Source: Phycisphaerae bacterium (GTDB lineage: Bacteria; Planctomycetota; Phycisphaerae; UBA1845; UTPLA1). Taken from it: 46,441 nucleotides of DNA. The stretch covers positions 1 to 46,441 of the forward strand of contig JAFGQA010000099.1 of assembly GCA_016935885.1 (NCBI GenBank), written 5' to 3'. This document shows, piece after piece, positions 1 to 46,441 of the stretch (position 1 is the stretch's first letter; the number at the start of each line of letters is the position of its first letter). A program made the position numbers and the translations under genes. The notes under the pieces were generated by a model. That model was not told the DNA's origin. It searched no databases and worked only from the letters and a program-made list of their open reading frames with translations.

Positions 1-2
1 AC

Positions 3-105
3 TGCACGCTCTGCCGAGAATCCTTTCTCGGCACCGGCTTCAGGACCGAGAAGGGATTCTCGGTCCAGCAATCGTAGTCGCGTTTCTCATGAAACGCGGT
101 ACTAG
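3..105. repeat. Terminal triple-hairpin repeat, left copy
   Basis: This unit contains three consecutive hairpins: CCGAGAATCCTTTCTCGG, CCGAGAAGGGATTCTCGG and an arm pair GCGTTTC/GAAACGC. The reverse complement of the same unit lies at 46304-46408 with only a few mismatches. It is non-coding as far as I can see. Because both copies lie at the window ends, it is probably a high-copy dispersed repeat at which assembly broke rather than the boundary of a mobile island. Confidence 0.85.
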
Positions 106-235
106 AATGGATGCCCACGGGTAAGCTCCGCCGCCGCTGGCGGCTCCGCTTACACGTGCCACCGCGTCTGAACGCTGAACACGTACACCGGCAAAGCCGG
201 TGGCGTGATGGAAGTCCCTGAAAGGGGGTCGGCCT

Positions 236-335
236 CTGACGTTTTTGTGTTTCGATGTTCCGAGGTTTCACCGATTCGCCGTTTTGACGTTTCGCGGTTT
301 TGACGTTTCGATGTTCTGACGTTTCGCCCCAATGA
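236..335. repeat. Degenerate tandem repeat with GACGTTTCG core
   Basis: At least three ~16-bp units with the core TTTTGACGTTTCG, or its TTCTGACGTTTCG variant, run up to the start codon of the ecfT-like gene. Weaker units (GATGTTCCGAGGTTTC and similar) lie further left. Read on the minus strand the repeat would encode ETSKRR-like peptides. A related tract is read in frame inside leuS at 10053-10121. No ribosome-binding site is visible between the array and the downstream gene. Confidence 0.7.
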
Positions 336-1066
336 AGTACCAGCCTGGTCAATCGATGGTGCACCGTCTTCACCCCGTGGTGAAGCTTGCTTGGCTCCTG
401 TGGGTGACGGTAGCCGTGTTCGTGTTCGATTCGGTGGCCCTGCCGCTGATCGCCGTGGGCTGCGCCGTGGGCCTTCTGTGGCTGTCCGGGGTCGCCCCCT
501 GGCGCGTCGCGGGAATGCGAGTCTGGCTGGTCTTGGCCTTGGCGATCCTCGTCACGCAGCTCCTGTTTGTCCGCGAAGGCGCTCCCGTTGTCGGCCCGGT
601 GACCACCGGGGGGCTTATCGCGGGCGTTCGGGCGACAGGCCGGCTGCTGGCCGTCATCCTGATGAGCGCCCTATTCGTCACGACGACAGAGCCGTATGCC
701 CTCGCCTGTGGCCTGATGGGCATCGGTCTTCCGTATCGTTGGGGTTTTGCCCTGATCGCCGCGTTGCGATTGGCGCCCATCTTTCAACTGGAGGCCCACC
801 ATGTGTATCAGGCCCAGTTGGTGCGGGGCGTTGCCTACGACACCGCCGGGCCGCGCAGGTGGTGGCTGGTCCTGCGCCACCTTTGTCTGCCGCTTCTCGT
901 GTCCGCGTTGCGGACTGCGCATTCGCTGTCTCTATCGATGGAGGGCCGTGCCTTTGGCCTGTACAGGCAACGGACATATATGTGCGACGTGAGTGCGGGC
1001 CGCCGCGATTTCGTCGCAGGCGCGTTGCTGGCCCTGTCGATCGTGGCAGCGGCGATCAGATCATGA
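332..1066 (+). CDS. Energy-coupling factor transporter transmembrane protein (EcfT/CbiQ family)
   Basis: This 244-residue protein has about five hydrophobic segments (roughly residues 18-50, 64-80, 104-118, 136-150 and 226-242) and the two cytoplasmic Arg motifs of EcfT proteins: LVRG at 163-166 and SMEGRAFG at 202-209. The second is a variant of the usual A-R-G motif with A and G exchanged. EcfT couples two EcfA ATPases to a substrate-binding S component for uptake of vitamins or metal ions. No EcfA or S gene is in the window; they could lie upstream of its left edge. The ATG start follows a GACGTTTCG repeat array with no obvious Shine-Dalgarno sequence. The 3' end overlaps the convergent acyl-CoA synthetase gene by 11 bp. 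The substrate cannot be inferred. Confidence 0.88.
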   Translation: MKYQPGQSMVHRLHPVVKLAWLLWVTVAVFVFDSVALPLIAVGCAVGLLWLSGVAPWRVAGMRVWLVLALAILVTQLLFVREGAPVVGPVTTGGLIAGVRATGRLLAVILMSALFVTTTEPYALACGLMGIGLPYRWGFALIAALRLAPIFQLEAHHVYQAQLVRGVAYDTAGPRRWWLVLRHLCLPLLVSALRTAHSLSLSMEGRAFGLYRQRTYMCDVSAGRRDFVAGALLALSIVAAAIRS

Positions 1067-3161
1067 CCCGCACGTCGACGGCCTTGGCGCCTTGCCGGAA
1101 GGCGAATATCGGATTGATGTCCAGTTCTCGGATCTCCGGGTTGTCCACGAGCATCCGCGAGACGCGTTGGATGACCTCGATCAGCGCCCCCGTGTCCACG
1201 CCGGCCTGACCACGTACACCGGTCAGCAGTGGAGAAGCCCGTAGCGACTTGACCATCTCCTCGGCCTCGCGCGCGGCAACCGGCGTGATCTTGAAGCTCA
1301 CGTCCTTCAACACCTCGACATAGATGCCGCCCAGGCCGAACATGACGACGTGCCCCAGCCCCTCCACCGCCTTGGCACCCACGATGACCTCCACGCCGTC
1401 GGCTGGCTGGGCGCCGGTCCCACAAGTTAGCTGCTCCTGCACCAGGAATCGCGGCGACGCCTCGGCGAACCGGGCGGCCAGACCTTCTGCCTGTTCTCGC
1501 AGCGAATCACGGCCGCCGATGTGAAGAACCACGCCACCGCTGTCTGTCTTGTGGACGACGGTCTCGGCATCCACCTTGAGCACGACCGGGTAGCCGATCT
1601 CCTCCGCGGCGGCGAGACACTCGACGACGTTGCCGGCCGATCCGTATCGAGCCACGGGAATCCCGTAGCAAGCGCACAGATCGAAACCGGCGGCGGCGCT
1701 CAGATACGACCTGCCGGTCTCGTTCGCCGCCTTGATGATGGACCGCGCGCCCACGGCGTCCACATCGGGGAACGAAACCGCGGCCTCGGCGGGCCGCTTC
1801 AGGCTGGCGGCGTATCGTCCCATGGATGCCAGAACCTTGGCACCCGTCTCGGGCATGTCATAGGTCGGCACGCCGCCGCCGCGGATCACCTCGAGCGTCT
1901 CCGCCCAGCCCGCCTTTTCGGTCATGACGGTGGCGACGATCGGCTTGTGCGACCGGTAGTTGGCCTCTGCGATTTCGTGGGCGACGCCCAACGTGTCCAC
2001 GAAAAACGGCGTGACGAAGTTCAGGAAGATCGCGTCGATGTCCTCGTCATCCAACAAGGCGTTGATCGCCGCGGCGAAGTGCTCGGGACCGGCCGTGGCC
2101 AGCACGTCTATGGGGTTGTTGATTGACGCCTCGGGCAGAAGCCTCTCTCGCAAGAATGCCTCGGTTTGTTTCGACAGCGGCGGCATGACCATGCCGTTTT
2201 CGATCAGTTCGTCGGTGGCGATGATCGCCGGGCCGCCCGTGTTGGCGATCATGCCGACGCGATTGCCCGCCGGCACCGGCTGCGAGGCAAAGCCGATGGC
2301 CGACTGGCACAGTTCCTCGGTGTTGCGGAAGGCGACGATGCCTGCCTTCTCGAAGACGAGCTCCATCGCCGTGTCCTGCTTCACCAGACCGCCTGTGTGT
2401 GATGACACGGCCTTGGCACCCTCGGCGGTTCGCCCGACCTTCATGGCCAAGATCGGCTTTCGGCGGGCCACCTCCGTCGCCGTCTCCAGAAACGCCCGAG
2501 GATCCGGCAGGCTTTCGATGTGCACGACGATGACCTTGTTCTGATCGTCCGCGCCGTAGTGCTCGATGATCTCGGGGATGGACACGTCGCAGGCGTTGCC
2601 GTTGCTGGCGTACTGCCGCACGCCGACGCCAAGCTCCGTGATCCGCTGGTGGATCACCTCTCCCACGCCGCCGCTCTGTGCTACGATCGAGATGTGCCCG
2701 GGCGTGGGCCGCGTGAACGTGAAGTTGCAGTACGCCCGAACGGCCGGATCGGTGTTGATGATTCCTTGGCAGTTCGGCCCGAACACGCGCACGCCCGTCT
2801 TCTTGGCAATCGCGACGAGTTGCCCCTCGAGCGCCGCCCCATCCTCGCCGATCTCGCGGAAGCCGGCCGTGTTGACGATGACGGCCTTGACACCCTTCTT
2901 CGCGCAGTCCTCGATGCAGGCGGGGACGTACTCGTTCTTGATGACGATGTGCGCCACGTCCACCGGCTCGGGCACGTCGAGGATCGACGGATATGCCTTC
3001 AGCCCACGAATCTCGCCGCCCTTGGGATTGACCGGGTAGATCGGCCCGCGAAAGCCGAAATCCAACAGGTTCTCGATAATGCGGTAGCCGATGGTCAACT
3101 CCCGATTGGAAGCGCCAACCACCGCCACCGCCCGCGGCGAGAACAATGCGTTGAGCGACAT
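1056..3161 (-). CDS. Acetate/acyl-CoA ligase (ADP-forming), fused alpha-beta subunits
   Basis: This 701-residue protein has the full fused Acd architecture: an N-terminal CoA-binding Rossmann domain (VVGASNRE at 14-21), a central succinyl-CoA ligase-like flavodoxin region, and a C-terminal ATP-grasp domain from about residue 475. The catalytic His of the alpha part is in SSHTGG (H255), and the second phosphohistidine-relay His is in VVHKTDSGGV (H537). The enzyme would interconvert acyl-CoA, ADP and phosphate with free acid, CoA and ATP in the cytoplasm, typically for substrate-level phosphorylation. There is no GNAT domain, so it is not a Pat-type protein acyltransferase. The ATG is preceded by GGAG at about 9 nt. 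It is convergent with the EcfT gene and divergent from a short ORF at 3273. The acyl substrate is not determinable. Confidence 0.93.
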   Translation of the reverse strand: MSLNALFSPRAVAVVGASNRELTIGYRIIENLLDFGFRGPIYPVNPKGGEIRGLKAYPSILDVPEPVDVAHIVIKNEYVPACIEDCAKKGVKAVIVNTAGFREIGEDGAALEGQLVAIAKKTGVRVFGPNCQGIINTDPAVRAYCNFTFTRPTPGHISIVAQSGGVGEVIHQRITELGVGVRQYASNGNACDVSIPEIIEHYGADDQNKVIVVHIESLPDPRAFLETATEVARRKPILAMKVGRTAEGAKAVSSHTGGLVKQDTAMELVFEKAGIVAFRNTEELCQSAIGFASQPVPAGNRVGMIANTGGPAIIATDELIENGMVMPPLSKQTEAFLRERLLPEASINNPIDVLATAGPEHFAAAINALLDDEDIDAIFLNFVTPFFVDTLGVAHEIAEANYRSHKPIVATVMTEKAGWAETLEVIRGGGVPTYDMPETGAKVLASMGRYAASLKRPAEAAVSFPDVDAVGARSIIKAANETGRSYLSAAAGFDLCACYGIPVARYGSAGNVVECLAAAEEIGYPVVLKVDAETVVHKTDSGGVVLHIGGRDSLREQAEGLAARFAEASPRFLVQEQLTCGTGAQPADGVEVIVGAKAVEGLGHVVMFGLGGIYVEVLKDVSFKITPVAAREAEEMVKSLRASPLLTGVRGQAGVDTGALIEVIQRVSRMLVDNPEIRELDINPIFAFRQGAKAVDVRVMI

Positions 3162-3272
3162 CGTTTGGTCTCCAAGCCAGCGTGTCGTCGTTTCTGGACG
3201 GACAACTCGCTTCGCGAATAGACATCCCCGTGGTGAACCCGTACGCGTCTCGGCCGATCATGGAGGATCGCC

Positions 3273-3413
3273 ATGAACAAGGAGTATATCATTAGACGCG
3301 ACTACGAGGAATGGAATGAACCGATCGAGCCGATGCCGAAAGGAGGCGTACTCCAGACCGTGGTTGTCGGCATGGGATCCTTCCGCACCCAGTTGCTCCG
3401 CGAGGGGCCGTGA
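3273..3413 (+). CDS. Putative 46-residue small protein, unknown function
   Basis: A short ORF starts with MNKEYIIRRDYEEW and ends with QLLREGP. Its ATG is preceded by GGAGG with a 7-nt gap, one of the best ribosome-binding sites in the window. It reads divergently from the acyl-CoA synthetase gene across a ~110-bp intergenic space. The peptide is mixed charged then hydrophobic (VLQTVVVGMGS) without a signal peptide or metal-binding motif. I do not recognise it. It could be a genuine small protein or the 5' stub of a lost gene; no continuation in another frame is apparent. Confidence 0.45.
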   Translation: MNKEYIIRRDYEEWNEPIEPMPKGGVLQTVVVGMGSFRTQLLREGP

Positions 3414-3582
3414 GTGCGAACGTGCATTCGAGGTGTTCGGCGCCCTCCGAGGAGGACTCGACGGCGTTGACGATCCACGAGGTTCCGCCGTTTGCCTCGG
3501 TGTTTGTTCGAGGCCCTCGCGCGTGGAGGCGTCGTTGGCCGCGGCCGGATCGGGTCACAGCGATGGGGCTTTTCGGTCGGTG

Positions 3583-6297
3583 TCACGGGCGTGGCACTTC
3601 CGAGGCCGGGGCGGTGGTCGGGCTGGGCGATGCAGGGGCGTACCTTCGTGCCATGCCAGGCAACGCGCCGTAGTGTGCGGGACGCTCGGCGGCGGGGATC
3701 CGGCTCAGATCGTCGTAGGCTTGCCGGGCAAGTCGGGCGAGTTCGGCGTTTAGATCGGCGGCCGTTTGCCTGTCCGGCGGGAGGTACGAACGGATGCGAC
3801 CGTCTAGATAGACGTCGCTGCCCACCATGACGTGCAGCAACGCCGACAGCCGCCACAGTGGGTGAAGGCGCTCGGGAAACTCGGTCGGTATGACCACGCC
3901 CCATACGAATCCGTGCTCCGGCTGGGGGTTCGCCCGGTATTCGTGCATGATCCCGAGGACGGCGTAATACTCGGCGGCGATGACCGCGTCGTATGCCTCC
4001 TTGTAATGCGCTCGATCGGCCTCGTAGAGCATCCGCGCAAGCGTGAGGAAGGCGTCGACCTCCGCATCGTGGGGCCGGCGGTAGCGGCTTTGCTGGCGTT
4101 CGAGTCTGCGGTAGAACTCCGCCGCGAGGCGTTGATCGGCGATGGCCTCCTGCGGCTGGCCCGCGCGCCGTTTCAAAAACGCGTCGATTCGGAGTAGCTC
4201 GACGATGGGCTCGGCAGAGGATTCGTCCGAGCTTCCGGTTGCGGCGGCCCGCGCGTCGGGCAGATTGCGCTTCAGGAACGCGATCACGGCGGGATCCCCG
4301 GAGGTCTCGATCAGGATTCGCTGGAGAGGCGAGTCCAGCGAGCCGGACCTCAAAGCTCGTTGTACGCAGCGAAGCCGTTCGACCGGAGCGTTGGTCAGCA
4401 AGTCCGCATACAAGGTGTTGGCCGCGACGTTGTACGGATTCAGGCGGCTGGACAGGGCGTTTTCGAGCACATCGCGTGCCGCGCCGGTTTCGCCCGCGAG
4501 GATGAGCACGTCGGCGTACATTGCGGGCACATCGTGGAGTGCGGGGATCGTCTCGTAGAGGTCGTGCCACATCGCCCGGGCTGCTTCGATTCGCTGCAGC
4601 TGTGGAGCTGTGTGGGCCTCGTGCGAAGCGAGGATCGCGGCGTCGTAGCGTGCGGGCACGGTCTTGTCGGCGTAGAGCCTCGATGGGAATCGGCCGTCGG
4701 GACCGCGACGCTGCCGCGCTGTGGCAACGGCCCTGTTCAAGTCGGCGGCCGAGACGCCGATGCAGGTGATCGCCGACAGCACGAGGATCGGGCGAGCCCA
4801 CGACCGCGAGACATGCATTCGTGCGGCAGTGGTCCCGCCCCGCCGCGTTGTACGACACGACGCGGCAAGGAGGCCGAGCAACGTCCAATACCAGGGCGGC
4901 ATCATCGGGGTGCGCAGCGTGATGCTCGCGCACTCGGTGATGATGATGGCGGTCAGGCCTGCTATCAGTGCCACAGCCGCGGCACTGTTTGTCGGGCTCG
5001 GATCACGTACGGGGCGATTGTCGGCACCCATGTGGCGTTTCTCGGCGGTGGCCTCCTTACGGAGGTGGCGAACGGCCAGATAGATGGCCCCCATGGGCAA
5101 GGCCAGATAGGCGACTGCGGCGGGGATGCCGAGTTCGACCGCGGCCTGGATCCATTCATTGTGGGCGTAGAGGTTCACGTTGCCGTGAAAGAAATGGGGT
5201 GACTCGGCGCGCAAGGGGGCAACGGCGTTGGTCATCTCGACGACGAACGTGTCGGGGCCGAAGCCGAGCAGCGGATGTGCCGCGATCAGGCCGCCGGATA
5301 GCTCCCAATATGCCAGACGCAGGGCGACGGGGCCCGATACCTCGCGGGACAGGTTCTTGAGTTGCGTGGCGACATACGTCGTTCCAGCGACGACCAAGAC
5401 GAGAAACAAGCCGACAACGACGACGCCCAAGACACGACTGCGATACCGGATGCACAGAAGCAACACGCCGATGATCAGACAGGTGGCGATGGACGCTGCC
5501 GCGGGGGCACGCCGGCCGGTCTGCTCGAGTACATAGACCCCAACGATGCAGGTCAACACGAGAACGACGCTGGTTGGCCGAAGGCGCCGGAAGAACGCCT
5601 GTCCAGCCGTCCACCCTCCGGCGAGCGTTGCCCAGACCGCTGCAAGGGCGGCGGTGATGGTGATTGGCCCGACGGGCCACTGAAAATGCGCGAGATCTCG
5701 ATTGGCGCGATCGGCAATGGCCAGCGTCATGCAACAAAGCGCCAGGATCAACAAGGCGGTGAGCGCTTGCCGGACCATGCCCGGCGTGAACGTGCGAGCG
5801 ATGAGTAGGGTCCAGCCCACGCCGGCGACGAAGCGTACGATCCACCCCCAGGACAGGTCAAACGTCCCATTTGCGGCGGCCGATAGGAGTGCCAAGGCGG
5901 TGACGCCAAACGCTGAGTAGGAGATCCAGGTATCAATGGGATTGGCGAATGCCGCGGCTGGCCCGGGCGACGTGCCTGGCTTAAGGCAGCCGTGTGCTCC
6001 GGTCGTGCTGGTGGCCTTACTTGATGTGGCGGTGCTGGGTGAGGCGCCGACGACGAGCAAGGCCAGTCCGAGCGAGCAAAGCAAGGCGATGTCTCGAACA
6101 TCCGTGATGCCAGAGGTGGGGATGGGCAGCGTCAGGAAGTCCGCAATGCCCCGCAGAACCGTGGTTTCGGCGGTTTCGCCGGCTTCGACGGGCCGATTCA
6201 CTGGTCCGTCGCCCGAGTACAGGACCGTGGCTGCCCCGTTGGCGAAAACGATCAGGGCGACGAGACATCGACCGACGCGGCGTGTCATACGTTCCAT
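3583..6297 (-). CDS. O-antigen ligase/polymerase family membrane protein with large C-terminal periplasmic domain
   Basis: This is a 904-residue polytopic protein. About a dozen hydrophobic segments lie in the first ~520 residues. The Wzy_C/WaaL-type signature is the loop around residues 334-395, containing AAHPLLGFGPDTF and YAHNEWIQAAVELG, with the conserved His at 379. Such proteins transfer or polymerise lipid-linked glycans on the periplasmic face of the inner membrane. Residues ~540-904 form an unusually long soluble tail rich in Ala, Arg and Glu helices, compatible with tetratricopeptide-like pairs, as seen in planctomycete members. It stands alone in the operon sense: a terminator for the upstream gene lies just before it. 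The ATG at 6297 is not backed by a strong Shine-Dalgarno; a second ATG nine nt downstream is possible. The glycan substrate is unknown. Confidence 0.85.
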   Translation of the reverse strand: MERMTRRVGRCLVALIVFANGAATVLYSGDGPVNRPVEAGETAETTVLRGIADFLTLPIPTSGITDVRDIALLCSLGLALLVVGASPSTATSSKATSTTGAHGCLKPGTSPGPAAAFANPIDTWISYSAFGVTALALLSAAANGTFDLSWGWIVRFVAGVGWTLLIARTFTPGMVRQALTALLILALCCMTLAIADRANRDLAHFQWPVGPITITAALAAVWATLAGGWTAGQAFFRRLRPTSVVLVLTCIVGVYVLEQTGRRAPAAASIATCLIIGVLLLCIRYRSRVLGVVVVGLFLVLVVAGTTYVATQLKNLSREVSGPVALRLAYWELSGGLIAAHPLLGFGPDTFVVEMTNAVAPLRAESPHFFHGNVNLYAHNEWIQAAVELGIPAAVAYLALPMGAIYLAVRHLRKEATAEKRHMGADNRPVRDPSPTNSAAAVALIAGLTAIIITECASITLRTPMMPPWYWTLLGLLAASCRTTRRGGTTAARMHVSRSWARPILVLSAITCIGVSAADLNRAVATARQRRGPDGRFPSRLYADKTVPARYDAAILASHEAHTAPQLQRIEAARAMWHDLYETIPALHDVPAMYADVLILAGETGAARDVLENALSSRLNPYNVAANTLYADLLTNAPVERLRCVQRALRSGSLDSPLQRILIETSGDPAVIAFLKRNLPDARAAATGSSDESSAEPIVELLRIDAFLKRRAGQPQEAIADQRLAAEFYRRLERQQSRYRRPHDAEVDAFLTLARMLYEADRAHYKEAYDAVIAAEYYAVLGIMHEYRANPQPEHGFVWGVVIPTEFPERLHPLWRLSALLHVMVGSDVYLDGRIRSYLPPDRQTAADLNAELARLARQAYDDLSRIPAAERPAHYGALPGMARRYAPASPSPTTAPASEVPRP

Positions 6298-6335
6298 CGT
6301 CGCCGCGCGGAATCATCTTCGCAAGAAGAGGCGAC

Positions 6336-6370
6336 ATGCAAAAGAAAAACGCAGGCGAGGTGGCCTGCGT
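6336..6370 (-). terminator. Rho-independent terminator for the coiled-coil gene at 6608-6871
   Basis: On the minus strand the stem ACGCAGGC/GCCTGCGT with a 6-nt loop is followed by TTTTTCTTTT. It sits ~240 bp downstream of the coiled-coil gene and ~40 bp before the start of the O-antigen ligase gene, so it should insulate the two. The plus strand also has a modest T-rich tail, so it could act in both directions. Confidence 0.75.
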
Positions 6371-6607
6371 CTTTCTCCTTCCCCTCCAAGATGACACCAT
6401 GCCTGAGGGCAATTCGGCATGATCAATCTCGTGCCGATCCCTATCGGCTTCCGCTGTTCCCCCCCAGGTCAGCGGGTTCGAGCTTCGCTCCCCAACGAAG
6501 ATCGAATGCCTGGCAGTTTTCAGGATCGCCACTCCGACTGGGTTGGGTCCTTGTCGGGGGCTGAGATGTCTCGTGTCTCTGCGAAGTCTGTTTTCCGGGC
6601 CGGGCGA

Positions 6608-6871
6608 TCAGGACTCAGGTTCCTCCTCGAGCATCTTGCGAAGGTAATTATTCTCGCGGCGGGTCGCTTCCAGGTCAAAGAGCAGGTACTTGATCGACAG
6701 CCGCAGGTAGTCAATGGAGCTTTGCAGACTGCTGACGGTCTGCTTGAGTTTCTTGTGACGCTGCTTCGTCTCCTCGGCGATCGCTTCGAGTTTGGCTCGC
6801 TCGCTGGCGGGCATTGTGCCGATTTCCTCGACAAGCTCCGCGAGCTTATGCTGAAAGGTGGTCTCGTCCAT
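6608..6871 (-). CDS. Small conserved coiled-coil protein, unknown function
   Basis: This 87-residue, highly charged helical protein starts MDETTFQHKLAELVEEIG and ends LRKMLEEEPES. Hydrophobic residues recur at heptad-like spacing through SSLQSSIDYLRLSIKYLLFD, suggesting a long amphipathic coiled coil. I chose the ATG at 6871 because GGGAGG lies 6 nt upstream. The same frame stays open upstream to 7222, but that extension has Arg/Ser/Gly-rich, non-protein-like composition. It resembles short hypothetical proteins common in Planctomycetota, but I cannot assign a function. A rho-independent terminator follows at 6336-6370. Confidence 0.72.
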   Translation of the reverse strand: MDETTFQHKLAELVEEIGTMPASERAKLEAIAEETKQRHKKLKQTVSSLQSSIDYLRLSIKYLLFDLEATRRENNYLRKMLEEEPES

Positions 6872-7358
6872 CTGGTTCCTCCCCTCGAGTCTGACCTCGG
6901 CCTGTTGCTCTCTTCGGGAGCCGGCTGTCTCACGCTTGCCACACGCTGCGGCGTTCACGCCGCCGACCGTCGAGCAACCGCCATGCCTGCCCGATGGCGA
7001 TGGCGGCCGCCAGGACTGTGCGGTGTAACCTGTTCTGCGAACACGGATTAGAGCGTGGCGGGCGAACGGCGGGTGCCAGGCGGGCAGTTCAGTTTCTGCG
7101 GGTTCGTTGCGAATCGGAAACAGATCCATCGCACGACGACGGCCCTTCCGGCTGTAATGCGTTGATAAGAATAAGGTTAGCACCAAACACGCCAGGCACA
7201 ACATGACGCCGGTTCCATGCACGCAGGGGCCACGCCGGCCTTCTACATCTCAACTGTGCGCCCGCGGCAAGGCGTCATAACGAGACGTGGCGCAAGGCCC
7301 CGTGTTGCGGCGGTCCCAGTTCGTCAGGCGTCGGATCTTTGGGACCCGGGAAGGGTCC
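6872..7358. other. Intergenic region without a recognisable gene
   Basis: This ~490-bp stretch lies between the coiled-coil gene and the first copy of the 130-bp GTGACA-bounded element. A short AT-richer segment at about 7155-7195 could hold the promoter of the coiled-coil gene, but I see no convincing -35/-10 pair. Open frames here have composition unlike the neighbouring proteins. Confidence 0.5.
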
Positions 7359-7488
7359 GTGACACTTCCGGCGGCATTCGATTCTGGGTGCCACGGGCGG
7401 CTTGTCCGCCCGTGCGGTCTCTCTGGTGGGCGCATGGGGCGGACGCACTGGCAGGCAAGCTGCCAGTGGCACCCACCGAAACTGTCAT
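7359..7488 (+). repeat. GTGACA-bounded two-hairpin element, copy 1
   Basis: One of four ~130-bp copies (also 15053, 16552 and 28134), all in the same orientation. Each opens with GTGACACTTCCGGYGGCATT, contains the hairpin GGGCGG-CTTGT-CCGCCC and a second hairpin CTGGCAG-GCAAG-CTGCCAG, and closes near TGTCA(C). GTGACA at the start and TGTCAC at the end form short terminal inverted repeats. Each hairpin is flanked by a GTGCCAC/GTGGCAC tag. Confidence 0.8.
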
Positions 7489-7619
7489 GGCCCCCCCGGC
7501 CATGTCGCGATCAGATGTCGCATTTGGCCGCCCGGCGTGTTGCCCATAAACTAAAGGGTTTTCGCATTAGTCATCAGTGACGATCGTTGCAGCGCGACGA
7601 GGCCATCGGGCGGGACGGC

Positions 7620-10600
7620 ATGAACATGAGCGGTGATTACACACCACGCGAGGTCGAAGCGAAGTGGCAGGCCTACTGGGACGAGCACAAGACGTTCCGG
7701 CAGCCGAATCCGGGCGATCCTGGTTTTGATTCGGGCAAAGGCAAGTTCTACGTGCTCGACATGTTCCCATATCCCAGCGGAGCCGGCCTGCACGTCGGTC
7801 ATCCCGAGGGGTACACGGCAACGGACATCATTGCCCGGTATCGGCGGATGCGCGGGGACAACGTGCTTCACCCGATGGGCTGGGATTCATTTGGTCTTCC
7901 GGCCGAGCAACATGCGGTGGAGACGGGGCAGCATCCTGCGACGACAACCGCCAAGAACATCACCACGTTTCGCCGCCAGATGAAGATGCTCGGCTTCAGC
8001 TACGACTGGGACAGGGAAATCGCCACGACAGCCCCGTCGTATTATCGTTGGACACAGTGGATCTTCCTGAAACTGTTCGGTAGTTGGTACGACGAGCAGG
8101 CGGATCGGGCCCGGCCGATAGCCGAGCTCCCCATACCGGCCGATGTGTCGGCGAAGGGCAAGCCGGCGGTCCGCGAATACGTAGACTCGCAGCGGTTGGC
8201 GTATCTCGCGGAAGTGCCGGTCAACTGGTGTCCCGCGCTTGGCACCGTCCTGGCCAACGAGGAGGTTACCAACGAAGGCCGTAGCGACCGTGGCAATCAT
8301 CCGGTCTACCGGCGACCGCTACGGCAGTGGATGCTGCGGATCACGAAGTACGCCCGGCGGTTGGCGGATGACCTGGAAGGGCTCGACTGGCCTGAGTCGA
8401 TCAAGCTGATGCAGCGGAATTGGATCGGGCGCAGCGAGGGGGCGGATGTCGATTTCAGGGTCGCTGGTTCGGGTGACGTGATGACGGTGTACACGACCCG
8501 GCCGGACACGCTTTTCGGCGCAACCTACATGGTCCTTGCGCCGGAACATCCCTTGGTGGAGAAGATCACTACGGCCGAGCAGCGCGGCGACGTCCAAAGA
8601 TACTGCGAAGCGGCGATGCGACGGTCGGATCTGGCCCGCACGGCAGAGGCCAAGGAAAAGACGGGGGTCTTCACTGGTGCTTACGCTCTCAATCCCGTCT
8701 GGCCGGAGGGCGATCTGCGGGCTCGGATTCCGATCTGGGTCGCCGACTACGTGCTGATCAGCTATGGTACGGGGGCGATTATGTGCGTGCCGGGTTCGGA
8801 TTGGAGGGACTATGACTTCGCACACGCCTTCAACCTACCGATCGTTCAAGTCGTATCGCCCAATTCGATTAAAGATGCTGCCCAGGGAATGTACACGCCA
8901 GACGATGATGTCGCCCTGTATGGCGAATCTACAGACGCCTTCGGACGCACCTATATCAAGATTGAGCGAGGCTGTTTTGCCGGTGAAGGGATAGCAGTCA
9001 ATTCTCCCAGTCTGATTTCGAGACAGTCCTGTGGCACCGGCGTCTCGCCGGTGAGTCCCGTGACAGAGCAAGAGCGCGCAACATGGCGTAATCTTCCGCA
9101 TATCCAAAAGGGTGGCTCGACGCATTTCATGACCTTCAGGGTCAAGCACGGGGAACTGAACCCTGAGGAACGGAACATTGCCCATGACGCCTGCGATTAC
9201 TGGCATGGCATAAAAGCCACGATCCATGCAGTCGTTGTGATGCCCGACCACGTACACTTGTTGGTGACACCGCACGAACTTGATAATGGCCAATGGGTTT
9301 CGTTGGGTGAACTGCTGCACAGTATCAAGAGCTACTCGAGCCATGAGATTGCCAAGTTGCGAGGTGAGCATGGATCGGTCTGGCACGACGAGTCCTTTGA
9401 TCGAATCGTTCGTGACGAATCAGAGTTCACCGAGAAACGGAAGTACATAGAGGCGAATCCCGTTACGGCTGGGTTGGTTGGCGATCCAAGCGACTATCGT
9501 TGGCTCACGCTCAGGCAGATTGGGTTCCAGGACACCGAACACCGGCGAGACGCCGGCGCCACAGGGTTGGCAGAGCACCGGCGAGACGCCGGTGCCACAA
9601 GCGAAGCGTGTGACATCAATGGCCTGCAATCAGCCGAAGCGAAGTCAAAGATCACCGCCTGGCTGGAAGAACGCGGCCAAGGCAAGGCGGCGGTCAATTA
9701 CAAGCTGCGCGACTGGCTGTTCAGCCGTCAGCGGTATTGGGGCGAGCCGTTCCCGATCCTGCACGGGCCGGACGGTGAGTTGGTGGCGCTCGACGAGTCC
9801 GAGTTGCCGCTGGCGTTGCCGGAGATCGACGACTATCGGCCGACGCCGGTGCCGGAAGGAAGCGACGAAATGCCTGATCCGCCGTTGGGTCGGGCGAGGG
9901 ATTGGGTGACGTGCCAGCGCCATGGCAAGACCTACCGGCGCGAGTTGAACACCATGCCCCAATGGGCGGGTTCCTGCTGGTACTACCTGCGATTCATTGA
10001 CCCGACCAACGAGGAGTCGTTTTGCTCGAAGGAGGCCGAGCAGTACTGGATGGGGACGAAGAGTCGAAGGGCTGAAACGTCGAGACTTCGAGACGCTGGA
10101 ACGGAGTCGGAAGACGGCGGCGCGATCGATCTGTATCTTGGCGGGGCCGAACACGCGGTATTGCACCTGTTGTACGCGCGCTTTTGGCACAAGGTGCTGT
10201 ACGATCTCGGCTATGTCTCGACGCCGGAGCCGTTCGCCAAGCTGTTCAACCAGGGCATGATTCGAGCGTTTGCCTACACGGACAGCCGCGGCCAGTACGT
10301 GGGCTATGAGGAGGTAGATTTCCGCGAAGACGGGGCCTACCTGAAGTCCAGCGGTGAGAAACTCACCGGCGCGATCGAGAAGATGTCCAAGAGCCTGAAG
10401 AACGTGATCAGCCCGGAGGAGGTCGTTAACGAGTACGGCGCGGATTCATTCCGGCTGTACGAGATGTTCATGGGGCCGTTAGATGCCAGCAAGCCGTGGA
10501 ACCCGCGCGACGTTCCTGGCGTTTTTCGGTTCCTGCAACGGGCGTGGCGCCTGGTCGCCGGCAACGAGCCTAGCGGGCTCTCGGCGATGATCGCCACCGG

Positions 10601-11090
10601 CCAGGTGAATCAGGACCTGGAGCGGGCCCTGCACAAGACGATCAAGAAGGTGACCGACGACATCGAGCGACTGGCGTTCAACACGGCGATCTCGGCGATG
10701 ATGGCGTTCGTCAACGAGGCCTATCGGGCCAAGGCGATCCACAAGGGCCAGGCCGAGCGGTTCGTGCTGCTGTTGTCGCCGTTTGCGCCGCACGTCGGTG
10801 AGGAACTATGGCAGCGCTTACGCGGTGACGGGTGGAAGGACAGCGTGGCGTACGAGCCATGGCCGACGTTTGATCCCGGGCTGGTTGTCGAGGAGCGAAT
10901 CGAGATTCCGATTCAGGTGAACGGGAAGCTCGTCGGGCGCGTGACCGTCGCCAAGGATGCGACGCAGGAGGACGTCGAGGCCGCGGCGATGGCGGATGCG
11001 AAGGTGGTCGCCAGGATCGGCGACAAGACAATCATGAAGAAGATTCACGTACGGGGACGGCTGTTGAATATCGTGGTCAAGAGCGCCTGA
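7620..11090 (+). CDS. leuS: Leucyl-tRNA synthetase with an in-frame RAYT transposase insertion
   Basis: LeuRS charges tRNA-Leu in the cytoplasm. This 1156-residue protein is ~250-300 residues longer than usual. Visible landmarks are HVGH (58-61), the CP1 editing domain with YTTRPDT (291-297) and the editing Asp in [10 protein letters not shown] (D394), [30 protein letters not shown], and KMSKS (921-925), followed by the tRNA-binding C-terminus. The excess length has two sources. Residues ~463-666, between GIAVNS and NGLQSAEAK just after CP1, are foreign and contain a REP-RAYT-REP unit. Residues ~812-834, before [11 protein letters not shown], derive from a GACGTTTCG-type repeat. The frame stays open through both. 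I chose ATG 7620 ([16 protein letters not shown], the normal LeuRS start) over the upstream TTG at 7587; ATG 7626 is also possible. A CYTH gene follows 24 bp downstream, probably co-transcribed. Whether the enzyme tolerates or splits the insertion is unknown. Confidence 0.97.
9031..9598 (+). mobile_element. REP-flanked RAYT (Y1-type TnpA_REP) unit embedded in frame in leuS
   Basis: The unit is bounded on the left by one REP (9031-9053: GTGG then CACCGGCG-TCT-CGCCGGTG) and on the right by two inverted REPs (9540-9562 and 9576-9598). Between them a REP-associated tyrosine transposase domain is read in the leuS frame from about GTG 9060. It has the family opening [17 protein letters not shown], the HUH motif PDHVHLLV (H544 and H546 in LeuRS numbering), the conserved [14 protein letters not shown] segment, and the nucleophile Tyr in KYIEANPV (Y609). 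All catalytic residues appear intact. RAYTs are single-strand nucleases that recognise REP hairpins with a GTRG foot; the GTGG here fits. The REPs translate as CGTGVSPV on the left and HRRDAGATG on the right. Activity from within LeuRS is inferred only as a possibility. Confidence 0.93.
10053..10121 (+). repeat. Second in-frame insertion in leuS: degenerate GAAACGTC-type repeat
   Basis: Between YWM and the conserved [12 protein letters not shown] of LeuRS lie ~23 extra residues starting [16 protein letters not shown]. The DNA (CTGAAACGTCGAGACTTCGAG and flanks) resembles the reverse complement of the GACGTTTCG tandem array at 236-335. Its length is a multiple of three, so the synthetase frame is preserved. 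Confidence 0.6.
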
Positions 11091-11114
11091 CAACCGGCGG
11101 GTGACAACCGATCG

Positions 11115-11708
11115 ATGGCTATCGAACTGGAATGCACGGTGCGCGTGGAGTCGCTTGAAGCGATTCGCGAGCAACTGCTCGCGGCAGGCGCGAAATACAT
11201 CGGCCGCGTACTCGAGGACAATCGGCTGTTCGATCGCTCGGATGGCGCGCTGCGCGCCGGGGATTGCGGGCTGCGGGTCCGGTCAGTCCGTGTGATGGAG
11301 GGGCCAGATCAAGCGTCGACCTTGACCTACAAGGGGCCGCGAACGGACAGCGCGTTCAAGAGTCGCGACGAGATCGAAGTGGAGATCGGCGACACAGCGG
11401 CGATGGCGGGGATCCTGCGCGCCCTGGGTTACTCGGAGAGCGTCGTCTACGAGAAACGGCGCGAGAGTTGGATGCTGGGTGCGTGTCGGATTGAGCTGGA
11501 TGAGCTGCCGGAGTTGGGAGTGTTCGCCGAGGTGGAGGGCCCGACCGAGGCGGCGATTAGAGGCGTGCTTGAGACGTTGGGGCTTGTGAGGTCTGAGGAT
11601 CTCGAGCAGAGCTACGCTGCAATGGTTGCCAAGCACGGAGAAACCAGTGGATCGCGGCCCATCATGCTGCGTTTTGAGCATTCGCAACAGCGCGGCAAAC
11701 AGCTTTGA
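11115..11708 (+). CDS. CYTH domain protein (CyaB/triphosphatase-like)
   Basis: This 197-residue protein begins with the CYTH-type ELECTVRV strand (family consensus ExExK; the Lys is replaced here), followed by RLFDRSDGALRAGDCGLRVRS, LTYKGPR, the acidic strand DEIEVEIGD, VVYEKRRESW, and C-terminal CRIELDELPELGVFAEVEGP. These are the alternating charged beta strands of the triphosphate tunnel metalloenzyme fold. Members hydrolyse thiamine triphosphate or inorganic triphosphate, or act as class IV adenylate cyclases; the short CyaB-like bacterial form fits best but the reaction cannot be fixed. It lies 24 bp after leuS in the same direction and is probably co-transcribed. No strong Shine-Dalgarno is visible before ATG 11115. 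Confidence 0.88.
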   Translation: MAIELECTVRVESLEAIREQLLAAGAKYIGRVLEDNRLFDRSDGALRAGDCGLRVRSVRVMEGPDQASTLTYKGPRTDSAFKSRDEIEVEIGDTAAMAGILRALGYSESVVYEKRRESWMLGACRIELDELPELGVFAEVEGPTEAAIRGVLETLGLVRSEDLEQSYAAMVAKHGETSGSRPIMLRFEHSQQRGKQL

Positions 11709-11769
11709 CGCACCGCTCGCGATCGCTTGACGCGACGGCGCGAAGCCTCTACGTTCTGCGATCATCTAG

Positions 11770-11867
11770 CAGCCTGTGGTAAAAGGGAAAACAGCGGATC
11801 GGAAATGCCGTTCCTGACCGTAAAAACCACCGGCGAGACGCCGGTGCCACAGTTTTGCCACGGGCTG
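11770..11867 (+). repeat. CAGCCCGTGG-bounded structured element, copy 1
   Basis: A ~98-bp unit bounded by CAGCCTGTGGTAAAA and TTTTGCCACGGGCTG, which are inverted repeats of one another. Inside lie a small hairpin around GCGGATCGGAAATGCCG and a REP hairpin (CACCGGCG-AGA-CGCCGGTG) with its GCCAC tag. Other copies are at 28313-28411 (opposite orientation) and 34936-35033. The element would fold into a closed cloverleaf-like structure. Confidence 0.82.
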
Positions 11868-11969
11868 GTAGGGCTACCAGCCGTCAGCGTTCAGCTTTCA
11901 TCCCGGTGCCTTACGCCGATCTTGCTGAAAGCTGCAAGCTGACGACTTCTTCATAGGAGCCACCTCGCC

Positions 11970-12977
11970 ATGAACCTGGTCACCGGTGGAACTGGTCTGC
12001 TTGGCAGCCACATCGTGGAGCAGCTTCGCGGGTCTGACCGGCCGGTTCGCGTACTGGTCCGCCCCGGGACGGATGCGAACTGGCTGAAGAGTCAGGGAGC
12101 GGAACCGGTCGAGGGAGACTTGCTGGACCGGGCCTCGCTGGATTGCGCCTGCCAGGGCGTGCAGTGCATCTACCATGCCGCCGCTCGCGTCGGCGATTGG
12201 GGTCGCTGGCGCGATTTCGTGCGGACGACGATCGACGGCTCGTTCAACCTATTCGACGCGGCCGAGAAGGCGGGCGTGCCGCGGTTCATCCACATCAGCA
12301 GCATCAGCGCCTACGGTCACGTGAACAAGCCCGGCCTGGTCGTCGACGAGACCGCCCCACTGGGGGTCAAGGTCCACCGGTGGTCTTACTACACACGGGC
12401 CAAGGTGATGGTCGAGGAGGAGTTGTGGCGCCGCCAGGCCGCCGGCAACAAGGTGAAGTACACGGTGATCCGTCCGAGTTGGCTGTACGGCCCGCGCGAC
12501 CGGGCCACGATCGCCCGGCTGGTGGCGATGGTGCGCGACGGCAAGGCGAAGCTGTTGGGGTCAGGCGACAACCGACTGAACGTGGTCCACGCCGGCAACG
12601 TCGCCGAGGCCTGCATCCTGGCGGCGGACAACCCGAAGGCCGTCGGCCAGGCGTACAATTGCAGCAACGACGGCGAACTGACGCAGCGCCAGTATTTCAA
12701 CATGATCGCGGAGGCGATCGGCGCCAAGCCCGTGACCAAGCGCGTGCCGTACAAGACCGCATACTGTGCCGCGTTTGTCCTGGAGTGCATCGGACATCTG
12801 TTCCGGCTGAAGAAGCCCCCGATGATCACACGTTACGCCGTCTGGCTGATGGGCCGCGAGACCTTCTTCTCCGCGGAGAAGGCCCGCACGGAACTGGGCT
12901 GGAAATCGACCGTCGGGTACGCGGAGGGCATCCCCGCGACGATCCGCTGGTTTGAAGAGACCCAACGCGGTAAGTGA
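11970..12977 (+). CDS. NAD(P)-dependent epimerase/dehydratase (extended SDR)
   Basis: This 335-residue extended short-chain dehydrogenase/reductase has a nucleotide-binding TGGTGLLG at residues 5-12, the strand HISSISAYG (S110, S111) and the catalytic pair YTRAK (Y141, K145). The mid-region RPSWLYGPRDRATI is typical of sugar-nucleotide epimerases and of dihydroflavonol/sterol-type SDRs. NAD(P) is the expected cofactor; the substrate cannot be read from sequence. AGGAG lies ~13 nt before the ATG. The gene follows a non-coding segment with a structured repeat, so it probably has its own promoter. It is convergent with the LemA gene (39-bp gap, no clear terminator). Confidence 0.88.
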   Translation: MNLVTGGTGLLGSHIVEQLRGSDRPVRVLVRPGTDANWLKSQGAEPVEGDLLDRASLDCACQGVQCIYHAAARVGDWGRWRDFVRTTIDGSFNLFDAAEKAGVPRFIHISSISAYGHVNKPGLVVDETAPLGVKVHRWSYYTRAKVMVEEELWRRQAAGNKVKYTVIRPSWLYGPRDRATIARLVAMVRDGKAKLLGSGDNRLNVVHAGNVAEACILAADNPKAVGQAYNCSNDGELTQRQYFNMIAEAIGAKPVTKRVPYKTAYCAAFVLECIGHLFRLKKPPMITRYAVWLMGRETFFSAEKARTELGWKSTVGYAEGIPATIRWFEETQRGK

Positions 12978-13016
12978 GGCGATTGTCCCGAGCGAGCAGC
13001 CCGCCAAGAGCCCCCG

Positions 13017-13616
13017 TCAGAACTCGACCTCGGGCACTTCCTTCTCCGCTTTGTCTTCCAGTTCGTAGTACTCCTCGCGCCCGAAGCCGAACATGCCGGC
13101 GAAGATCACGTTGGGGAAGACCTGGATCGACTCGTTGAGCTGCCGGACACACTCGTTGTAGTGCTGCCGGGCGAAGCCGATCTTGTTCTCCGTGCTGGTC
13201 AGCTCCTCGGAGAGCTGCTGGAAGTTCTGGTTGGCCTTCAGATCGGGGTAGGCCTCCGACAGGGCGAGCAGCTTGCCCAAGGCGCCACCCAGGAAGCTCT
13301 CCGCCGCGGCGCTCTGGGCTGGACCCACCGCGGCGGCGTTGACGGCCTTGCCACGGGCGGCGATCACGTTTTCGAGCGTTTCCTTCTCGTGGCCGGCGTA
13401 GCCCTTGACGGTCTCCACCAGGTTGGGGATCAGGTCATGCCGCCGTTTGAGCTGCACGTCGATCTGCGACCAAGCCGCGCGGACCCGCGTCCGCAGCTTG
13501 ACGAGGCCGTTGTAAATACTGACGACCCACAAGATCAGAACGAGACACACCGCGCCGAGACCGATCGCGATGCCGACGCCGAGACCGAATGCCAGAATGG
13601 GCGTGACGTGGTTCAT
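13017..13616 (-). CDS. LemA family protein
   Basis: This 199-residue protein has one N-terminal membrane segment (residues ~8-36, GLGVGIAIGLGAVCLVLILW). The LemA signature follows: IYNGLVKLRTRVRAAWSQID, LKRRHDLIPNLVETVKGYA and ENVIAARGKAV. Next come the long helical region and a conserved tail, IQVFPNVIFAGMFGFG then EEYYELEDKAEKEVPEVEF. LemA proteins are membrane-anchored with a helical extracytoplasmic domain and no established activity. The ATG is preceded by GGAGG at 8 nt. No partner (DUF2207 or M48 protease), often linked to lemA, is next to it here. Confidence 0.94.
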   Translation of the reverse strand: MNHVTPILAFGLGVGIAIGLGAVCLVLILWVVSIYNGLVKLRTRVRAAWSQIDVQLKRRHDLIPNLVETVKGYAGHEKETLENVIAARGKAVNAAAVGPAQSAAAESFLGGALGKLLALSEAYPDLKANQNFQQLSEELTSTENKIGFARQHYNECVRQLNESIQVFPNVIFAGMFGFGREEYYELEDKAEKEVPEVEF

Positions 13617-13679
13617 TTACAGGCCTCCGCGGAGAGAATGGTCAGCGTGTTCAGGGCATGGAAGCTGTCTTGGGACCCT

Positions 13680-14150
13680 ATGTGGCACCGGCGCCAAAGC
13701 CGGTGCGGTCACGGGCGGGACACCCGTGACACACTTCGGTTGCGGCCGGAGTCCGCCCCGTGCCACAGTTCTGAAACAGCTTCCCAGCGATTTAGTGGTT
13801 CAAGGGAACAAACGCCAACTTGGCACTGCCTTTCACAAGTCCCGCAACTACTGGGCCGCCACCGCCACCGGTGGCGCTAACGACGCGGGCTTTGGCGCCC
13901 GTGCCACAACCCACCACGGGACACGCCGGTAAGCATACCGGCCGCCGCCTGGCGCGGCCATCGGAAAAGCGACGCCGGTTCAGAGGCTATTTCGGGGCTT
14001 CTGTGGCACCGCTGTCCCGTGTGGCACCGCCGCCGGGGCGGTGGAGCCGCGGGCTCTGGCGCCCGCGCCACGGTCTTTGGGAACAACGGGCCCCGGCACC
14101 CGTGCCACGGTCATCGAGCGACGCAGGCGAGACACCTGCGCCACAGTCCC
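13680..14150. repeat. Cluster of degenerate GTGGCAC/GTGCCAC palindromes
   Basis: This gene-free stretch holds a run of REP-like hairpins, most with a GTGGCAC or GTGCCAC tag. Examples are CACCGGCGCCAAAGCCGGTG near 13686, CACGGGCGGGACACCCGTG near 13710, a TGGCACCGCTGTCCCG segment and CGCAGGCGAGACACCTGCG near 14123. The loops and stems differ between units. I see no coding potential across the cluster. Confidence 0.65.
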
Positions 14151-14301
14151 GGGGCAGGCTTTCGGCTTCCATCAAGCGTGTGATGAGCCGCCCGCCGCCC
14201 GTTTCGGTGAATTCGATGGCTTGGCCAACCAGGTTGACCAGGATCTTCTGTAGGCGCGTCGGAGCGTACGGACGGGCCATTTGCCCGAAGTGATATGCTT
14301 C
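14146..14301 (-). pseudogene. Fragment of a sensor histidine kinase (HATPase N-box)
   Basis: On the minus strand the frame reads YAPTRLQKILVNLVGQAIEF followed by TETGGGRLIT. This matches the N-box of histidine kinases (consensus like RLRQILLNLVGNAIKFTE). Only ~50 residues survive: the sequence runs into REP-type repeats on the C-terminal side and has no kinase H-box upstream. The conserved Asn of NAIKFT is Gln-Ala-Ile-Glu here, so it is decayed. It is best read as a relic left among the repeats. Confidence 0.6.
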
Positions 14302-14514
14302 ATCGCACCTCTCGTTCAGGTTCCCACGTATGGCGCACCGTGAGGCTCGCAAGAGGACCGGCCCCCACGACGCCCACGACGCCGAAACAAGCGATTGCAC
14401 GGCTCCTGAAGCTGACGGGCAGACTGTCGGAAGGACGGCGCCTTTCAAGGCCCAGCGCGCACGCGGTTCGGCCTAGCGGCGACACGTGTGAGGAGGATTC
14501 ACACACCGCAGGTG

Positions 14515-14542
14515 TTGGAAAGCAAGAGACTTGTGGTACACT
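14515..14542 (+). promoter_or_regulatory. Probable promoter of tRNA-Thr(TGT)
   Basis: TTGGAA and TACACT are separated by 16 bp. The predicted transcript start is ~7 nt downstream of the -10, leaving a leader of about 16 nt before the tRNA at 14565. The match to a sigma-70 consensus is partial. Confidence 0.45.
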
Positions 14543-14564
14543 GAGAGGAGCGAAACGGAAGACC

Positions 14565-14637
14565 GCCGCCGTAGCTCAGTTGGTAGAGCAGCGGTTTTGT
14601 AAACCGCAGGGCATCGGTTCGAGTCCGATCGGCGGCT
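14565..14637 (+). tRNA. tRNA-Thr (anticodon TGT)
   Basis: A 73-nt cloverleaf with acceptor stem GCCGCCG/CGGCGGC, D arm GCTCAGTTGGTAGAGC, anticodon stem-loop GCGGTTTTGTAAACCGC with anticodon TGT, T arm ATCGGTTCGAGTCCGAT and discriminator T. CCA is not encoded. It reads ACA codons. It is the first of three tRNA-Thr genes within 1.9 kb. Confidence 0.95.
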
Positions 14638-14905
14638 GTCCTGTTTTTACGGGGGAAAACGCCGCTTGTTTCTTCTTGCAGGACCTTGCGCTTCTTTCGG
14701 GTCTCGGCGTTTCAGTTCAACCGAGTCCAGCGAAGTCCGTCCGTGCTGCTCAGTTTGCGCCAAGCAACACGCCAGACGTCCGACCTCCGCTGTCGCATGA
14801 TCCGTGCCCGTCGCGCGGGCCTTCTCGTGGCTCGGTTGGTTCAGGTCCTGCAGGCTGGCCAGCGCCGCCGCCTGATCCGCACCTACCGTGTGCGAGTAAT
14901 GGAAC

Positions 14906-14977
14906 AGCCGACGGTGGGATTCGAACCCACGACCTCAGCTTTACGAAAGCCGTGCTCTACCGCTGAGCTACGTCGGC
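14906..14977 (-). tRNA. tRNA-Thr (anticodon CGT), copy 1
   Basis: On the minus strand: acceptor GCCGACG/CGTCGGC, D arm GCTCAGCGGTAGAGC, anticodon arm CGGCTTTCGTAAAGCTG with anticodon CGT, T arm GTGGGTTCGAATCCCAC and discriminator T, 72 nt in all. It is identical to the copy at 16403-16474, and its 5' flank including a 130-bp repeat element is also duplicated there. Confidence 0.95.
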
Positions 14978-15052
14978 AAACCGCCGCTACACATGATTCC
15001 AGCTTTGCACCGGTTCGTCAAGGAGTTCGACGGTGGCTTTCCGCGGACGGGT

Positions 15053-15183
15053 CCGTGACACTTCCGGCGGCATTCGATTCTGGGTGCCACAGGCGGCTTG
15101 CTCGCCCGTGCGGCTTCGCCGGTGGACGTATGGGGCATACACACTGGCAGGCAAGCTGCCAGTGGCACACGCCTAGACTTGTG
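15053..15183 (+). repeat. GTGACA-bounded two-hairpin element, copy 2
   Basis: This copy lies ~75 bp upstream (in transcript terms) of tRNA-Thr(CGT) copy 1. The hairpin sequences match the other copies except for a CTCGCC variant in the first stem; the closing end is degenerate (TTGTGA). Confidence 0.8.
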
Positions 15184-15198
15184 ATACGCCCCACCCGT

Positions 15199-16044
15199 CT
15201 ACTTCTTGCCCGCTGTCTCTGTCGGGCGTGATGTCGTCTTCCTTTTGCCCGTTGTCTCGGTTGGGCGTGACGTTGCCTTGTTGGCCTGGTCGCTCGGTGG
15301 AATCTGGAATTGTTTATCAGGGCATTCGATATTGAGTTTCCAGTCCTTGAAGACGATGGACAACTCCATCTTTATTGTTGGCATTCCCTTGGGCATATCC
15401 GAAGTGTCTGGCTCTATCCGTCGGATCAGTGGCTTGTCGCTTGTATCCACAAACAGATACCAACCACCCTTGACGCTAGGGGCTATCTTCAGTTTGTGGC
15501 ATTCCACACCATCGATCTTCTGGCTGCCAAGATACGCCAGGCCGCCAGTGCTGGGCAACAACTCTGGATATGGATCGCTCGAAACGAGGGCTTCGATGAT
15601 AGAGATCGCAATCGACTCATGCGGCATGCATGGGGCTAAGTAATCCAAGCTCAGGTTGTCCAATCCACCGTCGCTTGGGGGAGTCCAGGTTCCGCTCTCG
15701 CCAGTCATTGGGTCTCTTGCGTAACAGGTTTTCCCATCATAGATAACGGTATGCCCCATAATGCTACCCCTGCTAATCAAAGCAAGCTTGTCAGGTTTCT
15801 TCACGGCAACTTGATGCTTCGTGTCATATTTCTGCTTAATCCCCGCCCCCTCGGCATCCATAGACATACGCATTTCCACGCTGAAGGATCGTAGCTCCTG
15901 TAGATGTTCCGCGAGTTTCCGCAGGACGGCTTGAGCTTTGGGATCCACCTGTTCTGGTTCCCCCCCCGCCGCAAGTTGGATTGGCAGGATGAAGACAGCG
16001 ATAAGGAATAGATGAAACGACCAGCTTCGGTAACGATGGTGCAT
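15199..16044 (-). CDS. Secreted DUF2092/LolA-like protein
   Basis: This is a 281-residue protein. ATG 16044 is chosen because GGAGG lies 7 nt upstream; the frame is open further upstream but without a better site. MHHRYRSWSFHLFLIAVFIL begins a clear signal peptide, likely cleaved near QLAAGG. The body has the DUF2092 pattern: helical AQAVLRKLAEHLQELRSFSV, VAVKKPDKLALISRG, VIYDGKTCYARDP, IDGVECHKLKIAP, WYLFVDTSDKPLIRRI and VFKDWKLN. This suggests a LolA/LolB-like beta barrel in the periplasm; the ligand is unknown. The tail carries two near-identical TSRPTET motifs in a basic region. The gene is bracketed by two copies of a tRNA-Thr(CGT)-plus-repeat segment, suggesting it arrived or was trapped during duplication. 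Confidence 0.82.
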   Translation of the reverse strand: MHHRYRSWSFHLFLIAVFILPIQLAAGGEPEQVDPKAQAVLRKLAEHLQELRSFSVEMRMSMDAEGAGIKQKYDTKHQVAVKKPDKLALISRGSIMGHTVIYDGKTCYARDPMTGESGTWTPPSDGGLDNLSLDYLAPCMPHESIAISIIEALVSSDPYPELLPSTGGLAYLGSQKIDGVECHKLKIAPSVKGGWYLFVDTSDKPLIRRIEPDTSDMPKGMPTIKMELSIVFKDWKLNIECPDKQFQIPPSDQANKATSRPTETTGKRKTTSRPTETAGKK

Positions 16045-16149
16045 AATCAGACCTCCGCAATGGCGATCCATCGTATCCATCCTGCCTGATCGAGACAAGC
16101 TGTTGACCTCCGTTCCACAGCGGAGGAAAACGGACGGCATCACGCTCTG

Positions 16150-16327
16150 CACATTTGTCCATCGCGGTATGTGCATCAAGCCGCGCTCCCCGAGCCGCCG
16201 CCAGGTCTACCCGGTGCACATCCGCCGTGTCGTAGTCCGGCAGGGTGTTGAGCGCCGGCGCGTCGGGCGCTTTGAGTGCCAGGAACGCCCGCAGGTCGTC
16301 CGCACTCTTCGGCGTCAAGGGCTGCAC
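16150..16327 (-). pseudogene. Coding-like remnant of unknown identity
   Basis: The minus-strand frame from GTG 16327 begins VQPLTPKSADDLRAFLALKA and continues to about AARGARLDAHT. G or C dominates the third codon position, as in real genes here, until about 16150, after which composition becomes random and the frame runs into the DUF2092 gene leader. It is truncated on both sides, between a duplicated tRNA segment and the DUF2092 gene. I do not recognise the family. Confidence 0.3.
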
Positions 16328-16402
16328 CGCGCCCTTGCGATTCTTTGTTGCGGATAATTCAAGTTGGTGAGAATGCCGGCAATGACAAGGGGGTGGTGAA
16401 AC

Positions 16403-16474
16403 AGCCGACGGTGGGATTCGAACCCACGACCTCAGCTTTACGAAAGCCGTGCTCTACCGCTGAGCTACGTCGGC
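16403..16474 (-). tRNA. tRNA-Thr (anticodon CGT), copy 2
   Basis: Identical over all 72 nt to the copy at 14906-14977. The upstream flank (to about 16681) is also near-identical to that of copy 1, while the 3' flanks diverge within a few bases of the tRNA. Confidence 0.95.
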
Positions 16475-16551
16475 AAACCGCTGCCACAGATGATTCCAGC
16501 TTCGCACCGGTTCGTCAAGGAGTCTGACGGTGGCTGTCCCCGGGCCGGGTG

Positions 16552-16681
16552 CGTGACACTTCCGGCGGCATTCGATTCTGGGTGCCACAGGCGGCTTGCC
16601 CGCCCGTGCGGCTTCGCCGGTGGACGTATGGGGCATACACACTGGCAGGCAAGCTGCCAGTGGCACACGCCTAAGCTGTCA
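16552..16681 (+). repeat. GTGACA-bounded two-hairpin element, copy 3
   Basis: The best-preserved terminal inverted repeats of the family: it opens GTGACACTTCC and closes GCTGTCACGG. It lies upstream of tRNA-Thr(CGT) copy 2 as part of the duplicated segment. Confidence 0.8.
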
Positions 16682-17122
16682 CGGAGCCCTCCGCTGGCCA
16701 CGGCGTCCGTGCGATGGAGGTCCCAGGATGCGATCCTAATGGCGTCCTGGCCGGGAAATGCCGATGTGCAGGTGGCTCCAGATGGTCGCCCCTTGAAGAC
16801 ACGGGGCGGCGTCTAGGCACCCGCGTCACGAATCGCCGGCAGAACGCGAGCGTCGCGGGTGCCCTGGAGCGTGTCGCGGGAGGACGCGTTAGAGACTGGA
16901 CGTCGCCTGTGGTCCGCTTGTACGTGTTTGGCGGGTGACAGGGGTATGCGGAGCCGCCAGCGGCGGCGGAGCCTGCCCGTGGGCATTCATTGGAGCCTGC
17001 TCTCACGGGCAACGAACGACACGCCCCCGTGGGGCGTGTCGTTTGTTACCCGTGCCACCGGTTTGAACGCTGAAACACGTACGTCCGCTTGCCGGACCAC
17101 ATCACACAAGCGTGGTATTGGG
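16682..17122. other. Intergenic region before proC
   Basis: About 440 bp with no convincing gene. It contains palindromic fragments such as the inverted pair around ACGACACGCCCCCGTGGGGC, GTGTCGT near 17015-17045. The proC reading frame is open back to 16859, but the upstream part lacks protein-like composition. Confidence 0.45.
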
Positions 17123-17935
17123 ATGTCCGAACACAAGTATGCGTTGGGTTTCATCGGGACGGGTCACATTGCTTCGGTGCTGATTCAGCGGCTGTTGGCG
17201 TGCGATTACGTGGCCGGTGATCGGGTGATCGTGTCCGATTCGGCGGCGCTTCGGGAGCACCCGCTGGACGTTGTCGTGGCGAAGGAGAACGCCGATGTGG
17301 TCCGGGATTCGCGCCTGGTCGTGTTGGCGGTGACGCCGCAGAAGTTCGACGAGGCGGCCGCCTCCATCCGGGCGAACACCTCTGGAGACCACCTGTTCAT
17401 CAGCATCATGGCCGGCATTTCGACAGACCGTGTGGCGGCGACGCTGGGCGATCGCCCGATCCGCGTTGTACGGGCGATGCCGAATCTGCCGTTCGGTCTG
17501 GGGCGCGGCGTGACGGGGTTGTTTCGAGGCAGGCACGCGTCGACGGACGATATGGAGGAGGCGAAGCACCTGTTTAACGCCGGTGGCGTGACGGTCGAGC
17601 TGGATGATGAAGGCCTGATGGATTCGGTAACGGCCGTGGCGGGATCGGGCCCGGCGTATTTTTACTACTTCGTCGAGATGATGATGGAAGGCGGCGTGGC
17701 GGCGGGCCTGAAGCAGCGGGACGCCCAGGTGTTGGCGGCACACGCGTGCGTGGGGGCGGGGGCGATGTTGTTGGAGAACGGCGCGTTGCCGGTCGAGCTG
17801 CGCGAGGCGGTGACCAGCCCGGGCGGCACGACCGAGGCGGCAATGGAGAAGCTGCGCGAGTGTCGCGTGGCGGAGCACGTGACCGAGGCGGTGCTGGCCG
17901 CGTTTCGGCGGAGCCAGGAGTTGGGGAAGAAGTGA
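17123..17935 (+). CDS. proC: Pyrroline-5-carboxylate reductase
   Basis: This 270-residue protein matches the usual ProC length when started at ATG 17123 (MSEHKYALGFIGTGHIASVL). It has the N-terminal NAD(P)-binding GFIGTGHIA, the VVLAVTPQ strand and the VVRAMPNLPFGLGRGVTG loop. The C-terminal signature follows: DSVTAVAGSGPAYFYYFVE, then LREAVTSPGGTTEAAM. The enzyme reduces 1-pyrroline-5-carboxylate to proline in the last biosynthetic step, in the cytoplasm. Its stop codon overlaps the GTG start of the YggU gene by 4 nt, so the two are translationally coupled, an arrangement often seen for proC and yggU-type genes. No strong Shine-Dalgarno precedes the ATG. Confidence 0.96.
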   Translation: MSEHKYALGFIGTGHIASVLIQRLLACDYVAGDRVIVSDSAALREHPLDVVVAKENADVVRDSRLVVLAVTPQKFDEAAASIRANTSGDHLFISIMAGISTDRVAATLGDRPIRVVRAMPNLPFGLGRGVTGLFRGRHASTDDMEEAKHLFNAGGVTVELDDEGLMDSVTAVAGSGPAYFYYFVEMMMEGGVAAGLKQRDAQVLAAHACVGAGAMLLENGALPVELREAVTSPGGTTEAAMEKLRECRVAEHVTEAVLAAFRRSQELGKK

Positions 17936-18222
17936 GTTGTCTGAAGGCGGTCAGCGGCGGGGTGGAGATCACCGTGAAGGTCGTGCCCGGATCTTCGCGA
18001 GATCGGATATCGGGCCTGCTCGGCGATGCGTTGAAGGTCCAAGTCTCGGCCCCACCGGAGCGCGGGAGGGCGAATGCCGCGGTCGTGTCGCTGTTGTCCA
18101 ACGTGCTGGGCGTTAGCGCCAGGGACGTGGCAGTCACGCGCGGGACGATTTCACCGCGGAAGACCGTGTTCGTGCGGGGGGCATCCGTTGAAGAGGTGGC
18201 CTCGGCGTTGGGGTTGGCGTAA
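17932..18222 (+). CDS. YggU/DUF167 (UPF0235) family protein
   Basis: This 96-residue protein starts with GTG overlapping the proC stop (GTGA). The family pattern is clear: GGVEITVKVVPGSSRDRISG, LKVQVSAPPERGRANAAV and LLSNVLGVSARDVAVTRG, with SPRKTVFVRG near the end. DUF167 proteins are small alpha/beta proteins of unknown biochemical role. Translational coupling to proC implies co-expression with proline biosynthesis. A downstream 135-bp gap contains a GCCTGC-rich palindrome before the convergent sigma factor gene. Confidence 0.92.
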   Translation: MSCLKAVSGGVEITVKVVPGSSRDRISGLLGDALKVQVSAPPERGRANAAVVSLLSNVLGVSARDVAVTRGTISPRKTVFVRGASVEEVASALGLA

Positions 18223-18357
18223 GGAGTCGCGCGGAAGTAACGTAAACGGTTGACCCGCCTGCCTGCGGGCAGGTCCGCCAAGCGGCAAGCCAGCAGGCCA
18301 GCCAAGCGACACAATCGGACATGTTATTCCTACGCGATGCCTGATCATTCGTCGCGG

Positions 18358-18942
18358 TCAGCCGGCGTCGGACTCGCCTTCTTGGATCTGGACCCGCAGC
18401 CAGGCCCGTGCCATGCGCCAGTCGCGCTCGACGGTGCGCGTGGACACGCCGAGGACCGCGGCGATCTCCTCCATGGTTAGCCCCCCGAAGAACCGCATCT
18501 CGATGATTCGACATTGCTGTTCGTCCATGTTGGCAAGCTTGGCGAGCGCTTCGTCAAGGGCGAGCAGGTCGACGGAGCGTGCTTCAAACAAGGCCAATGC
18601 GTCATCGAGCGGCACCCGCCCGCGCTCGCCTCCACGTTTGAGCGCGTGGCGGCTCCGCACATGATCTACCAGCGCAGATCGCATCACCTTCGCGGCGACG
18701 GCGACGAAATGCGCGCGGTCTGACGCGACCACCTGAGTCTGATCTACCAGGCGGATGTACGCCTCATGGACCAGGGCGGTGGGTTGGAGCGTCTGACCGG
18801 GCGGCTGGTTTCGGAGACAGCGCCCGGCCATGGCCCGAAGTTCGTCATAGACCGCCGGCAGCAGTCTGTCGAGAACGTCTGCCTCGCCGCAGCGGAGCCG
18901 GGCAAGGAGCTGCGTCACGGGCTGTTTCGAGTCATCCGTCAC
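18358..18942 (-). CDS. ECF-type RNA polymerase sigma factor (TIGR02999-like)
   Basis: This 194-residue sigma factor has region 2 with LLPAVYDELRAMAGRCL, LQPTALVHEAYIRL and DRAHFVAVAAKVMRSALVDH. Region 4 has CRIIEMRFFGGLTMEEIAAV then LGVSTRTVERDWRMARAWL. This is the ECF group widespread in Planctomycetota, where it is often encoded beside Ser/Thr kinases; none is adjacent here and no anti-sigma factor is evident. The start is GTG at 18942 with GAGG ~8 nt upstream. Its target promoters cannot be inferred. Confidence 0.93.
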   Translation of the reverse strand: MTDDSKQPVTQLLARLRCGEADVLDRLLPAVYDELRAMAGRCLRNQPPGQTLQPTALVHEAYIRLVDQTQVVASDRAHFVAVAAKVMRSALVDHVRSRHALKRGGERGRVPLDDALALFEARSVDLLALDEALAKLANMDEQQCRIIEMRFFGGLTMEEIAAVLGVSTRTVERDWRMARAWLRVQIQEGESDAG

Positions 18943-19128
18943 GGCAAACGCCTCATGTCGCGGAAAGGCGTGAAGAACCTGGAGAAACCTGTCGGGTTTC
19001 CACGCCGCTTTGCGTAGTCATGGTTGAGGCCAGCCCTTCACGACTGCTCCGAACCTACCTCCCCCATGCTACCTGCTGCCGGGTCGGCTTGGAAACCGGC
19101 CCGGCCACTTTTCTCCGGAGGCGACATC

Positions 19129-19389
19129 ATGAAGAACCACAGTTTCTTAACGACGGGACCCGGCATAAGGCGTGCAGCGTCCAATCGAGCGAAGCCCGCA
19201 GGACGCGGCGCGGGTCTCTCACGCGGGTGCCACTGTGCGCGGGTGCCACTGGCGGCTTGCCCGCCAGTGAACACGGGCAGGCAAGCTGCCCGTGGCACCC
19301 ATCAGTTGACCGGTGTCAGAGCACTTGTCGGGACTCGGCCATGCCGTCTCAGCCTAACCGAACAACACACAACGGAGACAGTATCATGA
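19129..19389 (+). pseudogene. Duplicated 5' end of the propeller gene, interrupted by REP-type repeats
   Basis: Starting at ATG 19129 (GGAGG at about 7 nt) the frame reads MKNHSFLTTGPGIRRAASNR, nearly the same as the start of the downstream gene at 19386. After ~28 codons it departs into GTGCCAC-tagged palindromes (19235-19305) and unrelated sequence. It ends in a TGA overlapping the ATG of the intact gene. The duplicate start is offset by 257 bp. It is either a relic of the original 5' end or an upstream leader peptide. Confidence 0.6.
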
Positions 19390-21992
19390 AGAATCACAGT
19401 TTCTTAACGATGGGACCCGGCACAAGGCATGCGGCTTCGAATCGAACGAGTCCCGCGGGGCTCGCGTACGTGGTCGTCATGTTGTGCGGCATCCTGCTCG
19501 GGGCGTTGTCCCACCCAGCCGGAGCGGCCCAGTCGGATTGGGAATGGCAGAACCGCCTGCCGCAGGGCAATCACCTCAACGGCATCTGGGGAACCGGGTC
19601 CACCGACGTCTTCGCCGTGGGAGACGCCGGCACGATCCTGCATTACGACGGTTGGAACTGGACGCCGATGGACAGCGGCACAACGGAGAGCCTCCGCGGC
19701 GTCTGGGGCAGCGGGCCGATTGATGTCTTCGTCGTGGGGGGCACCGACTATCCCGCCAGCAGTGTGATCCTGCACTATAACGGGACGGTTTGGACAACGA
19801 TGACAAACCTGGCCAGTGAGCAGCTTAACGGTGTCTGGGGCAGCGCGGGGGACGACGTCTTCGCCGTGGGCGAATACGGCACGGTCCTGCACTACGACGG
19901 TCTGAGTTGGACGCAGATGAACACGGTACCGGGGCCGGACCTGCACGGCGTCTGGGGCACAGCGTGGAACGACGTTTACGCGGTGGGCCACTACGGCGCT
20001 GTTCCTCCCAAAGGCGTGATCCTGCACTACGACGGCACCACGTGGTTGCAGGTGTTCAGCCTTTCGGATTGCGTGCTCCGTGCAGTGGGCGGCGTGCCAC
20101 AGCACGAGGTCTTCGCCGTGGGGAGCGACAGTGGGTGGGAAGCCGGCAGTGACGGCAATGTCCTGCGCGGCGATGGCTCAGGTTGGACGCTCACGAAGGT
20201 CGGCGAGTACCAGGCCTTGCTCGGCATCTGGGGCAATACATGGCGCGACGTCTTCGTTGTCGGCGGCCAAGGCGCGATCTTTCACTTCGATGGCTCGACC
20301 TTGGCACCGATGAAGAGCGAAACGACGGCCGACCTTAAGGGCGTCTGGGCCAGCGGCCCGAACGACGCCTTCGCCGTGGGCTTGAACGGCACCATCGTTC
20401 ACTACGACGGCATAACCTGGTCAGAGATGAGCCACGGCGTGCAGGAAGACCTGGTGTCTGTCTGGGGCTGCGGGGCGACCGACGTCTACGCCGTGACCGC
20501 CTGGAACTCGTCGAGCCCGGGCCCCGGCGCGATCTTGCACTACGATGGGAAGGTCTGGTCGGAGCTCGACATCCACGCCGACATCAACGTCAAGGCGATC
20601 TGGGGCAACGCGTGGAACGACGTCTTCGCCGTCGGCAACCACAGCAAGATCCTGCGCTATGATGGCTCGGACTGGAGGCTGATGGCCCACGCGCTCCCGT
20701 CCTCCGGCAGCCTTGTCGGCGTCTGGGGCAGCGGTCCGGGCGACGTGTTCGCCGTGGATTTCTACGGCCGGATCGTCCACTACGACGGCGCGACCTGGTC
20801 AGTCGTGCTCGACGGCATCAAGTGGTCCTTCAGCGGCATCTGGGGCACCGGCCCCGACGACGTCTTCGCTTGCGGCGGCGAGCTTCACAAGCACACGCCG
20901 CACATCCTGCACTACGACGGCGTGGATTGGACGGAGATGGACATCGGAATCACATTCGGGGAGATCAGTGGCGTTTGGGGAACCGGCCCGTGCGACGTCT
21001 TCGCGGTGGGCACATGCGGTCTCATCCTGCACTACGACGGCGCAAGCTGGGCGTCGATGGACAGCGGGACGACGGAGAAGCTGCTCGGCGTCTGTGGCAG
21101 CGGCCCGAACGAGGTATTCGCCGTCGGCGGCGAGACCATCATCCGTCCACGCGGCGTGATCCTGCGTTACGACGGCACGAGCTGGGAGCCGATGACCAGC
21201 GGGACCGCGCACGCGCTCAACGGCGTGTGGGTCAGCGGCGGGGCCAGGGAGGTCTTTGCCGTGGGCAGCGGCGGCACGATCCTGCACTATGGCCCGACGC
21301 ACCTTTACACCATTCGCCTGCCGGACCTTCTGGTTGATCCGGGCGACCTGTTGGTCCGACCGCCCCCCGTCCTGTGGGAAGGTGTTCAAGGCCACGTTGA
21401 TATCGAATTCACGCAACCCGTGAACCAGCCCGGCCAGCAACCGCCTGCCGGATTCCCTGCGCTCCTGTTCAACCAAGCGACGCTGACGGCCTCGTCGGAT
21501 AGCGGGCATGCGTTCTCCTATTGGGAAGGCGACCTACCCGAAGGTCACGAGCGGGACAACCCGTTGACGCTCCTGCTGAACCGGGACCTCGACCTCACGC
21601 CGGTATTCGTCGAGGAGCAGGCGGATCCCGGCGGCGGTCTGGAGGATAGCGGGCCGGACCAGTTTGGGGAGATATGCGGCGTAGGAACCGGGGCGATGAT
21701 ACCGTTCATGCTGATTGCCCTGTGGACGTCGAAGATCGGCGCGGTGCCACACCGTGGGCACGGACGTCGTGGGCGCCCGCGCCGCGGGGAGAGACACAAA
21801 GATGCTCTCCAATCCCCGGCGGGAGGCGCTGACGGCGTGCCACTGCTCTTGAGCAGTGCTCGTGTTCAGGCGAACGGCTTATCCATACGAATGGCTGCGT
21901 CTGGCCAGCCCTCCCAGAACCGTGCGCTCGACCACTGCCAGTCGTCGGGTGTTCGACGAGCCCCCGCCGGACGGGGGTTAGCGTGGATGTAG
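19386..21992 (+). CDS. Secreted 14-repeat beta-propeller-like protein
   Basis: This is an 868-residue protein. ATG 19386 has GGAGA at 8 nt. A signal peptide (AYVVVMLCGILLGALSHPAG, cleaved near AGAAQS) is followed by 14 repeats of ~45-55 residues with the pattern L-x-GVWGSGPxDVFAVGxxGTIL-HYDG-xxW. Fourteen repeats would suit two seven-bladed propellers, which is an inference. A region like the divergent InlB-type repeat follows (FSYWEGDLPEG and LTPVFVEE), then a C-terminal sorting-like segment, CGVGTGAMIPFMLIALWTSK. The remaining ~85 residues are read through GTGCCAC palindromes and antisense through a transposase remnant, so the native C-terminus near residue 785 has been replaced. It probably acts at the cell surface in binding; no catalytic motif is visible. 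Confidence 0.82.
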   Translation: MKNHSFLTMGPGTRHAASNRTSPAGLAYVVVMLCGILLGALSHPAGAAQSDWEWQNRLPQGNHLNGIWGTGSTDVFAVGDAGTILHYDGWNWTPMDSGTTESLRGVWGSGPIDVFVVGGTDYPASSVILHYNGTVWTTMTNLASEQLNGVWGSAGDDVFAVGEYGTVLHYDGLSWTQMNTVPGPDLHGVWGTAWNDVYAVGHYGAVPPKGVILHYDGTTWLQVFSLSDCVLRAVGGVPQHEVFAVGSDSGWEAGSDGNVLRGDGSGWTLTKVGEYQALLGIWGNTWRDVFVVGGQGAIFHFDGSTLAPMKSETTADLKGVWASGPNDAFAVGLNGTIVHYDGITWSEMSHGVQEDLVSVWGCGATDVYAVTAWNSSSPGPGAILHYDGKVWSELDIHADINVKAIWGNAWNDVFAVGNHSKILRYDGSDWRLMAHALPSSGSLVGVWGSGPGDVFAVDFYGRIVHYDGATWSVVLDGIKWSFSGIWGTGPDDVFACGGELHKHTPHILHYDGVDWTEMDIGITFGEISGVWGTGPCDVFAVGTCGLILHYDGASWASMDSGTTEKLLGVCGSGPNEVFAVGGETIIRPRGVILRYDGTSWEPMTSGTAHALNGVWVSGGAREVFAVGSGGTILHYGPTHLYTIRLPDLLVDPGDLLVRPPPVLWEGVQGHVDIEFTQPVNQPGQQPPAGFPALLFNQATLTASSDSGHAFSYWEGDLPEGHERDNPLTLLLNRDLDLTPVFVEEQADPGGGLEDSGPDQFGEICGVGTGAMIPFMLIALWTSKIGAVPHRGHGRRGRPRRGERHKDALQSPAGGADGVPLLLSSARVQANGLSIRMAASGQPSQNRALDHCQSSGVRRAPAGRGLAWM

Positions 21993-22076
21993 TCGATCAC
22001 GGCTGGCACGGTCTTCTCACGGAAGATGTGCCGGTCGAATCCGCTGCAGAATACAACTGCTCAAGAGCAGCGGCAC
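21837..22076 (-). mobile_element. Truncated RAYT flanked by its own palindrome family
   Basis: Inverted palindromes GTGC-CACTGCTC-TT-GAGCAGTG (21837-21858) and its reverse complement (22054-22076) flank a C-terminal RAYT fragment on the minus strand at 21866-22051. The fragment reads FDRHIFREKTVPAVIDYIHANP then RTPDDWQWSSARFWEGWPD and ends at TGA. It carries the YIHANP motif with the nucleophile Tyr and the WSSA motif, but the HUH half is missing, so it is not autonomous. A third copy of the same palindrome stands alone at 24874-24895. This RAYT belongs to a different subfamily from the one in leuS (YIH.NP/WSSA type). Confidence 0.85.
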
Positions 22077-22080
22077 CCGG

Positions 22081-22662
22081 CTAATCCGATCCTTTTCGGA
22101 AGATCGTAGAATCAAAGAACCGCCCCTTCACCGTCTGCTGTGACATGGCGAGCCCGTGAGCATATGCGGTTGGATCGGCTGGGTCTGGATGGGAAGGGTC
22201 GTGTTCCATGACGATCTTCATGCATTCCTGGTTGGGTTCCAGAAAGCTGATAACCGCGCCTGGCTTGGCCGTGCGGAAAGCCTCCTGCAAGACGCCTGTT
22301 CGGGCGGTTTCATCTACATGGTGCAAGACCCCGAAGAAGAAGACCGCATCAAACGAGGCGTCGTCAAATGGCATGTCCTGGGCTTCAAAGGGCTTGAACT
22401 GTATCAGGTGGTCCACACCGACTGCCTGGGCGTTCTTCAGCCAGCCTTGTCTGGCATAGATGGAGTCGTCGGATGCGGGCTCTCCTGTCAAAACGCTGTA
22501 ACCATTCAATGCGAGTGTGATTGCGAAGTGGCCCATCCCGGTTCCCACATCCAGAATCCGCGCATCCTTGGGCAGTCCCAGGTATTGAATGAGCCTGTCC
22601 GCATCCTCGAATATGAAATCGAATTGCTCCCCCAAGACATCTCTTGCTCGCGCCGTGTCCAT
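22081..22662 (-). CDS. Class I SAM-dependent methyltransferase
   Basis: This 193-residue protein has motif I ILDVGTGMGHFAITLALNG (residues ~36-54), an acidic motif II region, motif III-like FEAQDMPFDDASFDAVFFFG, and the post-motif LHHVDETARTGVLQEAFRTA then KPGAVISFLEPN. The small Methyltransf_11-type fold would transfer a methyl group from S-adenosylmethionine; the acceptor cannot be inferred. The stop is only 5 bp from the RAYT-flanking palindrome, so the mobile element inserted right behind the gene or trimmed its end; the last residues are IFRKGSD. ATG 22662 lacks a strong Shine-Dalgarno. Confidence 0.87.
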   Translation of the reverse strand: MDTARARDVLGEQFDFIFEDADRLIQYLGLPKDARILDVGTGMGHFAITLALNGYSVLTGEPASDDSIYARQGWLKNAQAVGVDHLIQFKPFEAQDMPFDDASFDAVFFFGVLHHVDETARTGVLQEAFRTAKPGAVISFLEPNQECMKIVMEHDPSHPDPADPTAYAHGLAMSQQTVKGRFFDSTIFRKGSD

Positions 22663-22940
22663 TCTCGCGGTTGTCCTTTCTCGGTTGGCGAAGGCAACGC
22701 GTGGCGGGTGCTTGCCTTGCCTGATTGACCGGCCGCTCCTTCGCCCGCTAATGGTATCGCAAGGCTGTCATGCTTGCAGCTATCAGCGTCTACGACAAGG
22801 GCTCTGACCACTTGTTCGCCACCTCGTCCTTGAGTCGCTTGACATGGCCACGATCGAGTCATCCAGGGCCCGCTGGGCGGACCACACCTAGCAGGAAACG
22901 CTCGCAAACGCACTGGTCTGCACAGCGGACTCTATAGAAC

Positions 22941-23501
22941 TCATTTGTTGGCCTTCTTCTGTCTCTTCATTCTCCAGTAGATCGGTTTGAGCACAAGTCG
23001 AAGCGCAAGGAACAACGGCGTCAGATACCAGTAGTGTTTTCGGAAGTAGTGCCGACTCAACTTCGTGTTCCAGTCCTCGGCAACATCCTCCCGTTCTTTG
23101 TGTTGAGGTGCCTGCGTACTGTGAATGTGGTGGCCAAGTTCGTGAAAAAGGGTGTCAGAAAGAATCATGTCCTGCAGGAAGGGGATGCGCAGCATCCACT
23201 TCGGCCAAGATTCGAAAATGTTGTCCAGCAGGAGCTGAATCCAAGCGGGCTCCCCGTGCCATTTCCCGTGATAGAGCCCGCCACATCGGACTATTGGGAC
23301 CTTTTTTCCTCTGGCTTTCGTTTTTTCCCGTCGTTCGCGACGGGGCAAATTAGCAGAATGAGTGACCACGACGGTATTGAGACCCGCGAGGTGCCTCTTC
23401 GGAATCCCGTTGAGGAGTCCATCAACCGTTTGGCGTGCACGGACCGGTGGGGTGTAGTCCTTGTACACCTCGCGGATGATAACACCATGTGATTCTCTCA
23501 T
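22941..23501 (-). CDS. Putative zinc-dependent HExxH protein with C-terminal hydrophobic segment
   Basis: This 186-residue protein (ATG 23501; a TTG at 23552 would add 17 residues) contains the gluzincin-type motif FHELGHHIHST with H120, E121 and H124. It is preceded by ILSDTLFHELG, as in many zinc metallopeptidases. The C-terminus has a hydrophobic stretch, HYWYLTPLFLALRLVLKPIY, followed by the basic tail WRMKRQKKANK, suggesting membrane association. The third zinc ligand is not obvious. I do not recognise a named family. It lies in a run of minus-strand genes of unrelated function, all with lower GC than the informational genes. Confidence 0.6.
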   Translation of the reverse strand: MRESHGVIIREVYKDYTPPVRARQTVDGLLNGIPKRHLAGLNTVVVTHSANLPRRERREKTKARGKKVPIVRCGGLYHGKWHGEPAWIQLLLDNIFESWPKWMLRIPFLQDMILSDTLFHELGHHIHSTQAPQHKEREDVAEDWNTKLSRHYFRKHYWYLTPLFLALRLVLKPIYWRMKRQKKANK

Positions 23502-23592
23502 ATCCTGAAAGCCAACGATGATAAGTAACGCACGGTTCGCTGAACGGAACAACTCGGTGAGCCAGACCTACGGATGCCGGGAACGTCAACGT

Positions 23593-24714
23593 TCACCTGC
23601 GCTTTGCCGTGTCGCTGTGCAACACCGTGTTCGACGATTCTTCCTCTGATACCGCCACGGGGCCGTGGCCACGGTCCCAGAGACCGATGCACTTGGTTGA
23701 AACATCAAACAGACAAAGCTGATCATCACCGAGTTGGAAAAGAACCTTGTTCTCTGGCAGATGAATCGCTCGCCAGACAGGCCAGCTCATGACAGGGGTA
23801 CCGTAGGAAACGCGCATGTCCTTCCCAGTCTCCTTCTCACTTCCGTACAAGCCGACCGTAGGCCAGTGTCCCCAGGAGAAACGCCATGTACTGTTGGCGG
23901 CTGTTCCGATCTGCGGGGCAGATCCCCACCCCCAGTACTGCTGTGTCATCCAAGCTGATTCGGGTGGGCTGGTCATGACGTTGGCGACGATGACAATGGT
24001 CTTGTCGTCGCTACGTCGTCGATCGAGAACGGCGACCAAGTCCCACAGATCAGGGCTGGTCTTCGACTCTTGAAGCTTGAGGAAGTCCATGGTGTCTGTG
24101 GAAGCGAGTTCGAAAACCAGCTCCCGCTCGCCACGATCGGAACGCCGGTAGACGTGACCATCACCCTCCGAAATGAAATACACGCTTACGCCTCGCGGGA
24201 GCGAAACGTCCTCCGGTGAAACGATGGAGAAGTGCGTGTACAGACTCATGTCGCTGACGAGCCAGAAGCCACCGAAGAGAAGAAGATAGCTCACGGTCTG
24301 GATGAGAAGCGATGCCTTGATGCTTCGCGAGAACCAGTGTGGTGCCTGCCGGAAACAGAAAGCGACAAAGGGCCACTCAAACAAGAGAGTCAGCATGTAT
24401 GTCACAAACACGAGGATGAGCGTGACCCGCTGGGCATTGTAGATATCCACCGTTTGCGATGCACGCAGTGCATCGACAATGAACATGCCGAGCCATGCCG
24501 AGAAGTAGTTGGCGAGAATCAAGAGGCCGATGCACCGGCCTCGCTTTAGCTTGAAGACCTTGGCAAGGAGCCAGCCCTCGAGCAAACCGAGGATGGCATT
24601 GCCGAGGAACATATAGAAACCGGAGGCCCACACGAGCGGTGTGCCTACGTCGGCCAAGGCGACACTCGGGCACAGCGCAAGAAACGTTGCCATGGCTATC
24701 GTTCTTCTGTTCAT
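23593..24714 (-). CDS. Membrane protein of unknown function
   Basis: This 373-residue protein begins with a possible signal or first membrane segment (MATFLALCPSVALA). Further hydrophobic segments fall around residues 28-52, 62-80, 95-122 and 134-156. The C-terminal ~210 residues are soluble and include VSVYFISEGDGHVYRRSDRG, LDRRRSDDKTIVIVANV and LCLFDVSTKCIGLWD, which look like beta-strand-rich propeller-type strands. It could be an envelope sensor or display protein, but this is only inference from topology. The ATG has AAAG upstream and no strong Shine-Dalgarno. Confidence 0.65.
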   Translation of the reverse strand: MNRRTIAMATFLALCPSVALADVGTPLVWASGFYMFLGNAILGLLEGWLLAKVFKLKRGRCIGLLILANYFSAWLGMFIVDALRASQTVDIYNAQRVTLILVFVTYMLTLLFEWPFVAFCFRQAPHWFSRSIKASLLIQTVSYLLLFGGFWLVSDMSLYTHFSIVSPEDVSLPRGVSVYFISEGDGHVYRRSDRGERELVFELASTDTMDFLKLQESKTSPDLWDLVAVLDRRRSDDKTIVIVANVMTSPPESAWMTQQYWGWGSAPQIGTAANSTWRFSWGHWPTVGLYGSEKETGKDMRVSYGTPVMSWPVWRAIHLPENKVLFQLGDDQLCLFDVSTKCIGLWDRGHGPVAVSEEESSNTVLHSDTAKRR

Positions 24715-24873
24715 CTCATCTTTCGAACGTCTGAGTTCACCAGCCTGGCTGACGAACGCGCGTGAGCGTTGACCAAACAGAAGCCGTGGCCAAAGCGAGC
24801 CAGGCAGGTCGGGCCTTGCCCGACAGAACGTCTGGACATCCGCGGCGTTGCGTTCACCATCAGTCCAGGATCA

Positions 24874-24895
24874 CACTGCTCAAGAGCAGCGGCAC
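24874..24895 (-). repeat. Solo palindrome of the second RAYT family
   Basis: On the minus strand it reads GTGCCGCTGCTCTTGAGCAG followed by TG. It is the same palindrome that flanks the truncated RAYT at 21837-22076, here without any transposase nearby, as expected for a mobilised REP. Confidence 0.8.
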
Positions 24896-24925
24896 GCGGC
24901 GTTATGCCGGCCACGAACCGTCCCC

Positions 24926-24945
24926 CCACCTCCAAGAGGAGGTGG
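24926..24945. repeat. Perfect 8-bp-stem palindrome
   Basis: CCACCTCC-AAGA-GGAGGTGG lies ~60 bp downstream of the 25004-25840 gene. No T-tract follows on either strand, so it is a repeat-type hairpin rather than a classical terminator. Confidence 0.55.
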
Positions 24946-25003
24946 GCCACCCGTCCGTCAATTGCGTCGGGAGATCCATCAATCGAAACCCAGCGATCAA
25001 AGC

Positions 25004-25840
25004 TCATGGGCCACCTGTCCTTTCATCTTCATCTAGAGCCGCCATCCAGCGAAACAACCTGAGTAATTCGGGAGTCCAGAGAAACGCCGCGGCGACACTG
25101 GCGGTCAGGAGAAACGTCCAGAAAGGTATACGGACCAATCCCCAAGGAAGTACTACTCCGCCCCCCGAGCCAAAGACAATAGACTGTACGAAGATTACCG
25201 CGAGGAGCGCAAAGCAAGCGGCTAGGCTGGTAGCCTTGAGCAACGTCCGGATTGGAGATCGAATAGAAATAGAGGAATCTTCATTCCATGGAGCGCCGCA
25301 TTCAGGACAGCGCCCTGTAACGTTGCCTGTCATGTTGTAGCCACACTCTCTGCAGTGACCCTTGTCGTGCGCTCTGCGCCGGTGCCACCACGTTACTGCC
25401 GTGGGGATGGCAAAGCACAAAAAAACAAGCCAAAGTGGGAACTCGTAGACCGTAACCCTGGCGCCGATTCCAGTGCCCTTGATTCGCGCTTCGCACTCGG
25501 AGACGATTTCGAGTGACTCGAAATCGCTCAAGTACCACCATGGACCTTCTGGAACAGTGTCAGGACATACGTATTGTCCTCGAGGCATCGGATAGAAGCC
25601 CCATTTAACGTCAAAAGCTGATGTATCCTGAAATCGCTGCTCATACAATTCGATCTCTTTCGGATCTCCAGTGAGCGCAACTGAGCGGATTTGTACACGT
25701 TTGTATATGAGGCCGATTCTGTACCTCTTAATGAAGCATCCAATGTACCATTTCGTACTTACGCCCCAGCCCACCAGCACCAAGAGAGATCCCGCTAATC
25801 CTCCCCAGAAGAGCAGACGATGGATAAGCGAGCGGCGCAT
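25004..25840 (-). CDS. Membrane protein with a planctomycete CGYN zinc ribbon
   Basis: This 278-residue protein has an N-terminal membrane segment (RLLFWGGLAGSLLVLVGWGV), a soluble part, a second segment (PLWLVFLCFAIPTAVTWW), and a zinc ribbon with four Cys in HCRECGYNMTGNVTGRCPEC. Two further membrane segments follow near the C-terminus. The CxxCGYN-G-CPECG ribbon next to membrane helices recurs in many uncharacterised Planctomycetota proteins and is one of the taxonomic pointers in this window. No function can be assigned. I prefer ATG 25840 over the TTG immediately upstream. Confidence 0.75.
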   Translation of the reverse strand: MRRSLIHRLLFWGGLAGSLLVLVGWGVSTKWYIGCFIKRYRIGLIYKRVQIRSVALTGDPKEIELYEQRFQDTSAFDVKWGFYPMPRGQYVCPDTVPEGPWWYLSDFESLEIVSECEARIKGTGIGARVTVYEFPLWLVFLCFAIPTAVTWWHRRRAHDKGHCRECGYNMTGNVTGRCPECGAPWNEDSSISIRSPIRTLLKATSLAACFALLAVIFVQSIVFGSGGGVVLPWGLVRIPFWTFLLTASVAAAFLWTPELLRLFRWMAALDEDERTGGP

Positions 25841-25861
25841 CAATATTCAATTCCCAACTGC

Positions 25862-26033
25862 ACTCATGTACGATGGGCAATGTTGCCCATCTGTTGATCC
25901 TGTACGCCGGCGCGGGACGCGGATCAGAACCAGGGGCTCGACAGGATCAGAACGTGGGCCCAATGGCCCACGCTACGGGCTGTGGCACGGGCCTCCGGCC
26001 TGTGAGGACACACCGGCGAGACGCCGGTGCCAC
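25862..26033. repeat. ~165-bp intergenic repeat module, copy 1
   Basis: It opens with a palindrome, GATGGGCAATGTTGCCCATC, and contains an inverted pair GATCCTGT...ACAGGATC and the palindrome GTGGGCCCAATGGCCCAC. It ends with a REP hairpin at 26011-26033. The second copy at 26979-27132 is near-identical but lacks a short GTGGCACGGGCCTCCGGCC insertion. It sits upstream of the minus-strand gene ending at 25004. Confidence 0.8.
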
Positions 26034-26071
26034 AGTGTGGGCATAGCCGTCCGCATTTGCCCGGTGTTTGC

Positions 26072-26779
26072 TCAATCCGTCAAATCGAGTGTGACCGTCT
26101 TCACGATTTCGACGCGGGCCTGGCCGCCCGCCAGTCCCAGGTCTTCCGGGAACGTCCTGAAGCGGGAGATCTCCACGGCAATCTCGCCGGCGAGGAAGTC
26201 GGCCAGATCGGCGGCACCGACATGGACGCTGGCGTCGTCCGCCAGGTTTTGCAGCAAGGTGACCGCGACGTCGGGATCGCCATCGCTATCGGCGCCGTCG
26301 GGACCCAAGCCGGTGATCTCGATGTCCACCATGACGTCGGCGTCGCCTGAAGGAGACCAGGTGACGTCAAAGCCCTGCTTGGCGACCTGGGTCCCGTCGG
26401 CCGGCGTCACACTGGTGTAATCCACCGGCGGCGTCACGTCCATGCTCGCGACGGATCCCTTGTTGTTGAAACTGACCGTGTAGGCATCCGGTGCGTTTAC
26501 CGATCCCAGCGTGCCGCCGAAGAAACCCAGTGGATTGGCGATCGGCACCCCGTTGACCGAAAGGACCTGGTCGTTTTCCAATTGGATCACCAGGTTGATC
26601 GTGGAGCCGTTGTCGTAGATCGAGCCGCTTACCTGGGCCGTTGCCGCGGTTGATTCCCGGCTTATCAGGAGGTTCAGCATGCCCCGCAGGGTCAGGTCCA
26701 GACCTACGGCCGAGGTCGCACAGGACCCGACGGCCAAGGCAGTGAGACCGATCGACAACGCTTTACAGAATCGCCACAT
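26072..26779 (-). CDS. Secreted or lipid-anchored protein of unknown function
   Basis: This 235-residue protein uses ATG 26779 with AGGAGG 8 nt upstream, among the strongest sites in the window. The N-terminus MWRFCKALSIGLTALAVGSC is a signal peptide. AVGSC could be a weak lipobox; alternatively signal peptidase I cleaves after ATSAVG. The mature part is acidic and beta-rich: INLVIQLENDQVLSVNGVPI, TVTPADGT-like TSVTPADGTQVAKQGFDVTW, and DSDGDPDVAV resembling a calcium-binding loop. It may be an extracellular Ig-like or jelly-roll protein. No family recognised. Repeat modules lie on both sides of the gene. Confidence 0.65.
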   Translation of the reverse strand: MWRFCKALSIGLTALAVGSCATSAVGLDLTLRGMLNLLISRESTAATAQVSGSIYDNGSTINLVIQLENDQVLSVNGVPIANPLGFFGGTLGSVNAPDAYTVSFNNKGSVASMDVTPPVDYTSVTPADGTQVAKQGFDVTWSPSGDADVMVDIEITGLGPDGADSDGDPDVAVTLLQNLADDASVHVGAADLADFLAGEIAVEISRFRTFPEDLGLAGGQARVEIVKTVTLDLTD

Positions 26780-26938
26780 GTGAGTTCCTCCTCTTCGGTG
26801 ATAGATGGCGTTCGTTCCACCACATGGTGGGCCGAACCGCATCCCACCCGATCATCTTAACGTAGTTCCGATGGGTTCTAAGCCCTGTATCTTCTGCAGT
26901 GTGCTCTCCGTCTCGCGGTTTGGCACGGCAACCTCCTC

Positions 26939-26975
26939 CCCTGGATGACGGCAAAGCCCGTCGATCGGACGCAAG
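26939..26975. repeat. 37-bp repeat, copy 1
   Basis: CCCTGGATGACGGCAAAGCC and the following GTCGATCGGACGCAAGACT recur at 27918-27954. Here it directly precedes repeat module copy 2. Confidence 0.75.
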
Positions 26976-26978
26976 ACT

Positions 26979-27132
26979 CATGTACGATGGGCAATGTTGC
27001 CCATCTGTTGATCCTGTGCGCCGGCGCGGGATGCGGATCAGAACCAGGGGCTCGACAGGATCAGGACGTGGGCCCAATGGCCCACGCTACGGGCTGGCCC
27101 GTGATGACACACCGGCGAGATGCCGGTGCCAC
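26979..27132. repeat. ~165-bp intergenic repeat module, copy 2
   Basis: Near-identical to 25862-26033, with the same succession of palindromes and a terminal REP hairpin (CACCGGCG-AGA-TGCCGGTG). It separates the secreted-protein gene from the GrpB gene. Confidence 0.8.
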
Positions 27133-27150
27133 AGTAGCGTAATGCCGTTG

Positions 27151-27744
27151 TCAGGTCCTGCCATCGTACCGCTTCGCCCGCGCGGTCACGCGGTCGATGA
27201 AGTCAGCCTTGCCTCGCGTGTACGCCACCCGGTCACGCGGCGAGGCGGAGGCCAAACGGATCTTCAGAGCTTCGTATTTCCTGGCCACCTCCGAGTGCTC
27301 GACCAGGTAGTCCCGGAAGAGGAGCCGATCCCAGTGCTCGGCGAAATGAGCCTCCACCATGTGAATGTGGTGCGTGCGGGCACCGGTCCGCGGGTCTCGC
27401 TTGATGAACCAAGCATAGAATGGCGGGCCGTCGTCCCCGTGCGTCGGGCGCCAGAAGTAATCATAGCCTTGCGACTCCAACACCGGCGCGATCCGAACCC
27501 TGGTCGCCGGCAGGTTGGTCACCTCCACGAGCAGGTCCACGATGGGCTTCGCCGCGAGCCCCGGCACAGCCGTACTGCCGAAGTGCTCGATGCGTCGGAT
27601 CAGGTCATTCGGCAGGCAGGACAGCAGGTGCTCCTTTTCCTGACGGAATGACTCCGGCCAGGCAGGATCGTACGGCGCAATCGTTACTTCCTCGCGCACG
27701 ACTCGTTGAATTCGCTGCTCCGGTGTTTCCATGTCGATCTGCAT
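27151..27744 (-). CDS. GrpB/UPF0157 family nucleotidyltransferase-fold protein
   Basis: This 197-residue protein has the GrpB hallmarks: VTIAPYDPAWPESFRQEKEH, IRRIEHFGSTAVPGLAAKPI, VDLLVEV, and the C-terminal HHIHMVEAHFAEHWDRLLFR followed by DYL. The GSTAVPGLxAKPxxD segment is a polymerase-beta-type nucleotidyltransferase active-site signature, so it may transfer nucleotides to a small molecule or RNA; the real substrate is unknown for the family. Several in-frame ATGs exist; I use 27744 (MQIDMETPEQR), with TTAGG just upstream. It is flanked by repeats on both sides. Confidence 0.9.
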   Translation of the reverse strand: MQIDMETPEQRIQRVVREEVTIAPYDPAWPESFRQEKEHLLSCLPNDLIRRIEHFGSTAVPGLAAKPIVDLLVEVTNLPATRVRIAPVLESQGYDYFWRPTHGDDGPPFYAWFIKRDPRTGARTHHIHMVEAHFAEHWDRLLFRDYLVEHSEVARKYEALKIRLASASPRDRVAYTRGKADFIDRVTARAKRYDGRT

Positions 27745-27917
27745 GGACCTAACCACTATTAGATTGATCCGCATAACATGCGGGACTTTGGCTTTCTGGC
27801 CGCATGACACGCCTCTGGATCGCCTGCCAGAGGCGCGGTAAGTCCATATCTTCCTTAGTACGCGCTCTGTCTCGCGGCTTATCAGGGCATCTCATGCGCA
27901 TCTGCATCACAACCCCC

Positions 27918-27954
27918 CCCTGGATGACGGCAAAGCCCGTCGATCGGACGCAAG
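27918..27954. repeat. 37-bp repeat, copy 2
   Basis: Same sequence as 26939-26975, here upstream of the GrpB gene and without the longer module. The rest of 27811-28130 shows no gene. Confidence 0.75.
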
Positions 27955-28133
27955 ACTGGCCGTATCCGGATTATAGGGGTCTTGCTGTACGGGTCAAACT
28001 CGCGCAAGTAGAAGGGCTTGGTCAGACGCCGTTGGACACCATGCAGGAAGTCGTGTAGGTCGGGTCGGCAGGAAGCACGATGTGGAGCGGTGGCCGCTGC
28101 AACGCCGGTGGCGGTCCCTCAGACCCGGGGGGG

Positions 28134-28264
28134 CCGTGACACTTCCGGTGGCATTCGATCTCGGGTGCCACGGGCGGCTTGTCCGCCCGTGTGGTTTCTC
28201 TGGTGGGAGCATGGGGCATCCGCACTGGCAGGCAAGCTGCCAGTGGCACCCACGTGAGCTGTCA
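28134..28264 (+). repeat. GTGACA-bounded two-hairpin element, copy 4
   Basis: It opens GTGACACTTCCGGTGGCATT, carries both hairpins (GGGCGG/CCGCCC and CTGGCAG/CTGCCAG), and closes GAGCTGTCAC, giving GTGACA/TGTCAC terminal inverted repeats. Confidence 0.8.
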
Positions 28265-28312
28265 CAAACTCGCCCCGGAGGCTGCCTTGGCCGGTTCTGA
28301 ATCCGCCTCTGT

Positions 28313-28411
28313 CAGCCCGTGGCAGAACTGCGGCACCGGCGCCAAAGCCGGTGGTTTTCACGGTCAGGAACGGCGTCTCCGAACCGCTGCTTTTCCTTTT
28401 ACCACGGGCTG
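28313..28411 (-). repeat. CAGCCCGTGG-bounded structured element, copy 2
   Basis: Opposite orientation to copies 1 and 3. The internal REP hairpin here is the CACCGGCGCCAAAGCCGGTG variant instead of the TCT-loop form, with the rest of the element conserved. It lies ~120 bp upstream of the GT2 gene. Confidence 0.82.
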
Positions 28412-28533
28412 CTATTGCCGCGAACCGGCGGCGGGCAGTCACCGCCGTCTCTTTCGCTCGCAGGCATCTTTTGGCAGTTCGGCTGCAATCCGCCCGCCTG
28501 CATCTTGTGGCAGTTCGGCTACAATCTGCGGCG

Positions 28534-29316
28534 ATGTCCAGCGAGCCTGTTTCTATCGTCGTGCCCACGTATAAGGAGGCCCGGAACCTTCCGATCCTCG
28601 CCGGGCGCGTCTTCGCCGCGCTAGACAAGGCCGCGATCCCTGCCGAGTTAATCATCGTGGACGACAACAGCCAGGACGGGACCGACGCCGTCGTCGACCA
28701 GCTTGCCGGCGAGCACCCCATCCGGCTGATCACGCGCACCGACGAGCGGGGCCTTTCCTCCGCCGTCGTGCGTGGCTTTGCGGATGCTCGGCACGATATC
28801 CTCCTCTGTATGGACGCGGATTTGTCACACCCGCCGGAATCCTTGCCCGACGTCATCGCCCCCGTGGCGGGCGGAGGAGCCGAATTCTGCATCGGCTCTC
28901 GCTATGCCGCCGGCGGCTCGACCAAGGACGACTGGGGCTTCTTGCGGAGGATCAACTCCCGGGGGGCGACGCTGTTGGCCAGGCCGCTGACCAACGCCCG
29001 CGACCCCATGGCTGGCTTCTTCTGCCTGCGGCGCGACGTGCTGGAACGGGCCCGGCAGGCGGGGCTTAACCCGATCGGCTACAAGATTGGCCTGGAAATC
29101 TTGATCAAGGCACGGTGTACGAGGCTCGCCGAGGTGCCGATCGAGTTCTCCGACCGGCTGCACGGCGAAAGCAAGCTGACATTTCAACAACAACTGCTCT
29201 ACGTGCAGCACCTCGTGCGGCTATATCGTTTCCGTTGGCCGGTTGCGGCACCCCTCACGGTGATTGCCGCGCTGGCCGCCGCTCTCCTTGTGATTGGATA
29301 TGTTCTGTTCTATTAG
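28534..29316 (+). CDS. GT2 family glycosyltransferase (polyprenyl-phosphate sugar transferase-like)
   Basis: This 260-residue protein starts MSSEPVSIVVPTYKEARNLP. It has the GT-A fold motifs LIIVDDNSQDGT, LLCMDADLSHPPE (DxD-type), FCIGSRYAAGGS, DPMAGFFCLRRDVL, YKIGLEILIKARC, EVPIEFSDRLHGESKL, and one C-terminal membrane segment. This is the dolichol-/polyprenyl-phosphate mannosyl- or glucosyltransferase pattern: transfer of a sugar from a nucleotide donor to a lipid-phosphate carrier at the cytoplasmic membrane face. The product could supply GT39/PMT-type transferases such as the one at 31507-32934 (inference). Upstream are two tandem ~20-bp repeats TGGCAGTTCGGCT(G/A)CAATC just before the start; no clear Shine-Dalgarno. 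Confidence 0.92.
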   Translation: MSSEPVSIVVPTYKEARNLPILAGRVFAALDKAAIPAELIIVDDNSQDGTDAVVDQLAGEHPIRLITRTDERGLSSAVVRGFADARHDILLCMDADLSHPPESLPDVIAPVAGGGAEFCIGSRYAAGGSTKDDWGFLRRINSRGATLLARPLTNARDPMAGFFCLRRDVLERARQAGLNPIGYKIGLEILIKARCTRLAEVPIEFSDRLHGESKLTFQQQLLYVQHLVRLYRFRWPVAAPLTVIAALAAALLVIGYVLFY

Positions 29317-29406
29317 CACTACAGCGCAAGGTGGCTCGTCATCGCATCCAAGAGCCCCCGACTTTCTGAACGAACGGCGATCGCAGAGTCAGTTCTGCCA
29401 GCAGCC

Positions 29407-29607
29407 TCATTGGATTCGAGAAGGGTCGAGCAACCTGTTGGCCATTCTCTCCATGACTTGCGCGTGGGCGATGGTCTGTCCCGCGTCGGCCTGTTGGATC
29501 CCCCGTTCGATCTTCACTAGAAGCAGAAGCCGCTCCATCGCGTCCTCGACGGACGCATCATCAGGGAGATCCTGCACGACCTGGTTGACTTTCTCTCTGA
29601 TCGTCAT
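29407..29607 (-). CDS. Antitoxin-like small protein (orphan)
   Basis: This 66-residue protein starts MTIREKVNQVVQDLPDDASV and continues EDAMERLLLLVKIERGIQ then GQTIAHAQVMERMANRLL. The layout is helix, LPDDAS turn, IExGIxxADxG, and a hinge Ax-H-x-xVMERM. This is the pattern of short type II antitoxins that accompany RelE/ParE toxins. No toxin of normal size follows: the next ORF, overlapping its stop as ATGA, is only 23 codons. It may be orphaned or control another locus. AGGGG precedes the ATG. A TTGACT/TATGAC promoter-like pair lies immediately upstream. Confidence 0.65.
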   Translation of the reverse strand: MTIREKVNQVVQDLPDDASVEDAMERLLLLVKIERGIQQADAGQTIAHAQVMERMANRLLDPSRIQ

Positions 29608-29614
29608 ACCCCTG

Positions 29615-29785
29615 TCATATTTTGGTTTTGGCCCTAGTCAATCGGCGTAGCTGTTCATGCGCGGATTCACGGGTGCACGGCCGATTCTTTGGGAAGCTGT
29701 CCACCCGTTCCAACAGCCACTTCGTCACGTCGCACCATTCCACCAGCAGGACCGGCCGATCGGAAGCGGAACTGCGTCGCGCCAT
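29615..29785 (-). pseudogene. Avd-like (four-helix bundle) gene remnant
   Basis: The minus-strand frame from ATG 29785 reads MARRSSASDRPVLLVEWCDV then TKWLLERVDSFPKNRP, after which similarity ends and the frame stops at residue 56. The W-x-D-x-x-K-WLL-x-x-V-x-x-FPKxxR pattern resembles the start of bacterial Avd-like proteins, found with diversity-generating retroelements and as solitary genes. Only the first helix and turn are present, and no reverse transcriptase or variable-repeat pair is seen nearby. It ends 7 bp before the antitoxin-like gene. The call is tentative; it could also be a real short ORF. Confidence 0.35.
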
Positions 29786-30053
29786 TCTCCAAAAATCGGC
29801 CCTCGCTACGCTCGGACAAAGTGAAAGAGAGATAAAAAACGAGTCTGTAGCGACATTACCGGGTAAACGTCCCTCTGCTCGGTCACCCTCGGGCCTCGGG
29901 AAGCTTGAATCGTCGCTCCAGCGGCCTGCGTCACCGCACGAGCATTCGGGAACCTCGTGAGACACGAACGCCTCTCACTCTAAGCCATTGAAAACACAGG
30001 AATTATGGATGAATATCCTTGTAACCATGCTACAGTCTCTAAAAAACAGAGGA

Positions 30054-31085
30054 TTACCTTCGAGACCTCCCTCGCATCTTGAGCATCACTATGCCTGACA
30101 AGCCCAACAGCGCCAGAGTATTCGGCTCAGGAACTTCGGCGACGCGGAACCCCAGGCGGCTGCTCTCGTACGTCGGGGTGCCGACGTAGGTGCGAGTCGC
30201 CGCGTGCAGGAGGTAGTCGTCGCTGCGGAACGACCCGCCACGCATCCCGCGATGCGAACCGATTACCGCCTCGGTCCACTCCCACACGTTCCCGCCCTGG
30301 TCGAAGGTGCCGTACGGACTGTCCGAAGGTCTGGCGTCGTACGAACCAACCTCAGTGCGGTAGTACGGGCCGCCTACCGCAAAACCGTCGTCATAGTAGT
30401 TCGCTGAGCCTCTCGTCATGTCTGTGCCCGGAGGGGCCTCCCAAGTCGGCGCCGTGTCCGATTTCGTCGGGTAATCCCAGTAGTTCCCCGTGACACCGTC
30501 ATTCTCGTGATAGGCCGCCTTGTACCACTCGTCCTCCGACGGGATCACCCACGTGGCGTGCCGCTCGCGCGTAATCAGCAACAGCGTGGCGTCGCTCGTC
30601 GCCCCGTCGAGAAAGTACGAGCCGTCTTCCGTCGTGGCCAGGTCGTGCGGCCCCGTCGGCTGACCGTTGTGCAGCCAGTTGGCGAACCGGGCCGCGTCAC
30701 CCCAATTCACGTAGTTCACCGGCCGATCCGCCCAGTCGGCCTCCGTCCCGCTGGGGCGCCCGCTGAAATCGTACGTGTAGCTCCCGCTGGTTCCCTTCTG
30801 CGTGATCTGGCAACCGTAGGAATGGCTGTCCATGTTCGGGTTGTACAGCCCGTAAGTGTCGGTAGCCGCGACGGCATTAAGGAACTCACAGTACTGCCCA
30901 GCCGTCACTTCGTAGGTGCCGATGTTGTACGTGTAGGCCACGCCGCCGTAGCCGTAGCCATGCGTGTCGTCGGCGTTACCCGGGTTGCCGACGGGGACGG
31001 TGTCGATCACCATGTCCGCCAGGGCGCTGGGACACCAGGCCAAAGCCAATCCTACCGTTGCAGCGATCGTCAGATACTTGCCCAT
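30054..31085 (-). CDS. PEP-CTERM protein with formylglycine-generating-enzyme (SUMF1) fold
   Basis: This is a 343-residue protein. ATG 31085 has GGAGG at 8 nt; upstream codons in the same frame are not supported. A signal peptide (LTIAATVGLALAWCPSALAD) is followed by the SUMF1/EgtB-type domain: IGTYEVTAGQYCEFLNAV, RPVNYVNWGDAARFANWLHN, WVIPSEDEWYKAAYH, FDQGGNVWEWTEAV, RGMRGGSFRSDDYLLHAATR and LGFRVAEVPEPN. The end VPEPNTLALLGLSGIVMLKM plus a basic tail is a PEP-CTERM exosortase signal. Active formylglycine enzymes need a Cys pair; I see none at the expected place, so this is probably a non-catalytic, surface-displayed member, as is common in planctomycetes and verrucomicrobia. Confidence 0.92.
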   Translation of the reverse strand: MGKYLTIAATVGLALAWCPSALADMVIDTVPVGNPGNADDTHGYGYGGVAYTYNIGTYEVTAGQYCEFLNAVAATDTYGLYNPNMDSHSYGCQITQKGTSGSYTYDFSGRPSGTEADWADRPVNYVNWGDAARFANWLHNGQPTGPHDLATTEDGSYFLDGATSDATLLLITRERHATWVIPSEDEWYKAAYHENDGVTGNYWDYPTKSDTAPTWEAPPGTDMTRGSANYYDDGFAVGGPYYRTEVGSYDARPSDSPYGTFDQGGNVWEWTEAVIGSHRGMRGGSFRSDDYLLHAATRTYVGTPTYESSRLGFRVAEVPEPNTLALLGLSGIVMLKMRGRSRR

Positions 31086-31165
31086 CTTCGCGTCCTCCTG
31101 TTCCCCGTTGACGAACTCTCTGACGGAGGGGACGCTTCCTCCACCGCCGCCAAGCGATGTCCCAT

Positions 31166-31194
31166 ATCGTATCAAGTGTCCGTCGCGCGTACAA
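31166..31194 (-). promoter_or_regulatory. Probable promoter of the PEP-CTERM gene
   Basis: On the minus strand TTGTAC and TACGAT are 17 bp apart. The predicted start of transcription is about 75 nt upstream of ATG 31085. Confidence 0.45.
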
Positions 31195-31318
31195 GCACGA
31201 GCGCGTTTTTCCTGAGCGGCCGGCACCCACGCGGCAACACGATCCAAGCCGCATCGGACCCGCGGAACCGTGGTGAACGTAACCTCTTTACCCCCCCACT
31301 TACGATCGAGCGACAGCG

Positions 31319-31418
31319 TGGGTGCCCCGTCCTTTGCGCAGCAAAGGGTGGGGAATCATCGTCCCGCGCGATCAGGGGAATCCCCCACCCTTTCTTTCAG
31401 AAAGGATGGGGCACCCCG
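31319..31418. repeat. GGGTGCCCC-bounded inverted-repeat element
   Basis: A ~100-bp unit whose ends GGGTGCCCCGTCCTTTG and CAGAAAGGATGGGGCACCCC are imperfect inverted repeats. Each end also carries its own small hairpin (CCTTTG-CGCAG-CAAAGG and CCTTTC-TTTCA-GAAAGG). It lies between the PEP-CTERM gene and the GT39-type gene; nothing else is seen in 31195-31506. Confidence 0.7.
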
Positions 31419-31506
31419 CCCGACGGCGTCGAAGGCGATGGCCTCGGGTCCGAAGGCATGGAGCCGCTGGGCTGCTCTTTGTGGGACCGTGGCGTCACCA
31501 CGAGGA

Positions 31507-32934
31507 TCACTGTCGGTGTGTGCGGGCCGGTCTTCTGCTTGCCTCCTCGGGCGTGGCAACCAGCATGAAGAACACAAACACCGCCGTCGGGAAAAGGTGA
31601 AGAAACAACCGCTTCGCCGATGTCCTCAGATGCCACGCGAGATCATGAGGCGTCACAACATAGACCAGGAAATAGCCGGAGAGCATCAGGAACAAGACGA
31701 TGAGCGCCAAGGCAATGCCGCGTCTGTCTCTCAAGTTCGGGTTCCTTCCAAGCAACAGGAAGCACGCCGCCAAGACAAACGGCATGCCTTCTCCATAACT
31801 GATGAATCTCCGCAGAAGGAACTCACCCACCTGCGCGTACCTCGACACGCCACAAAGCCTTCCGAGGGTCGCCTGAAAGCCTTGCGCGGAGAGCAGATCG
31901 TTCGCGGGCGCGACGCTCAGCTTGAAGTACGTGACAATGCCCAGGATCGGCGCCGCACCCAGTAACAGCCAGAACACGTGTCGGATACAGGTCGTGAGCG
32001 CCCGCCTCCTGAGATGAATGGCTAAGTGGGCGACGATGATCGACGCGACAAGAAGGAGACCTTCATTCTTGGTCCAGGCGGCGAATCCCATCATCATTCC
32101 AGCCAGGAACACCAGGCCGCGGTTCGTTTGCGAGGCCCTCTTGCGCAGACAAAGCAGAACAACCGCGGCCAACACGAAGAACGAGAGCGGCGTATCTGCA
32201 TACTGATAGGCGCCGTGACGGACGTAATAGCCAGTGCCCAGCAAGGTCAGACCCGCCAACAGACCTTGGCTCCTGCCGCGAAGGATTGAAACCGAGGCAC
32301 CCGCCAGGCCGACCGTCGCAAAGGTGAATAGCATGGCAACGGCGGCCGGGACCATCGTCGTCTCGACACCAAGATAGCTCCAGAATCTGGCGATGCTCGC
32401 CGGCAGCAACAGGGGATAATCCGGGTGCGACCACGCCAGGTATTCCGAGAAACCGTCCGCCCACCGGCCACCCCCTCGAAACAGAAACCTCGCGCGCAGG
32501 TTCCAGATGGCCCAACCGTCCCAACTCCCGTGCGGCGCGGCGCACGTCATCAACACGAAGGCAGCCACCGACAGGACCAAGACAAGGCAAAGGCCGCGAA
32601 GAAGATGAACGCCCATCCTGGCGTCCTCGGCCACCGCACAGTCTGGCGGAGCAATGGCCGATCGCTTCCTGTGTCTCCCGGCGACGAGCAGCCCCACGCT
32701 CAAGGCCAACATGCCGGTTAATTCCACCGGCGCGAACGCACGGCCGGGAGCGCCGACCATCACCAACCATAGGAAGAAGCCGCAGGATGACAGGCCGAAG
32801 GCCAGCCCGACCGTCAGCGAGACCCTCAGCAGAAGTCCGCGGAGACCAAGTCCCTCGGTAGGGCACAGCAAGCCAACCAGCACGAATGCGGCCAGCAGGG
32901 GCCCGATCAGTGCCACCAGGGCGTACAGGGTCAT
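31507..32934 (-). CDS. GT39/ArnT-like membrane glycosyltransferase
   Basis: This 475-residue protein has about 10-12 membrane segments and the GT-C landmarks of the dolichyl-phosphate-mannose/ArnT superfamily. A first extracytoplasmic loop with acidic residues (GSWDGWAIWNLRARFLFRGG, DGFSEYLAWSHPDYPLLLP) follows the second region of membrane segments. It would transfer a sugar from a polyprenyl-phosphate carrier to an acceptor on the outer face of the cytoplasmic membrane. Its ATG overlaps the stop of the upstream gene (ATGA), so translation is coupled. The promoter for the pair lies at 33396-33424. The GT2 enzyme at 28534 could make its donor (inference). Confidence 0.82.
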   Translation of the reverse strand: MTLYALVALIGPLLAAFVLVGLLCPTEGLGLRGLLLRVSLTVGLAFGLSSCGFFLWLVMVGAPGRAFAPVELTGMLALSVGLLVAGRHRKRSAIAPPDCAVAEDARMGVHLLRGLCLVLVLSVAAFVLMTCAAPHGSWDGWAIWNLRARFLFRGGGRWADGFSEYLAWSHPDYPLLLPASIARFWSYLGVETTMVPAAVAMLFTFATVGLAGASVSILRGRSQGLLAGLTLLGTGYYVRHGAYQYADTPLSFFVLAAVVLLCLRKRASQTNRGLVFLAGMMMGFAAWTKNEGLLLVASIIVAHLAIHLRRRALTTCIRHVFWLLLGAAPILGIVTYFKLSVAPANDLLSAQGFQATLGRLCGVSRYAQVGEFLLRRFISYGEGMPFVLAACFLLLGRNPNLRDRRGIALALIVLFLMLSGYFLVYVVTPHDLAWHLRTSAKRLFLHLFPTAVFVFFMLVATPEEASRRPARTHRQ

Positions 32935-33350
32935 TTCATTCTTCGCCGGAACAGCCTGACGCCGTTGGAGAGGTCTTTCACGAGTATCAAGTCGCTTCCT
33001 GCGCCGGTTTGAGGGAGGAGGGCATCGCCGCGGAAGCACCCGACCACCCACTCGCGATCGATTGCATTGACAACGATCAGGGGCGCGAGCGCGTACTGCG
33101 TGGCATAAAAGGACATCTCCTGCTCGCGATCCCCGAAATGCTCGTCACCTGCGTAACCTACAACGCCATACGATGGCAGGCATTCCTTGACTTCCGCAAG
33201 ACGATCCTCGTGGCGAGTGATCTCGTCGGCGGCGAACAGGTCAGGATGTGATCGAAGCGTCCTGCTCAGCAGACGGATGTTCGAGATGAGGGCGACCAGC
33301 ACCAGAATGCCGACGGCGATCTTCGCTCGGATAGGACCATTAAGCTTCAT
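32931..33350 (-). CDS. Small single-pass membrane protein coupled to the GT39-like gene
   Basis: This 139-residue protein has one N-terminal membrane segment (AKIAVGILVLVALISNIRLL) and a soluble extracytoplasmic part: DEITRHEDRLAEVKECLPSY, GVVGYAGDEHFGDREQEMSF, YATQYALAPLIVV, and DREWVVGCFRGDALL. The pattern resembles small partners encoded next to planctomycete GT-C transferases; the function is unknown. The start is ATG 33350 (a TTG at 33353 is adjacent). The last codons overlap the next gene by 4 nt, supporting a two-gene operon and probably a physical partnership. Confidence 0.75.
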   Translation of the reverse strand: MKLNGPIRAKIAVGILVLVALISNIRLLSRTLRSHPDLFAADEITRHEDRLAEVKECLPSYGVVGYAGDEHFGDREQEMSFYATQYALAPLIVVNAIDREWVVGCFRGDALLPQTGAGSDLILVKDLSNGVRLFRRRMK

Positions 33351-33395
33351 CAATAGCAGGCCTCGGTGGCCAGGTCATAGGTCGAGGACCGACTC

Positions 33396-33424
33396 CGTAT
33401 ATGCGCGTGGCGGGCGCCTGTCAA
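33396..33424 (-). promoter_or_regulatory. Sigma-70-like promoter of the GT39-like operon
   Basis: On the minus strand a perfect TTGACA and a TATACG are separated by exactly 17 bp. The predicted transcript starts about 36-40 nt before ATG 33350. This is the closest match to a housekeeping promoter that I found in the window. Confidence 0.7.
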
Positions 33425-33584
33425 TGCGACGGTGAGGTGGGAGACCGGCCCACCGGATCGCGTGTTGCATAAACGCAACCAATGTGTTCGCGCGGCTGGT
33501 CCTTATGACACATCATCATGGAAGCGGATACGAATCACGCGTTCGAGGTAGTTGCGTAAGTGAAACCGCACGTGTGCCTTCGCG

Positions 33585-34019
33585 GGGCGGGAATCGCTCG
33601 AGCTGCTGATCTGCGATGGCCTGCCTGGCAATGGGTGCCCGGCCATCGCCTCACTGAGCGGCGCCGACGTCGTGTTGGTGGTCGTGGTAGAGCCGACTGT
33701 GTCGGGCATCCACGGTTTTGAGCGTGTGGTGAAGCTGGCGGACGACTTCGATACCACGGCGTTGGCCTGTGTGAACATGTGTGACATCAACGAGGAGGTG
33801 ACCTGCAAGATCGAAGGTCTGGCGGCCCGCCTTGGTGTGGAGGCCGTGGGCCGAATCCCATATGATGATGCGGTTGTAAAGGCCCAACTGTGCCGGACGC
33901 GTGTCGTGGAGAACACGAGAGGTGGGGCCGGTTTGGCAACTGGGGAACTCTGGAGCCAAGTCCTGGCGCGGTTCGATTCCGGTGCCGTTCAGCGTCGAGA
34001 CGAGCGCGTTGTGGAGTAG
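33585..34019 (+). pseudogene. 5'-truncated MinD/Mrp-superfamily ATPase (ferredoxin-linked type)
   Basis: The frame reads LLICDGLPGNGCPAIASLSG, ADVVLVVVVEPTVSGIHGFE, VNMCDINEEVTCKIEGLAAR, and LGVEAVGRIPYDDAVVKAQL. This is the C-terminal half of the MinD-type P-loop ATPases that carry a ferredoxin insert (consensus DGPPGIGCPVIAS and VTEPTVSGLHD). The P-loop, switch I and ferredoxin parts are absent: an in-frame TGA lies upstream near 33560 and no start codon precedes the conserved part. DGPPG has become DGLPG and two residues are inserted before EPT. The intact MBL-fold neighbour belongs to a family often clustered with such ATPases. Confidence 0.75.
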
Positions 34020-34095
34020 GAGTGTTCAGAACCTATCCCGAGACCGTGGCACGGGCGTCTCGCCGGTCTCGTGACAGGCGCCGAGGGACGTCATC

Positions 34096-34935
34096 ATGAT
34101 CAGCCAAGTTCGGATTACCGTCCTGGTGGAGAACACGGCCCGCGGCCGGGGGCTGCTCGCCGAACATGGCCTGGCGCTGTGGATCGAAGCGGACGGGCGG
34201 AAGATCCTGTTCGATACCGGTCAGGGCATGGCCCTGGCCCACAATGCGCAGTTGCTGGGCGTGGACCTGAACGCGGTGGACGACGTCATCCTGAGCCACG
34301 GGCACTACGATCACACCGGCGGACTTGACAGCGCATTGGAGGGCTCCCGCAAGCCGAATCTGTACGTCCACCCCGCTGCCTTTGACGCGAGGTCCGTCAG
34401 GCGCGAGGACGGAACCGGACGATCAGTCGGGGCCCCTGTGCGGGACGTGCATGAGTTGTATCGCGGCGCCGCCAACGTGATACTGACCAGTTCCCCGACG
34501 ATGGTGACGGATGGCGTTTGGGTAACCGGCGAGATCCCCCGACGCACCGACTTCGAGGACACGGGCGGGCCCTTCTATTTGGACGAGGCCTGCCAGGAGC
34601 CCGACCCGCTGCTGGACGACCAGGCTGCCTACCTCGAATCGCCCCGGGGCCTCGTGGTGTTGCTCGGTTGTTGCCATGCTGGCTTGGTCAACACGCTCGA
34701 TTACGTGGCTGAGTTGACGGGGCAGGATCTCATCCACGCGGTGCTGGGCGGAATGCATCTTCTGCGGGCGTCTGACGACCGGTTGTCGAAGTCTGGGGAG
34801 GCGTTGGAGCGATACGGTGTCCGGTGTATCGGACCGGCGCATTGTACCGGTCAGCGTGCAGCGTTGTTTCTATGGACACAGTTTCCGGCCCAGTGTGTTG
34901 AATGTACGGCAGGCGCTCGATTCACGTTTGGCTAA
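34096..34935 (+). CDS. MBL-fold metallo-hydrolase (COG1237-like)
   Basis: This 279-residue protein has the metallo-beta-lactamase motif ILSHGHYDHTGG (HxHxDH), an upstream KILFDTGQG strand, and downstream VVLLGCCHAGLVNTLDY, providing the next His ligand. IGPAHCTG near the C-terminus supplies the last His. The arrangement matches the COG1237 group related to dihydropterin-aminobenzene phosphate synthases, which bind two metal ions. Its substrate in bacteria is not established. The gene follows a decayed MinD-type ATPase, hinting at a once larger redox or metal-cofactor cluster. A structured repeat begins immediately after its stop codon. Confidence 0.88.
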   Translation: MISQVRITVLVENTARGRGLLAEHGLALWIEADGRKILFDTGQGMALAHNAQLLGVDLNAVDDVILSHGHYDHTGGLDSALEGSRKPNLYVHPAAFDARSVRREDGTGRSVGAPVRDVHELYRGAANVILTSSPTMVTDGVWVTGEIPRRTDFEDTGGPFYLDEACQEPDPLLDDQAAYLESPRGLVVLLGCCHAGLVNTLDYVAELTGQDLIHAVLGGMHLLRASDDRLSKSGEALERYGVRCIGPAHCTGQRAALFLWTQFPAQCVECTAGARFTFG

Positions 34936-35033
34936 CAGCCCGTGGTGAAAAGGAAAACGGCGGTTCGGAAACGCCGTTCCTGACCGTGAAAACCACCGGC
35001 GAGACGCCGGTGCCACAGTTTTGCCACGGGCTG
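34936..35033 (+). repeat. CAGCCCGTGG-bounded structured element, copy 3
   Basis: The best-preserved copy. Ends CAGCCCGTGGTGAAAA and TTTTGCCACGGGCTG pair; inside are GGCGGTTCGGAAACGCC and a REP hairpin at 34994-35016. It starts directly behind the stop of the MBL gene and lies in the open upstream frame of the TolC-like gene. Confidence 0.85.
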
Positions 35034-35126
35034 CTAAGAGTGCGTCCTAACACCCTTGTGGCACCGCCACGACGGCGGTGGATACGTGGGCGAGACGCGT
35101 GTGCCACAGAAACGCCAGGACGCCGT

Positions 35127-36692
35127 TTGTGCATCCTTCTACTGATCCTGTGCGTGAGCGCCGGTTGCAGGGGGAAGACGCCCTCGACGAAGCTGAGTGA
35201 CCGGCTTCAACTGCCGTCGCCTACCGCCGTGACAACCGTGCCGAGGGTCGAGCGGCTCAGTGTCGTGGACCAAGGCGAGAAGTACGTCTTGACGCCTCAA
35301 GCGCTGATCCCCATTGCGTTCAATCGGCAGCCCGACATCAAGTCCAGCTACCAGCGGTTCAAATCCGAGGAGGCCCGGTACGATTTCTTCTACACCTCTC
35401 ACGATTCGTTGACGCCGAAGCTCGGCATCTCGAACGAGTTCGACGAGCTTGAGTCGAAGTCGGAGTCCGACGTCCCGGGCGGGTCCGGTGTTGAGGTCGA
35501 GCGGGATCGCGATCACACTGCAAGACTGTCGGTCGAGAAGCGGTTCTTCGACACCACGCAGTTGGACCTCGGCCTCGGTTACCACTTGACGGACGAGAAC
35601 CAGGGGTACGGCGAGCAATCGTTTGCCTCCGCCAATCTGCGTTACCCGCTGTGGGCCTCCCGGGAGCGCCTGGAACGAACCAGCGAGGAGATTTTCCGTC
35701 GAAGCGAGCTTAACGACACGCAATTGGCCTTTATTCAAACGGTTCGGGCGCAATTGAGGGATGCGCTCTGGTATTACAGCACCGCCATATTCAATCGAAA
35801 GCTCAGGGAGGCCACGGCGTCCTGGGGGGAGCACTTGGAGGACCTGCTTCGGCAGCTTGATCAGGCGAAGGGGCATGACGCGGCGGCGGATCGGCGACGG
35901 ATACAGGCCGAGATCACGAGCACTCGGTCCAAGGAAAGCGGCTTCGCCACGTTTGTGAAGGTCAACACGGCCAGGCTCAAGTCGGCTTGTGGTCTGCCGT
36001 TTCACGCCCAGGTGGAGCTTGTTGACGTGCCCTTCGACCCATTTGAGGGGATGTCCCACGAGGAGTTGCTGCAACTGGGTATCGAGACGGATCCGGAAAT
36101 CGCCACGCTCCGCAACGCGATGAACAACTCGCAGGTGCAACTCGACCTGGCCCGCCGCGGCAAGTGGGACGTTGCCCTGCTGCTGGGCGGCCGGACGAAT
36201 CTGGAGGGCCGCGGCACTCATCGTGACACGTCCGACTGGTCGGTATCGATCGGCATGGAGGTCAGCGCCGTTGATGCCCGCGTCACAAGCAGCCTGATCC
36301 GCCAGGCACAGGCCGACATCGAGCGCTTTGGCGAGGCGATCTCCGCCAGGGAGAACGTCATTTTCGTCAACACGTTCGAACCACAGATCCGCAACAAGGA
36401 ACTCGCCGTGACCATGCAGGAACTGATCGAAAACCTTCCAAGGTACAAGGCAGACTATCAGGCCGGCTTGGCTGAATACAGGGCCGGTGACTTGAACATC
36501 GACGATCTGCTGCAGCGCCGCGAGGACGTCTACGCCCAGGAGGAGGAGATCGCCCGGCAGGCCTACTACATGGGCCTGAACGTGGCCGCCCTCTGCGCGG
36601 AGACGGGCAAGTTCTTTGAGTTGCTCAACGGCGAGGAGGTTGCCGAATCCGACACGCCCGTCGATGCGATGAAACCGCCGGCCGGGACATAG
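35127..36692 (+). CDS. TolC-family outer-membrane lipoprotein
   Basis: This protein of ~521 residues has a lipoprotein signal: LCILLLILCVSAGC with Cys as the probable lipidation site. The body is alpha-helical with TolC/OEP features: LTPQALIPIAFNRQPDIKSS, a beta-barrel-like middle (LDLGLGYHLTDENQGYGEQS), long helices of the coiled-coil barrel, and C-terminal YKADYQAGLAEYRAGDLNID then DLLQRREDVYAQEEEIARQA. It would form a trimeric outer-membrane channel for an efflux or type I secretion pump; no pump genes are nearby. The start is uncertain. The frame is open upstream through a REP-bearing element (TGETPVPQ is REP-encoded), and TTG 35127 with AGGA at 9 nt is the most plausible remaining start, but it lacks the basic n-region (RR lies just upstream). 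Confidence 0.85.
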   Translation: MCILLLILCVSAGCRGKTPSTKLSDRLQLPSPTAVTTVPRVERLSVVDQGEKYVLTPQALIPIAFNRQPDIKSSYQRFKSEEARYDFFYTSHDSLTPKLGISNEFDELESKSESDVPGGSGVEVERDRDHTARLSVEKRFFDTTQLDLGLGYHLTDENQGYGEQSFASANLRYPLWASRERLERTSEEIFRRSELNDTQLAFIQTVRAQLRDALWYYSTAIFNRKLREATASWGEHLEDLLRQLDQAKGHDAAADRRRIQAEITSTRSKESGFATFVKVNTARLKSACGLPFHAQVELVDVPFDPFEGMSHEELLQLGIETDPEIATLRNAMNNSQVQLDLARRGKWDVALLLGGRTNLEGRGTHRDTSDWSVSIGMEVSAVDARVTSSLIRQAQADIERFGEAISARENVIFVNTFEPQIRNKELAVTMQELIENLPRYKADYQAGLAEYRAGDLNIDDLLQRREDVYAQEEEIARQAYYMGLNVAALCAETGKFFELLNGEEVAESDTPVDAMKPPAGT

Positions 36693-36740
36693 GCCGTCGA
36701 CGTAGGATCACCACGAGCGGGACGGGTCCTTCACGACAGG

Positions 36741-37685
36741 TCAAACGATGAACGCCTTGTGACAGAGGGACTCCAACAAGTTCTCCAGAAGATCCACTGC
36801 GTTCACGGCGGTCAGAAGACTCACCTGCAACGATTTGTCGCCCCCGAGTGCGGGTTTGCACCGTCCTGCCTCGCGACCTTCGATCACGATGTCCAATCGC
36901 ATTCGCGTCTTGAGGAACAAGTCAGGCCAGATGATGCTCCCGGCGGCGACGGCGGCGTGGATGCGGCACTTGCCATAAGCCGGATCGTCGTCCTGCTCCA
37001 TCGGGTAGTGCAGCATCCTGGCAAGGACCTCGCCCGTTCGGTAGCCGCTCGCCGCGAGGTGGGCCACGTGCGACTCGTCCAGACAGACCAGCTTCGCTAC
37101 GTCCAACGGTGTCACCGTGATGGGTAGGCCCGATGTCAGCACCTTGGCGGCCGCCCGTGGGTCTCGATAGAAGTTGAACTCGGCGTGGGCGCCGGCATGA
37201 TCGGTTGGGCCGGCGTTGCCCGACGTCCAGACCGCACCGCCCGTCAGACAGATGTGCTTGATGTTCTTCGCCGCCCCAGGAAGCTCGTCCAGCACCGCGG
37301 CCAGGTTGGACAGCGGGCCCGTCGCCAGCACGGTCAATTCGCCGCCGGCCTGCTCGATCGTCCGTTCGTATAGCTGCTTGAAGTCCTCGGTCCCCCCCGG
37401 GTCATCGAGCGGCAGGCCGCATTCACCGAGACCGTCGCGGCCGAACAGTCCGCGCCGGTCGACCGGTTCACCGGGCGGATCGAGCCCGCGGCCGATCACG
37501 GGCAACGCCGGCGGGTCCAGCGCCTTGAGCAGCCCACCGATGTTCTTCATGACTTGATCGAGTTCGACATTCCCCCCAACGCCGACCAGCGCCCGGACAT
37601 CCAACGCCCCCGACGCCAACGCGAGGGACACCGCCACGGCATCATCGACCCCCATGTCCGTGTCGATCAGCAGCGGTGTTGCCAT
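36741..37685 (-). CDS. Inosine-uridine-type nucleoside hydrolase
   Basis: This 314-residue protein carries the calcium-binding signature LIDTDMGVDDA (D8, D10, D14, D15), the VLATGPLSNLAAVL strand and GGAVWTSGNAGP...AEFNFYRDP (N171). It would cleave the N-glycosidic bond of nucleosides to base and ribose for salvage. A departure is visible: the family has an Asp after the catalytic His (HDPLA-type), whereas here the segment reads RIHAAVAAG (H243, A244), losing one calcium ligand. The gene is divergent from galK with ~77 bp between the starts; no strong Shine-Dalgarno. Confidence 0.9.
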   Translation of the reverse strand: MATPLLIDTDMGVDDAVAVSLALASGALDVRALVGVGGNVELDQVMKNIGGLLKALDPPALPVIGRGLDPPGEPVDRRGLFGRDGLGECGLPLDDPGGTEDFKQLYERTIEQAGGELTVLATGPLSNLAAVLDELPGAAKNIKHICLTGGAVWTSGNAGPTDHAGAHAEFNFYRDPRAAAKVLTSGLPITVTPLDVAKLVCLDESHVAHLAASGYRTGEVLARMLHYPMEQDDDPAYGKCRIHAAVAAGSIIWPDLFLKTRMRLDIVIEGREAGRCKPALGGDKSLQVSLLTAVNAVDLLENLLESLCHKAFIV

Positions 37686-37762
37686 GGCCCGTCACGCTTC
37701 TTGACGCTCACCAGGGGATTTCTGTAGATTCCAGGATCTTCATTATCAATCGAGGCTTTCCA

Positions 37763-39121
37763 TTGGTCAACGTGGAATCACTGCTGTCCGGCTATCGTCG
37801 GCGGTTTGATGGGGCTGAGCCGACGGTGTGCGTCCGTGCGCCAGGTCGCGTCAACCTGATCGGCGAGCATGTCGACTACAACGACGGCCTGGTGCTGCCC
37901 ATCGCAATCGACCGCGCCGTGTATGGCGTCGCCGGGCCCGCTGAAGAAGACGCGATATCTGTCTTCAGTGCGTCGATCGACGAGACAGCGAAGTTCGACC
38001 TGGAGCCCCTACCGAGGCCGTTGCGCCAACACGGCCGCCTCAGTGGCGCAGAACCTGGATGGCACCGTTGTCTCGGCGGGGGCGACTCGGGCGAGACATC
38101 CGTGCCGCCGTGTGATGGCGACACAGGCGAGACGCCTGCGCCACAGTCTTGGGGTGAACTTCCCCGGGATGGGCCCGCACGCCTGCGCGACGACCGACGG
38201 CCGAGTGCACCAGGCTGGGACGCCTATCCCCGTGGGGTGGCGTCGGAATTGGCCGGCGCAGGCGTGCGATTGGCAGGCACACGGATCTACCTGGACAGCG
38301 ATCTGCCCATCGGGGCCGGTCTGTCGAGCAGCGCGGCATTGGAAGTCGCCGTGGCGCTGGCCCTGCTTTCGGTGGCAGCGGCAACACTGTCACGACGTCA
38401 ACTGGCTCACGTTTGCCGCCTTGCCGAGCACCGATACGCCGGTGTGCCGTGCGGCATCATGGACCAGTTCGTCTGCGCCATGGCCGTCGCCGGTGGCGCG
38501 ATGCTATTGGATTGCCGTGATGAACACACGAGACACATCCCGTGGCCCGACCGCGACGCCACTGTCTTGATCGTTGACAGCCAGTGCCGACACAAGCTCG
38601 CTGACGGAGCCTACGCCGATCGCGTCCGCGCGTGCTCGATGGCCGCCGACCGGCTCCGCGCGGTGGATCCGTCCGTTCGATCCTTGCGTGACGTCAACTT
38701 ACGCCAGCTCGTCGAGCAACAATCTTCGATGGAAGCCCCGATCTTCCGCCGCGCCCGACACGTGGTCACCGAAATCCAGCGCACGCGTGACGCCGCCGAG
38801 GCGCTGCAGCGGGGCGATTTCGCGGCGTTCGGCCGAGCCATGAACGCAAGCCACGACTCGCTTCGCGACGACTACGAGGTCTCCTCGCCGCAGCTTGACG
38901 GCCTGGTGGAAGTTGTACGTGGTGTGCCAGGCGTCTTTGGGGCGAGGATGACCGGGGCGGGCTTCGGCGGCTGCGTCGTGGCCGTCGCTCCGCGCGATGC
39001 CGTGCCGCACGTCGAATCCGCAGTCAGAAAACGCTACGATACAAAATATGGCGTTACGGCGCAGGTGATGGTCACGCATCCTTGCGAGGGCGCAACAACC
39101 ACAAGACTGGCTGATTCGTGA
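37763..39121 (+). CDS. galK: Galactokinase with an in-frame REP insertion
   Basis: Galactokinase phosphorylates galactose at C1 (Leloir pathway, cytoplasm). Signatures: GRVNLIGEHVDYNDGLVLPI (residues 28-47), the GHMP ATP-binding LPIGAGLSSSAALEVA (181-196), GVPCGIMDQF with the catalytic Asp, and GARMTGAGFGGCVVA. TTG 37763 with GAGG at 7 nt gives 452 residues, longer than the usual 350-400. Residues ~95-150, just before GWDAYPRGV, are foreign: two REP palindromes (38061-38144) translated as SGETSVPP and TGETPAPQ plus flanking low-complexity sequence, with the frame maintained. The loop before the conserved Trp-x-x-Tyr helix is a tolerant site. The gene overlaps trpD by 4 nt (GTGA). Confidence 0.93.
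   Translation: MVNVESLLSGYRRRFDGAEPTVCVRAPGRVNLIGEHVDYNDGLVLPIAIDRAVYGVAGPAEEDAISVFSASIDETAKFDLEPLPRPLRQHGRLSGAEPGWHRCLGGGDSGETSVPPCDGDTGETPAPQSWGELPRDGPARLRDDRRPSAPGWDAYPRGVASELAGAGVRLAGTRIYLDSDLPIGAGLSSSAALEVAVALALLSVAAATLSRRQLAHVCRLAEHRYAGVPCGIMDQFVCAMAVAGGAMLLDCRDEHTRHIPWPDRDATVLIVDSQCRHKLADGAYADRVRACSMAADRLRAVDPSVRSLRDVNLRQLVEQQSSMEAPIFRRARHVVTEIQRTRDAAEALQRGDFAAFGRAMNASHDSLRDDYEVSSPQLDGLVEVVRGVPGVFGARMTGAGFGGCVVAVAPRDAVPHVESAVRKRYDTKYGVTAQVMVTHPCEGATTTRLADS
38061..38144 (+). repeat. REP pair inserted within galK
   Basis: Two imperfect REP units in the same orientation: TCGGGCGAGACATCCGTGCC near 38088 and ACAGGCGAGACGCCTGCGCC ending at 38144. The second keeps a complete stem around AGGCG-AGA-CGCCT and the GCCAC tag. 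Stems differ from the leuS REP but the AGA loop and tag are shared. Confidence 0.75.
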
Positions 39122-40143
39122 ACGACCGCACAGACAAGTTGACCGACATCGTTGTCCAAGGCGGCGATTTGACCCGCGAGCAGACCGCCCAGGTCTTCAC
39201 GGAGATCATGTCCGGCCGGCTCACCGACGGCCAGATCGAACGATTCCTCGCCGCGATGGCAGACAAGGGCGAGAGCGTCGAGGAGATCGTGGGCGCCGCC
39301 GAGGTCATGCGACGGCACGTCACGCCCGTCGCTTGCGACGACCCGAGCGCCGTCGACACGTGTGGCACGGGGGGCGACGGCATCAGCACGTTCAACGTCT
39401 CGACCGCTGCTGCTGTCGTGGCCGCCGGCGCAGGGGCTCGCGTCGCCAAACACGGCAACCGTACGAACACCCGTAAGAGCGGCTCGGCCGAAGTCTTGCA
39501 GGCCCTCGGCGTGAACATCGACGCCCCGCCGCAGGTCGTTGCGCGTTGCATTCGCGAGGCGAGGATCGGCTTCTTGTACGCCGCTAAGCTGCACCCCGCG
39601 ATGGCGCACGCGGCGGCGGCCCGACGGAAGCTCGCCCGGCGGACTCTCTTTAATATCCTCGGCCCGCTGACCAACCCCGCCGGCGTTCGGCGGCAGGTCA
39701 TCGGCGTAGCGAGCGATGAGCTAATCGAGGAAATCGCCCGGGCCCTGCAACGGCTCGGTGCCGTTCATGCCTTTGTCGTTCACGGCCACGACGGCCTGTG
39801 CGACCTGACCGTCACCGGTCCGAGCAGCTATGCGGAACTCCGAGACGGTCAGCTTCTCCGCCGGACGATCACGCCGGAGGAACTCGGCCTGAAGACCGGT
39901 CCCCTTGACGCCTTACGAGTTGACAGCCCCGCCGAAAGCGCCGCCGCCATTCGGGCAATCCTCGCCGGTGAAGCGGGACCGCGACGCGACCACACACTGC
40001 TCAACGCCGCGGCGACCTTGGCGGCCGCCGGCGTTGCGAGCGACCTTCACGATGGCGTCCGACGCGCCGCCGCCGCCATCGACGCCGGTGCCGCCGCCGC
40101 GGCACTCGACAGGCTCATCACGATCACGGGGGCACCGGAATGA
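39118..40143 (+). CDS. trpD: Anthranilate phosphoribosyltransferase
   Basis: This 341-residue enzyme of tryptophan biosynthesis attaches phosphoribosyl from PRPP to anthranilate. It shows DTCGTGGDGISTFNVST (PRPP binding), VAKHGNRTNTRKSGSAEVLQ, FLYAAKLHPAMAHA and RRTLFNILGPLTNPAG. The usual GNR(A/S)-SS stretch reads NRTNTRKSGS, a mild variant also seen in diverged homologues. The start is GTG 39118 inside the galK stop (GTGA overlap) and the stop overlaps the next ATG (ATGA), so galK, trpD and the zinc-ribbon gene are translationally coupled. No other trp genes are in the window. Confidence 0.95.
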   Translation: MNDRTDKLTDIVVQGGDLTREQTAQVFTEIMSGRLTDGQIERFLAAMADKGESVEEIVGAAEVMRRHVTPVACDDPSAVDTCGTGGDGISTFNVSTAAAVVAAGAGARVAKHGNRTNTRKSGSAEVLQALGVNIDAPPQVVARCIREARIGFLYAAKLHPAMAHAAAARRKLARRTLFNILGPLTNPAGVRRQVIGVASDELIEEIARALQRLGAVHAFVVHGHDGLCDLTVTGPSSYAELRDGQLLRRTITPEELGLKTGPLDALRVDSPAESAAAIRAILAGEAGPRRDHTLLNAAATLAAAGVASDLHDGVRRAAAAIDAGAAAAALDRLITITGAPE

Positions 40144-40442
40144 TTCGTTATCGTTGCGACGGCTGCGGCCTGGACTTGGAATCCAACGGGGCGAATCACT
40201 ACATCCTCAAGATCGAGGCGTTCGCCGCCGCCGGCAAGCTTGAATTCACCCAGCAGGACCTGAATCGCGATCACGAGGCCGAGATCCGCCGTGTGATCGC
40301 GGACCTCAAAAACCACTCACCGGACGACATCGAGGATCAGGTCTATCGATCGTTGCGGTACGACCTTTGCCCCGCCTGTCACCGCAGGTTCCTGGCCTTG
40401 CCACTGGCTGGACTGAGTCAACCACATACGGCGGGTGAATGA
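40140..40442 (+). CDS. Small zinc-ribbon protein, unknown function
   Basis: This 100-residue protein has N-terminal YRCDGCGLDL and C-terminal LCPACHRRFL, giving a probable four-Cys zinc site formed by distant CxxC pairs. Between them is a charged helical region (EIRRVIADLKNHSPDDIEDQ). It starts with an ATG overlapping the trpD stop and is the third gene of a coupled operon. I cannot assign a function; it may be a planctomycete-specific adaptor or RNA/DNA-binding ribbon. Confidence 0.72.
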   Translation: MIRYRCDGCGLDLESNGANHYILKIEAFAAAGKLEFTQQDLNRDHEAEIRRVIADLKNHSPDDIEDQVYRSLRYDLCPACHRRFLALPLAGLSQPHTAGE

Positions 40443-40801
40443 CAGACGCCTCGCGTGTGTTGGATTCTCAAACTGACGGATTTGCCTTCGGCATTCTCGA
40501 TAACTCCAAAGGCCCGTGGGCTTGAAGCCCGCGCGGCCGCTGGGCGCCACTGCCGTGTCAGCAGCGCTCAGTCCCACCAAGCCGCTCGGGTGGGAGGCAC
40601 TGCTGGCGGAGCGGTGGCACACGGGGGCCAACTTCAATTTGGCGATTCGGGTCCGTCTCCCAGTAGTCCGTGTTGCGGTCTCGTGCTTGTAGCTGGTTGC
40701 CGCCCAGTGGGCTACAATCGCCCTCGTCGTTGGCCCACCGCCAGGCAGCCGCCCGGTTGGTCGTGCCCCCACGGGGCCACCGTCAAGAAGGAGACTCCAC
40801 A
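40443..40801. other. Intergenic region with GGGCTT-type hairpins
   Basis: No gene is evident. Hairpins include CGTGGGCTTGAAGCCCGCG near 40515 and a nested palindrome with CCCACC...GGTGGG near 40575-40595. A GGGCTTCAGCCC hairpin related to the first recurs at ~41565 after the EF-hand gene. A TACAAT at 40713-40718 could be a -10 element for that gene but no good -35 is positioned. Confidence 0.45.
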
Positions 40802-41551
40802 ATGCTCAAAACTGTTGTGTCCACCTGGTTCGCGGCGGCGGCGGTGTGGTTCTTTCTGCCGCAGCAATCCGACAACAGTCAGCAGGAGCCGTGGAAGCCT
40901 GACAGAACCAAGCCGGCAGCAGGCTACATGCGAGAGATGAGGTACCTGGACCTCGACGGCGACAGGAAGATCGACGCCACGGAGCTTGCCGCCGGACAAC
41001 AGATGGCGTCTATGATGCTGATGCTCTCGCGGGACGGGTGCGATCGCGACGGGGACGAGGCGATCAACCTGGCCGAGTTCCAGGTTGCGGCCGAGGAGGC
41101 CATGCAGGCGCTGCTCGATGCCGACAGCAACAGCGATGGCGAGGAGCAGGCGGAAGAGGCACTCGCTCGAGCCGTCCCGCTGAAGCTGCTGCTGGACCGG
41201 CTGTCGGATGACGGCCGCTACGCCGACGAGGTTACGGCCCTGCGGCAAGCGGTCGAAGACATGGATGACGGTGAAGCGGTGATCACATACATCACGAAGT
41301 ACCCTGCCCGATACCCGCGCCTCAGCCCGGTTGTACGTACATGGGTGCGCCACTATCCGGTGCAACCCAGGCTGCGCCGTCTGGTGAAACCGCGCCCGCC
41401 GCGTGCATATCGCCCACCGGCCGAGGCAAAGCCCGCCCGGCCGCAGAAGACCGGTCCGAAGGCCGGCGAGCCCGATGTGAAGAAGCCGCCGAAGCGGGGA
41501 CCGAAGCCTGGCCCAAAGCCCCGCAAGCCGCGTCCTCCCCGGAGGCCATAG
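40802..41551 (+). CDS. EF-hand-like calcium-binding protein with Pro/Lys/Arg-rich tail
   Basis: This 249-residue protein has ATG 40802 preceded by AAGGAG at 9 nt. An N-terminal hydrophobic segment (TVVSTWFAAAAVWFFL) could be a signal or anchor. Three calcium-loop-like segments follow: DLDGDRKIDATEL, DRDGDEAINLAEF and DADSNSDGEEQAEE. The last ~70 residues are extremely rich in Pro, Lys and Arg (KPPKRGPKPGPKPRKPRPPR), unlike the acidic N-terminal half. Such a basic tail could bind cell-wall polymers, nucleic acid or an acidic partner. Exported EF-hand proteins are common in planctomycetes. The exact role is unknown. Confidence 0.8.
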   Translation: MLKTVVSTWFAAAAVWFFLPQQSDNSQQEPWKPDRTKPAAGYMREMRYLDLDGDRKIDATELAAGQQMASMMLMLSRDGCDRDGDEAINLAEFQVAAEEAMQALLDADSNSDGEEQAEEALARAVPLKLLLDRLSDDGRYADEVTALRQAVEDMDDGEAVITYITKYPARYPRLSPVVRTWVRHYPVQPRLRRLVKPRPPRAYRPPAEAKPARPQKTGPKAGEPDVKKPPKRGPKPGPKPRKPRPPRRP

Positions 41552-41682
41552 CCTTGCTGAGCCGCGGGCTTCAGCCCGTGCGGCCTTCCGCGAAGGCGCT
41601 CGGCCCAGCCATCTGCGAGCGACCGCGTGAACAGGAGTCCGCGGCCCTTCTTCACGAGAAACGGTCAGTGTGAGATGGTAAG

Positions 41683-42489
41683 ATGTACGCCTCACGGCAC
41701 GCGCACCGACGCGCTTTCACGTTGCTCGAACTGCTGGTGGTCATCTCCATCATCGCGATGCTAATCGCCATCTTGCTGCCCTCGCTGGGCCGGGCACGCG
41801 CGCGAGGGACGCAGGCGCTCTGCGCCGCCAACCTGCGGGAAGTCTACATCGGTATCCATATCTACGCCGAAGAAAACGACGGCTACATCCCTTGCGGCCC
41901 GCAGCCCGCCCACCCGTTCGACTTCGCGGGCAACCACATAGCGACCAATCAGCTCTGGATCGGCACCCCCGCGCAGGTTTCACCGGAGGAGCCCCCCGAG
42001 CACCACAACGGCTTGGGTAGGCTACTTGATGTCAACCCGCCAGGGATCTTCTTCTGCCCCGCCGACGACAACTTCAACCTCTTCGAGGAACTGCCCAAGA
42101 TCGGCACCGACCAGGACGCATACGGGTCCTATCTCTACCGGCAGCTCGACCACCTGCCGGAAGATGCCTGCGCCGGTCTGCTGGACCGCCTGGGGGCCAA
42201 CCGCGTCGACGGCCAGCTCGTCCACGTCGAGGCCCTGGCGATGGACGCCAACAGCCTGGGGCCGGGCGACTTCTATCACACCAATCACAAGGCCCGCGTC
42301 GTCAACGTCCTGTTTCGCGACGGCTCCGTCGCGGCCTTCCGAAATGAGGACAACGTCCTTGCAATCCCGCCGGAGGCATTCGCCGACTTCACACAGATCC
42401 CCCTCGCTCTAGACCAGATCCTCACCAACGCCGATTGGGCCTACCGGGGCGCCCCGAGCATGGCACCGAGAATCGTCGGCGCGCCTTGA
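41683..42489 (+). CDS. Type II secretion/pseudopilin-like protein with prepilin leader
   Basis: This 268-residue protein has a prepilin peptidase site and hydrophobic helix: [20 protein letters not shown] followed by [14 protein letters not shown]. The globular part contains [14 protein letters not shown] residues ([20 protein letters not shown]) and ends with [15 protein letters not shown], similar to the H-x9-DG motif of the abundant planctomycete DUF1559/pseudopilin group. These proteins are processed and inserted in the envelope; the large paralogous family has no clear individual functions. ATG 41683 lacks a strong Shine-Dalgarno (GGTAAG directly upstream). Confidence 0.9.
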
Positions 42490-42700
42490 CCACGACCGAG
42501 CGAGTCTGCAAGCGGCCGCGCGCGTTTGCACTTGGCGTGCGTCATGGAGCCCCTGTGGCACCACCCTCTCGCAGGTGTCTCATCCCGGGCGAGACGCGCG
42601 TGACACTGGGGACTCTTCCACGGGCTTTCAAGCTCGCGGCCCCCTCGGATGATGGAAGGCCGTGATGCAGAAACCACGCTCGACGGTCTTCGGGGCTGGC

Positions 42701-43315
42701 TTACGACTCTCGTTTTGTCTGATCTGCCAACTCGTTGGGTACTTCGCAGTCGGCTTTCAGGGCCTCTGCACGGCAATCGTTGTAGAATGTCCGGAACGAT
42801 TGGTATTTCAGCAACGACTGGAATACGCGGGGGGGTGCCCGCTCCACGATGCCGGCAACCACATCACTTGCGTTCTGATCTGGCCGCCGAATCCTCTTTA
42901 GCGCCGCCTTGATCAGATCTGTGGGGTCCTTCGTTGCCCTCAGCTGGGCCACTGAAAGACGTAGTACCTTGGCCAAGTGGTCCTGCATGAGGTTGAGCCA
43001 GTGTTCTGTGTTTCTTACCGCAACGCCGCAGACCAGAATCGACCTTGCGGCTACGTCAAAGCTCTTGGGTTCTTCTCGCCGAACGGATTGCCATCGATCG
43101 TCATCGGCATCGGTAAACCGGATTATTCGGTCCACGCCCTTTTCGCGAAAGAACGCCCAGGCGTTCTTTGCTTGGCGCTTGGTCATATACGTGCTCTTCC
43201 CCACAGTCGCGGGTGCTTTGATCAACTCTGCCTCGCACTTCAAGCGAGCCTTGAGACCCTGAAGGAAGCCAAGGCTGTTGGCATCTTGGCAAATGACGCC
43301 GATTCTATCGATCAA
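42701..43315 (-). CDS. TOPRIM/DUF4276-like partner of the ATPase (possible effector nuclease)
   Basis: This 204-residue protein starts with TTG overlapping the ATPase stop (TTGA). The N-terminal half has a TOPRIM-like layout: strand IGVICQDANSLGFLQGL, then IIRFTDADDDRW with clustered Asp (D69, D71-73) typical of a DxD metal site. VRNTEHWLNLMQDHLAKVLR follows, as in nuclease partners of Abi-type ATPases. The expected first-motif Glu is replaced by Asp/Asn, so catalysis is unproven. Coupling to an OLD-like ATPase recalls PARIS (AriA/AriB) and other ATPase-TOPRIM anti-phage pairs, but this is not a clear match to any named one. Confidence 0.6.
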   Translation of the reverse strand: MIDRIGVICQDANSLGFLQGLKARLKCEAELIKAPATVGKSTYMTKRQAKNAWAFFREKGVDRIIRFTDADDDRWQSVRREEPKSFDVAARSILVCGVAVRNTEHWLNLMQDHLAKVLRLSVAQLRATKDPTDLIKAALKRIRRPDQNASDVVAGIVERAPPRVFQSLLKYQSFRTFYNDCRAEALKADCEVPNELADQTKRES

Positions 43316-44523
43316 TCCAACAACTCCGCAGCGTACTGCTCAGCCAGTGTGAGGCGATCCGGTCCTTGGTCTTCGGGCCTTACCGGCGGCGGGGAAACGA
43401 CGTCCGTTCGCTCATTCTGTCGCCGCATAAGCGTGACACACTCCCGAGCGCCATCGAACCTGTCAATGACGTAGGGTGAGTGCGATGTGAGAATGAACTG
43501 CGCGTTTGGAGCGCGTTCTTCGAACAGATCGAAGACCTTGCCGAGGAGAGTCGGCGCGATTCCGTTCTCAGGCTCCTCGATGATCTGGAGGGCCGGGACT
43601 GGCTGGAGTGGATTGGGGTAAAGGCCACCGATTTCAATGATATATGCGAGCGCCAGCATTCGGATTGTCCCGTCAGAGAAGCCGATCCACGAGGCGTGCG
43701 GGCGGTTGCGGAGCGCCACGATCGGCACAATGCCTTGTTCAGGCGTCGGCACAAAGTTGACGACCTCGAGATCGGGCTCGAGCATTCTCACGTGTTCGAT
43801 GAGTCGCCGATAGCGCATTTCGTCTCGGTTCTTGAGTTGGAAGAGGACATTTGCCAGATGCTCGCCGAGAGGATCGAGTGCGAAACCGCCCGTCGCCTTG
43901 CCATGCCAGCCGAACCGCATAGCTGCAGGGCTGAGCGTATAGTACGCCCAATTGCCCAAGAATCTCCTGAAGAGTATCGCGCGTCGATTAGTATGCAGTT
44001 CGTAGAGCTTCGAAAGCATGGTTGCATTACGTGGTGCGAGCGTCTTCGGCGTGTAGGCTTGTTCTCCTCTTGCCTGCTGCTCCTCATGGAGCATCTTGGC
44101 TTCGTGCCCATCGCTGTCCAACAGAACTGCATGTTGGATTGCGTTTGAGCAGAGTGACAGCCGCTCTCGGACAACACTCAATTCCATTTGCCCCGAGGCG
44201 TTTGCACCGGTCGAGGGGAGGACCCTCATCGCCAATTCATACGTGAACTGACATAACTCATCTTGGTAGTCCAGTTCACAGGCACATGCCATCTCAATGG
44301 TGTCGTTGTCGAGATGCCAATTGCGCATCTCGAGGATCCCGCCCGGCACGCAGCTTGCAGCGGTATTCAAATCAGCCATCGTCGACGCACAAAGGAAGCG
44401 GATCGCAGTGACCAAGTTCGTTTTGCCGCTGTTGTTGCGGCCGATGAGCAGATGCCGCTGCCTGAATTCGATCTCGGCGTTGAGATATGTGCGAAAGTTG
44501 TGCAGCTTCAGCTTCGTTAACAT
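43312..44523 (-). CDS. OLD/SMC-like AAA ATPase of a probable two-gene defence module
   Basis: This 403-residue protein starts MLTKLKLHNFRTYLNAEIEF, the typical opening of RecF/OLD/AAA_21 ATPases. It has Walker A GRNNSGKT (28-35), an ABC-signature-like SDGTIRML (283-290), Walker B ALQIIEEPE (311-319) and the H-loop FILTSHSPYVID (H348). No nuclease domain is fused; it is encoded by the coupled downstream gene. Such ATPases act as sensors that bind ATP and DNA or phage proteins and hold or release an effector. ATG 44523 is preceded by GAGGAA. No transposase or restriction gene is adjacent. Confidence 0.85.
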   Translation of the reverse strand: MLTKLKLHNFRTYLNAEIEFRQRHLLIGRNNSGKTNLVTAIRFLCASTMADLNTAASCVPGGILEMRNWHLDNDTIEMACACELDYQDELCQFTYELAMRVLPSTGANASGQMELSVVRERLSLCSNAIQHAVLLDSDGHEAKMLHEEQQARGEQAYTPKTLAPRNATMLSKLYELHTNRRAILFRRFLGNWAYYTLSPAAMRFGWHGKATGGFALDPLGEHLANVLFQLKNRDEMRYRRLIEHVRMLEPDLEVVNFVPTPEQGIVPIVALRNRPHASWIGFSDGTIRMLALAYIIEIGGLYPNPLQPVPALQIIEEPENGIAPTLLGKVFDLFEERAPNAQFILTSHSPYVIDRFDGARECVTLMRRQNERTDVVSPPPVRPEDQGPDRLTLAEQYAAELLD

Positions 44524-44752
44524 CTTCGTGCTTCCTCGCCGGAGGCGCACACGTTGCGTCTTGTTCGTGAGTCCTCGATGACCTCATTCTCACATGACCC
44601 GGCCGGTCTGTCCAGGCTTCCCCGGGCAAGCTGCCTCACTTGCGGGCGCACGAGTGGGCGTTGCCGCAGCCGACATCGATCGCGGCGACCAGCAGCATGT
44701 CGATGATGGTGGACGTGCCACCTGTTGAGCCTCCCGAGAGGACGGCCCGTTC

Positions 44753-44962
44753 TTATTCCGTTGTCAGAAGCACATTCACGGCCTTCGCAATGGCCTTCAC
44801 CTTGTCGCCCTTCTTGATGCCAAGCTCGGCCAAAGACTCGAGCGTCATCACCGAGCAGATCGTCGAATCCGCGGGGATCTTGACCTTCACCTGGCACATG
44901 ACCGTGCCCTTCTTGATCTCGACGACTTCACCCGCCAACTGGTTCCTCGCGCCGTACTTCAT
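44753..44962 (-). CDS. Molybdenum-pterin-binding protein (molbindin, Mop/TOBE domain)
   Basis: This 69-residue protein starts MKYGARNQLAGEVVEIKKGT and continues VMCQVKVKIP, MTLESLAELGIKKGDKV and KAIAKAVNVLL. This is a single TOBE/Mop domain, the size of Clostridium-type molbindins, which assemble as hexamers and bind molybdate or tungstate for storage or homeostasis in the cytoplasm. AAAGGA lies ~6-8 nt before ATG 44962. No molybdate transporter or molybdoenzyme genes are in the window. The ~200 bp between its stop and the ATPase gene contain no recognised gene. Confidence 0.9.
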   Translation of the reverse strand: MKYGARNQLAGEVVEIKKGTVMCQVKVKIPADSTICSVMTLESLAELGIKKGDKVKAIAKAVNVLLTTE

Positions 44963-45104
44963 GACGAATCCTTTCCAAGCGTGCGCCACAAGACCCATGT
45001 GGCAAGGGCGACAAAGCCCGTGCTCGCACCGCCCTTCGCGGCGGTGTCACAATCGCTTCCAGGACGCACCACAGATTATAATTCAACACAACTGCCGCAG
45101 TTCC

Positions 45105-46214
45105 TCAATCCCAGAATCCCCAAACCACACGCTCCGCCGCTTCCGCCAGCCTTGCTTCGGTCTGGTCGAGCGGCGCATCCAAAACCACAACCCGGTTTAG
45201 GACCTCCAAGCAGGCCTCCGCGCCGGGGCCGGTCGTTCCGACGATCGCCACGCACGGAACGCCCGCGGCCCGCGACATCCGTCCCACTGAGCCGACAACC
45301 TTGCCCATCAAGGACTGCCGATCCAGTTGCCCTTCCCCCGTAATGACCAGGTCCGCTCCGCCGAGCCGCCCCGCCAGGCCAACGGCCTCGCTCACCAGAT
45401 CCACGCCCGGTACGAGCGCGGCGCCGGCAAACGCCAGCAGCGGCAATGCCACGCCACCTGCGGCGCCGGTGCCGGGTTCGTCACGAATAACACGCCCGCA
45501 GGCCTGCTCGAGCAAGTCGGCCCAGTGCGACAGGCCTTGATCGAGCGTCCGGACGCCTTTGGCATCGGCGCCCTTCTGCGGGCCGAACACCGCGGCGGCG
45601 CCGTTCGGGCCGCAGGCCGGGTTGAGCACGTCGCAGGCGATCGTGAACTGCACGTGTTCGATGTTTGGGGGCGGGCGATCCCAGGCGAACCGGGCGACAC
45701 GCTGTAGATGGCCGCCGCCGATGCGAGACGAAATCGGACGCCCGTCAGCATCGAAGAACGTCATGCCGAGCGCCTGCATCATGCCGGCGCCCCCGTCGAC
45801 CGTGGCGCTGCCGCCGACGGCCAGGACAACCTCCTCGATCTCGGCCTCAACTGTGGCGCGAATGACCTCTCCGAACCCGTACGTCGAGGCCGTCAGCGGG
45901 TCGCGTTGCTCGGCGGGCACGAGGGCGTAGCCAGCCATCGAGGCGAGCTCGATGACGGCCGTCGACGCCTGGTGGATCAGGCCGATGGTGACTTCGAGGG
46001 GACCGCCCATCGGCCCCGTTGTCGTTATTCTCCGCCGGTTGCCGTTCGCGGCATTGACGAGCACGTCCAGCGTGCCCTCGCCGCCGTCCGCCATGGGAAC
46101 GATCACGGCCACCGCGTCGGGCCTTGCCCGACGCACGCCCCGGGCGATGGCCTCCGCCGCCCTGCGTGCGTCAAGGACACCCTTGAAGCTGTCCGGTGCT
46201 ATTACGACACGCAC
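45105..46214 (-). CDS. Glycerate kinase (GlxK/GarK family)
   Basis: This 369-residue protein begins at GTG 46214 (VRVVIAPDSFKGVLDARRAA), the canonical start of the family; upstream codons to 46259 lack support. Characteristic segments are VPMADGGEGTLDVLV, IELASMAGYALVP, STYGFGEVI, VLAVGGSATVDGGAGMMQAL, FTIACDVLNPACGPNGAAAV FGPQKGA, GTGAAGGVALPLLAF and DLVITGEGQLDRQSLMGK. It phosphorylates D-glycerate (2- or 3-position depending on type), feeding glyoxylate or serine carbon into glycolysis. It appears to be monocistronic. The window-end repeat lies ~90 bp upstream. Confidence 0.94.
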   Translation of the reverse strand: MRVVIAPDSFKGVLDARRAAEAIARGVRRARPDAVAVIVPMADGGEGTLDVLVNAANGNRRRITTTGPMGGPLEVTIGLIHQASTAVIELASMAGYALVPAEQRDPLTASTYGFGEVIRATVEAEIEEVVLAVGGSATVDGGAGMMQALGMTFFDADGRPISSRIGGGHLQRVARFAWDRPPPNIEHVQFTIACDVLNPACGPNGAAAVFGPQKGADAKGVRTLDQGLSHWADLLEQACGRVIRDEPGTGAAGGVALPLLAFAGAALVPGVDLVSEAVGLAGRLGGADLVITGEGQLDRQSLMGKVVGSVGRMSRAAGVPCVAIVGTTGPGAEACLEVLNRVVVLDAPLDQTEARLAEAAERVVWGFWD

Positions 46215-46303
46215 GGTGATTGACTCAAACTGCCAGTACGCGGTCCCGGGTCTTGCCACGCCGGTCTTCGTTCCGGGTGGATGTCATCCTGGCCGAAAAC
46301 GGC

Positions 46304-46441
46304 ACTAGTACCGCGTTTCACGGGAAACGCTACTACGATTGCTGGACCGAGAATCCCTTCTCGGTCCTGAAGCCAGTGCCGAGAAAGGATTCTCGGCAGA
46401 GCGTACAGCCCTTCTCGGTCCTGAAGCCAGTGCCGAGAAAG
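46304..46441. repeat. Terminal triple-hairpin repeat, right copy plus partial second unit
   Basis: 46304-46408 is the reverse complement of 3-105 at ~93% identity by eye, with the same three hairpins. 46409-46441 begins another unit (CTTCTCGGTCCTGAAGCCAG), so the repeat is at least partly tandem here and the window ends inside it. Confidence 0.85.

Follow-up and report, generated by a model that had tools for sequence, protein, structure and literature searches.

A REP transposase unit carried in frame inside the leucyl-tRNA synthetase of a Phycisphaerae bacterium

Background

How can a transposase unit sit inside the gene of an essential enzyme and leave its reading frame open, and what would keep it there? 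The question is raised by the leucyl-tRNA synthetase (LeuRS) gene leuS of a Phycisphaerae bacterium (Planctomycetota), which lies on contig JAFGQA010000099.1 of assembly GCA_016935885.1. The stretch analysed here, 46,441 nucleotides in length, is referred to as the window.

Inteins and homing-endonuclease introns carry a nuclease-type domain, occupy fixed sites in essential genes and are distributed sporadically on the host tree. REP sequences and their REP-associated tyrosine transposases (RAYTs) have been described in other settings. In the excerpts available, REP recognition and cleavage are described in PMC8266576, REPs inside genes, including those of tRNA synthetases, are reported in PMC3733652, which also cites in-frame Rickettsia elements, and RAYTs are presented as single-copy and vertically inherited in PMC8049555, which asks how REP populations persist; the persistence of REPs and transposase over millions of years, with no purging, is treated there as an open question. 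According to the portion available of a 2018 survey, over-long members of the RAYT family were discarded as fusions or errors. Full-text literature searches, judged on titles and the starts of abstracts and with preprints and most subscription papers outside their reach, returned no report of RAYTs inside other proteins.

Results

ORF analysis gives leuS (7620-11090, plus strand) a single uninterrupted frame of 1156 codons from the ATG at 7620, within an open frame that runs from a TTG at 7587 to 11090. Compared with empty LeuRS alleles, it contains 201 additional codons (603 nt, 9006-9608, plus strand), inserted after the residues NS (461-462) and before CDING (residue 664). A sequence-only reading of the window had claimed just this, one 1156-codon frame with an insertion of some 200 residues, and had placed the insertion after the CP1 editing domain; both claims hold, since the ORF encodes 1156 residues and the site lies C-terminal to the Pfam match of the editing domain, which ends at residue 422. 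In Thermus thermophilus LeuRS the site corresponds to a point just before residue ~386. Pfam and NCBIfam find LeuRS signatures on both sides of the insert and a RAYT between them, and the NCBIfam model leuS_bact reaches 993.6 bits split over four stretches of LeuRS. The flanks GIAVNS and NGLQSAEAK named by that reading are correctly positioned, with the refinement that the flank itself looks mosaic, as described below. Its further suggestion of an intein-like lifestyle without splicing motifs agrees with Pfam and NCBIfam scans of the whole LeuRS protein, in which no intein or Hint family was found (E 0.001).

In the AlphaFold model of full-length LeuRS (mean pLDDT 78.2), a confident domain occupies about residues 501-633 within a surrounding LeuRS fold. 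Eleven of the 13 ten-residue blocks of the predicted RAYT core have pLDDT 87-97, and the linkers on either side (466-495 and 640-660) fall below 50.

The insert is bounded by REP hairpins. The left REP (9031-9053, plus strand) consists of a GTGG foot (9031-9034), the stem CACCGGCG, the loop TCT and the stem CGCCGGTG, and is read in frame as CGTGVSPV. On the right, a first inverted REP (9540-9562, minus strand), with a minus-strand GTGG foot and one stem mismatch, is read as HRRDAGAT, and a second (9576-9598, minus strand) is the exact complement of the left REP. The REPs of the insert have in common an 8-bp stem, perfect apart from that mismatch, a 3-nt loop and the GTGG foot. One REP on the left and two inverted REPs on the right had been claimed before, and the complementarity of 9030-9053 with 9576-9599 (exact over 24 nt) and of 9028-9053 with 9540-9565 (96% over 26 nt) bears this out. 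Single-strand folding yields hairpins of 8, 6 and 9 bp (z -2.4, -2.3 and -4.6), with 6, 3 and 0 of 200 shuffles folding equally well. The window contains 18 REP matches with at most 6 mismatches in 24, five of them exact and three inside the insert, where 20 block shuffles gave 0-1 apiece; exact copies outside leuS lie at 11828-11851 (minus strand) and, from a repeat scan of the window, at 26011-26034 and 34994-35017. Because the 24-nt REP core holds a stop codon in none of its six frames, it is a natural in-frame linker.

Other repeats accompany these REPs. The window's galactokinase gene (37676-39121) contains in-frame REP codons at about 38054-38150 (TGETPAPQ...), between the galactose-binding and GHMP domains, and is thus a second enzyme of the contig with a REP insertion, here with no transposase. 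A cluster of paired hairpins 156 nt long occurs in four copies that are 81-85% alike (7345-7500, 15041-15196, 16539-16694 and 28122-28277), one of them just upstream of leuS; this second family of repeats may be of the BIME or REPIN type. Two tRNA-Thr(CGT) genes at a distance of 1497 nt each occupy one copy of a 152-nt repeat (14900-15051 and 16397-16548, 93% identical), and both repeat copies adjoin hairpin clusters.

The RAYT (Y1/HUH) domain, delimited by family scans and models, spans 9078-9530 (plus strand), with a confident core at about 9120-9520. The region 9000-9620 matches NF047646 (REP_Tyr_transpos) with 85.8 bits, above the cut-off of 80, Pfam Y1_Tnp is found in the insert (E 2.3e-6), and a profile search with the domain retrieves the REP transposase 4er8 (E 9e-12). 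Modelled alone, the domain reaches a mean pLDDT of 89.9, and the top fold match of the model is again 4er8, a REP transposase with its REP hairpin (E 1e-8, TM 0.68 by query length). Alignment of the embedded domains locates the HUH motif, His544-Val-His546, at 9249-9257 and the catalytic tyrosine, Tyr609 of a YxxxN motif (Asn613), at 9444-9446, both on the plus strand, so that the claim of a RAYT with intact HVH and tyrosine is confirmed. At the level of sequence we regard the architecture REP, RAYT, inverted REPs, in frame inside leuS, as certain.

The fusion is not confined to this contig. Four others (P0002-P0005) have it at this very site of LeuRS. Among 284 candidate proteins of 636-2023 aa, the range to which the search was limited and which leaves smaller hosts outside, 147 (the window's included) contain a RAYT domain. 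There are at least 131 carriers, 120 among the matches listed and 11 further LeuRS, and their hosts are PurH (39), ValRS (36), DUF1156-type DNA methylases (22), LeuRS (16), IleRS (8), AlaRS (5) and others (5); hosts were assigned by sequence motifs and Pfam domains, with 12 left open by the motifs, 7 of which were assigned by reading. Hits that name an organism, among the matches listed, come from Planctomycetota in 17 of 19 cases, the other two being a delta- and a gammaproteobacterium; one ValRS carrier, of 1311 aa, belongs to Phycisphaeraceae bacterium D3-23. The best of the stand-alone-size proteins (114-362 aa) among the matches listed reaches 56% identity, the LeuRS carrier P0002 77%.

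A genome-based survey gives a similar picture. In the class of genome G003, Phycisphaerae, 51 of 298 genomes contain a close RAYT relative (E <= 1e-15), with 63 matches in all and several RAYTs in some genomes; 49 of the 63 lie in open frames of at least 400 aa, frame length serving as a proxy only. At 27 of the 30 loci that were fetched, a recognisable host gene holds the RAYT or has it at its end (PurH 9, IleRS 5, ValRS 3, HAM1/RdgB 3, LeuRS 2, ThiD2-ThiE 2, and one each of RarA/MgsA, an MmeI-like methylase and a PLD-helicase), and at three the RAYT looks free; the window's LeuRS site is occupied in none of the 30. LeuRS hosts RAYTs at three sites, the third seen in L127. Long-frame matches of G002-G004 (L084, L087, L122-L124 and L126) were not confirmed as embedded by the embedded-RAYT profile and are not counted. 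The interrupted copy is the sole copy seen of purH in 10 of 10 carriers tested and of leuS in 3 of 3, one of these split over two contigs, all in draft assemblies. Since RAYTs also reside in DNA methylases and a PLD-helicase, essentiality of the host is not required. The earlier claim of a REP-RAYT-REP unit housed in an essential protein is supported by comparison, and it understated the extent, as many host genes are involved.

The site in PurH occurs in several states: some alleles are empty, L180 and L192 have REP-like peptides and no RAYT, others hold the main RAYT lineage, and yet others a different Y1 family, identified by Pfam in L187 (G441) and by reading only in L190 (G402). Several loci stand apart. 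In L171 and L172, from two genomes, the RAYT is fused to the C-terminal end of ThiD2-ThiE. The ileS of G003 (L085/L155) combines a RAYT with a lengthy tandem series of REP-like peptides (GSIGVPPV...), which looks like a repeat array that has expanded within an essential gene. The free-looking RAYTs L168, L169 and L170 score near the embedded lineage (162-172 bits) and may be sources or escapees.

Embedded RAYTs keep their active site. HxH is intact in all 159 embedded domains aligned (154 distinct) and the tyrosine in 157, with a median column conservation of 0.60, in a set gathered by similarity, which favours intact members. Both motifs are likewise present in all 133 relatives shorter than 400 aa, a set that may contain fragments of embedded ones. 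These alignments support maintenance of the active site in embedded RAYTs. Stop-free frames, found in 63 of 63 genomic matches, were rejected as proof of RAYT function, since a host frame, where present, enforces them.

The REP anatomy of the window recurs at related loci. A strict scan finds GTRG-footed hairpins on both sides, in the order REP to inverted REP, at 17 of 28 embedded loci (the window included), and does not find both sides at the other 11. Over the 28 loci the hairpins are oriented as expected in 59 of 63 cases (30 left on the plus strand and 29 right on the minus strand, against 1 and 3 otherwise), and 52 control pieces of LeuRS loci contain no GTRG-footed hairpin. The longest exact inverted repeat exceeds that of all 40 shuffles at 21 of 27 loci and does not go beyond the shuffles at 6. 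Stems vary between genomes and often match between left and right within one locus; the foot, GTGG in the window, is GTAG at L143, L148, L164, L165 and L172. A CACCGG-type REP pattern has 7-227 copies in eight of ten carriers, 3 in G410 and 0 in G003, five of the seven copies in G403 being located at purH itself, and 0-23 copies in eight other genomes, six of which have a RAYT-free purH; as the pattern was derived from carriers, this contrast is descriptive only. The reversed control pattern gave 0 in every genome scanned.

Comparison of leuS among relatives, which the sequence-only reading had proposed, found both empty sites and other alleles with a RAYT, in a patchy distribution. We denote the window's site, with 5 carriers, as LeuRS-A and the second LeuRS site, with 11 carriers, as LeuRS-B; all trees are quick ones made under one model with no mixture, and P0003 is a long branch. 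To place the site-A carriers on the LeuRS host tree (121 rows) takes 5 changes, of which starred branches force 4 or more; P0004 pairs with P0150, an empty allele (99*), and the window, P0002 and the empty P0121 meet at one open fork. In a set of 66 rows, which leaves out the site-B carriers and the rows after P0190, 4 changes are needed and the grouping of the five site-A carriers as one clade is rejected (p-AU 1.7e-53). The 11 site-B carriers need 9 changes, 7 forced. On the RAYT tree, by comparison, LeuRS-A is one clade (5 rows, 99*) and so is LeuRS-B (11 rows, 97*). Carriers that form no clade and RAYTs that form one imply either one gain with many losses, or repeated entry into alleles. 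The pattern of the homing type, in which one element lineage per site is sporadic among host alleles, fits the window's site. Across the RAYT tree, 17 switches between the embedded state and stand-alone size are needed, of which starred branches force 8.

Topology tests reject co-inheritance of host and RAYT in both directions for LeuRS-B, IleRS, ValRS, PurH and DUF1156, five of seven site families, and by the RAYT data alone for AlaRS (p 0.043); they used fast trees and 5000 resamples, which the program considers too few, and short rows were dropped (31 of 36 rows used for ValRS, 20 of 22 for DUF1156). The PurH host tree was set aside as evidence: its support is poor, and its 15 changes (3 forced by starred branches) compare with a shuffled mean of 16.1, 159 of 500 shuffles being as low. 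That tree holds 48 carriers and 18 'empty' rows; two of the latter, L187 and L190, carry another Y1-type insert, and L185 yielded no frame. A recent RAYT transfer between P0011 and P0013, suggested by 82% identity of the PurH host and 96% of the RAYT, failed a segment-wise comparison, in which the first 145 residues agree in 143 and the RAYT and later segments are 86-96% identical. The host difference of this pair sits in PurH residues ~150-300, as if that segment had been exchanged alone.

The sequence around the window's insert is itself uneven. On the left, residues 400-464 (8817-9011, plus strand) differ from the nearest LeuRS alleles and resemble P0206, a distant empty one: over the 69 residues 396-464 the alignment score is 227 with P0206, 69 with P0223, the next best tried, 56 with P0002 and 48 with P0121. 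The 40-residue segments bordering this tract have their best or near-best scores within the window's own clade, and GC3 is 52% in 8850-8999 against 76% in 7620-8849 and 83% in 9699-11087. On the right, a stretch of 14 residues (9609-9650, plus strand) has a loop type, 'NSP..C.LNGL', that comparison with empty alleles finds in 27 of 105 of them and in 0 of the 14 nearest. P0002 has the right foreign-looking tract in common with the window and not the left; in P0002 the left flank is that of its own clade, and the two nearest carriers therefore do not have an imported left tract in common. These observations, made post hoc from alignment scores and GC3, are suggestive of an insert imported together with flanking host codons.

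Discussion

The explanation that we favour, and consider probable, is that the REPtron uses an essential gene as a safe haven and is gained and lost patchily among alleles in a homing-like manner, with no splicing. The insert would be a REPtron, composed of a REP, a RAYT transposase and inverted REPs, and would form an additional domain in one of the loops of LeuRS. Its REP codons would act as a flexible linker, and host and transposase would fold independently within a single chain. Any frameshift or stop codon fatal to the RAYT would be fatal to the essential enzyme too, and selection on the host would in this way shield the element from decay and ensure steady expression. The RAYT part would bind and nick single-stranded REP hairpins and so sustain its REP family. 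The element would carry flanking host sequence with it into empty alleles of its host gene, by allelic replacement resembling homing, and would later be lost by deletion or excision. Judged from sequence comparisons, the safe-haven part has good support: the fusions recur, the host genes are seen in one copy and the active sites are preserved. Spread in the manner of homing appears likely in general and less certain for the window's own LeuRS site; the LeuRS proteins of the carriers are mutually 56-80% identical, which is low for ordinary homologous recombination.

The embedded unit shares with the REPtrons, or TnpA-REP systems, of E. coli (PDB 4er8) the Y1 HUH fold, HxH, YxxxN, the flanking REP and inverted REP and a 4-nt foot with palindrome. 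The S. maltophilia REPtron, in the excerpt available of PMC8266576, has 8-bp stems and a 3-4-nt loop right after the foot, like the embedded loci. REPtrons are separate genes, however, whereas here the unit is an in-frame domain of an essential enzyme with mostly GTGG instead of GTAG as foot, and the embedded RAYTs, unlike REPtrons, occupy fixed gene sites patchily. Most free RAYTs from relatives of the carriers are distant from the embedded lineage, although a few that look free are close to it. Palindromes in frame within genes, tRNA synthetases included, are also the mark of intragenic REPs and Rickettsia palindromic elements, but those treated in the accessible text of PMC3733652 are short repeats, while the present insert includes the transposase itself. 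IS200/IS605 elements have a homologous TnpA fold (2xm3, 2f4f and 2vjv are among the fold matches); they differ in that the NCBIfam model transpos_IS200 scores 22 bits here, far under its cut-off of 55, there is no room for tnpB and REPs stand on both sides.

With inteins and homing introns the embedded RAYTs have in common fixed sites, sporadic hosts, one lineage per site and hints of co-imported flanks. Unlike inteins, they have no splicing domain that we could find, so that the mature protein should retain the insert; their enzyme belongs to the single-strand HUH transposases, and homing is putative here. We tentatively suggest that RAYT lineages specialised to a single codon position in a given essential gene may be a new kind of homing element, with a single-strand HUH nuclease that is retained in the host protein and no splicing, that copies itself and neighbouring host codons into empty alleles and sustains the REPs of the whole genome from within a housekeeping enzyme. 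Nuclease elements in essential genes, this suggests, need not splice, and in-frame fusion to an essential enzyme offers a direct and testable answer to the question of REP persistence. Class I tRNA synthetases, PurH and HAM1 would appear to tolerate a whole foreign domain in internal loops. Annotation can misname such carriers, as with P0011 (PurH) and P0035 (ValRS), both labelled transposases.

Old vertical inheritance with domestication, in which each site gained a useful domain once and lost it many times, we consider unlikely, though it accounts for part of the data. RAYT clades keep largely to a single host and site, host and RAYT identities are correlated for AlaRS (0.89, Mantel p 0.094) and DUF1156 (0.82, p 0.001), and PMC8049555, in the part available, portrays known RAYTs as vertically inherited single-copy genes. 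In LeuRS-A (5 rows), RAYT and host topologies show no significant conflict (AU p 0.47 and 0.20), which makes one old gain with at least 21 losses compatible with the window's own site. Those losses at site A, and at least 15 more at site B under the same single-gain scenario, nevertheless count against this history, as do the rejection of co-inheritance at the five sites, LeuRS-A not among them, and the ValRS pairs, whose RAYTs range from 58 to 88% identity at a host identity of 84-86%.

That the sites are permissive hot spots, reached repeatedly and independently by REPs first and RAYTs next with no transfer between alleles, strikes us as rather improbable. It retains weight because the PurH site is found in several states, with REP-like peptides alone or a different Y1 family as well as the main lineage, so that sites are also hot spots. 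In-frame REPs with no RAYT in the window's galactokinase, the intragenic REPs of PMC3733652 (as far as its excerpt goes) and the free-looking close relatives L168-L170 point the same way. Draws from a genomic pool would not be expected to produce RAYTs that form one clade each at LeuRS-A and LeuRS-B, however, and with a profile that was built from embedded sequences the initial set of free RAYTs (from G003, G001, G002 and their relatives) reaches only 25-59 bits, three embedded ones 157-214.

It is quite unlikely that the insert is an inert passenger, a tolerated spacer that does not act on DNA and keeps its motifs merely by recency. The two embedded domains without the tyrosine would suit such a passenger, and the stop-free frames, imposed by the host, are uninformative on this point; the RAYTs of LeuRS-B, in turn, have diverged to 39-60% identity, and still HxH is invariant and the tyrosine all but so in the similarity-collected set.

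An assembly chimera or annotation artefact, which the window's appearance as a whole metagenome contig might suggest, is scarcely credible, given the same fusion at the same site on four further contigs, many more at other sites, some on contigs over a megabase, and a frame that is open across both junctions.

The ends of the window (2-105 and 46305-46408) form an inverted repeat of 104 nt, 95% complementary, which indicates that the assembly probably broke in a dispersed repeat. Near the right end, an AAA_15/AAA_21 ATPase gene and a 204-aa ORF with no Pfam match (42701-44550, minus strand) could be a two-gene pair of the defence or OLD type.
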